From: Acidobacteriota bacterium
GTDB lineage: Bacteria; Acidobacteriota; Terriglobia; Terriglobales; Acidobacteriaceae
Assembly (NCBI GenBank): GCA_021836865.1
Contig: JAKBHH010000014.1
Location: forward strand, 1 to 55,256
Direction: 5' to 3'
DNA length: 55,256 nt
Shown: piece by piece, positions 1 to 55,256 of the stretch
Position numbering within the stretch: position 1 is the first letter of the stretch
Layout of the letters: every line of letters starts with the position of its first letter
Program-made: the position numbers and the translations under genes
Notes under the pieces: generated by a model
Told to the model about the DNA's origin: nothing
What the model saw: the letters and a program-made list of their open reading frames with translations, nothing else
Databases searched by the model: none

Positions 1-2340
1 GGCGAGGGTTTGCGGATGGTAGTAGTTGTTCCAGGTGTCGGGCCAAAGGACCACCGTGGTCGCGGGGAACGGTGACGGCCCAGGGCCTGTCGATTCCCAG
101 GTCTCAGAATCGAGACCTGGGGCACCCGGCTTTCTCGATTTGACGTAGTTCTTGTCCGCGAGGTGGGGCAACTGGCGCTGCTGGGCGACTCCGGCGATGC
201 GCTTGATGAGCGGGCTGGTGATGGGGCCGGTGAGAAGCGCGTTGGTGAGCGCGGGCGCGAGGGAACCCCAGCGCGCGAGCCTGTCGGCGAATCCGAAGAG
301 GTAGTGATGGAGCGGGTGCAGGTGGCCCTTGTAGCGCTGGGCGAGGAATTCGGATTTGTAGGCGGCCATGTCGACCTGGACCGGGCACTCGGATTTGCAG
401 GCCTTGCAACTGAGACAGAGATCGAGCGCCTCATGCACGGTCTTGCTCTGGAAGCCTTCTTCGCGCAGGGACCCGGAGAGCATCTCCCAGAGGAGACGGG
501 CGCGGCCGCGGGTGGAGTGCTGCTCCAGACCGGTGGCGCGGTAGCTGGGACACATGACGCCGCCGGTGGTGTTGCGACATGCGCCAATGCCCACGCAGCG
601 CTCCGTGGCGCGGGTGAACGAGCCGTTGTCTTTGGAGAACACGAAGTGCGTTTCCGAGGTCTCAGAAGCGAGACCTGGGGCGCCCGTGGATGGGGGGTGC
701 GAGGGGCCGTGGCGGAGATTCTCAACGGGGTCGTAGACGCGCACGGCATCGATGAGCTTGCCGGGATTCATGCGGTTGTCAGGATCCCAGAGGGCCTTGA
801 ACTCGCGGAAGGCGTTCATCAATGCGGGGCCGAACATTTTGGGCAGCAGGGCGGCGCGCGCCTGGCCGTCACCGTGCTCGCCGCTGAGCGATCCGCCGAG
901 GGAGAGGACGACATCGGTGGCGCGGTCGAGGAACTCGCGGAAGTTGCGCAGGCCCTGCTCGGTCTTGAAGTCGAAGTTGATGCGCATGTGGACGCAGCCC
1001 TGACCGTAGTGGCCGTAGAGCGGACTGCGGTAGCCGTACTCCGCCATGAGAGCGGTGATGCGGCGCAGGTATTCACCAAGGCGCACGGGCGGGACGGCGG
1101 CGTCTTCCCAACCCTCCCAGCGGTCGGGCTCTCCGGGGACGAAGACGACTGCGCCGAGAGCGGACTCGCGGACATGCCAGACGCTGGCTGCCTCGGCAGG
1201 GGTGCAGATGTGCGCGGCGGGCGGGGTGGGCCATGACTGCGATGCGCGGGCGAGGCTTTCGGCCTGGGCGCGGGCTTCTTCCGCGGACCATGCGCCCATC
1301 TCGACAAGGAGATAGCCGACGCCGGGCGGGAGCCGGTCAAGATCGCGAAGGGAGAGGCCCTTGCGGCGCATGAACTCGACGAGCAGATGATCGAAGCCTT
1401 CAAGGCCGATGGGGCCGTGTTCGAGGGCGAGCGGGACGGCGTCAGCGGCAAGAAATCCATCGGGAAATCCGAGGACGGTGAGGACGCGGAAGGGCGGACT
1501 GGCGGCAAGGTTGAGCGTGGCGGAGACGACGGTGGCGCAGGTGCCCTCACTGCCGACCAGCGCGCGGGCGACGTGGAAGCCGTTCTCCGGGAGCAGGTCG
1601 TCGAGGTTGTAGCCGGAGACGCGGCGCGGGATGCGCGGGAATTTTTGGTTGATCTCGGAGGAGTATGTATCGCGAATGCGCGCGAGGCCGGCGTAGATGT
1701 GCCCGATGCGGCCGCCGGCGCGGATGAGGCTTTCGAGCTGGTCGTCGCTGGTGCGTCCGACGGTCATGCGGGTGCCGTCGTAGAGGACGATGTCGAGCGA
1801 CTCGACGTTGTCGACGACCTTGCCGGCGAGGAGGCCGTGGACGCCGCAACTGTTATTGCCGATCATGCCGCCGAGGGTGCAGCGGGAGTGGGTGGCGGGA
1901 TCGGGGCCGTAGGTGAGGTGATGGAGTTCGGCGGCGTCGCGGAGGCGGTCAAGCACGATGCCGGGCTGGACGCGGGCCAACTTGGTCTCGGGATCGATGG
2001 AGTCGAGCCGGTTCATGTAGCGCGAGTAGTCAAAGACGACGGCGACGTTGGCGCCCTGGCCGGCGAGCGAGGTTCCGGCGCCTCGCGGCAGGACGGCGGC
2101 TCCTGTGGCGCGGCAGGCGGCGAGGGCGGCTTCAACGTCGGCGGCGTCGCGCGGGTAGAGGACGCCGATGGGAAGCTGGCGGTAGTTGGAGGCGTCCGTG
2201 GCGTAGAGGGCGCGGGAGCCGAGGTCGAAGAGGACGTCGCCCCGGAGCGTGGCTTTGAGACGCGCCTCGAGCTCGCGGTGGGCGGCGAAGCTCTCATGGG
2301 CGAGGGGCGTGGCGTTGGAAAGAATGGAAAAAGTGCTCAC
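1..2340 (-). CDS. FAD-binding oxidoreductase with C-terminal 4Fe-4S domain (partial)
   Basis: A long open frame on the minus strand starts at a GTG at 2340 and runs off the window start, so the C-terminus is missing. Residues ~40-270 look like the PCMH-type FAD-binding domain of D-lactate/2-hydroxyglutarate-type dehydrogenases (PRGAGTSLAGQG, then a GGMIGNNSCG segment). Around residue 580 comes an RCVGIGACR segment and MCPSY. Near residue 640 is a CLSCKACKSECP 4Fe-4S ligand motif, followed by VVLWPDTWNNYYHP, as in the CCG-domain region. This order matches the large YdiJ-like flavin/iron-sulfur oxidases, which oxidise 2-hydroxyacids and pass electrons towards quinone; the substrate is not determinable here. 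The protein carries two in-frame palindromic insertions (96-130 and 654-686). The start is uncertain, with no clear ribosome binding site before the GTG. Confidence 0.88.
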   Translation of the reverse strand, partial: MSTFSILSNATPLAHESFAAHRELEARLKATLRGDVLFDLGSRALYATDASNYRQLPIGVLYPRDAADVEAALAACRATGAAVLPRGAGTSLAGQGANVAVVFDYSRYMNRLDSIDPETKLARVQPGIVLDRLRDAAELHHLTYGPDPATHSRCTLGGMIGNNSCGVHGLLAGKVVDNVESLDIVLYDGTRMTVGRTSDDQLESLIRAGGRIGHIYAGLARIRDTYSSEINQKFPRIPRRVSGYNLDDLLPENGFHVARALVGSEGTCATVVSATLNLAASPPFRVLTVLGFPDGFLAADAVPLALEHGPIGLEGFDHLLVEFMRRKGLSLRDLDRLPPGVGYLLVEMGAWSAEEARAQAESLARASQSWPTPPAAHICTPAEAASVWHVRESALGAVVFVPGEPDRWEGWEDAAVPPVRLGEYLRRITALMAEYGYRSPLYGHYGQGCVHMRINFDFKTEQGLRNFREFLDRATDVVLSLGGSLSGEHGDGQARAALLPKMFGPALMNAFREFKALWDPDNRMNPGKLIDAVRVYDPVENLRHGPSHPPSTGAPGLASETSETHFVFSKDNGSFTRATERCVGIGACRNTTGGVMCPSYRATGLEQHSTRGRARLLWEMLSGSLREEGFQSKTVHEALDLCLSCKACKSECPVQVDMAAYKSEFLAQRYKGHLHPLHHYLFGFADRLARWGSLAPALTNALLTGPITSPLIKRIAGVAQQRQLPHLADKNYVKSRKPGAPGLDSETWESTGPGPSPFPATTVVLWPDTWNNYYHPQTLA
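96..130 (-). repeat. Palindromic element inside the FAD oxidoreductase (copy A)
   Basis: CCCAGGTCTC (96-105) and GAGACCTGGG (112-121) form a perfect 10-bp stem around a 6-nt loop, followed by the tail GCACCCGGC (122-130). On the gene strand it is translated in frame as GAPGLDSETWE. It is nearly identical to copy B at 654-686 in the same gene. Confidence 0.85.
654..686 (-). repeat. Palindromic element inside the FAD oxidoreductase (copy B)
   Basis: AGGTCTC (657-663) and GAGACCT (670-676) pair around a 6-nt loop. Two further C-G pairs lie outside one mismatch, and the tail is GGGGCGCCCG. It is translated in frame as GAPGLASETSE. It differs from copy A at only a few positions, so the two are recent relatives rather than chance hairpins. 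Confidence 0.85.
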
Positions 2341-2564
2341 GCAGGAATGGTAGCGCGGAGGACTGGCGGGCGCATCCGCGGAGCGGAACTAGTCAGTATG
2401 GAGTGACGAGAGACGGGGTGCGAGACCGGGGGTGTGGATGGGATGGAAGGTTGGGGCAATGCGCAGAAGCGGTGGCGCGGGCTGGCCCGGGCTTGCACGG
2501 AACGGGGGCGAGTGGCCGGTGAATCTCCTTGACATGGGAGCAGGCCGACCGGGAGGATGAGCGC

Positions 2565-4058
2565 ATGATGAAGAGACTTCCCCTTTTCCTACTGATATGT
2601 GGAGCGACGGCAGCGGGCAGCGGGCTGTGCGCGGCGCAGACGGCGCAGAACCAGTTGACGGTGGACGGGAAACTGAACCAGGAGCTGGTGCGGCTGGGCG
2701 GACAGATGATGCTGGCCGGCAAGGCGTATGAGTACGACGAGCACCTGGCGGATGACATTGGGCCGCGGCTGACAGGTTCGGCGAACTACGACAAGGCCGT
2801 GGCGTGGGCCGAGGATGAGTTCAAGCAGATGGGGCTGAAGAATGTGCACGGCGAGTCGTGGACGATTCCGGCGACGTGGGAGCCGGATGGCGTGGCGACG
2901 GCGCGGATGATTGCGCCGCACGAGCAGGCGCTGCACCTGGTGAGCGAGGGATGGAGCCCATCGACGCCGCCGGGGGGTGTGCGCGGGCAGGTATTTTATC
3001 TGGATGATGCGTCGGTGGAGGGCGTGAAGGCCGCGGCGTCGAAGATCAAGGACAGCATTGTGCTGGTTGATGGCGACTCGATGCGGAAGCACCCGGGCCA
3101 GCCGATTGGCAAGCTGTTTGACGCGATCGACCTGCTGGCGAGCGAAGGCGCGCGGGCGCTGGTGCTGGGCCTGGGCGCGGTGAACAACGCGCCGAGCATG
3201 GTGGGTCTGACGGACTTCAGGGGCACCGAGGCCACCATCGTGACGGCGAACTTGGGCATGGAGGACACGCTGCTGCTGAAGCGGCTGCTGGCGAAGGGCC
3301 CGGTGGAGATTGAGTTCAGCTTCAAGAACCGGATTCGCAAGGACGTGACGGTACACAACGTGGTGGCGGAGATTCCGGGGCGCGAGGACGGCGGCGAGTA
3401 TGTGATTGTGGGCGGGCATCTGGACTCGTGGAATCCGGGAACGGGCGCGCAGGACAACGGGACGGGCGCGGCGAGCGTGATGGCGGTGGCGCAGGCGGTG
3501 GAGGCAGCGGGGCTGAAGCCGCGGCGGACAATGCGGTTCATCCTTTTTGGCGGCGAAGAAGAGGGATTGATCGGGTCACTGCGCTACGCTCATGCGCACG
3601 CGGCGGATGCGGCGAAGTGCGTGGGGGACTTTGTGACGGACACGGGTGACGAGGCGCCGAAGGGGTGGTACGTCTTTGGGCGCAAGGACGAGGCGGACGC
3701 GGTGACGGTGCTGAAGCCGCTGCTGGCCGATCTGGATGCGGGGGGAACGACAGATGAGGGACGCTACACGTTCTCGACGGACGAAGGGCCTTTTCTGGCG
3801 CAGGGAGTGCCGTCGTTTGTGCTGTGGACGCCGATGGAGAAGTACATGCAACTGCACCACAAGCCGAGCGACACGTTTGACAAGGTGGACCCGCGGGACC
3901 TGAACCTGGGCGCGACGGTGGTGGGGCTGACGGCGTATGCGTTTGCGGATTCGCCGACGACGCTGAGGCACTACTCGGCGACGGAGGTGGAGGACGAGCT
4001 GAAGGGGATCAAGGCGCTGGATGAGTATAAGGATATGCAGGCGCACGGGCTATTCTGA
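2565..4058 (+). CDS. Secreted M28-family zinc aminopeptidase with PA domain
   Basis: The 497-residue product starts with a signal peptide (about residues 1-25, charged MMKR then hydrophobic). A protease-associated region (~130-240) precedes the M28 catalytic domain. Zinc-ligand and catalytic candidates are visible: H285 and D287 in GGHLDSW, D297 in AQDNG, E331-E333 in FGGEEEG, and H431/H432 in LHHKPSDTF. The family comprises co-catalytic two-zinc aminopeptidases and carboxypeptidases that digest peptides outside the cytoplasm. The start at 2565 is chosen because GGAGG at 2552-2556 lies 8 nt upstream; an upstream TTG at 2529 is in frame but would spoil the signal peptide. A terminator follows, so it is probably monocistronic. 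Confidence 0.93.
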   Translation: MMKRLPLFLLICGATAAGSGLCAAQTAQNQLTVDGKLNQELVRLGGQMMLAGKAYEYDEHLADDIGPRLTGSANYDKAVAWAEDEFKQMGLKNVHGESWTIPATWEPDGVATARMIAPHEQALHLVSEGWSPSTPPGGVRGQVFYLDDASVEGVKAAASKIKDSIVLVDGDSMRKHPGQPIGKLFDAIDLLASEGARALVLGLGAVNNAPSMVGLTDFRGTEATIVTANLGMEDTLLLKRLLAKGPVEIEFSFKNRIRKDVTVHNVVAEIPGREDGGEYVIVGGHLDSWNPGTGAQDNGTGAASVMAVAQAVEAAGLKPRRTMRFILFGGEEEGLIGSLRYAHAHAADAAKCVGDFVTDTGDEAPKGWYVFGRKDEADAVTVLKPLLADLDAGGTTDEGRYTFSTDEGPFLAQGVPSFVLWTPMEKYMQLHHKPSDTFDKVDPRDLNLGATVVGLTAYAFADSPTTLRHYSATEVEDELKGIKALDEYKDMQAHGLF

Positions 4059-4081
4059 GGGCGCAGGCAGAGAAGACGAGG

Positions 4082-4113
4082 GCCCGGTGGCGATGGCTGC
4101 CGGGCTTTTGTAT
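4082..4113 (+). terminator. Rho-independent terminator after the M28 peptidase
   Basis: GCCCGGTGGC (4082-4091) pairs with GCTGCCGGGC (4096-4105), including two G-T wobbles, around a GATG tetraloop and is followed by a T-rich tract. It lies 23 bp after the peptidase stop. Confidence 0.75.
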
Positions 4114-4143
4114 TTTTGGGGATGCGGTGGGGGGGGGAAATGG

Positions 4144-4217
4144 TGCGCCCGGAGAGATTCGAACTCCCGACCTAACGCTCCGGAGGCGTTCGCTCTATCC
4201 AGCTGAGCTACGGGCGC
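4144..4217 (-). tRNA. tRNA-Arg (anticodon CCG)
   Basis: On the minus strand the sequence folds as a standard 74-nt tRNA. A 7-bp acceptor stem GCGCCCG/CGGGCGC has discriminator A. The D-arm holds AGCTCAGCTGGATAGAGC. The anticodon stem AACGC/GCGTT encloses loop CTCCGGA, giving anticodon CCG, and the T-arm has GTTCGAATC. CCA is not encoded. It reads the CGG codon, which is useful in a GC-rich genome. The neighbouring lower-GC patch begins right at its 5' side. Confidence 0.96.
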
Positions 4218-4292
4218 GCTCTTTCAGCATATCGTACTTTGAGGATTCTCCGCTGTTTTAGGTAGAGTCTGAAGTTTCCGTCGATCGTGCAG

Positions 4293-4865
4293 CTACCTTT
4301 TCAGCCTGTCCGCTATAGCGGCCCAGCCAGCCTCGTTAAGATATTTCGTGAAGTCTCGAACAGGGTCTTTATAGGTACCCTCTGCAATCTGGCGTTCGGC
4401 TTCGCGCCGGATGTCTCTCATCTCCCAACACCGATTCTTCTTCTCTTTTGTAGAGCAAAGGTAGATTTGGAGAGTTCCTCTTTCAGAAGTGTGTTTTCCC
4501 TTCATGCGCTGCTGTAACTCCGTCTTTGGAATGACGACGAAGTCGGGCGCATCGCTCTCGAAACCACGCAGCACAAAAACCCAGAACTGTGCTTGCGATT
4601 TGTTGAGCTTCGTCCTGTTCAGTGTGAACCAGCTGCGGCAACGGAGCGAACGCCGCAGATCGGGCTTCTTCATCTCAGGCAGAAAATCCTTGCCGTATTT
4701 CACCTGCAACGAAACGGCGTGTTGGTTGGAACTGTCAGTGACCAACAAGTCGATACCAGTGTCTTTAGCCGGTATCCATACATTTGGCTTTAAGGCCTTT
4801 AGATATTTCGGGACGTGAAGGCCAACCAGGTACTCCCCAGCGTGAATCGTAAACAGCGGTTTCAT
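4293..4865 (-). CDS. Hypothetical protein with PD-(D/E)XK nuclease-like core
   Basis: The 190-residue protein is not recognised as a named family. Residues ~35-60 contain an acidic strand (GIDLLVTD) followed by SLQVKYG, which resembles the D-X(n)-(E/Q)XK core of PD-(D/E)XK nucleases and of restriction-like proteins such as DUF4365. The rest is mixed, with a basic C-terminal helix. Base composition is clearly lower in GC than the flanking genes and codon use is less biased. Together with the tRNA-Arg 76 bp downstream, that suggests acquired DNA. A TATACT hexamer lies 7 nt before the ATG and no Shine-Dalgarno sequence is visible, so a leaderless transcript is possible. The nuclease assignment is inference. 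Confidence 0.7.
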   Translation of the reverse strand: MKPLFTIHAGEYLVGLHVPKYLKALKPNVWIPAKDTGIDLLVTDSSNQHAVSLQVKYGKDFLPEMKKPDLRRSLRCRSWFTLNRTKLNKSQAQFWVFVLRGFESDAPDFVVIPKTELQQRMKGKHTSERGTLQIYLCSTKEKKNRCWEMRDIRREAERQIAEGTYKDPVRDFTKYLNEAGWAAIADRLKR

Positions 4866-5243
4866 TCAGAGCAGTATAACCCGGACCGTGCCGAGGTAAT
4901 GACGGGAAAATCGACTCTTGCTGTCTCCCTTCAACGCACATTTCAGACACCACCCGGTTTTCAAGGCTGCTCCATCAGGGAATGGCCGGTGCGATGTGAG
5001 TGGAAACTTCCCTCATGGCCTGAAGGCCGGAGGGTCTTGCAGGCCCTTGCGGCACGGCTGAAGCCGTGCCCTTTCAAAACCGTCCGCGAGGAATCCTCAA
5101 TGAATCAGCCCATTACGGAAAACGGTCAACTTTTTGTGTTCGTTTTGTGCTCCGCCCTACGGACGAAAGAAGCCCATACTTCCGCATTGCCGGTCACTCG
5201 ACCGGGAACGCACGAGGATCGAATCGGAATCCACAATTCCGGT
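4866..5243. other. Intergenic stretch with REP-like hairpins, no gene
   Basis: No convincing gene is seen in these ~380 bp. Short inverted repeats cluster around 5020-5075 (a GGCCTGAAGGCC unit and the hairpin at 5051-5070), typical of bacterial intergenic repeats. It separates the downstream end of lepB from the start of the PD-(D/E)XK-like gene. Confidence 0.6.
5051..5070. repeat. REP-like hairpin
   Basis: GGCACGGC (5051-5058) and GCCGTGCC (5063-5070) form a perfect 8-bp stem around a TGAA tetraloop, followed by CTTTCAAAAC. It lies between two genes and has no T-tract, so it looks like a repetitive palindrome rather than a terminator. Confidence 0.6.
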
Positions 5244-6077
5244 TCAATGAACAATGTGGAAAGTGCGTTTCCAGCGCGTATCCGGGAAGAAATGCACCAG
5301 AACGTGGCCGAACCACGCGAGCTTATGACCGAATCCCGGTTGTTCAAGTTGTCCGTCTGCGGCCTCGAACGACCAATAATTGAACAGCGGGCGGCCAATG
5401 ATGTTGGCGCGCGGCACAAAGCCCCAGTAGCGCGAGTCCAGGCTGTTGTGCCGGTTGTCGCCCATCATGAAATACATGCCGGGTGGAACCACGAGGTCGC
5501 CGCCCTGGATATAACTCGGGAAGTTTACGGCCCACGCCTCTGTTGCCCCCGGCACCCCGGCTGGAGGTACTGCGGGGAAATCGTCGAGAAACTCGTTGAA
5601 GTTATCCGTCGTCGTCGGTTGCGCAAATCCCACAGGCTGTGCGACACCATTCACAATCACGATGCCGTTGCGGAGATGAATATGATCGCCCGGTACGCCG
5701 ATCAATCTCTTTACTAAGCGAGTGTACTGCGGTGTCCCGTCGGCGTCAGTGGCATCAATACCAGGCTGATAAACGGGCTTGAAGAACACCACAACATCGC
5801 CGCGCCTCGGCTCGCGATACCTTACTAGCGGCATCCACGAAGCAGGCGGCATGAGCGTGATCCGGTCGACGACAAGGTGATCGCCGACAAGCAACGTGTT
5901 CTTCATCGAGCCGGAGGGAATGAGGTAGTTCTGAGCTAAGAAGGTCAGAATGAACAGGCCCACCACCAGAACTGAGCAGATGCCGGCCAGCGCCTCGAAA
6001 GGAGTCTCTTCCCGATTGATGTTGGCGGAAGCTGCGCCTTTCGTTGACCCAGGAGAAATCTTCGTCGCTTGACTCAT
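5244..6077 (-). CDS. lepB: Signal peptidase I
   Basis: The 277-residue protein has one N-terminal membrane segment (about residues 31-52). Next comes the box-B motif SGSMKNTL with catalytic Ser57, then the lysine box RLVKRLIGVPGD with catalytic Lys123, and the box-E motif GDNRHNSLDSRYWG (about 206-219). It removes signal peptides from exported proteins at the periplasmic face of the inner membrane. The usual proline after SMx is replaced by Asn. The gene is closed by ATG at 6077 and flanked by unrelated genes. Its codon use is less GC-biased than that of most of the window, so it may be a second, accessory copy; that is inference. Confidence 0.95.
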   Translation of the reverse strand: MSQATKISPGSTKGAASANINREETPFEALAGICSVLVVGLFILTFLAQNYLIPSGSMKNTLLVGDHLVVDRITLMPPASWMPLVRYREPRRGDVVVFFKPVYQPGIDATDADGTPQYTRLVKRLIGVPGDHIHLRNGIVIVNGVAQPVGFAQPTTTDNFNEFLDDFPAVPPAGVPGATEAWAVNFPSYIQGGDLVVPPGMYFMMGDNRHNSLDSRYWGFVPRANIIGRPLFNYWSFEAADGQLEQPGFGHKLAWFGHVLVHFFPDTRWKRTFHIVH

Positions 6078-6408
6078 CCAAAGGCTCTCACTTCAAAAGG
6101 ATGATTTCATCTGCGTCGACTGTCGTCGAGCTTGCGTCACCCTTGACCGGAGTCTATCAAATCCCCGTGCAACGCAGGATTCTCCGGATGATGCGGCGTG
6201 CGAGCGGTTCGTCGACAATTGGGAAGTTTCGGACCCTGCATAGAACAGTTCCGTGCCGGATTTTTGTGCCAATTTGTGCTTGAGATGTGCCTATCTCGCC
6301 TATCCTGCCCATTCTGCCTATTGATCAATCAATACCTTATGTGTTTTCAATGCGAGCCTTTATCGTGCTCTTTCAAAGCCAAAGAGCATTGCAGGCGGTT
6401 AGGTGTGG
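6078..6408. other. Intergenic stretch upstream of lepB
   Basis: No gene is supported. The stretch should hold the lepB promoter and contains the short 9-bp tandem repeat at 6284-6319. The sequence beyond it (6320-6360) is comparatively AT-rich and includes the palindrome ATTGATCAAT. Confidence 0.5.
6284..6319. repeat. Four imperfect 9-bp tandem repeats
   Basis: The units GATGTGCCT, ATCTCGCCT, ATCCTGCCC and ATTCTGCCT follow one another without gaps. They lie in non-coding DNA about 210 bp upstream of lepB. Function unknown. Confidence 0.6.
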
Positions 6409-6708
6409 TCAGGCCTGGGCGGGGCCGGGAGTCGTTCCGGATGCGGAGGCGGCTTCGCGCTGTTGGCGCAACTCCTCCATGACGGACTGGATGAGGGTTT
6501 TTGCGCCTTCCATGCCGGCGAGGACGGCCTGGAGGTCGAGGGCCGGCTTTGCGGGGTTGCGGCTGGAGGCGCAGTAGACGCCATGCTGGCCGACCAGGAT
6601 GAGGGAGTCGGTGAGCAGGTCGAGGGCGACGGCAAGGCGGCCGCGCTCGACGCCCATCATGAACTCGTGGCGCTCCAGCTCAGTGCGTTTTTCATCGAAG
6701 ACATTCAT
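6409..6708 (-). CDS. Hypothetical 99-residue protein
   Basis: A short minus-strand frame encodes a mostly helical protein beginning MNVFDEKRTELERHEF. The middle (about 25-60) contains hydrophobic LLTDSLILVGQHGVY, and the C-terminal half ends in a helix (TLIQSVMEELRQQREA) with a low-complexity tail. I do not recognise the family. Codon use fits the minus strand better than the overlapping plus-strand frame, which is rich in Gly/Ala/Asp shadows. There is no obvious ribosome binding site. It is divergent from the beta-helix gene that starts at 6822. Confidence 0.5.
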   Translation of the reverse strand: MNVFDEKRTELERHEFMMGVERGRLAVALDLLTDSLILVGQHGVYCASSRNPAKPALDLQAVLAGMEGAKTLIQSVMEELRQQREAASASGTTPGPAQA

Positions 6709-6821
6709 GGTTCAAGCGTACCGGAAGAGGCGGTGACGGGGATGCGCACGAGGCGGGATTGTCGATTCGGGTTTATGGATGCGGGTCAGGCCCGCTACCA
6801 TGCAAGCCGGAGATCAGTGCG

Positions 6822-8579
6822 ATGCGGAATCGACTTTTGCGGCGGCGCGGGCTGGGCGGCACGATCCTTGCCTGCTGCCTGCTGACGGTGGTTTTGGCGA
6901 TGCAGGCTGGGATTGCGCGGGCGGCGGCTGCAGAGAGACCGGAGCTGGGCGCGCATGTGCTGGTCTTCAGTCCATCGATGCCGGCGGCGGCGATGCAGCG
7001 GCAGATCGACAGGGTCTACGCGGAGCAGGAGCACAGCGAGTTCGGCAGCGGGCGGTATGCGCTGCTGTTTTTGCCGGGCGAGTACCACGTGGATGTTCCG
7101 GTGGGCTTTTACACGCAGGTGCTGGGGCTGGGGGCGACGCCGGATGCGGTTCACATTGTGGGCAATGTCCATGCGGATGCGAGCCTGCCGCACAACAATG
7201 CGACGTGCACCTTCTGGCGCGCGGCGGAGGGTTTTTCCGTGACGCCGACGGGCGGGACGATGCAGTGGGCGGTGTCGCAGGCCGTGCCCTTCAGAAGGAT
7301 GCATGTGCGCGGCAACCTTGTGCTGCACCAGAACGGCGGTTGGGCCAGCGGGGGATGGATGGCCGATACGCTGGTGGACGGCAATGTGGGCGCGGGGCCG
7401 CAGCAGCAGTGGATTGCGCGCAACAGCGAGTGGGGAAGCTGGACGGGCGCGAACTGGAACATGGTGTTTGTGGGCGTGCCGCATCCGCCGGAAGGCGAGT
7501 GGCCCGCGCCGCCGTATACCAAAGTGGACAAGACGCCGGCAGTGCGGGAGAAGCCGTTTCTGCAGGTGGACGCGCAGGGTAACTGGAGCGTGCGCGTGCC
7601 TGCGCTGCGGCGGAACAGCGCGGGCATTACATGGCGCGGGGGTTCGACGCCGGGACGATCGATTCCGCTGAGCCGGTTTTACATTGCCCGGCCGGATGTG
7701 GATACGGCGGCGACGATGAATGCACAGCTGGCGCGCGGCATGAACCTGCTGCTGACTCCGGGGATCTACGAGCTGACGGAAGCGATTCGCGTGACGCGAG
7801 CCGATGCGATGGTGCTGGGGCTGGGCTTTGCCACACTGCGGCCCACGCGCGGTACGGCGGCGATGACGACGGCGGATGGAAACGGAATTGAGATTGCGGG
7901 GCTGCTGTTCGACGCGGGCCCGGTAACGTCTCCCGTGCTGCTGGAGGTGGGGCCGCAGGGCAGCAAGGCCGGCCACACCAAAGACCCGATCAGCCTGCAC
8001 GACGTGTTCTTCCGCGTGGGCGGTGCGGGCGTGGGGCGGGCGGAGGTGAATCTGCGCATCCAGAGCCGCGACACGATTGTGGATCACACCTGGATATGGC
8101 GCGCGGATCATGGGAGCGGGGTGGGCTGGACCAGCAATACCAGCGTCAACGGGCTGGTGGTGAACGGCGACGACGTGACGATCTATGGGCTGTTTGTGGA
8201 GCATCATCAGCAGTTTCAGGTGGTGTGGAACGGGAACGGCGGGCGGACATATTTTTATCAATCGGAGATTCCTTACGATCCGCCGGACCAGGCCAGCTAC
8301 ACGAGCGCGCCGGGGATCAATGGCTGGGCATCCTACAAAGTGGCCGATGGCGTGACCGGGCATGAGGCCTGGGGGCTGGGGATTTACAGCGTTTTTCTGA
8401 AGCCGCATGTGGTGCTGAGCCGGGCGATTGAAACGCCGCGCGGGCCGGGAATTCGCTTTCATCACATGATTACGGTGGCGCTGGGCAGCCTGGGCGGGAT
8501 ATCGAACGTGATCGACGATGAGGGCGGGCCGACCTCGATGGAACCGCGCGTGACGCCGAAGGTGGCGGAGTTTCCTTGA
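6822..8579 (+). CDS. Secreted beta-helix protein, GH55-like fold (family often labelled adenylyl cyclase)
   Basis: The 585-residue protein has a signal sequence (basic MRNRLLRRR then a hydrophobic stretch ending in ARAAAA). It is followed by repeated short beta strands with conserved turns, including LFLPGEYHVDVPVGFYTQV, VLGLGFATL and WIWRADHG. The overall pattern matches a family of ~600-residue secreted proteins of actinomycetes and acidobacteria. These are frequently annotated as adenylyl cyclase or coagulation factor 5/8-like but look like right-handed beta-helices of the pectate-lyase/GH55 type. The substrate is likely a polysaccharide (inference); no catalytic residue can be named from sequence alone. 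The start at 6822 follows GGAG at 6808-6811. The next gene, rpsA, begins 69 bp after the stop. Confidence 0.8.
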   Translation: MRNRLLRRRGLGGTILACCLLTVVLAMQAGIARAAAAERPELGAHVLVFSPSMPAAAMQRQIDRVYAEQEHSEFGSGRYALLFLPGEYHVDVPVGFYTQVLGLGATPDAVHIVGNVHADASLPHNNATCTFWRAAEGFSVTPTGGTMQWAVSQAVPFRRMHVRGNLVLHQNGGWASGGWMADTLVDGNVGAGPQQQWIARNSEWGSWTGANWNMVFVGVPHPPEGEWPAPPYTKVDKTPAVREKPFLQVDAQGNWSVRVPALRRNSAGITWRGGSTPGRSIPLSRFYIARPDVDTAATMNAQLARGMNLLLTPGIYELTEAIRVTRADAMVLGLGFATLRPTRGTAAMTTADGNGIEIAGLLFDAGPVTSPVLLEVGPQGSKAGHTKDPISLHDVFFRVGGAGVGRAEVNLRIQSRDTIVDHTWIWRADHGSGVGWTSNTSVNGLVVNGDDVTIYGLFVEHHQQFQVVWNGNGGRTYFYQSEIPYDPPDQASYTSAPGINGWASYKVADGVTGHEAWGLGIYSVFLKPHVVLSRAIETPRGPGIRFHHMITVALGSLGGISNVIDDEGGPTSMEPRVTPKVAEFP

Positions 8580-8648
8580 GACAGGCGGGTGCGGCGACGG
8601 ACAGGATGCGCCCCCAATGAATCATGGGAGAATGAAGTGGTGCACGCC

Positions 8649-10352
8649 ATGACCAACGAGACCGATCCAGAATTGCAGCCTACCCACGAAGAAACGACCG
8701 AACCGAACACAGAGCCCGCGGAGGATTTTGGCGCGCTGCTCAAGGAGTTCGAGCGCGGCCACACGCACAAGCCCGCGGGGGGCTCAAAGCAGCTGGAAGG
8801 CACGGTGGTTTCGCTTTCTGCCGAGCAGGTCTTTCTCGATATCGGCTACAAGACCGAGGGCGTGTTGCCGCGTGCGGCCTTTGAGAATAACGCCGAGGGC
8901 GTAAAGGCGGGCGATGCGGTCCTCGTGAGCGTGAAGGGCCGCAATGAAGAGGGCTACTACGAGCTGACGCGGCACAAGGTGGCGCAGCCGCGGGACTGGT
9001 CGGCGCTGGAGGCAGCGTTTGCCGAGAAGACGGCAGTGGTGGGCACGGTGACGGGCGTGGTGAAGGGCGGGGTTACCGTCGATGTGGGGGTGCGCGCGTT
9101 CATGCCTGCCAGCCGCAGCGGCACGCGCGACGCCGCGGAGCTGGAGAAGCTGGTGGGGACTGAGATCACCTGCCGCATTACCAAGCTGGACGTAACGGAT
9201 GAAGACGTGGTGGTGGACCGGCGCGTGGTGCTGGAAGAGCAGGCCCGTGGATTGCAGGAGGGCCGCCGCGCCGCGATGAAGGAAGGCGACACGCTGACCG
9301 GCACGGTGCGCAGCCTGATGAGCTACGGGGCATTTGTGGATCTGGGCGGCGTGGACGGACTGTTGCATGTGAGCGACATGGCGTGGGGCCGGGTGAACAA
9401 GCCGGAAGACGTGCTGAGCGCGGGGCAGGAGATCAGGGTCCGCATCCTGAAGATAGACCCGGCGACGAAGAAGATTTCATTGGGGCTCAAGCAGCTGCAG
9501 CCGGAGCCATGGGAAGCGGCGGCGCATACCTATCAGCCGGGGCAGCGGGTGAAGGGCACGGTGACAAGGCTGATGGACTTTGGCGCGTTTGTGGAGCTTG
9601 AGCCGGGGGTCGAGGGGCTCATTCACATCTCGGAGATGGCGTGGGGCAAGAAGGTGCGCCATCCGGGCGATCTGCTGAAGCAGGGCGACGCGGTGGACGC
9701 GGTGATTCTGTCCATCATGCCCGAGGAACGGCGCATCTCGCTGGGGCTGAAGCAGACGCTGGCCGATCCCTGGCTGGAGGTGTCGCAGAAGTTTCCCATT
9801 GGCGCGCAGATTACGGGGCCGGTGACGAAGCTGATGGCGTTTGGGGCGTTTGTGCAGTTGGCCGAGGGCGTCGAGGGGCTGGTGCACATCAGTGAAATTA
9901 CTGCCGACCGGCGGCTGCATCATCCGTCGGATGCGCTGCGGGTGGGCGAGGTGGTGAAGGCGCAGGTGCTGGCCATCGACATGGAAAAGCGGCAGATCAA
10001 GCTCAGCATGAAGCAGCTGATCCCGACCAGCATTGACGAGTACATTGCCGAGCACAAGGTGGGGGATGTGGTCTCAGGCCGGGTGGTGGAGGTGTCCGCG
10101 GGCCGGGTTACGGTCGAGCTGGGCGAGGGGATACGCGCGACGTGCCGTGCATTGGCAGAGCCGGCCGCAGCTGAGAGCGGGAGCCGGGACCAGGCGGATC
10201 TTTCGTCGCTGACGTCGATGCTGGCGGCACGCTGGAAGGGCAAGGGGGCGGCGGCGGCCGCGCCAGCACCGATGGGCGCCGGGCAGATTCGCAGTTTCAA
10301 GGTGTTGCGGCTGGATGCGGATGCGAGGCTGGTGGAAGTGGAGCCGGTGTAG
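8649..10352 (+). CDS. rpsA: 30S ribosomal protein S1 (six S1 domains)
   Basis: The 567-residue protein contains six consecutive S1/OB repeats of about 70-80 residues. The first begins near KQLEGTVVSLSAEQ, and the last is GDVVSGRVVEVSAGRVTVEL. Repeats 3 to 5 carry the canonical YGAFVDL/FGAFVEL and GLLHVSDMAW/GLIHISEMAW motifs. S1 binds mRNA on the small ribosomal subunit and helps initiation on structured or weak Shine-Dalgarno messages. An acidic N-terminal extension (~45 residues) precedes the first domain, and the C-terminus ends in an alanine-rich linker plus a short strand. ATG at 8649 is used; GTG codons 3 and 4 codons earlier are alternative starts. A 9-bp inverted repeat follows at 10363-10402. 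Confidence 0.93.
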   Translation: MTNETDPELQPTHEETTEPNTEPAEDFGALLKEFERGHTHKPAGGSKQLEGTVVSLSAEQVFLDIGYKTEGVLPRAAFENNAEGVKAGDAVLVSVKGRNEEGYYELTRHKVAQPRDWSALEAAFAEKTAVVGTVTGVVKGGVTVDVGVRAFMPASRSGTRDAAELEKLVGTEITCRITKLDVTDEDVVVDRRVVLEEQARGLQEGRRAAMKEGDTLTGTVRSLMSYGAFVDLGGVDGLLHVSDMAWGRVNKPEDVLSAGQEIRVRILKIDPATKKISLGLKQLQPEPWEAAAHTYQPGQRVKGTVTRLMDFGAFVELEPGVEGLIHISEMAWGKKVRHPGDLLKQGDAVDAVILSIMPEERRISLGLKQTLADPWLEVSQKFPIGAQITGPVTKLMAFGAFVQLAEGVEGLVHISEITADRRLHHPSDALRVGEVVKAQVLAIDMEKRQIKLSMKQLIPTSIDEYIAEHKVGDVVSGRVVEVSAGRVTVELGEGIRATCRALAEPAAAESGSRDQADLSSLTSMLAARWKGKGAAAAAPAPMGAGQIRSFKVLRLDADARLVEVEPV

Positions 10353-10362
10353 GCGTTTAGCC

Positions 10363-10402
10363 GCGGGCGGAAAATGCGGGAAAACGGCCTGATTCCGCCC
10401 GC
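10363..10402 (+). other. Inverted repeat after rpsA
   Basis: GCGGGCGGA (10363-10371) and TCCGCCCGC (10394-10402) are perfect 9-bp arms around a 22-nt loop. There is no T-tract, so an intrinsic terminator is doubtful; it could be an RNA 3'-end stabiliser or the leader structure of the next gene. Confidence 0.4.
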
Positions 10403-10462
10403 CATTCGCTCTGCCGCTCCCGAGCCATTTACAATGACGTCTATGCAGTAGAAGGGGATTTT

Positions 10463-12253
10463 TTGCCGCCTTCCCTGTGCCGACCTATGACTTTCAGAAT
10501 CCTTCGTATTCCCGCGGCGTTCGTGTTTGGCACGGTGCTGCTCTCCAATGTCGCAACAGCGCAATCGCAGAGCACCGCGGCGCAGAGCCCCTATGGCGGC
10601 ACGACGGTGGAGCAGATCATTGCTCGCATCAACGATCAGATCATTACGACCTCCGACTACGACCGCGCCGAAAAGGAGCTGGACCAGGAAGAACGCCAGC
10701 GCGGAGCGTCGATGCAGGAGGCGTCGGATGCGCGGCGGGATCTGCTGCGAAACCTGATTGACCAGCAGCTTTGGCTTTCAAAGGGCAAGGAGCTGGGGAT
10801 CACGGGCGAAACAGATCTGATCAACCGGCTGAACGAGATTCGCAAGCAGTACAACCTGGCCACTATGGAAGATCTGGAAAAGGCGGCGAAGGAACAGGGC
10901 GTCTCTTTTGAAGACTTCAAGGCGAACATCCGGAACGGGATTATCACGCAGGATGTGATGCGGCAGGAAGTGGGTAATAAGATCTCGATCACGCCCGGCG
11001 AAGTGGAGCGGTACTACGAGGCTCACAAGCAGGACTATACCCAGCCGGAGAGCGTGAACCTGGGCGAAATTCTGATTTCGACCGGGGACCAGGAGCCGCC
11101 GACGGAACAGAAGGTAGCGGCGGCGCAGGCGAAGGCGAACGACATTGAGGCCAAGCTCCACGCGGGCGGAGATTTCAGCCAACTGGCGCGGAGCTTCAGC
11201 GATGGGCCGACGGCCTCTTCCGGGGGCGATCTGGGGCAGTTCCGGCGCGGTGCGCTGGCCAAGGTGCTGGAGGACCAGGTATTTCCGCTGAAGACGGGCC
11301 AGTTCACAGATCCGATTCGCACGCGCCAGGGTTTTGTGATTCTCAAGGTGACGGCGCACAATCCTGGAGGCGTACAGCCCTTTAAGAATGTTCAGCAGGA
11401 TGTTGAGCAGACTTATTTCATGAGCCTGATGGAGCCGGCGATGCGCGCCTATCTGACGAAGATGCGCGATGAGGCCTACATCGAGATCAAGCCCGGATAT
11501 GTGGATACGGGCGCCAGCGCAAGTGAGCGGGTCTTCCCGATCTCTTACTCGGCGTATAAGCCGCCGACGGGTAAAAAGAAGAAGAAGGTCGAGCGGACGC
11601 GATTCCGCGAGACGGGTCGAGGATTCCGCAACACGCAACCGCAACTGGTGCCCGCTACAGCGACGACGACAACGCCGGCGCAAGCGACACCCGGGACGAC
11701 GGCGACGACGGCCGCAGCGAAGAGCGGGAAGAAGAAAGCCGGGAAGCAGGCGCAAGCGGCTTCCATGAAGCCGGGGAAGAAGGAAAAAATCCGGTATGGC
11801 CAGGCGCCTCAAGAGACGCTTCCCAACGCCGCCTCGGCGCAGACGGAAGATGCAGGAGCGGTGGAGAAGTCCGCGGCGAGTACAGAACCCGAGCCCGTGA
11901 ATCCTCTGGAGGCCTCGAACGCGCCCACGAAGAAGACGCGCTTCAGCGATCGAGCCAAAGAGCAGAAAGTGGCCAAGACCGCCAAACTTGCCAAGCCGAG
12001 CAAGACGTCGGCCAAGGACACGATGACGCCGGATGCGCCGGATGCGGCAGAAGTGGCGGACCGGCAGGTGCAGTCCGCGCCGCTGGGACTGGGTGGGCAT
12101 CAGGTGGCGAGCAAGAACAAGAAGCAGGCGACGACAACGGGCGAGAAGACGCGCCTGAGCGACCGCAACAAGACGGCGGACGACAAAAAAGCGGACGACA
12201 AAGACCAGGCGCATCCGAATAATGCCCCGGCCCCGGCACCCACGCCGCAATAA
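10463..12253 (+). CDS. SurA/PpiC-type periplasmic peptidyl-prolyl isomerase with long charged tail
   Basis: An N-terminal signal peptide (hydrophobic region ending VATAQ) is followed by a SurA-like chaperone region: VEQIIARINDQIITTSDYDR, then a helical bundle up to ~residue 180. A parvulin domain (~195-300) includes VNLGEILIST, GGDLGQF and GFVILKV. SurA-like proteins fold outer-membrane proteins in the periplasm. After residue ~370 there is an unusual ~220-residue low-complexity tail rich in Lys, Ala, Thr and Pro with recurring TRF/TRLSDR blocks. The TTG at 10463 follows AAGGGG by about 5 nt; ATG at 10487 is an alternative start without a clear ribosome binding site. A strong terminator follows. 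Confidence 0.85.
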   Translation: MPPSLCRPMTFRILRIPAAFVFGTVLLSNVATAQSQSTAAQSPYGGTTVEQIIARINDQIITTSDYDRAEKELDQEERQRGASMQEASDARRDLLRNLIDQQLWLSKGKELGITGETDLINRLNEIRKQYNLATMEDLEKAAKEQGVSFEDFKANIRNGIITQDVMRQEVGNKISITPGEVERYYEAHKQDYTQPESVNLGEILISTGDQEPPTEQKVAAAQAKANDIEAKLHAGGDFSQLARSFSDGPTASSGGDLGQFRRGALAKVLEDQVFPLKTGQFTDPIRTRQGFVILKVTAHNPGGVQPFKNVQQDVEQTYFMSLMEPAMRAYLTKMRDEAYIEIKPGYVDTGASASERVFPISYSAYKPPTGKKKKKVERTRFRETGRGFRNTQPQLVPATATTTTPAQATPGTTATTAAAKSGKKKAGKQAQAASMKPGKKEKIRYGQAPQETLPNAASAQTEDAGAVEKSAASTEPEPVNPLEASNAPTKKTRFSDRAKEQKVAKTAKLAKPSKTSAKDTMTPDAPDAAEVADRQVQSAPLGLGGHQVASKNKKQATTTGEKTRLSDRNKTADDKKADDKDQAHPNNAPAPAPTPQ

Positions 12254-12274
12254 TCGACGGACGCTTTGAACGGA

Positions 12275-12311
12275 GGCAGGGCCCGGAGCGATCCGGGCCC
12301 TGCCTGTTTTT
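12275..12311 (+). terminator. Rho-independent terminator after the SurA-like gene
   Basis: Perfect 12-bp arms GGCAGGGCCCGG (12275-12286) and CCGGGCCCTGCC (12293-12304) around a 6-nt loop are followed by TGTTTTTG. It lies 21 bp after the stop codon. Confidence 0.88.
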
Positions 12312-12377
12312 GCGCGGATTGCGTGAGGGAAGGTTTGCTTTGCAGCGACGGCCCGGTGCGTTAATCTGACGGGCAGG

Positions 12378-13370
12378 ATGAAAGATCTATACATTGCGGA
12401 CCTGGCCAGCCTTGAAGAAGGGCGGGCGTTTGACAGCTTTTTCATTGTGCTGCTGAAGCAGCAGCGGACGACCAAGACGAACAAGCCGTATCTGAACCTG
12501 ATTCTGGGCGACAGGACGGGCCAGGTCGAGGCGCGGGTGTGGGATCCGGCAGACCCGCGGATTGCCAAGGACGTGGAGCGCGGCGATGTGGTGAAGGCGC
12601 GGGGCAGCGTTGCGCGTTTTGACGACCGGCTGCAGATGAAAGTAGACCAGTTGCGCAAGGCGACCGGGGCAGAGACCGACAAGACGGACCTGCTGCCCTC
12701 GACGACATACGACGTGGACGCGCTGTGGCGGGAGCTGACGGGCTTTGTGGAGAGCTTTACGGAGCCGCACCTGAAGCTGCTGCTGACCACTCTGTTGAGC
12801 GACGCCGCGTTGGCGCAGGCGTATCGCGAGGCGCCGGCGGCGCGCCAACTGCACCATGCGTGGCTGGGCGGATTGCTGGAGCATGTGGTGAGCCTGCTGA
12901 AGTTGGCTGATCGCATTGCGCCGCATTATCCCGTGCTGCACCGGGACCTGCTGCTGACCGGAGTGGTGCTGCACGATATTGGCAAGGTGCAGGAGCTGGC
13001 CTGGGATGCGGGTTTTGAGTACACGGTGGAAGGCACGCTGCTGGGGCACATCCAGATGGGCATTGCGCGAGTGGACAAGACCATCGACAGCCTGCCGGAC
13101 TTTCCGCCGCGACTGAAGGTGCTGGTGGAGCACATGATTCTGTCTCACCACGGAAAGCTGGAGTTCGGCTCGCCCAAGCTGCCCATGATCCCCGAGGCGC
13201 TGGTGCTGAACTTTGTGGACGACCTTGATGCCAAGATGCAGGCGATTGCGAGCGAGTACGAGAAGTCGGCGCGCGAAGGCAAGGCCGCAGATGAGCTGAC
13301 GGGCAAGGTGTGGTCGCTGGATCAGCGCCAGCTTTTGCAGACGCGCGGCTGGCTGGAGGGCGGCAAGTAA
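12378..13370 (+). CDS. YhaM-type 3'-5' exoribonuclease (OB fold plus HD domain)
   Basis: The 330-residue protein has an N-terminal OB-fold nucleic-acid-binding domain (about 10-95; YLNLILGDRTGQVEARVW). An HD phosphohydrolase domain follows (about 160-290), with metal-ligand motifs HHAWLGGLLEHV and VVLHDIGKVQEL and later ILSHHGKLEFGSP. This arrangement is that of YhaM/CbfA proteins, which trim RNA (and single-stranded DNA) from the 3' end in the cytoplasm. It begins right after a strong terminator, so it has its own promoter. Length and motifs are complete. Confidence 0.9.
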   Translation: MKDLYIADLASLEEGRAFDSFFIVLLKQQRTTKTNKPYLNLILGDRTGQVEARVWDPADPRIAKDVERGDVVKARGSVARFDDRLQMKVDQLRKATGAETDKTDLLPSTTYDVDALWRELTGFVESFTEPHLKLLLTTLLSDAALAQAYREAPAARQLHHAWLGGLLEHVVSLLKLADRIAPHYPVLHRDLLLTGVVLHDIGKVQELAWDAGFEYTVEGTLLGHIQMGIARVDKTIDSLPDFPPRLKVLVEHMILSHHGKLEFGSPKLPMIPEALVLNFVDDLDAKMQAIASEYEKSAREGKAADELTGKVWSLDQRQLLQTRGWLEGGK

Positions 13371-13462
13371 AGAACGCATGCCGGAGCGGCGAAGCCGAAT
13401 TGGTCTGACGCTGCGCTGGATGTGTCCAATGTCGCATTGCTGCCTTGCGCATTGCGGCGGGA

Positions 13463-13474
13463 TGATCGTCATCA
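13463..13474. promoter_or_regulatory. FNR-type box, upstream copy
   Basis: TGAT-CGTC-ATCA is a perfect match to the core TGAT-N4-ATCA bound by Fnr/Crp-family regulators. With flanks it reads ATGATC-GTC-ATCAC. It is centred 78 bp upstream of a second, matching site. Confidence 0.55.
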
Positions 13475-13496
13475 CATTCTCCCGTGATTCTCCTCA

Positions 13497-13508
13497 CATA
13501 CATGTATG
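13497..13508. promoter_or_regulatory. 12-bp perfect palindrome between the two FNR-type boxes
   Basis: CATACATGTATG is its own reverse complement. It lies in the leader region of the cytochrome operon between the two TGAT-N4-ATCA sites. It could be a further operator; no regulator can be named. Confidence 0.35.
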
Positions 13509-13540
13509 CATGAGCAGGGGGTAGTCTAGCCCCGCGCGAA

Positions 13541-13552
13541 TGATCTGGATCA
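13541..13552. promoter_or_regulatory. FNR-type box, downstream copy
   Basis: TGAT-CTGG-ATCA has the same core and the same flanks (ATGATC-N3-ATCAC) as the site at 13463. It ends 38 bp before the cytochrome ATG. An overlapping perfect inverted repeat CACACGC-T-GCGTGTG (13551-13565) follows directly. Confidence 0.6.
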
Positions 13553-13590
13553 CACGCTGCGTGTGTTCCGGGTTGAGAGGAGCACGTGGG

Positions 13591-14064
13591 ATGAGCGCCT
13601 TCAGGGATGCAGGGCACCTGCTGCGGTTCGCAGGACTGTTCGTACTTGCCTTCATCATTTTTCTGGTTGTCCGTAAAGTTGTTGTCCCGAAGAGTTTCGG
13701 GGAGTATGGGCATTATCGCGGGGCGTCGATTGGCGAGATCGCCGCGCATCCGGCGCATTTTGCGGGCCATCAGGCATGCGATGCGTGCCATACAGACATT
13801 GCCGATGAGAAAAAGGGCGGCAAGCACGCGCATGTGAACTGCGAGGCTTGCCACGGAGCGTTGGGCAAACATGCGGACGATCCTGCATCGGTGACGCCGG
13901 CCAAGCTGGACACGGCGGTGCTCTGCGTCCGGTGCCATGCGGCGAGCGTGGCGAAACCGAAGAACTTTCCGCAGGTGGATGCGGCCGACCATGCCAACGG
14001 AGTTCCCTGCGAGACGTGCCACAAGCCGCACAATCCCGCGCTGGAAGCCGGAGGTGCAAAATGA
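13591..14064 (+). CDS. Membrane-anchored tetraheme cytochrome c
   Basis: The 157-residue protein has one N-terminal membrane anchor (about residues 11-33, RFAGLFVLAFIIFLVV). A periplasmic part contains four CXXCH heme-binding motifs: CDACH, CEACH, CVRCH and CETCH. The spacing and size suggest a small NrfH/NapC-like or DmsE-like electron carrier passing electrons between the membrane quinone module and a periplasmic partner. GAGAGGAG about 10 nt upstream supports ATG 13591 over an in-frame ATG at 13540. Its stop overlaps the start of the ferredoxin gene (ATGA), so the two are translationally coupled. Two FNR-type boxes lie upstream. Confidence 0.9.
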   Translation: MSAFRDAGHLLRFAGLFVLAFIIFLVVRKVVVPKSFGEYGHYRGASIGEIAAHPAHFAGHQACDACHTDIADEKKGGKHAHVNCEACHGALGKHADDPASVTPAKLDTAVLCVRCHAASVAKPKNFPQVDAADHANGVPCETCHKPHNPALEAGGAK

Positions 14065-14795
14065 ATCTCTCCAGGCGCCAATTGATGATTCTGCTGCCGG
14101 CGGCGGCGATTGCGTGGGAGCACGTGCTGGCGGGCACGCCGGAGGCCGCGCCGAATTACACGATGTCAGAGCACTGGTGGAGCATGTTGATCGACATCCC
14201 CAAGTGCATCGGGTGCGGCAACTGCGTGCGGGCCTGCCAGGCGGAGAATGACGTGCCGGACGGACGCTTCCGCACCTGGGTGGAGCGCTATCACGTCTCC
14301 GACGAGAACATGATGTATCCGGAAGTGATTTCGCCGGACGGAGGCAAGGAAGGTTTTCCGTCAGTAGCGAAAGCGGATGCGGGCAAGTATTTCTTTGTGC
14401 CCAAGCTTTGCAATCACTGCGCCGACTCGCCCTGCACGCAGGTTTGCCCGGTAGGCGCTACGTTTATCGCGCCGGATGGCGTGGTGCTGGTGGACCAGAA
14501 GTATTGCATGGGCTGCGCGTACTGTGTGCAGGCCTGCCCATACGGATGCCGCTACATACATCCGGAAAAGAAGGTGGCGGACAAGTGCACGCTGTGCTAC
14601 CACCGCATTACCAAGGGGCTGACGACGGCCTGCTGCGAGGCCTGCCCGACCGGCGCGCGGCAGCTAGTGGACCTGAAGAATCCGAACGATCCGATTCACG
14701 AATTCCTGAGGACACATGCCGTGCAGGTGCTGAAGCCGCAGATGGCGACGGGCGCGAAGGTTTTTTACAACGAGCTGGACGGCTCGGTTCGCTAA
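14061..14795 (+). CDS. Periplasmic four-cluster ferredoxin subunit (NrfC/HybA/DmsB-like)
   Basis: The 244-residue protein begins with SRRQLMILLPAAAIA, a Tat-like signal. It then shows four cysteine groups for 4Fe-4S clusters: CIGCGNCVRAC, CNHCADSPCTQVCP, CMGCAYCVQACP and CTLCYHR...CCEACP. Subunits of this type relay electrons between an NrfD-type membrane subunit and either a molybdopterin enzyme or a cytochrome. It overlaps the cytochrome gene by 4 bp and lies 52 bp before the nrfD-like gene. No molybdopterin subunit is encoded in the window next to it, which is unusual. Confidence 0.93.
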   Translation: MNLSRRQLMILLPAAAIAWEHVLAGTPEAAPNYTMSEHWWSMLIDIPKCIGCGNCVRACQAENDVPDGRFRTWVERYHVSDENMMYPEVISPDGGKEGFPSVAKADAGKYFFVPKLCNHCADSPCTQVCPVGATFIAPDGVVLVDQKYCMGCAYCVQACPYGCRYIHPEKKVADKCTLCYHRITKGLTTACCEACPTGARQLVDLKNPNDPIHEFLRTHAVQVLKPQMATGAKVFYNELDGSVR

Positions 14796-14847
14796 GCCTC
14801 AAGACGGGCGATGCGCAGGAGAAGCCGGTGAGAACAGGTGAGAAGCG

Positions 14848-16026
14848 ATGAATGGCGTAGAAGGCTTCATGTATCCGAACGAGGTGGAGCTGGTCTGGAG
14901 TGTGCTGATCGTCCTGTATCCGTACATTACCGGACTGGTAGCCGGGGCGTTCATTCTGGCGTCGCTGGAGCGGGTGTTTCGCGTGGATGCGGTGAAGCCG
15001 ACGTATCGGCTGGCGCTGCTGACGGCGCTGTCGTTCCTGCTGGTGGCGCCTTTGCCGCTGCAACTGCATCTGGGGCATCCGGAGCGCTCGCCGGAGATGT
15101 ATTTTACGCCGCACAGCACGTCGGCGATGGCGATGTTCGGGTATGTGTATCTGTGGTATCTGATGGCCGTGCTGGTCTTCGAGATATGGCTCGACTATCG
15201 CCGCGAGATTGTGCTGCGGGCGCGCCGCGAGCGCGGGCTGTTGCGCCTGATTTACAAGATCATGACGCTGGGCTCGGACAACATCAGCGAGCGGTCTCTG
15301 CACATCGATGAACGGGTTGGATGGGTGGTCACGCTGATCGGCATTCCCTCGGCGTTTCTTCTGCACGGGTATGTAGGTTTCATCTTCGGTTCGATCAAGG
15401 CGAATCCGTGGTGGTCCTCGCCGCTGATGCCGGTGGTGTTCATCTTTTCGGCGATGGTTTCCGGGATTGCGTGCGTGATGGTGATCTACATGGCGACGTC
15501 AAAGCTGCGCGGCACGACGATTGACATGCGCTGCGTGGATACGATCGCGATGTATCTCTTCTACACCTTCATCATCGATTTCAGCCTGGAGATGCTGGAC
15601 CTGGTTCACCGCATCTACGAGGCCGATGAGTCGTTTCGCAGTCTGAATTTCATGGTGCATACCAAGCTCTACTTCTCGCACATTGTGGTGCAGATCGGCC
15701 TGGGCACGCTATTGCCGCTGGTGCTGCTGGCCATTACCCAGGTGGCGAAGCTCTCCGAGATGGCCCGCAAGCGCACTTATGCGCTGGCCGGCGCGCTGAC
15801 GCTGATCGGCATCTTTGCGATGCGGTGGAATGTGGTGATCGGCGGGCAACTGTTCTCGAAGAGTTTTCTGGGTTACACAACCTACAAGGTCGGGATGGTG
15901 ACGCGCGAGGGACTCCCGGTGGCGATTGCCTTGACGCTGCTGCCGCTGCTGTTTCTGTGGGTTCTGGTGAAGCTGCTGCCTCCCTGGGATGACGCGAGCG
16001 CAGCGCATGGAGCAACTGGCGACTGA
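14848..16026 (+). CDS. NrfD/PsrC-family membrane quinone-interacting subunit
   Basis: The 392-residue polytopic protein has about eight to nine hydrophobic helices. The first has LIVLYPYITGLVAGAFILAS, followed by a conserved LHLGHPERSPEMYF motif typical of the NrfD/PsrC family. These proteins exchange electrons between (mena)quinol and the periplasmic iron-sulfur partner. Together with the two genes upstream it forms a complete quinol-to-cytochrome relay without a visible terminal enzyme. It belongs to the same transcription unit and is followed 33 bp later by the DUF2339-like gene. Confidence 0.92.
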   Translation: MNGVEGFMYPNEVELVWSVLIVLYPYITGLVAGAFILASLERVFRVDAVKPTYRLALLTALSFLLVAPLPLQLHLGHPERSPEMYFTPHSTSAMAMFGYVYLWYLMAVLVFEIWLDYRREIVLRARRERGLLRLIYKIMTLGSDNISERSLHIDERVGWVVTLIGIPSAFLLHGYVGFIFGSIKANPWWSSPLMPVVFIFSAMVSGIACVMVIYMATSKLRGTTIDMRCVDTIAMYLFYTFIIDFSLEMLDLVHRIYEADESFRSLNFMVHTKLYFSHIVVQIGLGTLLPLVLLAITQVAKLSEMARKRTYALAGALTLIGIFAMRWNVVIGGQLFSKSFLGYTTYKVGMVTREGLPVAIALTLLPLLFLWVLVKLLPPWDDASAAHGATGD

Positions 16027-16059
16027 GCCAGAGGAACCGGGCAGGGGCCTGCCCGTCGG

Positions 16060-17763
16060 GTGCAAGCCATGATCGACTTTCCCGAAGAGTTGCAGCGGCT
16101 ATCGGCCCGTCTGGATGCGCTGGAAAGGCGCGTTCAAGACCTCGAGCATCCCGGCGAAGTGCCCGCTGCGTCCGCGGAGGCACGGGAGGCAGGCGCGACC
16201 GCGGGGCAACAGTCCGTGTCCTCGATGCAGCAGACGGCAGGATGGTTTCCGGTGCTGGGCCGGGCGATGCTGGGCATCGCGGGCGCGTATGCACTGCGCG
16301 CGGCGATGGAGTCCGGCGCGTTGCCTCGTCTGCCGGTCGCATTGATTGCGCTGGCGTATGCATTGACCTGGGTGGTGTGGGCAATGCGGGCCGAAGTGCG
16401 CAGCGCGGCGGTGGGCGGGTTCTACGCGGCGACGTCGATGCTGATTCTGGGGCCGATGCTGTGGGAGCTTGTCCTGCGTTTCAACACGCTTTCGGCCTTG
16501 GCCTGCGCGGTAGTGCTGTGCTGTTTTACGGCGGCTGCCGGCGCACTGACATGGAAGCACACGCAAGCGCATGGCGCAGACGTGGTGTTTGCCGGGGCGG
16601 CGGTGATTGCTCTGGCGCTGGCGATTGCCACCCATGCGCTGATGCCGTTCCTCGCGGCGCTGCTTCTGATGAACCTGCCGGGCCGGTTGCGCGTACCCAG
16701 GGGACAGCACGACTGGAGCCGGGCGCTGGTGGCTCTGGTTACGGACGGCGCGGTGTGGCTGCTGATCTTTCTCTATAGCGCGCCGCCGGCCTCGCATCCC
16801 GGCGATCCGCTGCTGGACAGCTCGGCGCTGCTGATGCCGTCGCTTCTGCTTTTTCTGATGGATGGGGCCGCGGTGGCGTGGCGCGCGGTGCGGTCCGGAG
16901 AAAGCCTCCGCGGATGGCAGACCCTGCAGGCGATGATCGCGTTTGTCCTGGCTGCGGTGAGTGTGTTTACCTTTCTGCCCGCGACGGGGGCGCGCGTGTT
17001 CGGGATCGCGTGTCTTGGGCTGAGCGTGCTGTGTTACGCGGCAGCCTTCGGGTGTTTTCGCGCGGCGCGAGCGCGGCGCAACTTTCGCATCTTCAGCGCA
17101 TGGAGCGGCGGACTGCTGCTGGCGGGGATGTTCTGGAGTGCGCCGCTGCCGTGGGCGGCAGCGGGCCTGGCCGCGGCGGCTCTGGCCGGGGCGGTGCTGG
17201 GCGCGCGGCTCCAGTGCATGACGCTGGACTTTCACGGGGTGCTGTATCTGGGCGCGGGCGCACTGGCGGCGGGGCTGCCGGCGTATGTGCTGCGTGCGTT
17301 TTCAGAGACGCTGCCAGGCTGGCCGTCGCTGAGTTTCGCGGCGGTGGCGCTGTCGGGCGCAGCCTGCTATTGGGTGGGCAAGGTGCGGCCGGGGGAAGCG
17401 TGGAGAGAGCAGATTCTACATCTGGCTCCGGCGCTGGTGGCCTCGTGCGCGGCGGCGGCGCTGCTGGTGCAGGGGTTGCTGGGGACGATCGAGCGGTTTG
17501 TGCCGCTGAGCGACTTTCATGCGGCGTTTGCGCGGACGCTGGCGCTGTGTGCGATGGCGCTGCTGCTGGCCTATGCCGGGGTGCGGTGGCAGCGGCTGGA
17601 GATGACGCGGATTGCGTATGCGGCGCTGGCCTTCATGGCTGTGAAGCTGTTCTATGAAGATCTGCGCGAGGGACGGATGGAGTTCATCGCCGCATCGATT
17701 TTTCTGTTTGCGGTGACGCTGATTGCGGTGCCGCGGATGGCGCGCGTGGGGCACCGGCATTGA
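16060..17763 (+). CDS. DUF2339-like polytopic membrane protein
   Basis: The 567-residue protein starts with a short soluble helix predicted to coil (ELQRLSARLDALERRVQDLE). A linker follows and then at least a dozen hydrophobic segments rich in Ala/Leu. This layout (N-terminal coiled coil, then many TM helices) is that of DUF2339 proteins, whose function is unknown. The start is GTG 16060 or ATG 16069. The gap to the NrfD gene is 33 bp, so it may be co-transcribed with the electron-transfer genes, which would be worth noting for its role. Confidence in the family is moderate. Confidence 0.75.
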   Translation: MQAMIDFPEELQRLSARLDALERRVQDLEHPGEVPAASAEAREAGATAGQQSVSSMQQTAGWFPVLGRAMLGIAGAYALRAAMESGALPRLPVALIALAYALTWVVWAMRAEVRSAAVGGFYAATSMLILGPMLWELVLRFNTLSALACAVVLCCFTAAAGALTWKHTQAHGADVVFAGAAVIALALAIATHALMPFLAALLLMNLPGRLRVPRGQHDWSRALVALVTDGAVWLLIFLYSAPPASHPGDPLLDSSALLMPSLLLFLMDGAAVAWRAVRSGESLRGWQTLQAMIAFVLAAVSVFTFLPATGARVFGIACLGLSVLCYAAAFGCFRAARARRNFRIFSAWSGGLLLAGMFWSAPLPWAAAGLAAAALAGAVLGARLQCMTLDFHGVLYLGAGALAAGLPAYVLRAFSETLPGWPSLSFAAVALSGAACYWVGKVRPGEAWREQILHLAPALVASCAAAALLVQGLLGTIERFVPLSDFHAAFARTLALCAMALLLAYAGVRWQRLEMTRIAYAALAFMAVKLFYEDLREGRMEFIAASIFLFAVTLIAVPRMARVGHRH

Positions 17764-17955
17764 TGTGTGCGGGCGGCGCGCGCCGGCAGTGGGGACGCGC
17801 TGGCAGGAGTGCAAGCAGTTGGATGCGGTCACCTGTCCGGATTGGGACACTAGAGGAAAGCCACCTTTAAGCCGACAAAACAAGTGCATGGCCGCGCACG
17901 GCTGTCTGCGAAGGGGTTGCAGCGGAGACCGAGGCGGACGCGGGGAGGATTGCGC

Positions 17956-18813
17956 TTGGAAGCGACGGGCCTAATACGGGAAGACTGCACCGTGCCGTGG
18001 GAGCATTTGCGTCTGCCGCCGTTCTCGCAGGTGGCCTTGCGGGTGCTGCAGCTGGTGCATCGCGAGAATGTGCAGCTGCATGAGTTGAGCGACCTGATTG
18101 CGTCGGACCCGGCGTTTGCCAGCGAGGTGCTGGCGATTGTGAATTCACTGGCCTATGCGCCTCGCTTTCCGATCAGCAGCATTCTGCAGGCGATCGCGGT
18201 GATGGGGGCGAGCCACCTGCAGGGATTGTGCCTGACGGTGGGGGTGCGCGGGTATATGGGGCAATCGCTGGGCAATCCTTCTGTGCGGGCGGTGTGGCGG
18301 CACAACCTGGCCTGCGCGGCGATTGCCGAGCAATTGGCGGCGGCGGGTTTTATTGACCGGGATACGGCCTACACGTTTGGCATGATGCACGATGTGGGGC
18401 GGGTGGCGCTGGCATCGGTGCGGCCCAGGGAGTATGCCCGCTTGCTGAGCACGCACCGGGGCTCGGCGGAGAGCATTCTGGATCGCGAACGCGAGGCCTT
18501 TGGCAAGGACCACTGCGAAGTGGGCCGTGAGCTGGTGAAGGATTGGAAGCTGCCGGAGGACTTTGAGGCGATTGTGGCGGAGCATCACCAGCCGGCGGAC
18601 GGCGGCGGGACGTGGGATATGGATGCGCTGATCCGGCTGAGCTGCCGGATGGCGGACAGCGCGGGGTTCGCGGCCTTTCCGGCGTGCGAGTGTGCCGCGT
18701 TCGGCGATTTGCTGGGGGAGTTACCGGCGCGCGAGCGGAAGCTCTTCTTCACGGACGCGGAGAGCCTGGCGTACGAGGTGGGCCGCAAAATCAACGCGAT
18801 TGAGTCGATCTGA
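17956..18813 (+). CDS. HDOD-domain signalling protein
   Basis: The 285-residue protein carries an HDOD domain (about residues 15-215) with the features LPPFSQVALRVLQLV, LHELSDLIASDPAFASEVL, an HDVGRVAL-like segment and AEHHQP. HDOD proteins are non-catalytic HD-related domains found in bacterial signalling, often linked to c-di-GMP or stress responses; the partner here is unknown. I choose TTG at 17956 because GGGGAGGA lies 6 nt upstream; an ATG at 17884 is in frame but would add a basic extension without homology. About 190 bp of non-coding DNA precede it. Confidence 0.82.
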   Translation: MEATGLIREDCTVPWEHLRLPPFSQVALRVLQLVHRENVQLHELSDLIASDPAFASEVLAIVNSLAYAPRFPISSILQAIAVMGASHLQGLCLTVGVRGYMGQSLGNPSVRAVWRHNLACAAIAEQLAAAGFIDRDTAYTFGMMHDVGRVALASVRPREYARLLSTHRGSAESILDREREAFGKDHCEVGRELVKDWKLPEDFEAIVAEHHQPADGGGTWDMDALIRLSCRMADSAGFAAFPACECAAFGDLLGELPARERKLFFTDAESLAYEVGRKINAIESI

Positions 18814-18897
18814 CCGCGGCGGCTGCCGCTTGCAGGCACCGTGGTGGACGGATCGGCTGGCGCGCGGTGCGCCTGATCGGCGACAATCGCTGATGCC

Positions 18898-20031
18898 ATG
18901 GGAAAACCCACACGCCGCGCATTTATGAAAACCGCCACCGCTGCCACTCTAGTTGCCGCCGCTGCCAAGGACGGCTTTGCCACGCCCAGCCGGCAACGAG
19001 TTTTTGTTGCTTCAGGGACCGAGAATGGGATTCTGGCCTACGACTGGGACTCCGCGACGGGCACGCTGAGCCCGGCCGGAGTTGCCGCGACGGTCTCCAC
19101 GGTGGACTGGATCACCTTTTCTCAGGATCATGAGTATCTCTACGCGGCCTGCGAGCTGGACAGCTTCAACGGCAAGCCGACGGGCGAGGTGGCAAGCTTC
19201 CGCGTGCAGAACGGCGCGCTGCATCCGATCTCCGCCGAGAACTCGGCGGCCAAGGGAACCTGCCATGTGGCGCTGGACCACACGGGACAGGTGTTGCTTT
19301 CGGCGGACTACGGCGGCGGCAGTGCGGCCAGCTTCAAGGTGACGGCGGGCGCGCTGAGCCCCGCGGTGTGGACCGAGCACTATACAGTGCATGGCCCCGA
19401 CAAGGACCGCCAGGAGAGCGCGCACGCGCACTTCTGCTCGTATTCGCCCGACAATCGCTTTGCTTATATCAACGATCTGGGCGGCGACATGATTCACATC
19501 TATCGCCTCGATGCGGCGACGGCGCATCTGACGGTGGCGGGCGCATACCATGCGCAGCCCGGCTCGGGACCGCGCACACTGCACTTTCATCCCAACGGAC
19601 ACACGGCCTACTGCATCTTTGAGCTGGCCTCGACGGTGGAGGTGCTGGAGTGGAACAAGGCGGACGGCGGCCTGACTTTTGTGAAGCGCTTCCATCTGCT
19701 GCCGGAGGGGTTTCACGGCATCAGCCGCGCCTGCGATACGGTGATCACGCGCGATGGGCGATTTGTCTACTTTGCCAATCGCGACAATAACTTTCTTTAC
19801 AGCTTCAAGGCCGATCCAACGACGGGAGCACTTACGCCGATGGTGCGCTCGAACTGCGGCGGGAAGATTCCGCGGAACTTTACGCTGGACCCGACGGAGC
19901 GGTGGATGCTGGTGGCGAACCAGGACTCGAACCTGCTGAGCGTGTTTGCGCGCAACCCGGAGACGGGCCGGCTGGCCGATGAAGGCAAGAGCGTGGCCGC
20001 AGCGACACCGATGTGCATTCTGTTTCTGTGA
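18898..20031 (+). CDS. Exported lactonase-type seven-bladed beta-propeller (Pgl/YbhE family)
   Basis: The 377-residue protein starts with the Tat motif TRRAFMK and an alanine-rich hydrophobic stretch, so it is probably exported folded. The rest shows recurring propeller strands of the 6-phosphogluconolactonase family: FVASGTENGILAYDWD, LLSADYGGGSAASF, RTLHFHPNG and RFVYFANRDNNFLY. Cytosolic members hydrolyse 6-phosphogluconolactone. An exported version more likely acts on another lactone or is a structural propeller, so the reaction is not certain. It is a single gene with about 300 bp of non-coding DNA after it. Confidence 0.85.
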   Translation: MGKPTRRAFMKTATAATLVAAAAKDGFATPSRQRVFVASGTENGILAYDWDSATGTLSPAGVAATVSTVDWITFSQDHEYLYAACELDSFNGKPTGEVASFRVQNGALHPISAENSAAKGTCHVALDHTGQVLLSADYGGGSAASFKVTAGALSPAVWTEHYTVHGPDKDRQESAHAHFCSYSPDNRFAYINDLGGDMIHIYRLDAATAHLTVAGAYHAQPGSGPRTLHFHPNGHTAYCIFELASTVEVLEWNKADGGLTFVKRFHLLPEGFHGISRACDTVITRDGRFVYFANRDNNFLYSFKADPTTGALTPMVRSNCGGKIPRNFTLDPTERWMLVANQDSNLLSVFARNPETGRLADEGKSVAAATPMCILFL

Positions 20032-20335
20032 GAGGCAGCTTTCAGCTTTTAGCGAGTACCTTCCAGCTCCTGGCTTAGAGCTTTGGGGCTTGCGTTGGGG
20101 CGGAGTGAGACTTCTCTCAACAGTGGACGCCGCGGAGATGAGCCGCGATTTGCTGTAGGGGGCGCGCTGGGTACAGGGATGCGCGGCTGACCGGGTGGAT
20201 TTACGGGAGAGTGACCGGTGAGGGAGCGGCAAATTTCTCGCAATCGGGTTGGATGAGCGCATTGGTCTGCTCCATGCCATGATCGTGATGAGTCGGACTG
20301 CCGCGTGGAGTGCTTATGCACAGTCGGAGGTCAAG
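20032..20335. other. Intergenic stretch, nothing recognised
   Basis: About 300 bp without a supported gene. No clear terminator, repeat family or operator was seen; it should contain the promoter of the metallo-hydrolase gene. Confidence 0.5.
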
Positions 20336-21283
20336 ATGTTCAAGCTCACTCGCACCAGCGTCCTTGTGCTGCTTCTGTGGTCTTGCTCCGTTATCGCACT
20401 GGCACAAGGAACACTAAGGCTTTCGTACCTGGGAACAGCGGGATGGGAGATCACGGATGGGCAAACGGTCATTCTCGTCGAGCCATACCTGACGCGACTC
20501 AAGACTGAAACGCCGAATGATCCGCCGCTTGCCACCGATCCGCGCCCACTGGTTACAGATTTTGACTTCGTTCACTCCGACCATGTAGTCATAGATGCGC
20601 ATATCCGCGAGGCGGATTACATTCTGATCACGCATACGCACCTGGATCATGTGCTGGATATGCCGTATATTGCACGCAAGACAGGTGCGAAGGTTATCGG
20701 AACAGAAAGCACGGCCAACTTCGCGCGCGACAATGGTGTCCCTGCTGCGCAGGTAGTGACAGTAAAGGGCGGCGAGGACTTGCAACTGCGTGGTTGTTCC
20801 GTTCAGGTGATTCCCAGCCTGCATGGCATTCTTCCCAGCAGCTTTCCATCCCCATCCACCATTTTCCCAGCAAATGCGAGACCTCCTTTCCGGCTGGGCC
20901 AACTTTTTGTCGAGGGAGGAACGCTTGCCTACCTTATCCGCATCGCCGGCCACCAGATCATCGTATTTGGGTCGATGAACTATATTGAGCGCGAAGTGGA
21001 GGGGTTACGGCCGGATGTAGCGCTGATCGGTGCTATGCCGGAACGACATAGAATCTATCGCTATACAGAACGTTTGCTTCACGCTCTTGGAGATCCCCCG
21101 CTGGTGATGCCGACCCATTGGGACCGCTTCAATGTGGGTTATGATGCCTCGCAACAGCCTGCGATCGACAGGCTTCAGTCGTTCATTGAAGAAGTGAAGG
21201 CGGCATCTCCGCATACAGACGTCATCGTACCCAAGTATTTTGAGCCGGTTGTGGTTGGGCCTCATGCTACGGCGGGAAAATGA
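20336..21283 (+). CDS. Exported metallo-beta-lactamase-fold hydrolase (UlaG-like)
   Basis: The 315-residue protein has a signal peptide (MFKLTRTS then VLVLLLWSCSVIALAQ). A metallo-beta-lactamase fold follows, with LSYLGTAGWEITDG and the metal-binding motif HTHLDH (about residues 100-105). Further candidate ligands are a histidine in PSLHGI and the late PTHWDRF segment. UlaG-like enzymes are metal-dependent hydrolases of varied substrates; the substrate here is unknown. GGAGG at 20326-20330 fixes the start at 20336. The codon use is less GC-biased than upstream genes. Confidence 0.85.
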   Translation: MFKLTRTSVLVLLLWSCSVIALAQGTLRLSYLGTAGWEITDGQTVILVEPYLTRLKTETPNDPPLATDPRPLVTDFDFVHSDHVVIDAHIREADYILITHTHLDHVLDMPYIARKTGAKVIGTESTANFARDNGVPAAQVVTVKGGEDLQLRGCSVQVIPSLHGILPSSFPSPSTIFPANARPPFRLGQLFVEGGTLAYLIRIAGHQIIVFGSMNYIEREVEGLRPDVALIGAMPERHRIYRYTERLLHALGDPPLVMPTHWDRFNVGYDASQQPAIDRLQSFIEEVKAASPHTDVIVPKYFEPVVVGPHATAGK

Positions 21284-21493
21284 GTCTCCCGCCAACGACG
21301 GAAGTGAAATCCCCGAGCCATTGATGGACGTTCTATCGCAATCGCAGGTCCAGGAGGAAATCCCTGGTGATCTGGAAATCGATGGCCGGCCGACAACCTG
21401 CACTTCTCCGCTGCGGGAGCTGAGGTCTTGCTGCAAGCTTTCGATGGTGGGATGAATTGAATACAAGGGGCGATGCGGTTGGCGCAGTGGCGT

Positions 21494-22423
21494 TCACACG
21501 CCGAGCATGGCGGGGCGTGCGAGGACGGCGGCGTGCGTGCCGGCTGCTTCGTGCGCGTGCGCGACCGGCACGGTTGCCAGCTCCCAGGCGGAGCGGTCTT
21601 TCATGAGGCGTGAGACCAGGGCGGTGTGCATGAAGTGGCCGGCACGCTCGGCGGCGACGTGGCCCTCGATGCGGCGGCCAGCGAGGGCGAGATCGCCGAT
21701 GAGGTCGAGGACCTTGTGGCGGACATACTCATCGCGGAAGCGCAGGGGGCCGTTCTCGGGGCCCTTCGGTCCGAGGACGATGGCGTTTTCCGTGCTGGCG
21801 CCGCGGATGAGGCCCATGTCGCGGAGGCGCTGCTCATCGGCCTTGTAGCCGAAGGTGCGGGCGGCGGCGATGAGCGCGCCGTAGGTTTCTGCGGCGAGAT
21901 CGACGCTGGTCTTCTGGCGGCCGATGGGCGCGGGGAAGTCGATGGTGTAGTCGATGCGGTAGCCCTCGCCGGGGTAGACGCCGATGAACTTGTCGCCTTC
22001 GCGGACTTCAACCGGCTTTAGGACGCGGATGTACTCGCGGCGGCGGCGCTGGGTGTGGATGCCGGTGCGCTGAATGGCTTCAACGTAGGGCAGTGCACTG
22101 CCGTCGAGGATGGGCAGCTCTAGGTTGTCGAGTTCGACGATGACATTGTCGACGCCCATGCCGATGAGGGCGGAGAGCAGGTGCTCGGTGGTGGAGATGA
22201 GCACACCCTGGCGCATGAGGCTGGTGGCGTAGCTGACCTTGGCGACGTTGCGGCCTGTGGCGGGAATCTCGAAGTTGTCGAGGTCTGTGCGGCGGAAGAC
22301 GATGCCGGATCCGGCGGGCGCGGGGAGCAGGCGCATGGTGACGGGAGCGCCGGAGTGGAGACCGATCCCTGTGAATTCAAGGGTCTCCGCGATGGTTTGC
22401 TCCAGGTGAAACGCTGAGGCCAA
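21494..22423 (-). CDS. lpxC: UDP-3-O-acyl-N-acetylglucosamine deacetylase
   Basis: The 309-residue enzyme carries the LpxC signatures TGIGLHSGAPV near the N-terminus, TTEHLLSAL with the first zinc histidine, HKVLDLIGDLAL with the second histidine and the aspartate, and a C-terminal HAHEAAGTH segment with the catalytic base histidine. It removes the acetyl group of UDP-3-O-acyl-GlcNAc, the committed step of lipid A synthesis in the cytoplasm, which shows the organism builds an LPS-type outer membrane. I place the start at TTG 22423: GGGAGAAG lies 5 nt upstream and the length then matches the family. A longer TTG start at 22456 is less likely. Confidence 0.95.
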   Translation of the reverse strand: MASAFHLEQTIAETLEFTGIGLHSGAPVTMRLLPAPAGSGIVFRRTDLDNFEIPATGRNVAKVSYATSLMRQGVLISTTEHLLSALIGMGVDNVIVELDNLELPILDGSALPYVEAIQRTGIHTQRRRREYIRVLKPVEVREGDKFIGVYPGEGYRIDYTIDFPAPIGRQKTSVDLAAETYGALIAAARTFGYKADEQRLRDMGLIRGASTENAIVLGPKGPENGPLRFRDEYVRHKVLDLIGDLALAGRRIEGHVAAERAGHFMHTALVSRLMKDRSAWELATVPVAHAHEAAGTHAAVLARPAMLGV

Positions 22424-22638
22424 AAGAACTTCTCCCGCTGTGGAAAACTTGCGCAACCGTTAGGGTAGTCGCGGAGGGGCATCGGCGTCCTGTGGCAATT
22501 TTGCAACACTTTGACGCTTTATGAGCACCGTTTTAAGGGGCCAGAACCGGCGGGCGCTGTGGTTAAGCTGTCCAGGATCAAAACGATGCACCCAGGAGAG
22601 CGGATCAGACGGGCAGGGCAAGGGCGGAGTGCCTGCGG

Positions 22639-23856
22639 ATGTTCTCTGAAGAGTTCGCCATCGGGGCATACACGGCCCGCGGCTACAATCATGCCGTGGA
22701 TTTGAACGCGAAAAGCCGGGCAGGAGGGCGTTGGCGCCTCTGGGCGGCTGTGCTGGCGGTCTGGGCGCTGACGGAGCTGGCAGGAGCGCGCAGCTGGGTC
22801 GATGAGCTGGCCGGGATGCACGCTCCCGATGATTATGAGCAGTTCATGGAATTTGCGGCCGAGGAGACGAACGCGCCGCAGCTCTGCGCAAAGATTCCAT
22901 GGTCGGCGTACTCGAGGGGCGGGTGGGATTCGGCGGCAGCGTATGCGAGGTCGGAGTGCTATGAAGCGGTGGCCCGCAACACAGGGAGCTCGTGGCTGTG
23001 TCTGTATGTGAAGCGCCTGGGTTCCCCTGCAATCTTGCGGCAGCAGACGTCGATGTTCTCGTGCCTGGAAGGTGTTCAGCGCAGGCATGGGATGGGGGCT
23101 GGAGTTGGACCGCCTACCCGGCTGCATTTTTTTGAGGCAATGGGATACAGTCCGGACACGATTCAGGAGGAGGGCGTGATTGGGCCTCTGGTCCGGGTGA
23201 AGGATATCTATCGAGGGCTGTCGGATCGATACGGTCTTCAGATTGGGCGGAACGCATCGGGGAATGCGACGGTGGTGGTTCCCGGCACGCTGAGTAAAGA
23301 CGTACTGATGGCGCGGATTGAGCATGTGATCGGCGCGCGGGATGGGACACTGCCCGGGGCCGGCGTGACCAGGGAGGACGCAGCGTACCTGGCGGACCTG
23401 GCGGCGATGACGCGCCTGGATGCGCGCTGGTGCGAGAGGATTCCAGCGGAGCTGCCGCTCGAAGGCGAGCCGGAGGGATTTCGCAGCGTTTGCCTGTATC
23501 AGGTTGCTGTGGAGACCAAAGACGAGGCGTTGTGCGACCGGATTCCGGTACCGGCGGGAATGCGAGTACCGCAGGCATCGCGGCAGGCGACGTGCAGATT
23601 TGAGATTGAAAGCAAGACTCCGAGGACCACGCATTACGCGGCAGCGGTGCCGCAGAGTGAGGACGACGTCGCCAGGCTGCTAAAAGTGCTGAAGGTGGAT
23701 TTTCCCAGCGCGAGCAGCTTGCCGGACGACCAGATCGAGGCGGCCTATCAGCAATTTGTTTCTGATCTTGGGCATCCGCTGACTCCGCAGCAGGCAGCGG
23801 CGCGGCAGCGCTTTATTGCGCGTGCGGAGAGCCTGAAGGACGACAAGTTCAAATGA
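22639..23856 (+). CDS. Unknown protein with N-terminal membrane anchor and spaced cysteines
   Basis: The 405-residue product is not recognised. One hydrophobic segment (about residues 34-50) near the N-terminus suggests a membrane anchor or signal. The rest is predicted to be soluble, with cysteines in recurring patterns such as QLCAKIPW...C, SSWLCLYV, RWCERIPAEL...VCLYQVA and ALCDRIPVPAG...TCRFEI. This looks like a degenerate repeat unit of roughly 45 residues (C-x-R/K-I-P ... C). ATG 22639 is used; GTG 22696 is an alternative. Its stop overlaps the next gene's ATG, so it is coupled to the M20 peptidase. A periplasmic role with disulfides is inference. Confidence 0.75.
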   Translation: MFSEEFAIGAYTARGYNHAVDLNAKSRAGGRWRLWAAVLAVWALTELAGARSWVDELAGMHAPDDYEQFMEFAAEETNAPQLCAKIPWSAYSRGGWDSAAAYARSECYEAVARNTGSSWLCLYVKRLGSPAILRQQTSMFSCLEGVQRRHGMGAGVGPPTRLHFFEAMGYSPDTIQEEGVIGPLVRVKDIYRGLSDRYGLQIGRNASGNATVVVPGTLSKDVLMARIEHVIGARDGTLPGAGVTREDAAYLADLAAMTRLDARWCERIPAELPLEGEPEGFRSVCLYQVAVETKDEALCDRIPVPAGMRVPQASRQATCRFEIESKTPRTTHYAAAVPQSEDDVARLLKVLKVDFPSASSLPDDQIEAAYQQFVSDLGHPLTPQQAAARQRFIARAESLKDDKFK

Positions 23857-25040
23857 GGGAGACGGGGACGGACATGCCGGTTCGAGAGGAAAGCGCTGTG
23901 CCGATGCGGGCGCTGCTGGCGGGGGCGCGGCGCAAAGAGGCTGCGATTGTCGAGCGGACGCGGCGCCTGGTCGCGGTGGAGTCGCCGTCGGACGACAAGG
24001 CGGCGGTGGATGCGTGCGCGGCGCTGGCGGCGACGGAGTGCAAGGCGCTGGGCGGGCGGGTGAAGTTGCACACGCAGCGGGCGTTTGGGGATGTGCTGGA
24101 GGCGCGGTTTGGGCCGCGGGCCAAGGCGGGCGCACCTGGACGCGTGCTGCTGCTGGGGCATCTGGATACGGTGTGGCCGCTGGGCACGCTGAAGACGATG
24201 CCATTCCGCGTGCGCGATGGGCGGCTGTGGGGTCCGGGAACGCTGGACATGAAGGCCGGGGTAGCGATGGCGCTGACGGCGGTGGAGATGCTGACCGAGG
24301 CCGGGATGCTGGAGCGGGAGGTGGTGCTGCTGCTGAACAGCGAAGAAGAGCTGGGCAGTCCGGTTTCGCGGCCCATCACGGAGAAGCTGGCGCAGGAGTG
24401 CGCGGCGGTGTATGTGCTGGAGCCGGCGCAGGGGCTGGCGTACAAGACGGCGCGCAAGGGCACGGGGAATTGGCGCATCGAGGTGAAGGGCGTGGCGGCT
24501 CATGCGGGCGTGGACTTTGAGAAGGGCGCAAACGCGGTGCGCGAGCTGTCGCGCGCGGTGGAGACGGTGAGCGGGTGGACCGACCTGAAGCGCGGGCTGA
24601 CGGTGAGCGTGGGCGTGGTGGGCGGCGGAACAAAGTCGAATGTGATTCCAGCCGAGGCGTGGGCCGAGGTGGACGTGCGCATTGCGCGGAAGGGCGATGG
24701 GGCGCGGATGGAGCGGCGGTTTGCAGGACTGAAGGCGCAGGACCGGCGCTGCTCGCTGGCGGTGATGGGCGGCATCAACCGGCCACCGATGGAGCGGACG
24801 CGGGGGACGGTGAAGCTGTATGAGCGCGCGCGGGCGCTGGCGGCGGAGCTGGGGTTTGCGCTGGAGGAAGCGGCGACGGGCGGGGCGTCGGATGGGAATT
24901 TTACCTCGGCGCTGGGCGTGCCGACGCTGGATGGGATGGGCGCGGTGGGCGAGGGCGCGCATGCGGCCCATGAGCATGTGGTGGTGGAGCACATGGCCAC
25001 GCGCACGGCGCTGCTGGCGGGGATGCTGGCCGGTTCTTGA
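23853..25040 (+). CDS. M20-family metallopeptidase (carboxypeptidase G2-like)
   Basis: The 395-residue protein has the M20 metal-site motifs LLLGHLDTVWPLGTL (His and Asp), GTLDMKAGVAMAL (bridging Asp), LLNSEEELGSP (catalytic Glu-Glu) and a late EHVVVEHM segment (His). A dimerisation domain (about 190-300, NWRIEVKGVAAHAGV) lies between. Glutamate carboxypeptidase-type members cleave C-terminal amino acids from peptides or folate-like substrates; the substrate is not determinable. No signal peptide is visible. The ATGA overlap with the unknown Cys protein upstream suggests a joint transcript, and the next small secreted protein starts 25 bp later. Confidence 0.92.
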   Translation: MRETGTDMPVREESAVPMRALLAGARRKEAAIVERTRRLVAVESPSDDKAAVDACAALAATECKALGGRVKLHTQRAFGDVLEARFGPRAKAGAPGRVLLLGHLDTVWPLGTLKTMPFRVRDGRLWGPGTLDMKAGVAMALTAVEMLTEAGMLEREVVLLLNSEEELGSPVSRPITEKLAQECAAVYVLEPAQGLAYKTARKGTGNWRIEVKGVAAHAGVDFEKGANAVRELSRAVETVSGWTDLKRGLTVSVGVVGGGTKSNVIPAEAWAEVDVRIARKGDGARMERRFAGLKAQDRRCSLAVMGGINRPPMERTRGTVKLYERARALAAELGFALEEAATGGASDGNFTSALGVPTLDGMGAVGEGAHAAHEHVVVEHMATRTALLAGMLAGS

Positions 25041-25065
25041 TAGTGGGAACGGGAGGATCGAAGCA

Positions 25066-25599
25066 ATGCGGGGATGGAAGAGATGGATGGGGATGCTGGC
25101 CGGAGTGGGCCTTTTTCAATGGCTGGCGGTGGCGCAAAGCGCGCAGCCGGTGACGGGGATTGACGCGGTGCGGGCCTATGCGGGCACATGGAAGGTGGAG
25201 ACAGAGCACTTCGCCACGGCGCACAGCAAGGCCGGTCATGAGAGCAGGGTGCTGCGTAATGCCTGCTGGAAGAACGGCGGCTACTTTGCCTGCAATCAGT
25301 ATGTGGACGGGGATTCCAAGGTGCTGATCGTGTTTACCTACGAGGCTGAGGCGAAGGTCTATCACAGCTATCAGATTCCGCCCAATGGCGGCGAGCCGGG
25401 ACACGGCACGATGACGATTGAAGGCAATGTGTGGACCTTTCCCTGGCAGATGACAGACGCCGGCGTGACGACGTACTTTCGCGTGGTGAATGTGTTCGAT
25501 GGTGCGGATCGTATCGAATACCGGCAGGAGTATTCAACGGACAAGACGCACTGGACCGCGATGGCGCGCGGCTCGGAAACAAAGATAGCCGGCAAGTGA
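25066..25599 (+). CDS. Secreted DUF1579-like protein
   Basis: The 177-residue protein has a signal peptide (MRGWKRWMGMLAGVGLFQWLAVAQS). A compact beta-rich domain follows with AYAGTWKVETEHF, CWKNGGYFACNQYV, IVFTYEAEAKVYHSYQI and EGNVWTFPW. It resembles DUF1579 and lipocalin-like proteins of unknown function. GGGAGGA at 25051-25057 supports ATG 25066. It follows the M20 peptidase by 25 bp and is probably the last gene of that operon. Its two cysteines in the middle could form a disulfide. Confidence 0.75.
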   Translation: MRGWKRWMGMLAGVGLFQWLAVAQSAQPVTGIDAVRAYAGTWKVETEHFATAHSKAGHESRVLRNACWKNGGYFACNQYVDGDSKVLIVFTYEAEAKVYHSYQIPPNGGEPGHGTMTIEGNVWTFPWQMTDAGVTTYFRVVNVFDGADRIEYRQEYSTDKTHWTAMARGSETKIAGK

Positions 25600-25627
25600 G
25601 CGCGCCCAATGCGAGGCGATGCTCCTG

Positions 25628-26422
25628 CTATGGATGATGCAGCGAGTTCTGCAGAAAGAAATAACCTGCGGTGGCGAAGCCGATGGTGACGACGGTCCAT
25701 CGCATGGCGCGCTGGTTGACCTTGCGGCTGAAGTGCGCGCCGAGGTAGCCGCCGAAGGCGGCGAGGATGGCCATGACGAGGCAGAACTGCCAGGCGACGC
25801 GGCCTGCGAGGATGAAGTTGGCGGTGGGGATGCCGATGGAGACGGCGGCGGTGAGGACCTTGAGGGCGTTCATCTCGTGAATGTCGTGGACGCCGCAGAA
25901 GCCGAAGAGGGCCATGGCGAGGAAGCCGCCGCCGGCGCCGAAGTAGCCGACGTAGACGCTGACGACGACCATGCCGATGAGGAGCCAACGCTCGTAGCGG
26001 CGGCCGCCGGAGAGTGTCTGGAGCCAGCGGCCGAGCGGAAAACTGACCGCGAACAGGACCGCGGCGAAGAGCAGCAGCCAGGGCAGCAGCTCGCGGAAGC
26101 GCTTGTTGCCGGTGTGGAGCAGCAGCCAGCCGCCAATTTCGCCGCCGATGCCGGAGGCAAGACCGATGGGGACGAGGCTCCAGCCGTACTGGCGGAGGAG
26201 CCGGCGGTAGGCAACAAGCGAGGTGAGCTGGCCGGGCCAGAGCGCGACGGTGTTGGTGGCCTGCGCGGTGACGGCGCCGACGCCGATGGCGGTGGTGCTG
26301 GCGAGCAGCGCGGGCAGGGACAGGAACGAGCCGCCGCCCGCGATGGTGTTGAGCACGCCGGCGAAGAAAGACGCGGACGGAAGCCAGACAGCATGAAAAA
26401 GATGAAAGAAAAATGGCCCCAT
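25628..26422 (-). CDS. TauE/SafE-family membrane transporter
   Basis: The 264-residue protein has about eight hydrophobic helices. The family's two repeated motifs are present: GVLNTIAGGGSFLSLPALL near the N-terminus and VGYFGAGGGFLAMALF in the second half, with ALKVLTAAVSI after it. TauE/SafE proteins export or import small sulfur-containing or organic anions; the substrate here is unknown. ATG 26422 is chosen because it starts just before the first helix; the frame continues upstream with a basic, non-homologous stretch. It is divergent from the FKBP gene. Confidence 0.88.
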   Translation of the reverse strand: MGPFFFHLFHAVWLPSASFFAGVLNTIAGGGSFLSLPALLASTTAIGVGAVTAQATNTVALWPGQLTSLVAYRRLLRQYGWSLVPIGLASGIGGEIGGWLLLHTGNKRFRELLPWLLLFAAVLFAVSFPLGRWLQTLSGGRRYERWLLIGMVVVSVYVGYFGAGGGFLAMALFGFCGVHDIHEMNALKVLTAAVSIGIPTANFILAGRVAWQFCLVMAILAAFGGYLGAHFSRKVNQRAMRWTVVTIGFATAGYFFLQNSLHHP

Positions 26423-26531
26423 GACCCACTCTATTCCAGCAGCGCATAAAGAGCCATAAAGTGAGCGCGGATTTCTTCTACGATGCAGCCCGTATCTGCG
26501 CGGGGGCCGGCTGGTAGACTCGCGGAAGGAA

Positions 26532-27329
26532 ATGCAACGGAAAGATGGAATGCGAGGGACTGCTTTTTTTCTGGTTTTGACGATGGGCGCGATGATGGCG
26601 CAGGGGCAAACGGCGGCCAAGCCGGCCACGGGCGCGAAGACCGCAGTGCATCATGCTGCGACAGCGGCGGCGACGCTGCCTCCGGGAGTGCCGCCGGTTC
26701 ATGCGGTGACGAAGACGGCGTTTGCGCTGCGGTATCAGGACATCAAGATCGGCGCGGGTGAGGAAGCTCAGCCGAACTGGGTGTACAGGGTGCATTACAC
26801 GGGATGGCTCGCAGCGGACGGGCACAAGTTCGACTCGTCGTATGACCATCCGCGGCAGCCGGTGATGGACAAGGACGGCAAGCCGGTGATGGGCGAAGAT
26901 GGGAAGCCGAAGCTGGGCGATGCGGAGCCGATCGCGTTCCCGCAGGGATATGGGCGGGTGATTCCGGGGTTCGACCAGGGATTTGCCGGGATGCACGTGG
27001 GCGGCAAGCGGCGGCTGTTCATTCCGTGGCAACTGGCGTACGGGGCGAAGGGACGTCCGGGACCGGACGCGGCGCATCCGGGCATTCCACCGAAGGCTGA
27101 CTTGATTTTTGATGTGGAGCTGGTGGACCAGAAGGAGATGCAGATGCCGATGGGGCATCCGGGGATGATGGGCGGCGGGATGCAAGGTCATCCCGGCTCG
27201 CCGATGCCGCCGGGACATCCGCCGGTGACTCCGGGGACGGCACAACCCGCGCAGCCTGCACAGCCTGCGACACCAGCCAAGCCGGCTGAGCCTGCGACGC
27301 CGCCGAATCCGGCGCAGCCGCAGCAGTAG
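26532..27329 (+). CDS. Secreted FKBP-type peptidyl-prolyl isomerase with Pro-rich tail
   Basis: The 265-residue protein has an N-terminal signal peptide and a linker. The FKBP domain (about 65-200) includes VHYTGWLAADGHKFDSS, PQGYGRVIPGFDQGFAGMHVGGKRR, AYGAKGRP and DLIFDVELVD. An unusual 25-residue insertion (QPVMDKDGKPVMGEDGKPKL) lies between the second strand and the VIPG segment. The C-terminal tail (about 205-265) is Gly/Met/Pro-rich, then a repeated AQPAQPA pattern, possibly a cell-wall or membrane-spanning linker. FKBPs assist proline isomerisation during folding of exported proteins. Confidence 0.9.
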   Translation: MQRKDGMRGTAFFLVLTMGAMMAQGQTAAKPATGAKTAVHHAATAAATLPPGVPPVHAVTKTAFALRYQDIKIGAGEEAQPNWVYRVHYTGWLAADGHKFDSSYDHPRQPVMDKDGKPVMGEDGKPKLGDAEPIAFPQGYGRVIPGFDQGFAGMHVGGKRRLFIPWQLAYGAKGRPGPDAAHPGIPPKADLIFDVELVDQKEMQMPMGHPGMMGGGMQGHPGSPMPPGHPPVTPGTAQPAQPAQPATPAKPAEPATPPNPAQPQQ

Positions 27330-27462
27330 GCGTCAGGAGACAACAGCGGCCCACCATTGCAAAGGCGCTTGCCTTGCACGGGGTGGGCCGTGGTGCGTGT
27401 GGGGTATTGTTGTGAGGGACATCGACCGAGCGCTTCGCTTGCCGCTCCTCGTTGCCTGTCCG

Positions 27463-27497
27463 AAGAAAAGGGCCGACTGCCCGAAGGCGGCCGGCCC
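27463..27497 (-). terminator. Intrinsic terminator downstream of the small secreted protein (minus strand)
   Basis: Read on the minus strand, GGGCCGGCCGCC pairs with GGCAGTCGGCCC (one mismatch and one wobble) around a TTCG tetraloop, followed by TTTTCTT. It lies 20 bp after the stop of the gene ending at 27517. Confidence 0.75.
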
Positions 27498-27516
27498 CAG
27501 CGGTGCAGACGTTGGT

Positions 27517-27948
27517 TTACCTCGCTGCAATTTCAATAGTGGAGTCCTTGTCGCTTTTGGCCAGCTCTGGTTCGGGTTTGGGCTGCGTGGCCAATTGGCT
27601 CGTCATTTTGCTGTAGCCGAAGTGGACCTCGGTCAGCCAGTATTTATGTCCGGTGTTATGGAACACCAGGCTGCTGCGGGCGATGGTTCGATCGGAGCCG
27701 GCTGTATGTACAATTAGCAGTCCGACCACCTTGCCTGTGGAGCGGTTCACCAGCAGGAGGTACGGTGCCCAGGTTCCTACTTGGCGCTCGACGGTGTAGG
27801 ACCCAGCTGGCAGAACCTGATGATTGGCGGTAAATGCGAAGGGTATGGTGACCCGAAGAGTCTGCTGTGCAGATGCAACAGGAGCGAGGAGCATCACAGT
27901 CAGCATGACAGCAAACACTGTGGTGAGGAGCCCGATAGGATGTTTCAT
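27517..27948 (-). CDS. Small secreted beta-rich protein of unknown function
   Basis: The 143-residue product has a clear signal peptide (MKHPIGLLTTVFAVMLTVMLL...ASAQQ). A compact domain with RVTIPFAFTANHQVLPAGSY, LLLVNRSTGKVVGLL and HKYWLTEVHFGYSK follows. I associate this pattern with small secreted proteins that are very common in Acidobacteria; the function is not known. It is divergent from the winged-helix regulator, with 247 bp between them, and closed by an intrinsic terminator. Confidence 0.8.
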   Translation of the reverse strand: MKHPIGLLTTVFAVMLTVMLLAPVASAQQTLRVTIPFAFTANHQVLPAGSYTVERQVGTWAPYLLLVNRSTGKVVGLLIVHTAGSDRTIARSSLVFHNTGHKYWLTEVHFGYSKMTSQLATQPKPEPELAKSDKDSTIEIAAR

Positions 27949-28137
27949 GGCGGCACCTCCGATGCGACGTCATTCGGCTTCCGGGGTCGTGCTTCCGGTT
28001 GTCGATGCCGCCACTTTGCGCTCCAGCCGGCAAGGTCTCAATGCACTGGCGATGATCTGCTGATGAATTTCGCGTTCACGCCTAAAGCCTGATCCCTCTG
28101 CTGGATATGAAGCCCTATGTCTTGGGTAATTTTGTCC

Positions 28138-28155
28138 ATTCGGGGGAACCCGAAT
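28138..28155. promoter_or_regulatory. Inverted repeat upstream of the winged-helix regulator
   Basis: ATTCGGG (28138-28144) and CCCGAAT (28149-28155) are perfect 7-bp arms around GGAA, about 40 bp before the regulator's ATG in a divergent promoter region. It could be an operator, perhaps autoregulatory; no regulator match is known. Confidence 0.4.
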
Positions 28156-28195
28156 CGTGCTAACATTGTTGGCCGTAGCGTTGCTGGGGCGAGAA

Positions 28196-30424
28196 ATGGA
28201 AACACAGGTGCCCGCCACGCAGATCTGGCGCTTCGGCGTGTTCGAGGTCGATGCCCAGGGGGAAAAGATTTGTCGCGCTGGAATCCCGGTCAAACTGCGC
28301 GAACAGTCGTTCACAATTCTCCTACTCCTTCTTGAACATGCGAATGAACTGGTGACGCGGGAGCAACTGTGCAAGGCGCTGTGGCCTGCCGACACGTACG
28401 TCGATTTCGAGCATAGCCTGAACACGGCGGTGATGAAGCTGCGCGAGGCGCTGGGCGATCAGGCCGACAAACCGCTCTACATCGAGACGATTCCGAAGCG
28501 GGGATATCGGTTTATTGCTCCGCTGGCAGCGGTGACGGAAACTCGGGCCGACGCCAGCGCGCCCAGCATCCAACTCTCGGGAGCGCCGCTCGACGATCCG
28601 CCAGTGCAGACATCGGAAACGCCTCCGCTGGTGCGTGACAGGTCACGCTTTGGGCTGATCCGGTGGATCACCGCAGTCACGGTCATCCTGATCGCGCTGG
28701 CAGCAACTGTCTGGTATCTGCGTAGCCCGCTGCCGCCGCCACGAATCGTTGCCTACGTGCAACTCACGAATGATGGATTGAAGAAGGAGCTTCGTGGTAC
28801 GGATGGTAACAATCTCTACATGAATATGCTGGACGCGCCTTATGGGATTGCGCAGGTCCCCATCTCCGGCGGCCCTCTCACCAGGATCTCGGTCGAACTT
28901 CCTACAGAGACCGAGAACTGCCCTCCCAGACTTAGAGACGCCTCCGCGAGCGGTTCGGGCCTGCTCGTTCTAGGTCACGGCAGGGCCTTGTACGCGGGAG
29001 ACATCTGGGTCGTTGGCACACCCGGGCATCCTGTACGTTATCTCATGGTCGGGGGTGACCCGGCTTGGTCGCCCGACGGAAAGCTCGTCGCCTTTGCCTA
29101 CAACAATGGGGATATTGGTGTCATTTCGGCCGACGGTGGTAAACCACGAAGGGTATCCACTTCAGGAGCACCTCCGGGACAGGCATGGCGGACCCTTTAT
29201 CTTGCGTGGTCGCCGGACGGAAGTAGAATTCGATTCACGCGCGACAACGCCATCTGGGAAATCTCATCGCACGGATCTGCGCCCCGCAAGGTTCTGCCCT
29301 CGAGCTGGTCCGGAGCATCTATGGCATGCTGCGGTCAATGGACTTTGGATGGCGACTTCTATGTCTTCCTCTCGGGGAGAAATGTATTTAAGGCGCCCTC
29401 GTCTTCGCCGGTGGGCCAGATTTGGGCCATTGATGAGCGCAGGGAGAGTTGGCACTCGACAGCACCACAGCCGTTTCTGCTGGCGCAAGGGCCGACTCAA
29501 TGGGGTTCTCCCGCACCATCCAGAGACGGTCAGACCATCTTTTCTCGAGGCATCACGCCGCATGGCAAACTGGTCCGATTGAATGGGCAGAAAAATCAGT
29601 TCGAGCCCTTTCTCGGAGGCGTTTCCGCGGAGTTCGCCGCCTTCTCGCGCGATGGGAAATCCGTTGCCTATGTCTCGTTTCCTGACGGTATTCTGTGGCG
29701 CGCCAATCGCGATGGAACTGGGCTGACGCAGTTAACTCGGCCGCCATCTTATCCCAAGTCCGTGCGATGGTCTCCGGACGGACAACAAATCGTATTCCAC
29801 GACTATTCGGCCAAGTACATTGATGCGATTTACATGGTCGCGGCCGATGGGGGCGGCGATCCCATCAGGCTGCTTCCTCAAGACGAGAACGCGGAGGCCG
29901 ATCCCAATTGGTCGCCGGACGGGAAGAGGATTGCTTACTGTGTATTCAGTCCTTTTATCAGCGCTGGAGCCTGGAGTCATTCCGAGATTCATATTCTGGA
30001 TCTCGCCACGCGTCAAGACTTCGCTCTCCCTCCGGTTCACGGACAAGACGTGTGGTCCCCTAGATGGTCGCCCGATGGCCGGTACATTGTGGGGATCAAT
30101 ACGGCCCAATCCGACCTCTATCTCTTCGATATGCAGACACAACGTTGGTCAGTTCTCGCGCATGGGAGCGCTTTGAATTTCCCGACCTGGTCACATGACG
30201 GCCGGTCTGTGTACTTCCTGGAGCTGCTCACCGACCGTAATGAAGCTGCAGTCGGGCGCGTTGCAGTCATAGATCGCAAGGCAGAGACCCTGGTCGCTTT
30301 AAAGGATGTTCGCCTGGCAGGAGTGTACGGCTATTGGTTCGGCCTTGACCCGGACGACAATCCCCTTCTGCTTCGCGATGAAGGCACGGACGAAATCTAT
30401 GCACTGACTCTGAAACGCAAATAG
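28196..30424 (+). CDS. Winged-helix regulator with TM segment and TolB-like beta-propeller
   Basis: The 742-residue protein begins with an OmpR/ToxR-type winged-helix DNA-binding domain (about 8-105; FGVFEVDAQG, LREQSFTILLLLLEH, IETIPKRGYRFIAP). After a linker a single membrane helix (about 157-178, ITAVTVILIALAATVWYL) crosses the membrane. The large C-terminal part (about 190-740) is a TolB/WD40-like propeller with repeated PDG motifs (AWSPDGKLVAF, AWSPDGSRIRF, RWSPDGQQIVF, NWSPDGKRIAY, RWSPDGRYIVG). Such CadC-like one-component sensors bind DNA in the cytoplasm and sense an outside signal, a layout very common in Acidobacteria. The target may be the divergent small secreted gene; that is inference. 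Confidence 0.92.
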   Translation: METQVPATQIWRFGVFEVDAQGEKICRAGIPVKLREQSFTILLLLLEHANELVTREQLCKALWPADTYVDFEHSLNTAVMKLREALGDQADKPLYIETIPKRGYRFIAPLAAVTETRADASAPSIQLSGAPLDDPPVQTSETPPLVRDRSRFGLIRWITAVTVILIALAATVWYLRSPLPPPRIVAYVQLTNDGLKKELRGTDGNNLYMNMLDAPYGIAQVPISGGPLTRISVELPTETENCPPRLRDASASGSGLLVLGHGRALYAGDIWVVGTPGHPVRYLMVGGDPAWSPDGKLVAFAYNNGDIGVISADGGKPRRVSTSGAPPGQAWRTLYLAWSPDGSRIRFTRDNAIWEISSHGSAPRKVLPSSWSGASMACCGQWTLDGDFYVFLSGRNVFKAPSSSPVGQIWAIDERRESWHSTAPQPFLLAQGPTQWGSPAPSRDGQTIFSRGITPHGKLVRLNGQKNQFEPFLGGVSAEFAAFSRDGKSVAYVSFPDGILWRANRDGTGLTQLTRPPSYPKSVRWSPDGQQIVFHDYSAKYIDAIYMVAADGGGDPIRLLPQDENAEADPNWSPDGKRIAYCVFSPFISAGAWSHSEIHILDLATRQDFALPPVHGQDVWSPRWSPDGRYIVGINTAQSDLYLFDMQTQRWSVLAHGSALNFPTWSHDGRSVYFLELLTDRNEAAVGRVAVIDRKAETLVALKDVRLAGVYGYWFGLDPDDNPLLLRDEGTDEIYALTLKRK

Positions 30425-30564
30425 GTTGCGGCTCGGTACACATGAGAGGCGCAGAGCGGAGTGTGGTGTTTGCTCTGGGAGCCCGTCGCGGGATCGATTT
30501 TCGTCAAAGACTCATGACGGATGGCCCGCCCTGAAAACTGGCGAAATGCAGTTCCCACCCATGG

Positions 30565-30595
30565 AGGTGCCCCGTCCAAGCTTTGCTTGGGCGGG
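30565..30595 (-). repeat. Palindromic element (copy C)
   Basis: CCCGTCCAAGC (30571-30581) pairs with GCTTGGGCGGG (30585-30595), 11 bp with one G-T wobble, around TTT. On the minus strand it ends in GGGGCACC, the tail shared with copies A, D and E. Confidence 0.7.
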
Positions 30596-30631
30596 AGGGT
30601 ACAGGATCGGGTCGGGAGAAGTTCTTGCTAT

Positions 30632-30673
30632 CCCACTCTAGCCGCAAAAGACGCGGCTAGAGTGGGGCACCCC
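30632..30673 (+). repeat. Palindromic element (copy D)
   Basis: CCCACTCTAGCCGC (30632-30645) and GCGGCTAGAGTGGG (30653-30666) form a perfect 14-bp stem around AAAAGAC, followed by the tail GCACCCC. The inner stem differs from the other copies, but the outer CCC/GGG ends and the tail are conserved. Confidence 0.8.
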
Positions 30674-30711
30674 GGCGTGGTCTGCTGCGCGCCGGTTGAG
30701 GGCTGTGATCT

Positions 30712-30746
30712 CCCAGGTGCCCAAGTGCGAGGCACCTGGGGCAACC
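30712..30746 (+). repeat. Palindromic element (copy E)
   Basis: CCCAGGTGCC (30712-30721) and GGCACCTGGG (30731-30740) form a perfect 10-bp stem around a 9-nt loop, followed by GCAACC. The stem start CCCAGGT is the same as in the genic copy A. Confidence 0.8.
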
Positions 30747-30879
30747 TGCATATGTGGGGTGACTCACTTCGCAGCCTCGGGCACCTAGGTCTCCAGCCGT
30801 TCCGGCGCTCTGGGAAGTGGGGTAAACTTTTCACGAGCCAAATGCTTATGACATACAGTAGGCGCATCGAAATGCATTC

Positions 30880-31914
30880 ATGCGCAGTCGAGGGGAATTG
30901 AAGCTCATTCGAACATTTGCGATTGTAATGTCGATGACCGCTGTCTGCTTCGCTCAGTCGGCGCGCGAAATCGCGCGGGTTGCGTTCAAGTCGGTGGTTC
31001 TTTTGGAGATGAGAGATGGAAACGGGCAGCCACTGAGCCTAGGTAGTGGATTCTTTATTTCGAACAGCATTATCGCGACAAATGCTCATGTCATCGCTGG
31101 CGCATCTAGCGGCAGCGCAAAAGTCGTTGGAGATGCGCACTCAATGCAAATTCTGGGAACAGTCGCTGTTGATAGTCATGCAGATTTGGCGCTTCTGAAG
31201 GTCAACGGCTCAGCTCCCGCGCTCACCCTTGGGTCGGGGGTCAATCTCTCCGTCGGCGACAACGTCTACGTTGTCGGAAATCCGCTTGGGCTTGAAGGTA
31301 CATTCTCGGAAGGGAACATCAGCGCGGTCAGAAAACTTGACGCAGATTCCATTCTTCAAATGACTGCGCCAATCTCGCCAGGAAGCAGCGGAGGGCCTGT
31401 GATGGACAGTGGCGGCACTGTCATCGGCATTTCGGTAGCGACCTTCCAGTCTGGACAGAATCTGAACCTTGCAGTCCCCGTGAGCTACCTGTTGAAGCTC
31501 ATAGCCGCACAATCAAAGGACGCCAGTCCGCTTGGAAAACCCAAAATAAGCGATCAACCTACAAAGTCCATGCTGGATAGCATCGGCACAAGAACTGAGA
31601 CCGGCCTCACTGTAAGTGATTATCACCTCGGCGTCGGAGACTATGGGAAATACTCGTTCAGATTGACCAACAAGCTCCCGGTCGAGATCTCTGGTCCGAA
31701 ACTCCTGATCCTCTATTACGACGCGTCCGGCTCTCTCATGGACTTTGAAGATTACACCTTTGCCGGTCGTATCCCCGCCGGCTTAACCAAGACCGTTGCT
31801 AACGATTTCGGTAGCGAGGAATCAAAGCGAGCAGCCGATTATTACGGCAGCAACAATCTCACGCCCAAGATTGAGATCAGGGTGGTCACATTCCACGAGG
31901 AAAGCTCGGAATAG
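30880..31914 (+). CDS. Trypsin-like (S1C, DegP-type) serine protease with C-terminal unknown domain
   Basis: The 344-residue protein has a signal peptide (about 1-26). A chymotrypsin-fold protease domain (about 30-210) carries the triad H70 (TNAHVIAG), D102 (DSHADLALLKV) and S170 (ISPGSSGGPV). The usual PDZ domain of Deg proteases is absent; instead residues ~235-344 form a beta-rich region of unknown type. It should act in the periplasm or outside. The start at 30880 (ATG) is chosen without a clear ribosome binding site; TTG 30898 is an alternative close to AGGGG. Codon use is less GC-biased than in the core genes. It is convergent with the next small gene, 19 bp away. Confidence 0.88.
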   Translation: MRSRGELKLIRTFAIVMSMTAVCFAQSAREIARVAFKSVVLLEMRDGNGQPLSLGSGFFISNSIIATNAHVIAGASSGSAKVVGDAHSMQILGTVAVDSHADLALLKVNGSAPALTLGSGVNLSVGDNVYVVGNPLGLEGTFSEGNISAVRKLDADSILQMTAPISPGSSGGPVMDSGGTVIGISVATFQSGQNLNLAVPVSYLLKLIAAQSKDASPLGKPKISDQPTKSMLDSIGTRTETGLTVSDYHLGVGDYGKYSFRLTNKLPVEISGPKLLILYYDASGSLMDFEDYTFAGRIPAGLTKTVANDFGSEESKRAADYYGSNNLTPKIEIRVVTFHEESSE

Positions 31915-31933
31915 TGGCTATAAAATATCTGCA

Positions 31934-32260
31934 CTAAGTGGCAAGCCCCGGGATGAGACGACAACTGCACATGCTCTCCTCGGAAGCGGTCACGGCTGCT
32001 TGCTGAAGCCCCGCTCTTTTTGCGGCCTCCTGCATTTGGCAAAGACTCTGAAGGATAGGTATAGTCCAAATTGGGTCGTCCTCGAACGCCTCGTTGGAGC
32101 GTGAAAGGGCCGCGTAAAGATCCCTCGTCTCGCTCGGACTGAGTTCCCTAACGGCGGCTTTCAGGAAATTGCAGGACACGCTCGCACTTGACTCGTCCTT
32201 CCACCCTTCTGCTACGCACCAGAATTCGTGGCCAAAATGATTGATGTCGATCTTGAACAC
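31934..32260 (-). CDS. Small hypothetical protein (108 residues)
   Basis: Not recognised. The protein reads as a mixed beta/helix N-terminus (MFKIDINHFGHEFWCVAE) followed by helical segments (NFLKAAVRELSPSETRDLYA, IPILQSLCQMQEAAKR). GTG 32260 is preceded on the minus strand by AGGAGGGG, a strong Shine-Dalgarno sequence, which supports translation. It has no signal peptide and likely acts in the cytoplasm. It sits in the lower-GC accessory patch between the protease and the 80-residue frame. Confidence 0.65.
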   Translation of the reverse strand: MFKIDINHFGHEFWCVAEGWKDESSASVSCNFLKAAVRELSPSETRDLYAALSRSNEAFEDDPIWTIPILQSLCQMQEAAKRAGLQQAAVTASEESMCSCRLIPGLAT

Positions 32261-32350
32261 GTCCCCTCCTATCTTGACCTACCGCATCGACTTGATTATG
32301 TGAAATTGCAACAATCGCCTCTGAAAAGTTCCCAATCGAAGCAATTCTCG

Positions 32351-32593
32351 TCAGCTCCCTCTCGATCCGCGCCGCCGTCGAACCCTTAGTCCCGAATTAC
32401 GAGAGATTGCTTCTCGATGCCGAATTACCGGTGGGTGTTTCTTGGGAACGAGTTCGCCGTTCTTCTGGATGAACTCAACGCTACCCAAACAAATGCCGCA
32501 AGTGCCTGGCATCCCCAGCCCATCGCCTGACCTGTGGCGGGAATCAGGCTTGCCACTGCCTTTGCACTGATTTGCTGGTTCGGGCCGTTTCAT
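32351..32593 (-). CDS. Small hypothetical Cys-containing protein (80 residues)
   Basis: A short minus-strand frame beginning MKRPEPANQCKGSGKPD with GTCGICLGSVEFIQKNGELV, which resembles half of a zinc-ribbon, and a basic C-terminus. GAGGTG lies 6 nt upstream of the ATG. It is not recognised, and the arginine-rich end may indicate a frame that is only partly real. The surrounding ~90 bp on each side hold nothing else. Confidence 0.4.
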   Translation of the reverse strand: MKRPEPANQCKGSGKPDSRHRSGDGLGMPGTCGICLGSVEFIQKNGELVPKKHPPVIRHREAISRNSGLRVRRRRGSRGS

Positions 32594-32706
32594 TTTTGCA
32601 CCTCAAATGGAGGGTACCTTGTTCGTTAGGCTCGCCGGCTGGGATGGATCGTTGAGAGCCTGCCAAATTGGAGGAATTCGCAGCTCGTGATGAGAAGTAC
32701 GGGTCG

Positions 32707-33531
32707 TCATGCGACGGGGAGTTCGGGGGTGGCGGCGAGGAGTTGGCGGGTGTAGTCCTCGCGGGGTGCGGCGCAGAGGGCTTCGGCTTCGCCGGTTTCA
32801 ATGAGTCGGCCCTGCCGCAGGACGGCGATGCGGGTGGCGAGGTAGCGCACGAGCGGCATGGAGTGGGAGATGAAGAGGTAGGTGAGGCCGTGGTCGCGCT
32901 GGAGCGCGCGGAGCAGGTTGACGATCTGCGCGCCGACGCTGACGTCGAGGGCGGAGACGGGCTCGTCGAGGATGAGCAGGCTGGGGCGCAGGGCGAGGGC
33001 GCGGGCGATGTTGATGCGCTGGCGCTGGCCGCCGGAGAACTGGTGCGGATAGCGCGAGAGGGCTGACTCGTCGAGTCCCACTTCAGCGAGTAACTCGATG
33101 GCGCGGGCGCGGCGCGCGGCGCGGGAGCGATCGACGCCGGCGGCTTCGCCGTGGATGGCGAAGGGCTCGGTGAGGATGTCGAGGATCTTCATGCGGGGGT
33201 TGAGGGCGGCGTAGGGGTCCTGGAAGACGGGCTGCATCTGGCGGCGGAGGGCGCGCATTTCGGCATGGGTGGCGCGGGCGAGGTCGACGCCGTGGACGCG
33301 GATGCTGCCGGAGGTGGGCGCGACGAGGCCGAGGATCATGCGGGCGAGGGTGGTTTTGCCGGAGCCGGATTCGCCGACCAGGCCGAGGGTTTCACCGGGG
33401 GCGATGGAGAAGGAGACGCGATCGACGACGGTGTGGTGCTGGATGCGCGTGCCGATGCGGCGCGGATAGCTTTTAGAGACGGCATCGAGTTCGACGATGG
33501 CTTCGGGCTGGGCCGCGCGGTCGTGGGCCAT
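32707..33531 (-). CDS. Oligopeptide-type ABC transporter ATP-binding protein (DppF/OppF-like)
   Basis: The 274-residue protein has the ABC ATPase motifs Walker A GESGSGKTT, Q-loop in PVFQDPYAALNPR, signature FSGGQRQR, Walker B LLILDEPVSALD and the switch histidine in LFISHSM. The PYAALNPRM segment is typical of the second ATPase (DppF/OppF) of peptide/nickel importers. Start MAHDRAAQ (33531) is preferred; an ATG 5 codons earlier exists. Permease, binding-protein and partner ATPase genes are not in the window, so this is an orphan or its operon lies elsewhere. It is divergent from the metallophosphoesterase. Confidence 0.92.
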   Translation of the reverse strand: MAHDRAAQPEAIVELDAVSKSYPRRIGTRIQHHTVVDRVSFSIAPGETLGLVGESGSGKTTLARMILGLVAPTSGSIRVHGVDLARATHAEMRALRRQMQPVFQDPYAALNPRMKILDILTEPFAIHGEAAGVDRSRAARRARAIELLAEVGLDESALSRYPHQFSGGQRQRINIARALALRPSLLILDEPVSALDVSVGAQIVNLLRALQRDHGLTYLFISHSMPLVRYLATRIAVLRQGRLIETGEAEALCAAPREDYTRQLLAATPELPVA

Positions 33532-33681
33532 GAGTGCATGGTACATGGCGCGGATCGGCGCATCATCTTCCGTTCACTGAGCCCGGCGTATAATTCCGGC
33601 ACGCTGGCGGAGCCGGCATGGCTCTGCCGGAAGCAGGCTGCGCGCGCGCAGCAACTTCAGACGGAGAGAGGACCTTCCCCC

Positions 33682-35028
33682 ATGTCCAAAGCCGCATTTG
33701 CCTTTGCCAACCCGACCTACACGGCCGACAACTTTTACACGTACAGCGCAAGCGACATCCGAGCCGATGCCAAGCTGCGCGCCACGCAGATTATCGAGCC
33801 GGTTCCCGCGCCGCGCGTTGACCCTCCGGTGATGGACCTTGGCACGGTGCTGCCGGCGAGCACGCTGGCGCAGATCCAGGCGGCGGGCCGCCTGGTCTTT
33901 CACTCGGTGGGCGATACGGGAGGAATCATCCGCCCGGAGCCGCAGCTTGCGGTGGCGGATGCGCTGACGGCCGACCTGACCAACAAGACGTTTGCCACGG
34001 GGTTGCCCGCGTTCTTTTACCATCTGGGCGACGTGGTCTATTACTTTGGGCAGGAGCTCTATTACCCGGAGCAGTTCTATGACCCGTATCGTAACTATGA
34101 CGCGCCGATCTTCGCCATTCCCGGCAATCACGATGGCGTGATGTACAGCAGAGAGCCAGTCAGCTACTCTCTGCAGCCATTTGTCGATAACTTCTGCACG
34201 GCGACTTCGCAGGTTGCGGTGCCCAGCTTTGCGCGCACCACGATGACGCAGCCGGGTGTCTACTTTACGCTGACCGCGCCGTTCGCGCGCATCATCGGAC
34301 TCTACTCGAACACGGGCGAGTCGGCGGGCGTGCTCAGCGATCCAAAGATCGGAACGGAGCAGGTTGATTTTCTCAGGAGCCAGCTTGCGGCGGTCCTGGC
34401 GGCGCGCAAGGCCGATCCCAACAATCGAAATCCGCAGGCGCTGATTGTTGCCGTGCATCATCCGCCGTTCACGGGCAGCAGCCAGCACTTTCCCAGTGCG
34501 GGCATGCTGAAGGAGATTGACACGTGTTGCCAGCAGGCCGGCATCTGGCCTGACCTTTTGCTCTCCGGTCATGCGCATCTGTATGAACGCTACACGCGGA
34601 CGATGCATGCGGATGGGCGCCAGATTCCCTATGTGGTGGCGGGCAACGGCGGCTACTATAACCTGCCGGGCCTGAAGCGCGGCCCCAACGGCAGCAAGCC
34701 CACGCCGGGCGCGCACACAGAGCCGGACGGGCTGGGGAACACGATCTCGCTCGACCAATACAACGACACGGACTATGGCTTTCTGCGCATTACGGTCAGT
34801 GCAGACGCCATTCAGGTGGAGGCGCTTGCCGTGACTCCGCCAGCATCGGCCGGCAACGCGCCGCCCACTGTGCATCCCATCGACACCTTTACGGTTGATC
34901 TGGCGGCGCACACGGTCGGCGGCCTGTCGGTATCGGCGCGCAAGGCGACTGGACTGCATTTGGCCGCCGACAAGCCAAGCTCGAAGAAGCCGGCGCCGCA
35001 TCGAGGGGGCGCGCGCACGAAGCGATAA
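33682..35028 (+). CDS. Metallophosphoesterase (calcineurin-like)
   Basis: The 448-residue protein carries the dinuclear metal motifs VGDTGG (about residue 78), HLGDVVYY, IPGNHDG, VAVHHPP and LSGHAHLYERY, in the order typical of calcineurin-like phosphoesterases and purple-acid-phosphatase relatives. No signal peptide is evident in the first residues. The tail after residue ~420 is basic and Pro/Lys-rich, possibly binding nucleic acid or membrane. The substrate is unknown. Ribosome binding site GGAGAGAGGA precedes the ATG. Confidence 0.88.
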   Translation: MSKAAFAFANPTYTADNFYTYSASDIRADAKLRATQIIEPVPAPRVDPPVMDLGTVLPASTLAQIQAAGRLVFHSVGDTGGIIRPEPQLAVADALTADLTNKTFATGLPAFFYHLGDVVYYFGQELYYPEQFYDPYRNYDAPIFAIPGNHDGVMYSREPVSYSLQPFVDNFCTATSQVAVPSFARTTMTQPGVYFTLTAPFARIIGLYSNTGESAGVLSDPKIGTEQVDFLRSQLAAVLAARKADPNNRNPQALIVAVHHPPFTGSSQHFPSAGMLKEIDTCCQQAGIWPDLLLSGHAHLYERYTRTMHADGRQIPYVVAGNGGYYNLPGLKRGPNGSKPTPGAHTEPDGLGNTISLDQYNDTDYGFLRITVSADAIQVEALAVTPPASAGNAPPTVHPIDTFTVDLAAHTVGGLSVSARKATGLHLAADKPSSKKPAPHRGGARTKR

Positions 35029-35093
35029 ACGAAATTGGCATCCCGGCCCGCATCGCCACGGTGGATGGCTGCGCTGCGTGCGACCGGTTGCGG

Positions 35094-36602
35094 CTACGCA
35101 GTCAGCCGGTCAGGGGAGATGGCGGCAAGCGGGCATTGGGTCCAGGCGCCGCTGCCGGCGGCATCGAGCGTGACCTCAAGCGCGATGTGGCTGGGCCGGA
35201 GGGTGTAGCAGCGCGTGGTGATGGCGGCGGTGTCGCCGATGAATGCTTCAAGCACCGAGGCATCGAGATAGAGTCGCACGGGCGCGGGGGCAGCGGTGCG
35301 TGCCGGTAACGGGAAGGTGCGATTGGCGCAGCGGCCTGTACCGGAGCGCCAATCCAGCACGAGCTCCCACGCGGGCTTTTTGTCGACGAGCAGACGCAGG
35401 GTTGCCGACTGTGTGTGCGGGGCGAGGTTGAGCGCGACTTCCTGATGCAGCAGGTCCAGCGGCAGGTTCTGCGCTCCGCCCTTGAGTGTGCCGCGCATCG
35501 GCGTGCCGCGCAGCTTCTCCACTTCAGCGGCGACGCGCATGGTGAGCCGGCCCTCTGCATTGACACCGAGAACGCGTGGAAGGGACATGCAGCCGGCCCA
35601 GCCCGCGGCGGCGTATTCGGCCTGCGGACGGGTCTCCTGAATCCAGCCCCACTGGATGCGGCGGCCGTCGGGGGCGAGAAAGCTCTTGGGCGCGTAGAAG
35701 GCGCCGTGATCCACAATGCCCTGTTGCCGCGGCGTGTAGAGATGGGTGTGCGGGTCGTAGTCGCCGGTGGTCCAGTAGACCTTGTTCTCGGTGGAGTAGA
35801 GCAGGCAGTGGTGGCCATCGAGGGTGAAGAAGTCGGGGCACTCCCACATCTCGCCGCTGTCGCAGGGATTGGCGGCTTTGAGGCCGTTGGGCTTGCCCCA
35901 GCACATCGGATGGACATACTCCCAGTGGCGCAGATCGTGCGAGCGATAGAGGAGGATGCAGCCTCCGCGCCCGCGTTGTCCGGAGCCGATGGCGAGATAC
36001 CAGCCGTCGGACTCCTGCCACGGGCAGGGATCGCGAAAGCCGGTGACGTGCATGTCAGGCGGCGGCGTGGCGATGACGGGCTGGGCAAGCTTGTTCCAGT
36101 GGAGGAGCTGGTCGTCGTCCGCGGTTGCGAGCATCTGCGTCTCGCGCAGCTTGTCATTGCCGTCGCGGATGGTGGCCTGGTCGCGCGGCGCATTCTGCAC
36201 GCCCGTGTAAATCACGGTGGGCACGCCGTGGAAGACGACCGCAGAGCCGCTGAAGCAACCTTCGCTGTCTGCGCCGCCGGGGGTGGGCGCGAGGGCGATG
36301 GGCTCGTGATGCCAGTGCACCATGTCTGTGCTGATGGCGTGGCCCCAGTGCATATCTCCCCAGACGGCGGCGTGCGGGTTTAGCTGGTAGAAGAGGTGGT
36401 AGTTGCCCTTCCACCAGATGGGGCCGTTGGGATCGTTCATCCAGTTATGCGGCGCGAGGAAGTGATAGGCGGGCCGCAGGCTATCGTGCGCCGGGGCGGC
36501 GGAGGCGGCCATGAACTGCGGCAGCGCGGTGACGCGGCGCCGGAGCGAGGCGGCGGCTGCAGAGGCGAGCATGGTCATGAATGCACGACGATGAAAGCGC
36601 AT
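35094..36602 (-). CDS. Exported GH32 beta-fructosidase (levanase/inulinase/invertase type)
   Basis: The 502-residue enzyme starts with a Tat-type signal (FHRRAFMTMLASAAAAS). The three catalytic motifs of GH32 are present: WMNDPNG with nucleophile D57, FRDP with D191, and WECPDFF with acid/base E254. A C-terminal beta-sandwich (about 350-500) follows. Such enzymes release fructose from sucrose, levan or inulin outside the cytoplasm. It is a single gene, divergent from the lipoprotein gene at 36829, and part of a carbohydrate-degrading block with GH29 and GH31 genes. Confidence 0.94.
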   Translation of the reverse strand: MRFHRRAFMTMLASAAAASLRRRVTALPQFMAASAAPAHDSLRPAYHFLAPHNWMNDPNGPIWWKGNYHLFYQLNPHAAVWGDMHWGHAISTDMVHWHHEPIALAPTPGGADSEGCFSGSAVVFHGVPTVIYTGVQNAPRDQATIRDGNDKLRETQMLATADDDQLLHWNKLAQPVIATPPPDMHVTGFRDPCPWQESDGWYLAIGSGQRGRGGCILLYRSHDLRHWEYVHPMCWGKPNGLKAANPCDSGEMWECPDFFTLDGHHCLLYSTENKVYWTTGDYDPHTHLYTPRQQGIVDHGAFYAPKSFLAPDGRRIQWGWIQETRPQAEYAAAGWAGCMSLPRVLGVNAEGRLTMRVAAEVEKLRGTPMRGTLKGGAQNLPLDLLHQEVALNLAPHTQSATLRLLVDKKPAWELVLDWRSGTGRCANRTFPLPARTAAPAPVRLYLDASVLEAFIGDTAAITTRCYTLRPSHIALEVTLDAAGSGAWTQCPLAAISPDRLTA

Positions 36603-36828
36603 TGGAGAAACCCTCCCATGGGGACGAGGCGCGACTCTTCATGCTGCCATGCGGGTCTGGTCTTCGCCAAGTTGCGATGTTCGCGGCAAGGAGGCGCAAC
36701 TAGTTTTTGCCGAGTGTGTCTAGAAGGACAACTGCCGCGCGCGAGAATCATCTTTAACCCGGAATGGCTGATTGCCGCGGGTGCGATGGAGGTGCGGTGT
36801 GCGAGTCCACTCTTTTTGAGGTCGAATG

Positions 36829-37155
36829 ATGCGTAAAGCTCTTTTGTGCGCGGCGCTAGCCGTGTGTGCCTTTGCGGCCGGGTGCGCTCACCCGCAGCCG
36901 GTGGTCTATGCCGCTCCGCCCCCGCCGCCTCCTCCGCCGGCGGTCTTCAGCGCGGTGGCGCAGCAGGCCTACCATGCGGGCGTTGAAGCAGCGCGGCGCG
37001 ACGTTGCCGCAGGGCTGGCGCCCAACGTGAAACGTCATCCCTACTTCCGCAATCCTCCGGTGGCGCCGGAGCTGATCGGGGACTACCGGCATGGTTTCCG
37101 CGAGGGCTATCGCGTGGTGTATCGGAGCGTGGCTCCGCCGCCGCCTGTGGGCTGA
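36829..37155 (+). CDS. Small proline-rich lipoprotein
   Basis: The 108-residue product has a lipoprotein signal (MRKALLCAALAVCAFAAGC) with a lipobox ending in Cys, a proline tract (about 30-38), and a C-terminal domain with YHAGVEAARRDVAAGL and GDYRHGFREGYRVVYRS. It should be anchored to a membrane after lipidation. GAGG lies 7 nt upstream of this ATG; another ATG is one codon earlier. It is convergent with the GH29 gene 15 bp away. The function is unknown. Confidence 0.75.
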   Translation: MRKALLCAALAVCAFAAGCAHPQPVVYAAPPPPPPPPAVFSAVAQQAYHAGVEAARRDVAAGLAPNVKRHPYFRNPPVAPELIGDYRHGFREGYRVVYRSVAPPPPVG

Positions 37156-37170
37156 TCAGGCGGGAACGAA

Positions 37171-38856
37171 TTACTTTGCCGCGGGCGTGAGTTTGAGCGC
37201 ATAGGCGTAGGTGCAGGCTGCGTCCGCGGGCAGGGTGACCGCGAGCGCGTCGGCACCCTGGGTCCATGTCACCTTTTCATTGGAACCGAGCAGTGTAATG
37301 GAAGCGATAGGCAGCGATGCCCCCTCATGCGCCCATCCGAGGGAGTGGATGACGGCTTTGCCGGCCATCTCCCCGCTCTTCGCCGGGCAGGCCATGCCGA
37401 TGGCGTAGACGGTCGAGCCTTTGGCGGTGAAGCGAAAATCTTCCGGCGTGTAAGGCTTGGTGTCTGTGTCGTGAAATGCGCCGGCCTCGACTTTGGTGGG
37501 GCCTTCGCCGAAGGTGGTCCAGGGCGTGGTGCCGTAGATCGCTTCGCCGTTGACCTTGAGCCATGCGCCCATGGCGCGGAGCGTGGTCTGGACTTCATCC
37601 GGAATGGTGCCGTCGGAGCGGGGGCCGAAGTTGAGCAGCAGGTTGCCGTTCTTGCTCACGATGTCAACAAGCTGACGGACGAGGAAGTCGGGCGTCTTGA
37701 AGGTATCGTGCTCGATGTAGCCCCAGCTCTTGTTGCTGATGGAGGTATCGGTCTGCCAGTGCTGGGGGACGATGTGGTCCTGCTGACCGCGCTCGAAGTC
37801 CTGCACGGCGGCGGGGTAGTCCATCGCGTAATCCTTGAAGTTGATGACGCCGGTGTAGCCGTGGGCGGCTGCGTAGTTGTAGTAGAAGGCGGTGAAGCGC
37901 GTGACGGCGTGTCGCATGGCAGGCTGGCCAATCCACCAGTCAAAGTAGACGATCTCGGGGTGGTACTTCTGGACAAGCTCGGTATCGCGAGCGAGCCAGT
38001 CATTGGCCCAGGCATCGCTGACGTAGGTCCAGTCATTGGTGAGGCCGCCTTTTCCGCTGAGCCACTGATGAGCGGGGCCGTAGAGTGAGGCATTCTTCGG
38101 ATCATTCACGTCAGAGCGGATGGCGCGGCCGCCGTCATAGAAGAAGTTGTGCTCGACGCGATGGGAGCTGAGGCCGAAGTGGAGGCCTTCAGCGCGGATG
38201 GCCTTTGCGAGCTCGCCGAGGGTATCGCGTCTGGGACCCATCTTGACGACGGTCCAGTCGCTGAGGCCGGAGTCGTACATGGAGAAGCCGTCGTGGTGCT
38301 CGGCGACGGGAACGACGTATTGCGCGCCGGACTCCTTGAAGAGCGCGGCCCAGGCGGTGGCGTCGAAATGCTCGGCGCGGAAGAGCGGGATGAAGTCCTT
38401 GTAGCCCTTACACCCCGCGGACGAAGACCTGTCCGCGGGGGCCCCGCTGCACCCTTCGCCATTGTGGCCGAAGCGGGCCTGGAAGTCTTTGTATGCGCCG
38501 TCGCCGGGGTGGTACATGTTGCGCGGGTACCACTCGTTTTCCGCGGCAGGGACGGAGTAGACGCCCCAGTGGATGAAGATGCCGAACTTGGCGTCCTTGT
38601 ACCACTGCGGCTGCTGGTACTTTTCCAGCGAGGCCCAGTCGGCGCGGAAGGGACCGTCGTTTTGCTGCTTCAGTTCTTCGGCGAGCAGGCTGGCGCGCTC
38701 GGCGTCGTATTTGCTGACGGCCTGCTGCCACTCCTGGTCGATCTGCTCTGCCGATTTGACACCGAGGGTGGGGGCGTAGGGGTCGGCGGGGGTGGACTGG
38801 GCGAGAACGAGAGGTGCGGAGAGCAGCAGGGCGAGAGAACAAGCCAGATTTCGCAT
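37171..38856 (-). CDS. Secreted GH29 alpha-L-fucosidase with in-frame palindromic insertion
   Basis: The 561-residue enzyme has a signal peptide (about 1-20). The GH29 catalytic barrel includes FGIFIHWGVYSVPA, AEHHDGFSMYDS and EIVYFDWWIG with candidate nucleophile D306, then a C-terminal beta domain. GH29 enzymes remove alpha-L-fucose from glycans. Between the conserved RFGHNG and GYKDFIPLF segments lies an extra stretch (residues ~134-150, with C136 and C149) encoded by a 10-bp-stem palindrome (38413-38440). The insertion keeps the frame and the downstream catalytic residues are intact, so the enzyme should be active. Promoters diverge towards the arsR cassette. Confidence 0.93.
   Translation of the reverse strand: MRNLACSLALLLSAPLVLAQSTPADPYAPTLGVKSAEQIDQEWQQAVSKYDAERASLLAEELKQQNDGPFRADWASLEKYQQPQWYKDAKFGIFIHWGVYSVPAAENEWYPRNMYHPGDGAYKDFQARFGHNGEGCSGAPADRSSSAGCKGYKDFIPLFRAEHFDATAWAALFKESGAQYVVPVAEHHDGFSMYDSGLSDWTVVKMGPRRDTLGELAKAIRAEGLHFGLSSHRVEHNFFYDGGRAIRSDVNDPKNASLYGPAHQWLSGKGGLTNDWTYVSDAWANDWLARDTELVQKYHPEIVYFDWWIGQPAMRHAVTRFTAFYYNYAAAHGYTGVINFKDYAMDYPAAVQDFERGQQDHIVPQHWQTDTSISNKSWGYIEHDTFKTPDFLVRQLVDIVSKNGNLLLNFGPRSDGTIPDEVQTTLRAMGAWLKVNGEAIYGTTPWTTFGEGPTKVEAGAFHDTDTKPYTPEDFRFTAKGSTVYAIGMACPAKSGEMAGKAVIHSLGWAHEGASLPIASITLLGSNEKVTWTQGADALAVTLPADAACTYAYALKLTPAAK
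38413..38450 (-). repeat. Palindromic element inside the fucosidase gene (copy F)
   Basis: CCCCGCGGAC (38413-38422) and GTCCGCGGGG (38431-38440) form a perfect 10-bp stem around an 8-nt loop, followed by GCCCC. On the gene strand it is read as SGAPADRSSSAGC. The GAP core matches the translation of copies A and B. Confidence 0.8.
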
Positions 38857-38932
38857 AGAGCCGCATGGTAGCGCTCTGCTGCTGAGGCGGGCAAACGTAT
38901 ACCGTGCGCGTGCGTGCAGAGACGAATTACGC

Positions 38933-38960
38933 TTGACATATTCCTATATAGGAATGTAAT
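38933..38960 (+). promoter_or_regulatory. Promoter of the arsR-SRPBCC-dinB cassette
   Basis: TTGACA (38933-38938) and TGTAAT (38955-38960) are spaced by 16 bp, a near-consensus sigma-70 promoter. The -10 box ends 8 nt before the arsR ATG and no Shine-Dalgarno sequence is present, so the transcript is probably leaderless or nearly so. Confidence 0.7.
38940..38955. promoter_or_regulatory. Putative ArsR-family operator
   Basis: ATTCCTATATAGGAAT is a perfect 16-bp palindrome placed exactly between the -35 and -10 boxes, where bound repressor would block RNA polymerase. Autoregulation by the ArsR protein encoded just downstream is the obvious reading (inference). Confidence 0.7.
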
Positions 38961-38968
38961 GTTTCTTC

Positions 38969-39340
38969 ATGGCACGAGCGGCGACCACGTCCGATGCATT
39001 TAACGCGATTGCGGAGCCGAGGCGGCGAGAAATTCTGACCCTGCTGATCGTGCGGGAGCGGCCCGTGAACGAGATTGTGGCCGAACTGGGCCTGGACCAG
39101 CCGTCGGTGTCGAAACATCTGCGGGTGCTGCGGGACGTAGGACTGGTGCGGGTGCGCTGCGATGGGCGGCAGAAGTTCTATCGCACCCAGGCAGAGGCGA
39201 TCCGGCCGCTACATGAGTGGGCCGCGACGTTTGAGCGGTACTGGAGCCATCAACTGAATCGAGTGAAAGAGCGGGCCGAGCGGGCCGCTGCTCAGGAATC
39301 CAAATCAACCCCACACACTGGAGGAAAAGACGATGATTGA
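38969..39340 (+). CDS. ArsR-family winged-helix repressor
   Basis: The 123-residue protein has the ArsR winged helix: FNAIAEPRRREILTLL, then EIVAELGLDQPSVSKHLRVL as helix-turn-helix, and the wing RVRCDGRQKFYRT. It lacks an obvious cysteine metal site, as in the SdpR/metal-independent subgroup that is usually paired with SRPBCC proteins. The start codon follows the -10 box directly, without a ribosome binding site. Its last 8 bp overlap the SRPBCC gene, so the two are coupled. The palindromic operator in its promoter suggests autoregulation. Confidence 0.92.
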   Translation: MARAATTSDAFNAIAEPRRREILTLLIVRERPVNEIVAELGLDQPSVSKHLRVLRDVGLVRVRCDGRQKFYRTQAEAIRPLHEWAATFERYWSHQLNRVKERAERAAAQESKSTPHTGGKDDD

Positions 39341-39788
39341 AGCCCCTGTCAACATTGAAGACATGACACTGAGCGTGAAGCAGGAGGTTCGTGTTCGCGC
39401 ATCGATCGAGACCACATTCGCGGCATTGCTGGAGCAGCTTGGTCCGCTGAACGAACGGCCGGACGGGACAGCGATGCCCTTGAAGCTGGAGGCGTGGCCG
39501 GGGGGACGGTGGTTCCGCGACCTGGGCGACGGGAATGGCCATTTCTGGGGCAACGTGCAGGCGATCAAGAGGCCAACACTGCTGGAGATGACTGGCCCGC
39601 TGTTTATGTCGTATCCGGTTGCCAATAACGTGCAATATCGGCTCCGCGAGGAGAACGGAGAGACGGTGATTGAGTTTCAGCACGCCGGCTTTGGATTAAT
39701 CCTGGAAGACCACCGGAAGGGCGTCTCGGTGGGATGGGGATACATTCACGAACAGGTGCGGAAGCGCGCGGAGACGCAGCGCAGCTAG
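39333..39788 (+). CDS. SRPBCC/AHSA1-family protein
   Basis: The 151-residue protein shows the START-like fold pattern: strand VKQEVRVRASIETTFAALLE, then LEAWPGGRWFRDLGDG, the strand FWGNVQAIKRPTLLEMTGPL, and VIEFQHAGFGLI with a long C-terminal helix. SRPBCC proteins bind hydrophobic ligands; the ArsR neighbour suggests the pair responds to a small organic molecule. Translation is coupled to arsR through an 8-bp overlap, and GGAGG lies upstream of the ATG. The ligand is unknown. Confidence 0.88.
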   Translation: MIEAPVNIEDMTLSVKQEVRVRASIETTFAALLEQLGPLNERPDGTAMPLKLEAWPGGRWFRDLGDGNGHFWGNVQAIKRPTLLEMTGPLFMSYPVANNVQYRLREENGETVIEFQHAGFGLILEDHRKGVSVGWGYIHEQVRKRAETQRS

Positions 39789-39829
39789 CGCGACGATGGC
39801 CTGAACGCAACACGAACCCGGAGAGGAGG

Positions 39830-40345
39830 ATGGACGTGTCCATCGCACAGACTTATCTTGCAGAGTTTGAAGTGCAGGCGCCGGTGACGCGGAAGTTTCT
39901 TGAGCGGCTTCCTGAGGAGAAGTTGCTGTGGAAGCCGCATGCGAAGTCAATGACGGCGGGACAACTGGCCTACCACCTGGCGCTTGTGCCGGGGGGCGTG
40001 GTGCGGGCGGCGCAGAAGAATCCGGCGCCTGCGCCGGACTTTGCCTTTCCGCAGCCGGCAAGCGTCCGCGAAGTGCTCTCGACCTTCGAGGAAAGCATTA
40101 CCGCGGTGCGGGAGGCGCTGCCGCGCTTTGACGATGCGGACCTGCGTGAGACCTGGAGGCTGGTTGCGGGCGACCGGGAAGTGCTGGCGATGCCGCGCGG
40201 CCAGTTCTTGCGCGACGTGATGCTGAACCACTGGTACCAGCATCGCGGCCAGTTCAGCGTGTATCTGCGCCTGCTCGATATTGCCGTGCCTGCCAGTTGG
40301 GGACCGAGCGCGGATGAAGCTCCGGCCTTCATGCAGAAGGCTTGA
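39830..40345 (+). CDS. DinB-family putative metal-dependent protein
   Basis: The 171-residue protein is predicted to be a four-helix bundle of the DinB/YfiT type, with histidines in AGQLAYHLALVP and MLNHWYQHRGQ as likely metal ligands. Members act as metal-dependent thiol transferases or are uncharacterised. ATG 39830 (or GTG 39836) follows GGAGAGGAGG. It starts about 40 bp after the SRPBCC gene in the same direction and is probably the third gene of that cassette. Confidence 0.85.
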   Translation: MDVSIAQTYLAEFEVQAPVTRKFLERLPEEKLLWKPHAKSMTAGQLAYHLALVPGGVVRAAQKNPAPAPDFAFPQPASVREVLSTFEESITAVREALPRFDDADLRETWRLVAGDREVLAMPRGQFLRDVMLNHWYQHRGQFSVYLRLLDIAVPASWGPSADEAPAFMQKA

Positions 40346-40383
40346 GCCGGCAAATCGAAAAGCGGCAATGATGCTGGCTCGAC

Positions 40384-40417
40384 CGCGGACGGCGCCGCGT
40401 GTGCTTTGCCGTCCGCG
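40384..40417. terminator. Hairpin between converging dinB-like and GH31 genes
   Basis: CGCGGACGGC (40384-40393) and GCCGTCCGCG (40408-40417) form a perfect 10-bp stem with a 14-nt loop in the 89-bp gap between two converging genes. It lacks a T-tract on either side, so its role as a bidirectional terminator is only probable. Confidence 0.5.
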
Positions 40418-40434
40418 ATGGGTGTGCTGCGCAG

Positions 40435-43275
40435 TTACCGGTTCGCTTCGGCCATCATTGCTCTGGCGCGATTCAGGGCGTCAAGGCGGCGCTGCTTTTC
40501 CTGCTCCATGCTGGCGGGGCGCAATGGACTCTTGGCCGCGCGCTGGGCCATCTCGTCCAGGCGCTGACTGAAGGTTTGGCCAAGCGCGGTGACAGCGGAC
40601 CGGGCCTGCGGCAGGGTCTGGTGGAAGTGGGCGATCTCGTCCTGGGCGCGCTCGGGGTGATAGCCGAGGCGGTCGCCGGTCTGCATCGCGTCAATGAGCA
40701 GGTCAGGCGGCCCAGAGACTGGCCAGGTCTGCTGCAGGGCTTCATACGCGGCGCGCAGCCGGGTGATGGAGCCGGCAAAGCCGTCCAGCTGGCCGCGGCG
40801 CGCGGTGAGGCCAGCGGCGCGGCGCACGACGATGGTGACCGTCTTTGCGGTGCTTTGCGCGGGGACGGGGACAACGGTGGTGAGCGTGTTGCCCTGGAAG
40901 CTCCAGCCATTCTTCCCCAGCGGTCCCGCCTGCTTTACCGCCGTTCCGTTTACCGTGACCGATGCCGGCGGCCAGTCGGCGGGGAGGCGCAGCTCAAAGG
41001 CGCGGGACTTCATCATGTCGGGATAGCTGCCCCCAGGTCCGATCTGGGCTGGGCCGATTTCGACTTTGAGCGTGTCGCCGCTCTGCGTGGCCTTGATGGG
41101 CGTGCGGGTGAAGACGCCGCGTTGATAGTCGACGGATTTGCCGGAGTCCTCATAGACGGAATAGCTGGAAGCAGCGCCGGGCTGGAGCGGCCAGACGTTG
41201 ACGATGAGCGGGTCCACGGGCTTTTCGCCGGTGTACTGCATGGGCGGCTGCATGGGCACGATGGCGCCTGCCTTCAGATAGACAGGCGTCTGGTTGATGG
41301 AGAAGCTGCGGTCGAGCGTGACGGGGCCGGTGAAGTGGCGGCCGGTGGGCCACTCGATCCATTCGCCTTCAGGGAGCCAGACGGATTCGGCGGCGAGGCC
41401 GGTGGCCTTGGCGGAGGGTGTGACGACGGGCGCGACGAGGACCTGGTCGCCGAATAGGTACTCGTTCCTGCTGGCGTAGGCTTCGTTGGCCTCGGGCCAG
41501 TCGTAGTAGAGCGGGCGCAGGAAGGCGACGCCGGTGTCGTAGGTGCGGCGCGCCTCAGTATAGATGTAGGGCTGGAGGGCGTAACGGAGCTGGAAGGTGG
41601 AGCGCAGGATGGACGAGTAGGGCTCGGGATAGGCCCAGATACGGCGCTCGGACTCGGGATTCTTGGTGGTGTGGGTGCGGAGGATAGGGCTGAAGGCTCC
41701 GAACTGGACCCAGCGGGTGTAGAGCTCGGGCTCGACGGCGCCGGGCATGTGGCCGCCGATGTCGTGGCTCCAGTATGCGTAGCCGACGTTGGCGGCAGTG
41801 GCGGTGAACCAGGGCTGGAAGGCGAGCGAATCCCATACGGAGACGGTGTCGCCGGAGAAGCCGATCTGGTAGCGATGATTGCCGAGGCCACCCCAGCGAT
41901 GGAAGAGCAGCGGGCGCTTGCCTTCGCGCTGCTGATCGGTGAAGTGGACGTAGTTGAGCCACCAGGTGGGGTTGACGCCGGGGAGGCTTGTGGTCGGTTC
42001 CTGCTGCCAGTCGAGCCACCAGAAGTCGATTCCCTGTTTCTCCAGCGGATGATGAAGGATGTTCATGTAATTGGTGGCGTATTTCTTGTCGGTGATGTCG
42101 AACGGGACGTACTTCTTCGTTGCCGGGTCGATGCCCATGGCTTTGGCCATGGCAGGATAGGCGGCCTCCCAGGGCTGGACGCCGGAGGCGGGATGCAGAT
42201 TGAGGCTGGTTTTGAGGCCGTCGGCGTGGAGCTGGTCAAGGAATTGGGTGGGGTCGGGGAAGAGCAGCTTGTTCCATGTGTAGCCGGACCAGCCCAGGCC
42301 ATGCCCGGACTGATCGACCTGTCCGGCGGCCTTGAGCTGCTCGTTGTTGATGTGCCAGTCCATATCGATGACGAAGACATCGAGGGGCGTGGAGTTCTCT
42401 CGGAAGCCGCGGATGATCTCCATGATTTCCTGGTCAGAGTAGGCCCAGTAGCGCGACCACCATGCGCCGAAGGCGAAGCGCGGCGGCAGGGGGATGCGGC
42501 CTGCGACTTTGACGTAGTCGCCGAGGGCCTTGCGGTAGTCGTGGCCGTAGCCGAAGAAGTACCAGTCTGTGTAGGAGCCGGGCTGCTCGCCTGCGGGCCG
42601 CTCGATGACCCAGGGCCAGGGGGATTTTTCGCCCTGCAGGAAACGGAAGTCGGCGGAGTCAAAGAGCGGTCGGGTGGAGTCGTCGACCAGCGCCCATCCG
42701 GAGCGAGAGACGAGGCCCTCGCCGATGGGCTCGCGGGTCTTGCTGCCGAGTGCGCCGTCGAGGGTGCGGGTGGTGCCCTGGAGATTGGCGGGATCGGTCA
42801 TGCCGGGATGCCAGATGACGGGCTTGCCGTTTACGGAGAGCGCGATGGAGAGATTGGCGGGCGTGAAGTGGCCGTCGCCGGTGGGCGTGTAGGTGAGCGT
42901 GAGTGCGTCGGTCGTGATGGTGAGCTGTGGGCCTGCATTCATCCCGAGCGGGGACTTCGTAAACTTCGGCACAGGCAGGCGGCGGTTGAGGAAGACGAAG
43001 GAGGCGTGGTCTTCGAACTTGCCGTCAGCGGCCCACTCCATGCGGATGAGCTGCGGGGTGAGGACGGTGAAGCGCGCGTGGCCGAAAGGGACGACGGCTT
43101 TAGGATCGGCAACTGGATTGCTCTCCGGTTCAGCTTGCGCGGCGCGGGTTGCGGCGGCGGTTTTGACTTGCGGTGTCTCTTGCGCGCGGGCCATGGAAGG
43201 ACTTTGCACTGCTGCTCCTAGCGTTAGGCTAACGACGGCTCCGATTGTGACCAAGTAATGCAAGGTAGAACGCAT
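40435..43275 (-). CDS. Exported GH31 alpha-glycosidase (alpha-xylosidase/alpha-glucosidase type)
   Basis: The 946-residue enzyme has a signal peptide (about 1-32). Residues ~60-200 form the galactose-mutarotase-like N-terminal beta domain, then a TIM barrel with FVIDMDWHIN, nucleophile D422 in WLDWQQEP and acid/base candidate D476 in FSGDT. C-terminal beta domains follow, with a DUF5110-like segment, and the last ~120 residues are helical. GH31 enzymes release alpha-linked glucose or xylose from oligosaccharides. ATG 43275 is supported by AAAGGGGGAAG just upstream; the longer frame is not needed. Substrate preference cannot be read from sequence. Confidence 0.92.
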   Translation of the reverse strand: MRSTLHYLVTIGAVVSLTLGAAVQSPSMARAQETPQVKTAAATRAAQAEPESNPVADPKAVVPFGHARFTVLTPQLIRMEWAADGKFEDHASFVFLNRRLPVPKFTKSPLGMNAGPQLTITTDALTLTYTPTGDGHFTPANLSIALSVNGKPVIWHPGMTDPANLQGTTRTLDGALGSKTREPIGEGLVSRSGWALVDDSTRPLFDSADFRFLQGEKSPWPWVIERPAGEQPGSYTDWYFFGYGHDYRKALGDYVKVAGRIPLPPRFAFGAWWSRYWAYSDQEIMEIIRGFRENSTPLDVFVIDMDWHINNEQLKAAGQVDQSGHGLGWSGYTWNKLLFPDPTQFLDQLHADGLKTSLNLHPASGVQPWEAAYPAMAKAMGIDPATKKYVPFDITDKKYATNYMNILHHPLEKQGIDFWWLDWQQEPTTSLPGVNPTWWLNYVHFTDQQREGKRPLLFHRWGGLGNHRYQIGFSGDTVSVWDSLAFQPWFTATAANVGYAYWSHDIGGHMPGAVEPELYTRWVQFGAFSPILRTHTTKNPESERRIWAYPEPYSSILRSTFQLRYALQPYIYTEARRTYDTGVAFLRPLYYDWPEANEAYASRNEYLFGDQVLVAPVVTPSAKATGLAAESVWLPEGEWIEWPTGRHFTGPVTLDRSFSINQTPVYLKAGAIVPMQPPMQYTGEKPVDPLIVNVWPLQPGAASSYSVYEDSGKSVDYQRGVFTRTPIKATQSGDTLKVEIGPAQIGPGGSYPDMMKSRAFELRLPADWPPASVTVNGTAVKQAGPLGKNGWSFQGNTLTTVVPVPAQSTAKTVTIVVRRAAGLTARRGQLDGFAGSITRLRAAYEALQQTWPVSGPPDLLIDAMQTGDRLGYHPERAQDEIAHFHQTLPQARSAVTALGQTFSQRLDEMAQRAAKSPLRPASMEQEKQRRLDALNRARAMMAEANR

Positions 43276-43556
43276 GACTTCCCCCTTTTGTTTTGACTGA
43301 CTAAGGAAGGCTACCACCAGAGCACGCAGGGTGCGGCAACGGGGCAGACGGCAGGTTGGAAGAGGCGGGTATTGTGAAGAAAATGCGGACTTTTTGGACC
43401 TTTTGCGGGGGCGCGGCACGGCGGACGGGAAGGAGCGGGAAGCGAATCGCGCCGCAGTGCGTCTAACAGCGCAGTGGTATACTTGCCATCAAGACCGCCC
43501 TGCGAGGCCCCCTTACGGCGACCGTCGCACCTGCCGTCCGGAGGTTTCTCCCTTCT

Positions 43557-45188
43557 ATGACTCCCCGCGCCCGCCGGGCATTTTTCTCTCTCGCTATTTT
43601 TTTCACGGTTTGCGCCCTGGTGGGCAGCGTCATGCAGCGCAAGGTGGGCGCGCAGTCGTCTGAAGACGAGAGCCAGATTCGTGACAACCTGAAGACCTTT
43701 GCGAATGTTTACGCTCTGGTGGAGCAGAACTACGCGGAGCCGATCCACGGGGACAAGGCGGACACGGCGATCTATGACGGGGCCATCCCCGGCATGTTGC
43801 GCGTGCTGGACCCGCACTCGAATTTCTATGATCCGAAGGCCTACGCGCGGATGCAGGAAGACCAGCGCGGCCATTACTACGGCGTGGGCATGGTGATCCA
43901 GCAGCAGGGCAACAAGGTGTATGTGATCACGCCGTATGAGGGGACGCCGTCGTACAAGGCCGGTATCCGGCCGGGCGATGTGATCTCGGCGATTGATGGG
44001 AAGCCGGCCGACGGCATGACGTCTGACCTGGTGGCCAAGGCGTTGAAGGGTCCCAAGGGCACGCACGTGCAGGTGACGATGATCCGCGAGGGCCAGCCCA
44101 AGCCCCTGGTCTTTGACCTGATTCGCGATGAGATTTCGCATCCCTCCGTGGACCTGGCGTTTGAGATCCGGCCGGGCGTCGGGTATATCCACCTGACCCA
44201 GTTCCAGGAGACGACGGGCCAGGAAGTGATTGATGCGATCAATGGTTTTGGCAACCTGAAGGGGCTGGTCTTTGACCTGCGCGGCAACCCCGGAGGCCTT
44301 CTGAGCCAGGCGGTGGAAGTGTGCGACCACCTGCTTGCCAAGGGCCAGACGATTGTTTCGCAGCGCGGACGCGCCTATCCCGACCAGGTGTACACGGCGG
44401 CGCAAGGCAACGACGGCAAGACCTTTCCCATCGTTGTGCTGGTGAACCGCAACACGGCATCGGCGGCTGAGATTGTCTCCGGCGCGCTGCAGGACCACGA
44501 CCGCGCGCTGATTGTGGGCGAGACGACTTTTGGCAAGGGGCTGGTGCAGACCGTCTACAACCTGAGCGAGAACACCGGGCTGGCGCTGACGACCTACCAC
44601 TACTACACGCCGTCGGGACGGCTGATTCAGCGGAACTACAGCGGAGTTTCGCTGTATGACTACTACTACAACCACGCCGGCGCGCTGCCCTCGAACTCGA
44701 CGAATCGCGAGGTCAAGTTCACAGACTCCGGGCGTACGGTGTATGGCGGCGGGGGCATCACGCCGGATGAGAAGATCGAGAGCCCGAAGAACAACGACTT
44801 CCAGGATCAACTGCTCTACAAGTCAGCCTTCTTTCACTTTGCTCCCTCTTACCTTGCGAACCATACGGTGGACAAGAACTTCCAGGTAGACGATGCGGTG
44901 CTGAAGGACTTCAAGAGCTTTCTGACGAGCCAGAACATTCCGTGGACCGAGCCCGAGCTGAACGGGGTTCTGGACTGGGTCAAAGTGAATATCAAGGAGC
45001 AGATCATCAGCAGCCAGTTTGGCCAGTTGCAGGGCCTGCGCGTGCTGGCCGACTGGGACCCGATGATTCAGAAAGCCATGGGCTTTTTGCCCGAGGCGCA
45101 GGCGCTGGAAGACACGGCGCACAAAGTGCTGGCCCAGAAGGCCGAAGCACGAGGCACTGCGTCCGGCACCGACTCGTCACGACGCTAA
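43557..45188 (+). CDS. C-terminal processing protease (S41, CtpA-type)
   Basis: The 543-residue protease has an N-terminal signal/anchor (about 8-30). A PDZ domain (about 105-190, YGVGMVIQQ and KAGIRPGDVISAIDGKPA) precedes the S41 protease domain, with GLVFDLRGNPGG, nucleophile S302 in RNTASAAEIVSGAL and general-base K327 in TTFGKG. These enzymes cut the C-termini of exported proteins in the periplasm. A C-terminal extension (about 400-543) with helical segments is longer than in E. coli-type CtpA. A TATACT hexamer at 43478 may be the -10 box. Confidence 0.94.
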   Translation: MTPRARRAFFSLAIFFTVCALVGSVMQRKVGAQSSEDESQIRDNLKTFANVYALVEQNYAEPIHGDKADTAIYDGAIPGMLRVLDPHSNFYDPKAYARMQEDQRGHYYGVGMVIQQQGNKVYVITPYEGTPSYKAGIRPGDVISAIDGKPADGMTSDLVAKALKGPKGTHVQVTMIREGQPKPLVFDLIRDEISHPSVDLAFEIRPGVGYIHLTQFQETTGQEVIDAINGFGNLKGLVFDLRGNPGGLLSQAVEVCDHLLAKGQTIVSQRGRAYPDQVYTAAQGNDGKTFPIVVLVNRNTASAAEIVSGALQDHDRALIVGETTFGKGLVQTVYNLSENTGLALTTYHYYTPSGRLIQRNYSGVSLYDYYYNHAGALPSNSTNREVKFTDSGRTVYGGGGITPDEKIESPKNNDFQDQLLYKSAFFHFAPSYLANHTVDKNFQVDDAVLKDFKSFLTSQNIPWTEPELNGVLDWVKVNIKEQIISSQFGQLQGLRVLADWDPMIQKAMGFLPEAQALEDTAHKVLAQKAEARGTASGTDSSRR

Positions 45189-45404
45189 ACCTATCCAGTC
45201 CGCGGCCTTAACGCCTGGGCACTGCCCGTGGAGTGCAGTGCGGTCAGGCGCATCGCACGTCACGGCGCGGATTCCACACAAGTGCTATTTTCAGACCAGG
45301 AAAAGCCAACTATACCTACAGAGTTGGGTCCTCCATCGGCCATCTCTGCGGGCATCGAGTGGGCCGGTGTGAATTGCCCCGCAGGACTTATCAGAGAAAG
45401 GCCT

Positions 45405-46028
45405 ATGACCTTCACGCCGACACGCAGGCAGATTCTGACGGTAAGCGCCGGTCTGGGACTGGCGCTCTCCAGCTTTGCTGGCGGCTACGTCGCATCGATC
45501 CATTTGCGGAGAGTGTTGCCGGAGACGGTACGCTTGCAGCGGCTGTCGCCGCCGGGAGATGCCTCGCCCGAGGCGCGCGCGGGCGTGCTGGCTGCACTGC
45601 ACACCTTCCAGGATGGGTACATCAACCGCGATCCGCAGCAACTGGATGCCTTCATGGGCACCCTCTTTGACCGCAATGCCGATACGCTGGCGCTGGGCAC
45701 CGAAGGCGCGTATAACGAGTGGGCGCGCGGGTATCCGGCGGTGGAAGCGTTTGTCCGTCGTGACTGGCAATACTGGGGAGATGTGCGGCTGGATGTAGAC
45801 GGCGCAGATATCTGGTCCTCGGGCGATGTTGCCTGGGTAGCAACGGGAGGCGTGGTTCATTTTGGCCCGTCCAAGCGGCCGCTGCGCTTCACCGCGATTC
45901 TTACCCGCGCCGACGATCACTGGGTCTTCCGCCAGATGCAATTTCAATGGGATGACACCGAATCCAGTGACGGAGACGTTCTGCGCCCGCGCACGTATCT
46001 GCGGATCCTTCAACTCGGGATGCATTGA
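45405..46028 (+). CDS. Exported NTF2-like (SnoaL-type) protein
   Basis: The 207-residue product starts with a Tat-like signal (TPTRRQILTVSAGLGLALSSF). A domain of the NTF2/SnoaL type follows (about 50-190), with GVLAALHTFQDGYINRDPQQL, WARGYPAVEAFVRRDW, DIWSSGDVAWVATGG and RFTAILTRADDHWVFRQMQF. Members are ligand-binding or small enzymes with a cone fold; the function is unknown. AGAAAGG lies a few bases before the ATG. The gene is separated from the CtpA gene by ~215 bp and converges on the isoaspartyl peptidase. Confidence 0.82.
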   Translation: MTFTPTRRQILTVSAGLGLALSSFAGGYVASIHLRRVLPETVRLQRLSPPGDASPEARAGVLAALHTFQDGYINRDPQQLDAFMGTLFDRNADTLALGTEGAYNEWARGYPAVEAFVRRDWQYWGDVRLDVDGADIWSSGDVAWVATGGVVHFGPSKRPLRFTAILTRADDHWVFRQMQFQWDDTESSDGDVLRPRTYLRILQLGMH

Positions 46029-46063
46029 GGGCGAGGCAGGGCGCTCGTCCTGATGCATGTGGC

Positions 46064-47143
46064 TCACGGCTCGTCGTTGTAGACTCCAATTTCCAGCTTG
46101 CCGCCCTCCGCAATGCGGGCGCGAAACATGCCCGACGTGTTGAAGCTCCAGGCCATCTGTCCATCGGGCGTGATGGCGATGACGCCGCCATCGCCGTGGA
46201 TAGCGTCCAGTTCCTTGTGGATGACCTCATCGGCGGCCTGCTGCACACGCATGTGCCTGAAGTACACCAGATTGCAGATTTCGCGCGCCACGCCGAGCCG
46301 GATGAAGTACTCGCCCGTGCCGGTTGCGGAGACGGCGCAGGATTGATTGGACGCATAGGTGCCTGCGCCGATAATCGGCGAGTCTCCGATGCGGCCCCAG
46401 CGTTTGGCGGTGAGTCCCCCGGTGGAGGTGCCCGCGGCGATGTTGCCTTGCCGGTCGAGCGCGACCACGCCGACGGTGCCGTATTTGTGCGCGTCCGGCG
46501 GTTCGGGCAATGAATCGTTCCAGGCCTCGGGCGCGGGCGGCGCACCGGCTGGACGCGGCGGAATGGGCAGGCCTTCCTTCTTCAACTCGCGTACCAGCGA
46601 CTGCCAGCGGCGCTCGGTGAAGAAGAAACTGGGGTCCACCTGCTCCAGCCCCACGTGTGCAGCAAAGGCATCGGCTCCGTCCCCGGAGAGCATGACCCAC
46701 TGAGATTTTTCCATCACGGCGCGTGCCAGGCTGATGGGATGCCGGGTGCGCGTGACTCCGGCCACGGCGCCGGCCTTCAGCGTTGCGCCGTCCATGATGG
46801 CCGCGTCCAGTTCATTCCGGCCATCGGCGGTAAACACGGCGCCGCGGCCCGCATTGAAGAGCGGATCGTCTTCGAGGATGTGGATCGACGCCTCAATTGC
46901 ATCGAGCGACGAGCCACCGCCATCCAGCACCTTCGCGCCCGCTTCAATGGCTTCTTTCAGAGATGCACGGTAGGCGGCTTCCGTTTTGGGATCCATGGAT
47001 GCGCGCTCGATGACGCCCGCGCCGCCGTGGAGCACAATGGCCCAGCGGTGCGGCGGCTGCGCCTCGTGCGGTGTCTGGGCTGCGGAGGAAATTGCAGCCG
47101 CCGCCATCAGCGCCAGAATCGGAATTCCTGCCATCGACTTCAT
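46064..47143 (-). CDS. Exported isoaspartyl peptidase/L-asparaginase (Ntn-hydrolase)
   Basis: The 359-residue enzyme begins with a signal peptide (about 1-22, ISSAAQ). The Ntn asparaginase pattern follows: WAIVLHGGAG, then EDDPLFNAGRGAVFT, AAIMDGATLKAGAVAGV, and the autocleavage threonine in KYGTVGVVALD, with GRIGDSPIIGAGTYA downstream. The precursor cleaves itself before the threonine to give two subunits and hydrolyses isoaspartyl peptides or asparagine. GAGGTG lies 6 nt before ATG 47143. A second homologue without a signal peptide is encoded at 52134-53129. Confidence 0.93.
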   Translation of the reverse strand: MKSMAGIPILALMAAAAISSAAQTPHEAQPPHRWAIVLHGGAGVIERASMDPKTEAAYRASLKEAIEAGAKVLDGGGSSLDAIEASIHILEDDPLFNAGRGAVFTADGRNELDAAIMDGATLKAGAVAGVTRTRHPISLARAVMEKSQWVMLSGDGADAFAAHVGLEQVDPSFFFTERRWQSLVRELKKEGLPIPPRPAGAPPAPEAWNDSLPEPPDAHKYGTVGVVALDRQGNIAAGTSTGGLTAKRWGRIGDSPIIGAGTYASNQSCAVSATGTGEYFIRLGVAREICNLVYFRHMRVQQAADEVIHKELDAIHGDGGVIAITPDGQMAWSFNTSGMFRARIAEGGKLEIGVYNDEP

Positions 47144-47222
47144 GCGGATCACCTCGTGCCTCCCATGCTATATCGCAGTGCGGGGGCGATTGCGCGCAGC
47201 GCATGATTTAAGATCGCAATCA

Positions 47223-48275
47223 ATGAGGATGCGTATTCGCGCTTTTGTGGCGTGCCTTTTCCCCTACGCCTTTGCTGTGATGGCCCACGGCGGTCCGCGG
47301 CCGATGGCGGTGAAGGTTGTGGTTGTGGCCATGTTTGAGCAGGGCCAGGACACGGGGGATGCGCCGGGCGAACTGCAGTACTGGGTCGAGCGGGACCGAC
47401 TGGATCGCGTCTATCCGCTGCCCGCCGCCTACCATTCCGCGCGCATGAATGCGCGGGGCGAGATGGCCGTGCTGACCGGGCAGGGCACGGCGAACGCCGC
47501 GGCGACGATCATGGCGCTGGGACTTGATCCGCGCTTTGATCTGCGCCATGCGTACTGGCTGATTGCGGGCATCGCGGGCGCAACGCCGGAGCGGGCCTCA
47601 CTGGGATCCGCGGTGTGGGCGCGGTGGGTGGTGGATGGCGATCTGGGGTACGAGATCGATGCGCGCGAGATTCCGTCGGACTGGACCACGGGCTATATCC
47701 CTCTGCGCAAAGAGCGGCCTTTTGAAACGCCGGCGGCGCCGCTGGATGGACAGGTGTATGCGCTGAACGCGGGTCTTGCACAGTGGGCTTACGATTTGAC
47801 GCGCGCGATCCCCCTGGCAGACACGGACAAGCTGCGCGCGGCACGCGGCCATTTCGACGGAGCGGCGGCGCAGCGGCCTCCGTTTGTGGCGATGGGCGAT
47901 GAACTGTCGTCCTCGACCTACTGGCACGGCGCACGGATGGACGCGTGGGCCGCGCAGTGGGTCAGCTACTTCACGGGCGGCAAGGGGCAATTTGTGACCA
48001 CCGCGATGGAAGATACCGGCACTCTGCTGGCACTGAAGGATCTGAGCCGCGCAGGGCGCGTTGATTGGAACCGCATCCTGGTGCTGCGCACAGTGAGCAA
48101 TTTTGACCGCCAGCCACGCGGGATGAGTGCGGCTGAAAGCCTGGCGCAACAGCGCATCGGGACCTATAGCGCCTATCTGCCTTCGCTGGAAGCGGCCTAC
48201 ACGGTGGGTCACGCGGTGGTCGAAGAAATTCTGGGCCACTGGAGCCGCTTTGAGAAAGACGGCATCCAACAGTGA
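47223..48275 (+). CDS. Purine nucleoside permease (NUP family)
   Basis: The 350-residue protein has an N-terminal signal-like segment, then the NUP pattern with KVVVVAMFEQGQDTGDAPGE, VLTGQGTANAAATIMALGLD, WLIAGIAGATP and the C-terminal TMEDTG-like stretch ending in YTVGHAVVEEIL. NUP proteins belong to the nucleoside phosphorylase-like superfamily and are implicated in purine nucleoside uptake. It is a single gene, divergent from the isoaspartyl peptidase, with 138 bp between it and the antiporter gene. No membrane helices besides the signal are seen. Confidence 0.88.
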   Translation: MRMRIRAFVACLFPYAFAVMAHGGPRPMAVKVVVVAMFEQGQDTGDAPGELQYWVERDRLDRVYPLPAAYHSARMNARGEMAVLTGQGTANAAATIMALGLDPRFDLRHAYWLIAGIAGATPERASLGSAVWARWVVDGDLGYEIDAREIPSDWTTGYIPLRKERPFETPAAPLDGQVYALNAGLAQWAYDLTRAIPLADTDKLRAARGHFDGAAAQRPPFVAMGDELSSSTYWHGARMDAWAAQWVSYFTGGKGQFVTTAMEDTGTLLALKDLSRAGRVDWNRILVLRTVSNFDRQPRGMSAAESLAQQRIGTYSAYLPSLEAAYTVGHAVVEEILGHWSRFEKDGIQQ

Positions 48276-48413
48276 AGCGGCGCAGGCAGAACTTCTGAAT
48301 CCATCCATACGCATGGCTGTCCTATTCTGAGCAAGCCGTAACACTGCGCAGACGCGGGAATGTTGTAGATTGACATCTGCAGAACCCGGCGGAGATCGCG
48401 AGGTCGAATCGTC

Positions 48414-49724
48414 ATGATGACCGCATTGGTAATTGCCTTCATCGGCGCTCTGGTCTTTGGCGCGCATCTCTTTGTGGGCCTGTTTGCCAAAACCCGCGTG
48501 CCGGACGTGCTGCTGCTGATTGTCATCGGACTGATTCTGGGGCCTGTGACGCACCTGGTGACGCCGGCGGAGTTTGGCAAGGTCGGCCCGATCTTTACCA
48601 CCGTCACGCTGGTTTTCATCCTGTTTGAGAGCGGCACGGAGCTGCAGATTCACACGCTGCGCACGGCGCTGAAGGGCACGCTGATTCTGGCCACGTTGAA
48701 CTTTGTGGTGACGGCATGCATGGTGGCGCTGGCGGCGTGGAAGCTGGCGCATCTTGGGGTCATGCGCTCGTTGATGATGGGGTCCGTTCTGGGCGGCATC
48801 TCGCCCGCGGTCGTGATCCCTCTTTCCGCGCAGCTCAAGATGGGTCGCGCTTCGTCGGTGATTCTGTTTTTGGAATCGGCGGTGGGGGATGTTTTTTCAA
48901 TCGTGATCGCGCTGGCTCTGCTGGACGGCATGCGGGCGGGCAATGTGCGCGTGGGGCCGATGCTGGGAGCGCTGGTGGGCTCGTTTCTTCTTGCCGGAGT
49001 TCTGGGCGGACTGGGCGCGGTCTTCTGGTCAAACCTGCTGAGCCGGATGCGCACGCTGCAGAACGGCATGTTCACCACGGCGGCGTTCATGTTTCTGATC
49101 TTCGGCGTGACGGAGATGCTGGGTTACAGCGGGGCCATTGCCGCGCTGGTGTTCGGCATTGGCCTGGGCAACGTGGCATGGCACGGCGCGCTGATGTCAA
49201 AGAAGTTTCCGTCGCTGGAGCCGGTGGGGCTGAACGAGCGCGAGAAGACGTTTTTTGCAGAGATTGTTTTCCTGCTGAAGACGTTTTTCTTTGTCTACAT
49301 CGGGCTTTCGATTGAGGTGAAGAACATCTCATGGATTACCTTCGGGCTCACGGTGACGCTGCTGATCTTCATTTTGCGGATTGCGATTGTGCGCTTCGGA
49401 GTGCATAAGTCGACGCCGCGGAAAGACGCCTGCCGGATGGCGGTGATGGCGCCCCGAGGGCTGGCGGCGGCGGTTCTTGCTTCTCTGCCGCTGCAGCAGG
49501 GCGTCGTGGGCGGGGATCTGATTCAGAACAGCACGTATGCCGTGGTGCTGTTCAGCATCATCTTTACGTCTGTGCTGATTTTTCTGCAGGACAAGACATT
49601 TGTGGGCGGGATCTACCGGTGGATTTTTTCGGGATTTGCGCCGGATGGTGCATGGATCGATATTCACAGGAGCGACGTGCACGCTCTGGAGGGTTCGGAG
49701 CAGGCGGAAGGTTCGTCGGAGTAA
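48414..49724 (+). CDS. Cation/proton antiporter (CPA family)
   Basis: The 436-residue protein has about twelve hydrophobic helices. Family landmarks are RVPDVLLLIVIGLILGPV, VTLVFILFESGTELQIHTL, SVLGGISPAVVIPLSAQL and ESAVGDVFSIVIALAL, where the Asp and Glu are candidate ion-site residues. Such proteins exchange Na+ or K+ for protons at the inner membrane. Two adjacent ATGs (48414, 48417) are possible starts. The soluble tail after residue ~400 is short and acidic; no TrkA-N domain is present. Confidence 0.9.
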   Translation: MMTALVIAFIGALVFGAHLFVGLFAKTRVPDVLLLIVIGLILGPVTHLVTPAEFGKVGPIFTTVTLVFILFESGTELQIHTLRTALKGTLILATLNFVVTACMVALAAWKLAHLGVMRSLMMGSVLGGISPAVVIPLSAQLKMGRASSVILFLESAVGDVFSIVIALALLDGMRAGNVRVGPMLGALVGSFLLAGVLGGLGAVFWSNLLSRMRTLQNGMFTTAAFMFLIFGVTEMLGYSGAIAALVFGIGLGNVAWHGALMSKKFPSLEPVGLNEREKTFFAEIVFLLKTFFFVYIGLSIEVKNISWITFGLTVTLLIFILRIAIVRFGVHKSTPRKDACRMAVMAPRGLAAAVLASLPLQQGVVGGDLIQNSTYAVVLFSIIFTSVLIFLQDKTFVGGIYRWIFSGFAPDGAWIDIHRSDVHALEGSEQAEGSSE

Positions 49725-49885
49725 TTATTCATTCCAAGGACGTCGTGTTGCGCCACGCGAGAGCGCATGAGAAGCTTCACGTAGGACGCATCCGGCTTGG
49801 GTCATGACTGCATCCGGGTTGCGCATGACTGCACAGAAGTTGACTGGCGCGGTGATTCCGACCGGTGAAGGGAGCGAGGACTCAG

Positions 49886-52141
49886 GTGACATCTCAGGAT
49901 GCGGTGACCGGTACCGCCGCGCCGAGTGCGATTGCTTTGGACTCATCGTTGTGGAACCGGCAGAGCCCAGTATTTGTTGCGGTCGTGACGTTTTTGCCTT
50001 GGCTGGTTGCGATGCTTGCGCTTTCCGGAGTGCAATCTGCTTTGGCCTTCTTGGAGTATGCCGTGCTGGTTACGGCTGCGGGATACAGCGTCGTGAGCGT
50101 GCTTGCTTCCGCCGCACGGCGCAACGCGCTGCTTCTGGCTCCTGCGGTAGGCATCGTTCTGGTTTCGTCGGTGGTTGCGCTCGGGCTAAGGCTGGGCGTG
50201 AGGATTGCATGGGCTCCTGCGGAGTGGTGTGTCCTGGCGCTGGCGGGGTTGCCCGGATTGTGGCGTGACCGCAGACTGTGGCTGGAGCGCGCGGTGCCGA
50301 TGGGTGCTTGGCTTGGTCTGCTCTCCATATTGATTTGCGGGCTGTACTTTGTACCGGCAGCGCGCCGGGATGCGATTCGCCGACACGACGGCAGTTTCAA
50401 CTGGATTTATGTCGACACGCAGTTTTTCTATGCGGTGTCGGCGGAGTTGAAGACCGGGATTCTGCCGCTACGCATGCCGGGCACCTACGAAGATGTGATG
50501 CACTACCATTTTGCGCCGTATGTGCCTGCAGCGGTTTTGGCGCGGACCACGGGGATTTCACTTGGGGATGCTTTTGCCCGGGTGACGCGCGGAGCATCCT
50601 ACTTTGCGCTGGTGCTCTCTACTTTCGCGCTCGGAGTGTTGCTCGCGCGCCTGGCGACGGGAACGGCACTGGGGGGCTTTCTGGCTGTAGTGGGCCTGTT
50701 CTTTTACGGATCGATGGGATCGCTTTTCACTGACGCTCCGAGTAGCTCGGGCTATGTGACCGGAGCTCTTCTCCACAAGATTCAGGCGCTGGATGTGGCC
50801 GCCGACGGAGGCCCGTTTGCGCAGTTAATCCTTGGGCATTCGATGCTGCACGGATTGATTGCGGTGACGGTGGCGCTGGGGTTGTGTCTTGCGTTGGGCC
50901 GGGAGGCAGGCCAGGGAGCGCACGGACAGTGGGTTCTGCTGCTGGTGCCGGCGCTCGCGGTACCGATGAACTCGGTGGCCGCGCTGGTGTGCCTGGGTGG
51001 AGTCACGATCCTACTGTTCGCCGACCGGTGGAAGAGTGGACGCGCATGGCTGCAGTGCGTCGGGATGACAGCTGTCTTCTTTGTTGCGTGGAGGGTGATG
51101 GGCTACTCGCATGCAGGGGATCTGCTTGGGGGAATGCTGGATCTGCAGCCTTACCGCAATCTTGGCACGCTTGCGATGGAAGTTGCAGTGGGGCTTGGAT
51201 TTCGCTTGATGGCCTTGCGCTGGGCGAGATTCCCGCCGCGCGGTCCGGTTGCGGTACTGATGCTTCTGGGTTCGTGTGGATTGGTGACTTTCTTTCTGGC
51301 TTTGAGCCTCGATGGGAATGAGCGGTATGGAGCGTACTTTCTGCAGGCTCTCTTCAGCATTTTTGCTTTTGCGCAGCTTAAGCCTGGCTTTTGGCGCGGA
51401 GAAGAGCGTGCCCGGTGGACCGGAGCATGGCTGCGCCTGGCGGTAAGCCTGCTGGCGATCCTGGGAGTTGGCGGGGTCGCGTTGGGCGCGGCCGTGTCTT
51501 TCGCGCATGTGCACACGGACATCCCTTACTTCAGTGTGCGGCTTGCGATTGTGCTAGGCCTGTTGGTTGCGCTTGGTGGGTTGACCTGGATGCACCACAG
51601 AGGCGGAAGTAAGCAGCGGTTGAGCTCAGTCGTGGTGATGGCTGTGCTGGCGGTGGGCTTTCTGGGCTGGATCACACCGTGGCTGAACTACGGAATGGGC
51701 CGCGCGCGCAGGGATGTGAGTCTGACGCCGGGCGAAGTGCAGGGATTGCTCAGGCTGCGCGCGGCGTCGTTGCCGGGCGAGGTGTTTGCCACGAACAAGC
51801 ATGCGGTGGACAGCCTGGTTTCGCAGCGTGAGCGATCGTACGGCTATGATGCCCTGGCAGAGAGGCCAGTGCTGCTGGAGGGGTATTTGGACCATGGCGT
51901 GACGAGGGAGCCGGGGTTCGGCATGCTTCTTCGGAACAATGACATGATGTTCACGACGACTGATCCGGATACGGTGCGAAGGCTGGCTGAGTCCTATCAT
52001 GTACGCTGGCTTGTAGCGCGTCCGGGAACGGACGTTGCGTTGCCTCGCCCGCTGCCACAGTGGCTGCACGAGGAGCCGAATACAGGGAGCCTGAAGGTGT
52101 ACGAAATTGCACCCGAAGTGAGCAAGGACGGCGATGAATAG
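49886..52141 (+). CDS. Large polytopic membrane protein of unknown function
   Basis: The 751-residue protein has around fourteen hydrophobic segments over residues ~30-610. A soluble C-terminal part (about 615-750) includes LTPGEVQGLLRLRAASLPG, EVFATNKHAVDSLVSQRERS and a strand KVYEIAPE. The layout (many helices, then a periplasmic domain) recalls GT-C glycosyltransferase-like proteins, with a DTQFFYAVS/MHYHFAPY region between the early helices as possible active-site loop, but no signature is clear. GTG 49886 follows GAGGA by 5 nt; GTG 49865 is an alternative. It is coupled by ATGA overlap to the isoaspartyl peptidase gene. Confidence 0.75.
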   Translation: MTSQDAVTGTAAPSAIALDSSLWNRQSPVFVAVVTFLPWLVAMLALSGVQSALAFLEYAVLVTAAGYSVVSVLASAARRNALLLAPAVGIVLVSSVVALGLRLGVRIAWAPAEWCVLALAGLPGLWRDRRLWLERAVPMGAWLGLLSILICGLYFVPAARRDAIRRHDGSFNWIYVDTQFFYAVSAELKTGILPLRMPGTYEDVMHYHFAPYVPAAVLARTTGISLGDAFARVTRGASYFALVLSTFALGVLLARLATGTALGGFLAVVGLFFYGSMGSLFTDAPSSSGYVTGALLHKIQALDVAADGGPFAQLILGHSMLHGLIAVTVALGLCLALGREAGQGAHGQWVLLLVPALAVPMNSVAALVCLGGVTILLFADRWKSGRAWLQCVGMTAVFFVAWRVMGYSHAGDLLGGMLDLQPYRNLGTLAMEVAVGLGFRLMALRWARFPPRGPVAVLMLLGSCGLVTFFLALSLDGNERYGAYFLQALFSIFAFAQLKPGFWRGEERARWTGAWLRLAVSLLAILGVGGVALGAAVSFAHVHTDIPYFSVRLAIVLGLLVALGGLTWMHHRGGSKQRLSSVVVMAVLAVGFLGWITPWLNYGMGRARRDVSLTPGEVQGLLRLRAASLPGEVFATNKHAVDSLVSQRERSYGYDALAERPVLLEGYLDHGVTREPGFGMLLRNNDMMFTTTDPDTVRRLAESYHVRWLVARPGTDVALPRPLPQWLHEEPNTGSLKVYEIAPEVSKDGDE

Positions 52142-53129
52142 AGCCGGGGGACACGCGGCAACACTGCTGGTGCACGGGGGTGCGTGGGCGATCCCCGAAG
52201 AGGCAAAGGCGGCGCATGAAGTGGGTGTGCGCGCGGCGCTGGAGGCGGGCTACGCACTGCTGGAGCGCGGCGGGATGGCGCTGGATGCCGTGGAGGCCGC
52301 GGTGACGGTGCTCGAAGACGATCCCACATTCGACGCGGGGCGCGGCAGCTTTTTGACCTCGGACGGCCGTGTGCAACTGGACGCGCTGCTGATGGACGGT
52401 GGACGGATGAAGGCCGGCGGCGTGGCCTGCGTGGAGCGGCTGCGGAATCCGATTCAGGCGGCAAGACTGGTGCTGGAGCAGAGTCCGCATGTGTATTTTG
52501 TGGGCGCGGGCGCGGAGGAGTTTGCGCGGTCGCACGGGATGGCGCTGATTGAGAACGCCGAGCTGGTGCTGCCGCGCGAGCGCGAGCGGCTGGCCCATGC
52601 CAAGGCGCGCGAGCGGGCTGGGCTGGCCGACGACACGTTCAGCGGTCCGGAGGCGATTCCCAGCCATGTGCTGCAGGACGACAAGAGTCCGGAGACCGCG
52701 GTGCGCATGGATTCGCATGACACGGTGGGCGCGGTGGCGCTGGACGCCGAGGGCAACCTGGCGGCGGCGACCTCGACCGGCGGCACGCTGAACAAGACGC
52801 CGGGGCGCGTGGGCGATTCTTCGCTGATCGGGTGTGGATGTTACGCGGACAACCTAGCGGCGGCGGTGAGCCTGACGGGATGGGGCGAACCGATTATGAA
52901 ACTGGTACTGGGCAAGTGGGCCACGGACCGCGTGGCCGAGGGAACCGCGCCGGAGCTGGCCGCACAGGAGGCGATTGCGTATCTCTATAACCGGCTTGGC
53001 GGGCACGGGGGGATGATTCTGCTGGGGCCGGATGGACGCTTCGGGCTGGCGCACAATACACCGGCGATGGCGTGGGGCGTGGCGACGCCAGGCGGGATGC
53101 GGACGGGGCTGAGGATGGGCGGATGCTGA
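52134..53129 (+). CDS. Isoaspartyl peptidase/L-asparaginase (cytosolic copy)
   Basis: The 331-residue enzyme shows LLVHGGAWAIPEEAKA, EDDPTFDAGRGSFLT, DALLMDGGRMKAGGV, the autocleavage threonine in SHDTVGAVALDAEG and GRVGDSSLIGCGCYA. There is no signal peptide, so it is expected to repair or degrade isoaspartyl peptides in the cytoplasm, in contrast to the exported homologue at 46064-47143. It overlaps the membrane-protein gene by 8 bp and the maf gene by 7 bp, making a tightly coupled three-gene unit. Confidence 0.93.
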   Translation: MNRAGGHAATLLVHGGAWAIPEEAKAAHEVGVRAALEAGYALLERGGMALDAVEAAVTVLEDDPTFDAGRGSFLTSDGRVQLDALLMDGGRMKAGGVACVERLRNPIQAARLVLEQSPHVYFVGAGAEEFARSHGMALIENAELVLPRERERLAHAKARERAGLADDTFSGPEAIPSHVLQDDKSPETAVRMDSHDTVGAVALDAEGNLAAATSTGGTLNKTPGRVGDSSLIGCGCYADNLAAAVSLTGWGEPIMKLVLGKWATDRVAEGTAPELAAQEAIAYLYNRLGGHGGMILLGPDGRFGLAHNTPAMAWGVATPGGMRTGLRMGGC

Positions 53130-53704
53130 TTCTCGCCTCTGCATCGCCGCGCCGGCGGGAGTTGCTGACGCAGGCGGGGTTCACCTTCGAGGTTCGCGCA
53201 GCGCATCTCAATGAGGATCCGCGGCCCGAGGAGGACCCGATCGCCTATGTGACGCGGCTGGCGCGGGAGAAGGCGCAGGCGGTGTTTGACGCGGCGGGCA
53301 ATGCCGAAGCCGCGGTGCTGGGCGCGGACACGACGGTGACGCTGGACAATCACATGCTGGGCAAGCCGGAAGACGCGGCGGATGCGGCGCGGATGCTGCG
53401 GCTGCTGAGCGGGCGAACGCATCGCGTGATCACTGGCGTAGCGGTGGTGACGACGCGGCGGGTGGAAGTGGCCGCGGAGGTGACGGGCGTGAGCTTCCTG
53501 ACGCTGAGCGATGAGGAGATTGCGGCCTACGTTGCCACCGGCGAGCCGATGGACAAGGCGGGGGCGTATGGCATCCAGGGGCGGGCCGCCAGGTGGATTC
53601 CGCGTGTGGAGGGCTGCTACTTCAACGTGGTGGGGCTGCCGCTGGCGCTGGTAACGACGATGCTTGAGGTGGTGCAGGCGTCGACGGGACGGCAGGCGAG
53701 TTGA
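53123..53704 (+). CDS. maf: Maf-family nucleoside triphosphate pyrophosphatase
   Basis: The 193-residue protein has the Maf signatures ILASASPRRRELL at the N-terminus, AVLGADTTVTLD with the catalytic Asp in the middle, and GAYGIQGRAARWIPRVEGCYFNVVGLPL at the end (key residues only). Maf hydrolyses non-canonical nucleoside triphosphates such as dTTP/UTP or modified pyrimidines and can influence cell division. Start ATG 53123 lies inside the end of the upstream gene, so it is translationally coupled. It is the last gene of the unit and converges on the DUF1761 gene. Confidence 0.94.
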   Translation: MLILASASPRRRELLTQAGFTFEVRAAHLNEDPRPEEDPIAYVTRLAREKAQAVFDAAGNAEAAVLGADTTVTLDNHMLGKPEDAADAARMLRLLSGRTHRVITGVAVVTTRRVEVAAEVTGVSFLTLSDEEIAAYVATGEPMDKAGAYGIQGRAARWIPRVEGCYFNVVGLPLALVTTMLEVVQASTGRQAS

Positions 53705-53723
53705 TCAGTGGGCGGGATCGGGC

Positions 53724-54131
53724 TCAGCGCCAGGTTGCGAGCAGTGCGCCAGCCACAGCGAGACCTGCGAGCCAGTAGCCGCCGTTGATGGCGAAGTATT
53801 TGAATGGCCGCCCTTCATAGATGCGCTGCGGGTAGAGCGGGGCAAGCACAAAACCGATCCACAGGAGGACGCCGATAAAGACGCCCCAGGCGGCGGTGTC
53901 CGCGCCGGACCAGGCGACGATGTGCGCGAGAACGAAGGCGAGCAGCAGGTCTCCGATAAAAGACGCGATCATGCCGTGGACGACGCCTTTGGGCTTCTCG
54001 CCCATCCTGCGGCCGACAATCTCGATCCACGGTTTGGCGAAGAGCAGCGGCGAGTACCAGATTGCTCCGAGGAGCCAGAGAAAGACACCGGAGACGAAAA
54101 CGGCCCAGTGGTTGAAGTGTAGATGATGCAT
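53724..54131 (-). CDS. DUF1761-family small membrane protein
   Basis: The 135-residue protein has four hydrophobic segments, with VFVSGVFLWLLGAIWYSPLL first and the family-typical GVVHGMIASFIGDLLLAFVL in the middle. DUF1761 proteins are inner-membrane proteins of unknown function. It is a single gene on the minus strand, convergent with maf. Confidence 0.88.
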   Translation of the reverse strand: MHHLHFNHWAVFVSGVFLWLLGAIWYSPLLFAKPWIEIVGRRMGEKPKGVVHGMIASFIGDLLLAFVLAHIVAWSGADTAAWGVFIGVLLWIGFVLAPLYPQRIYEGRPFKYFAINGGYWLAGLAVAGALLATWR

Positions 54132-54265
54132 GGGTATCGGCTCCTATGCCGGGGAATGGTCGTCGCGCGATGAAGGGAAGCAGACAGAGGATGATGCGAC
54201 GCGGGATTGACATTGGCGCAGGGGCGCCTGCACTGTCAAGAGAATTTGCGGAGGCGCAAAAAGCG

Positions 54266-54311
54266 TGTCCCACCCGGCTGCGCCGAGGGCCGGCGCGGCG
54301 CGGATGGGACA
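54266..54311. repeat. Nested palindrome downstream of osmC-like gene
   Basis: Outer arms TGTCCCACCCG (54266-54276) and CGGATGGGACA (54301-54311) pair over 10 of 11 positions on this strand (a G-U pair on the minus strand fills the gap). An inner GCGCCG/CGGCGC stem forms a second hairpin. The GC-rich nested structure lies in non-coding DNA about 40 bp after the osmC-like stop. Confidence 0.5.
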
Positions 54312-54349
54312 GGGCAAGGCCCGAGCTGCAGGCCGGGTAAGGCCGGGCT

Positions 54350-54781
54350 TTAGACCAGCTTGGCGTCCAGGGTGATTTCTGTGTTGTTGGCGAAGAGCTT
54401 GGAGATGGGGCAGCCTGCCTTGGCGTTGCCGGCGGCCTTGTCAAAGGCTTCCTTGGTGGCGCCGGGCACGCTGGCCGTGGAGGTAAGGGCGATCTTTGTC
54501 ACGGCGAAGCCCGCGTCGGTTTTGGCCAGGGTGACGGCGGCGTGGGTTTCGATCTTTGCCGGGGTCAGTCCCGCTTCGCCAAGCTGCGCGCCCAGCGCCA
54601 TGGAGAAGCAACTGGCGTGAGCCGCAGCGATGAGCTCCTCGGGCGTGGTGCCGCTGGCGGCGCCTTCAAACCGCGTGGCGAAGGAGTAGTTTGCGTTGCT
54701 GAGCACGCCGGTTGCCGTTGAGATGGTGCCCTTGCCTTCTTTTAGTGAACCTGTCCAAACCGCACTTGCCTTGCTTGCCAT
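54350..54781 (-). CDS. OsmC-family peroxide-related protein
   Basis: The 143-residue protein has the OsmC pattern, with GTTPEELIAAAHASCFSMALG carrying the first redox cysteine and AGCPISKLFANN the second (about residues 57 and 124). OsmC-family enzymes reduce organic hydroperoxides with thiols in the cytoplasm. AAGGAGG lies 4 nt before ATG 54781, fixing the start; a longer frame upstream has no such support. It is a single gene on the minus strand. Confidence 0.93.
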   Translation of the reverse strand: MASKASAVWTGSLKEGKGTISTATGVLSNANYSFATRFEGAASGTTPEELIAAAHASCFSMALGAQLGEAGLTPAKIETHAAVTLAKTDAGFAVTKIALTSTASVPGATKEAFDKAAGNAKAGCPISKLFANNTEITLDAKLV

Positions 54782-54946
54782 ATTTCCTCCTTGGGTTGTT
54801 TCCGGAATCTGTGGATTCTGAATGAATGGTTGAGATGCACCGCCAGAGGGGAAGCACGGGCGGCGCTCGAAATAGGTTGATGCCAAAGGCACCTGCCGGG
54901 ACACTCCGGGGCAGGCTGCACCCATCTCTATGCTAATCTGTCGGGC

Positions 54947-55153
54947 ATGTTGCCGCAGCGGCCGCACGCCTTTGATCCAGATTTCGCCTCGGATTTCCCA
55001 CAAAGTGGTGCGGATTGCACGGCTGCGGCCGATTTACCCGCCGAGCACCACTGCCAGGTATGCCCGACCTGTTCCAGCCGGCTGACGGGCTACCGATGCA
55101 AACTGGTATGCACCCAATGCGGCTACTACCTGAGCTGCTCAGACTACTACTGA
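54947..55153 (+). CDS. Small zinc-ribbon protein ending in SCSDYY
   Basis: The 68-residue protein ends with [20 protein letters not shown] and then [10 protein letters not shown]. This four-cysteine zinc-ribbon with a CSD(Y/F)Y terminus looks like a conserved small protein I have seen in several bacterial groups; its role is unknown. The N-terminal ~35 residues are variable. It is divergent from the osmC-like gene with 165 bp between the two starts. Confidence 0.7.
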
Positions 55154-55256
55154 AATCCTGCGTGCCTTTAGGGCTCGTGGCTGCGTTGCGCGGCTGCCGC
55201 GGGCTTCCGCACCGAGGGCTGCACGAGGTGCGCTCGTGTGAGGATCTTGCGGGCCA

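Follow-up and report, generated by a model that had tools for sequence, protein, structure and literature searches.

The YdiJ-like dehydrogenase gene and its two in-frame palindromes

The window, by which the whole analysed stretch of 55,256 nucleotides is meant, opens on its minus strand within the gene of a FAD / 4Fe-4S dehydrogenase, in which two copies of a palindromic element are located in two linkers. The following features were distinguished:

1..127, no strand assigned: assembly overlap of 127 bp, shared exactly with the end of contig C13 (sequence identity)
1..2340, minus strand: YdiJ-like FAD / 4Fe-4S dehydrogenase gene, a GlcD-GlcF-type fusion (open reading frame, contig join, Pfam, NCBIfam)
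46..156, minus strand: linker A, ahead of the cysteine-rich (CCG-type) domain with the motif WPDTWNNYYHP; 21-67 aa among orthologues
95..127, minus strand: copy A of the 33-nt REP (GGGTGCCCCAGGTCTCGATTCTGAGACCTGGGA), translated in frame as GAPGLDSETWE
601..711, minus strand: linker B, between the FAD-oxidase_C (DPVENLR) and 4Fe-4S (RCVGxGACR) domains; 28-91 aa among orthologues
653..685, minus strand: copy B of the 33-nt REP, whose stem has one mismatch, translated in frame as GAPGLASETSE

The gene is cut at the left edge of the window. Contig C13 ends in 127 bases identical to window positions 1-127, and with this contig attached a single frame of 1000 amino acids stays open through both copies, with the FAD_binding_4, FAD-oxidase_C and 4Fe-4S domains intact according to Pfam. 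As the truncated gene piece matches the NCBIfam YdiJ model at 360 bits, below the equivalog cut-off of 1350, the name YdiJ-like is preferred. The contigs are metagenome-derived, and the break between contigs C13 and C114, with its overlap of 127 bp, falls exactly at the last base of element A, which suggests a branch in the assembly graph caused by strain variation or a repeat.

The initial annotation had described one palindrome occurring twice, in frame, within a single oxidoreductase gene that remains open through both copies, with the translation GAPGLxSETxE. Both copies were found where it had placed them, with the peptides and the open frame as given above. On the basis of 277 copies, the limits of the element could be set at 33 nt (GGGTGCCCCAGGTCTCGNTTYTGAGACCTGGGA), comprising a 5' GGGTG tag, a 10-bp stem and a 6-nt loop. 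The 10-bp stem of copy A is perfect, while that of copy B carries one mismatch (CCGAGG/CCTGGG). The full pattern is matched three times in the window, one of these matches being copy A on the opposite strand, versus zero expected (100 shuffles). No Rfam match was obtained at the gathering threshold in window positions 1-3000.

Association of the palindrome with RAYT transposases

A search of the host genome for the element, which the initial annotation had proposed, confirmed a dispersed repeat, with about 30 sites, counted from individually retrieved loci, versus zero for the reversed pattern. The element is furthermore present in 74/79 genomes of the same genus (one to 81 copies each; zero for controls), and nearly all of its named matches belong to the Acidobacteriaceae. 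Eight Y1_Tnp genes are encoded in the host genome. The transposase encoded on contig C129 matches the NCBIfam model REP_Tyr_transpos (NF047646; 93.4 bits against a cut-off of 80) as well as the Pfam Y1_Tnp domain, its translation includes the HUH motif PEHVHLL and the catalytic tyrosine region YIHRNPV, and its gene is situated between inverted copies of the 33-nt element. Most of the other Y1_Tnp genes in the host genome are flanked by different hairpin families of their own, usually with the same GGTGCCCC tag. Similarly, many of 30 related RAYT loci (the C129 gene included) are flanked by a pair of the 33-nt element and others by their own hairpin types.

The element thus combines a short (20-50 nt) dispersed hairpin with a cognate, flanked RAYT and a location mainly outside genes. 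In place of a GT[AG]G or CGTC foot, a conserved GGGTG tag precedes CCCC, and on account of this tag the term REP is used here in its broad, RAYT-defined sense. Judged from its sequence and genomic context, the palindrome is a RAYT-associated REP element in that sense, and the layout of hairpins and RAYT gene corresponds to a REPtron arrangement. Published REPs and REPtrons (PMC3733652, PMC6006769, PMC8266576) share with this system the short dispersed hairpin, the inverted pair around the RAYT gene and the separate hairpin family of each RAYT. They differ in their GT[AG]G foot, whereas here GGGTG stands directly before the stem and the host is a member of the Acidobacteriaceae; some RAYT classes are known to have atypical stem feet (PMC6006769). 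Tyrosine transposase genes with flanking inverted repeats (TIRYT and TIR) have been reported from the acidobacterial taxa Koribacter, Terriglobus, Acidobacterium and Granulicella, and the TIR of Koribacter ORF 1552 has a genomic repeat family (PMC3733652). The arrangement of a tyrosine transposase gene between inverted repeats is alike, but the TIR motif quoted there, GGGGWSAS, does not match GGGGCACC.

Occupancy of the two linkers among orthologues

In a comparison of 63 orthologues from the genus, the motifs beside linkers A and B are conserved while the length of the linkers varies, and many orthologues are hairpin-free in both linkers. Both sites are empty in G057 (L199), whereas the insert at A is common to the host genome, G056 (L197) and G066 (L198). 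At B, in-frame palindromes number zero in G057, one in the host genome, two in G056 and three in G066, arranged in tandem, and the host junction resembles that of G056 with one unit probably lost between two GGGTGCCCC tags. The peptides can accordingly be considered lineage-specific insertions, as the initial annotation had supposed. The case that it named as refuting this, a palindrome-free homologue with the same residues, was looked for among the 63 orthologues, and none was seen.

Relatives of the 33-nt element occur at A or B in L064 and L065, while palindromes of other families are found at A or B in other species (e.g. L060, L061, L200 and L241), some of them with imperfect arms. One such family (GGTCCCTCG...GGGGACC) reaches 5 to 51 copies per genome in the five genomes tested; in four of these the 33-nt element is single-copy or absent. 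The linker hairpins of L062 and L242 are single-copy in their own genomes and were left out of the count of proven REPs. All TGCCCC tags in the YdiJ linkers of the 63 orthologues, a few of which represent native sequence, are read in one frame.

In the YdiJ gene tree, G066 clusters with the empty-site G057 at 100% support; the ValS tree disagrees, so that the history of the insertions is complicated by loss or recombination. A tree-based count of insertion events is a rough guide only, as the automatic classes held false calls (L061 B, L071 B and L242 A). The conflict over G066 also suggests that the ydiJ-like gene itself has recombined between species.

Exchange of a hairpin within ValS

A third copy of the element in the host genome is in frame within ValS, again in the GAPGLxSETWE frame, where it falls in a gap relative to the Thermus ValS. 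G057 and four further genomes lack the insert. In ValS of G066, a different hairpin of the GGTCCC type, single-copy in that genome, occupies this very site between near-identical flanks. The ValS hairpin was thus exchanged in place, with either direction being possible.

In-gene copies of the element

Using as criterion that coding sequence must continue in one frame on both sides of a copy, 26/299 copies (8.7 %) were classified as in-gene, versus 58 % of random sites, the codon model having been trained on a single gene family; random sites thus pass about 6-7 times as often as copies of the element. The element is stop-free in five of its six frames, four of which are used, in both orientations. 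The suggestion of the initial annotation that the element is adapted to coding sequence finds no support in these figures, although 8 of about 17 family-supported in-gene sites are read in the GAPGLxSETWE frame.

The family-supported hosts among acidobacterial genomes include UvrC, PcrA/UvrD, an AddA-like helicase, RecG, PurL, Tgt, Era, HpnG and an Fe-S/CCG oxidoreductase. RNase R and IspE are hosts in two species each; the RNase R copies occupy the same RNB-S1 linker and the IspE copies one loop, in each case in opposite orientations, which indicates independent entry. The shared position of the UvrC copies in L127 and L301 may reflect one inherited event. Hosts related to DNA repair or RNA make up 9/14, versus 1/20 random ORFs (Fisher p = 3e-4, hand classification), while for repair genes alone the difference is not significant in this small sample (p = 0.13).

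Several candidate hosts were set aside. YbeY (L162) is weak, the TIGR00043 model aligning without a gap, and the copy in RecR (L113) probably lies in an upstream extension. The long ORFs spanning copies in L049, L040, L044 and L047 have low-complexity translations of high-G+C sequence and failed the codon-usage test.

Spread and persistence of the in-gene copies

Both copies in the YdiJ-like gene are explained with a probability of about 0.85 by RAYT-driven spread of the REP element, landing in two linkers and persistence through tolerance. The TnpA_REP/RAYT of contig C129 probably copies the 33-nt non-autonomous hairpin and inserts it as single-stranded DNA. Such spread would scatter hairpins widely, with selection purging most of those within genes, and two copies would have landed in flexible interdomain linkers of the dehydrogenase. 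Insertions in folded domains or dispensable genes would be lost. Persistence may be largely neutral, since the frame survives an insertion of 33 nt, only one of the six frames contains a stop, and an insertion of 11 residues in a linker would be tolerated. The linker array would subsequently change by loss between shared GGGTGCCCC tags, putatively through recombination, and by a swap for the hairpin of another family. The bias towards housekeeping hosts may arise because indispensable genes keep in-frame insertions visibly.

Three observations count against this account. The 5' tag is GGGTG rather than the canonical GT[AG]G, the YdiJ and ValS trees disagree over G066, and the tags in the YdiJ linkers are more uniform in frame than neutral, independent insertion predicts. 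This uniformity is best explained by shared ancestry together with in-place exchange between tag-sharing families, while selection on the peptide is possible.

A more far-reaching proposal, that linkers of core enzymes in this acidobacterial genus are long-term homes of in-frame REPs in which successive families replace one another in place with the frame retained, and that the repair and RNA bias stems from a function of the inserted peptides or hairpins beyond survivorship, we regard as unlikely. Adaptation of the element to coding sequence, with a preference for genes in a favoured frame and a useful peptide in the manner of an exapted Rickettsia palindromic element (RPE), is rather improbable: the GAPGLxSETWE frame of both YdiJ copies, the ValS copy and 8 of the about 17 supported sites, the single frame of every TGCCCC tag in the YdiJ linkers and the leaning of the hosts towards information processing agree with it, but it is contradicted by the scarcity of in-gene copies, the use of four frames and both orientations, the independent entries of opposite orientation into RNase R and IspE, and the many orthologues with empty linker sites. 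Very improbable is the retention of the hairpins for an action at the nucleic-acid level in multidomain proteins, e.g. ribosome slowing between domains or mRNA stability; the positions between domains, the near-perfect stems and the occupation of the same linkers by different hairpin families would suit such a role, but not the many orthologues hairpin-free in both linkers, nor the imperfect arms of some other-family hairpins. Ancestral residues, with the palindrome a codon-level coincidence or a product of gene conversion within the gene, might account for two like copies inside one gene but can be dismissed, being refuted by the empty sites of G057, the lack of palindrome-free orthologues with the residues among the 63 compared, and the about 30 sites elsewhere in the genome.

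Comparison with in-gene repeats in other bacteria

In-gene REPs are an already known, if little studied, phenomenon. A study of 2013 (Di Nocera 2013, PMC3733652) described REPs within genes as well as double insertions, and found repair and RNA genes to be hit in excess; a report of frame-keeping REP insertions inside tnpA_REP genes followed in 2018 (Quentin 2018, PMC6006769). The published elements are thus alike in being in frame within genes, including DNA-repair, RNA and tnpA_REP genes. RPEs are likewise palindromes inserted in frame into numerous unrelated protein genes, and a gene may carry two of them, as uvrB of R. conorii does (PMC3733652). The resemblance is one of behaviour only, and the two systems differ in phylum as well as in the mainly intergenic location of the copies and the presence of a cognate RAYT here.

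Recurrence of several families in the same orthologous linkers and the in-place swap in ValS were not found described in these sources (PMC3733652, PMC6006769, PMC8266576). What the present data would add is an acidobacterial system, the repeated occupation of the same linkers and the replacement of one hairpin family by another, in place, in ValS. With the same linkers holding zero to three hairpins of several families, they offer a natural experiment on how mobile DNA drives protein evolution, in which the empty sites of relatives make gain, loss and exchange datable and testable for cost. Furthermore, an unrelated phylum and a REP type without the canonical tag echo the published in-gene excess in DNA-repair and RNA genes, so that survivorship and selection as causes of this excess can now be weighed against each other.

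Additional repeats at linker B and beside a RAYT gene

Linker B of L198 contains a CCTGTCCTGAGCTCGTCGAAGGA-like repeat nested within a REP element, which is in turn nested within the ydiJ-like gene without closing its frame. In linker B of L063, L077, L079 and L220 a recurring peptide of the type GQxPSAxPRQKxxA is found, which seemingly derives from another short repeat that lacks the GGTGCCCC tag. Finally, a regular five-copy array of a different REP hairpin (CATGTCGTCCGC...GCGGACGCCATG), repeating about every 106 bp, is located beside a RAYT gene on contig C19 (L036, positions 1902-2355).
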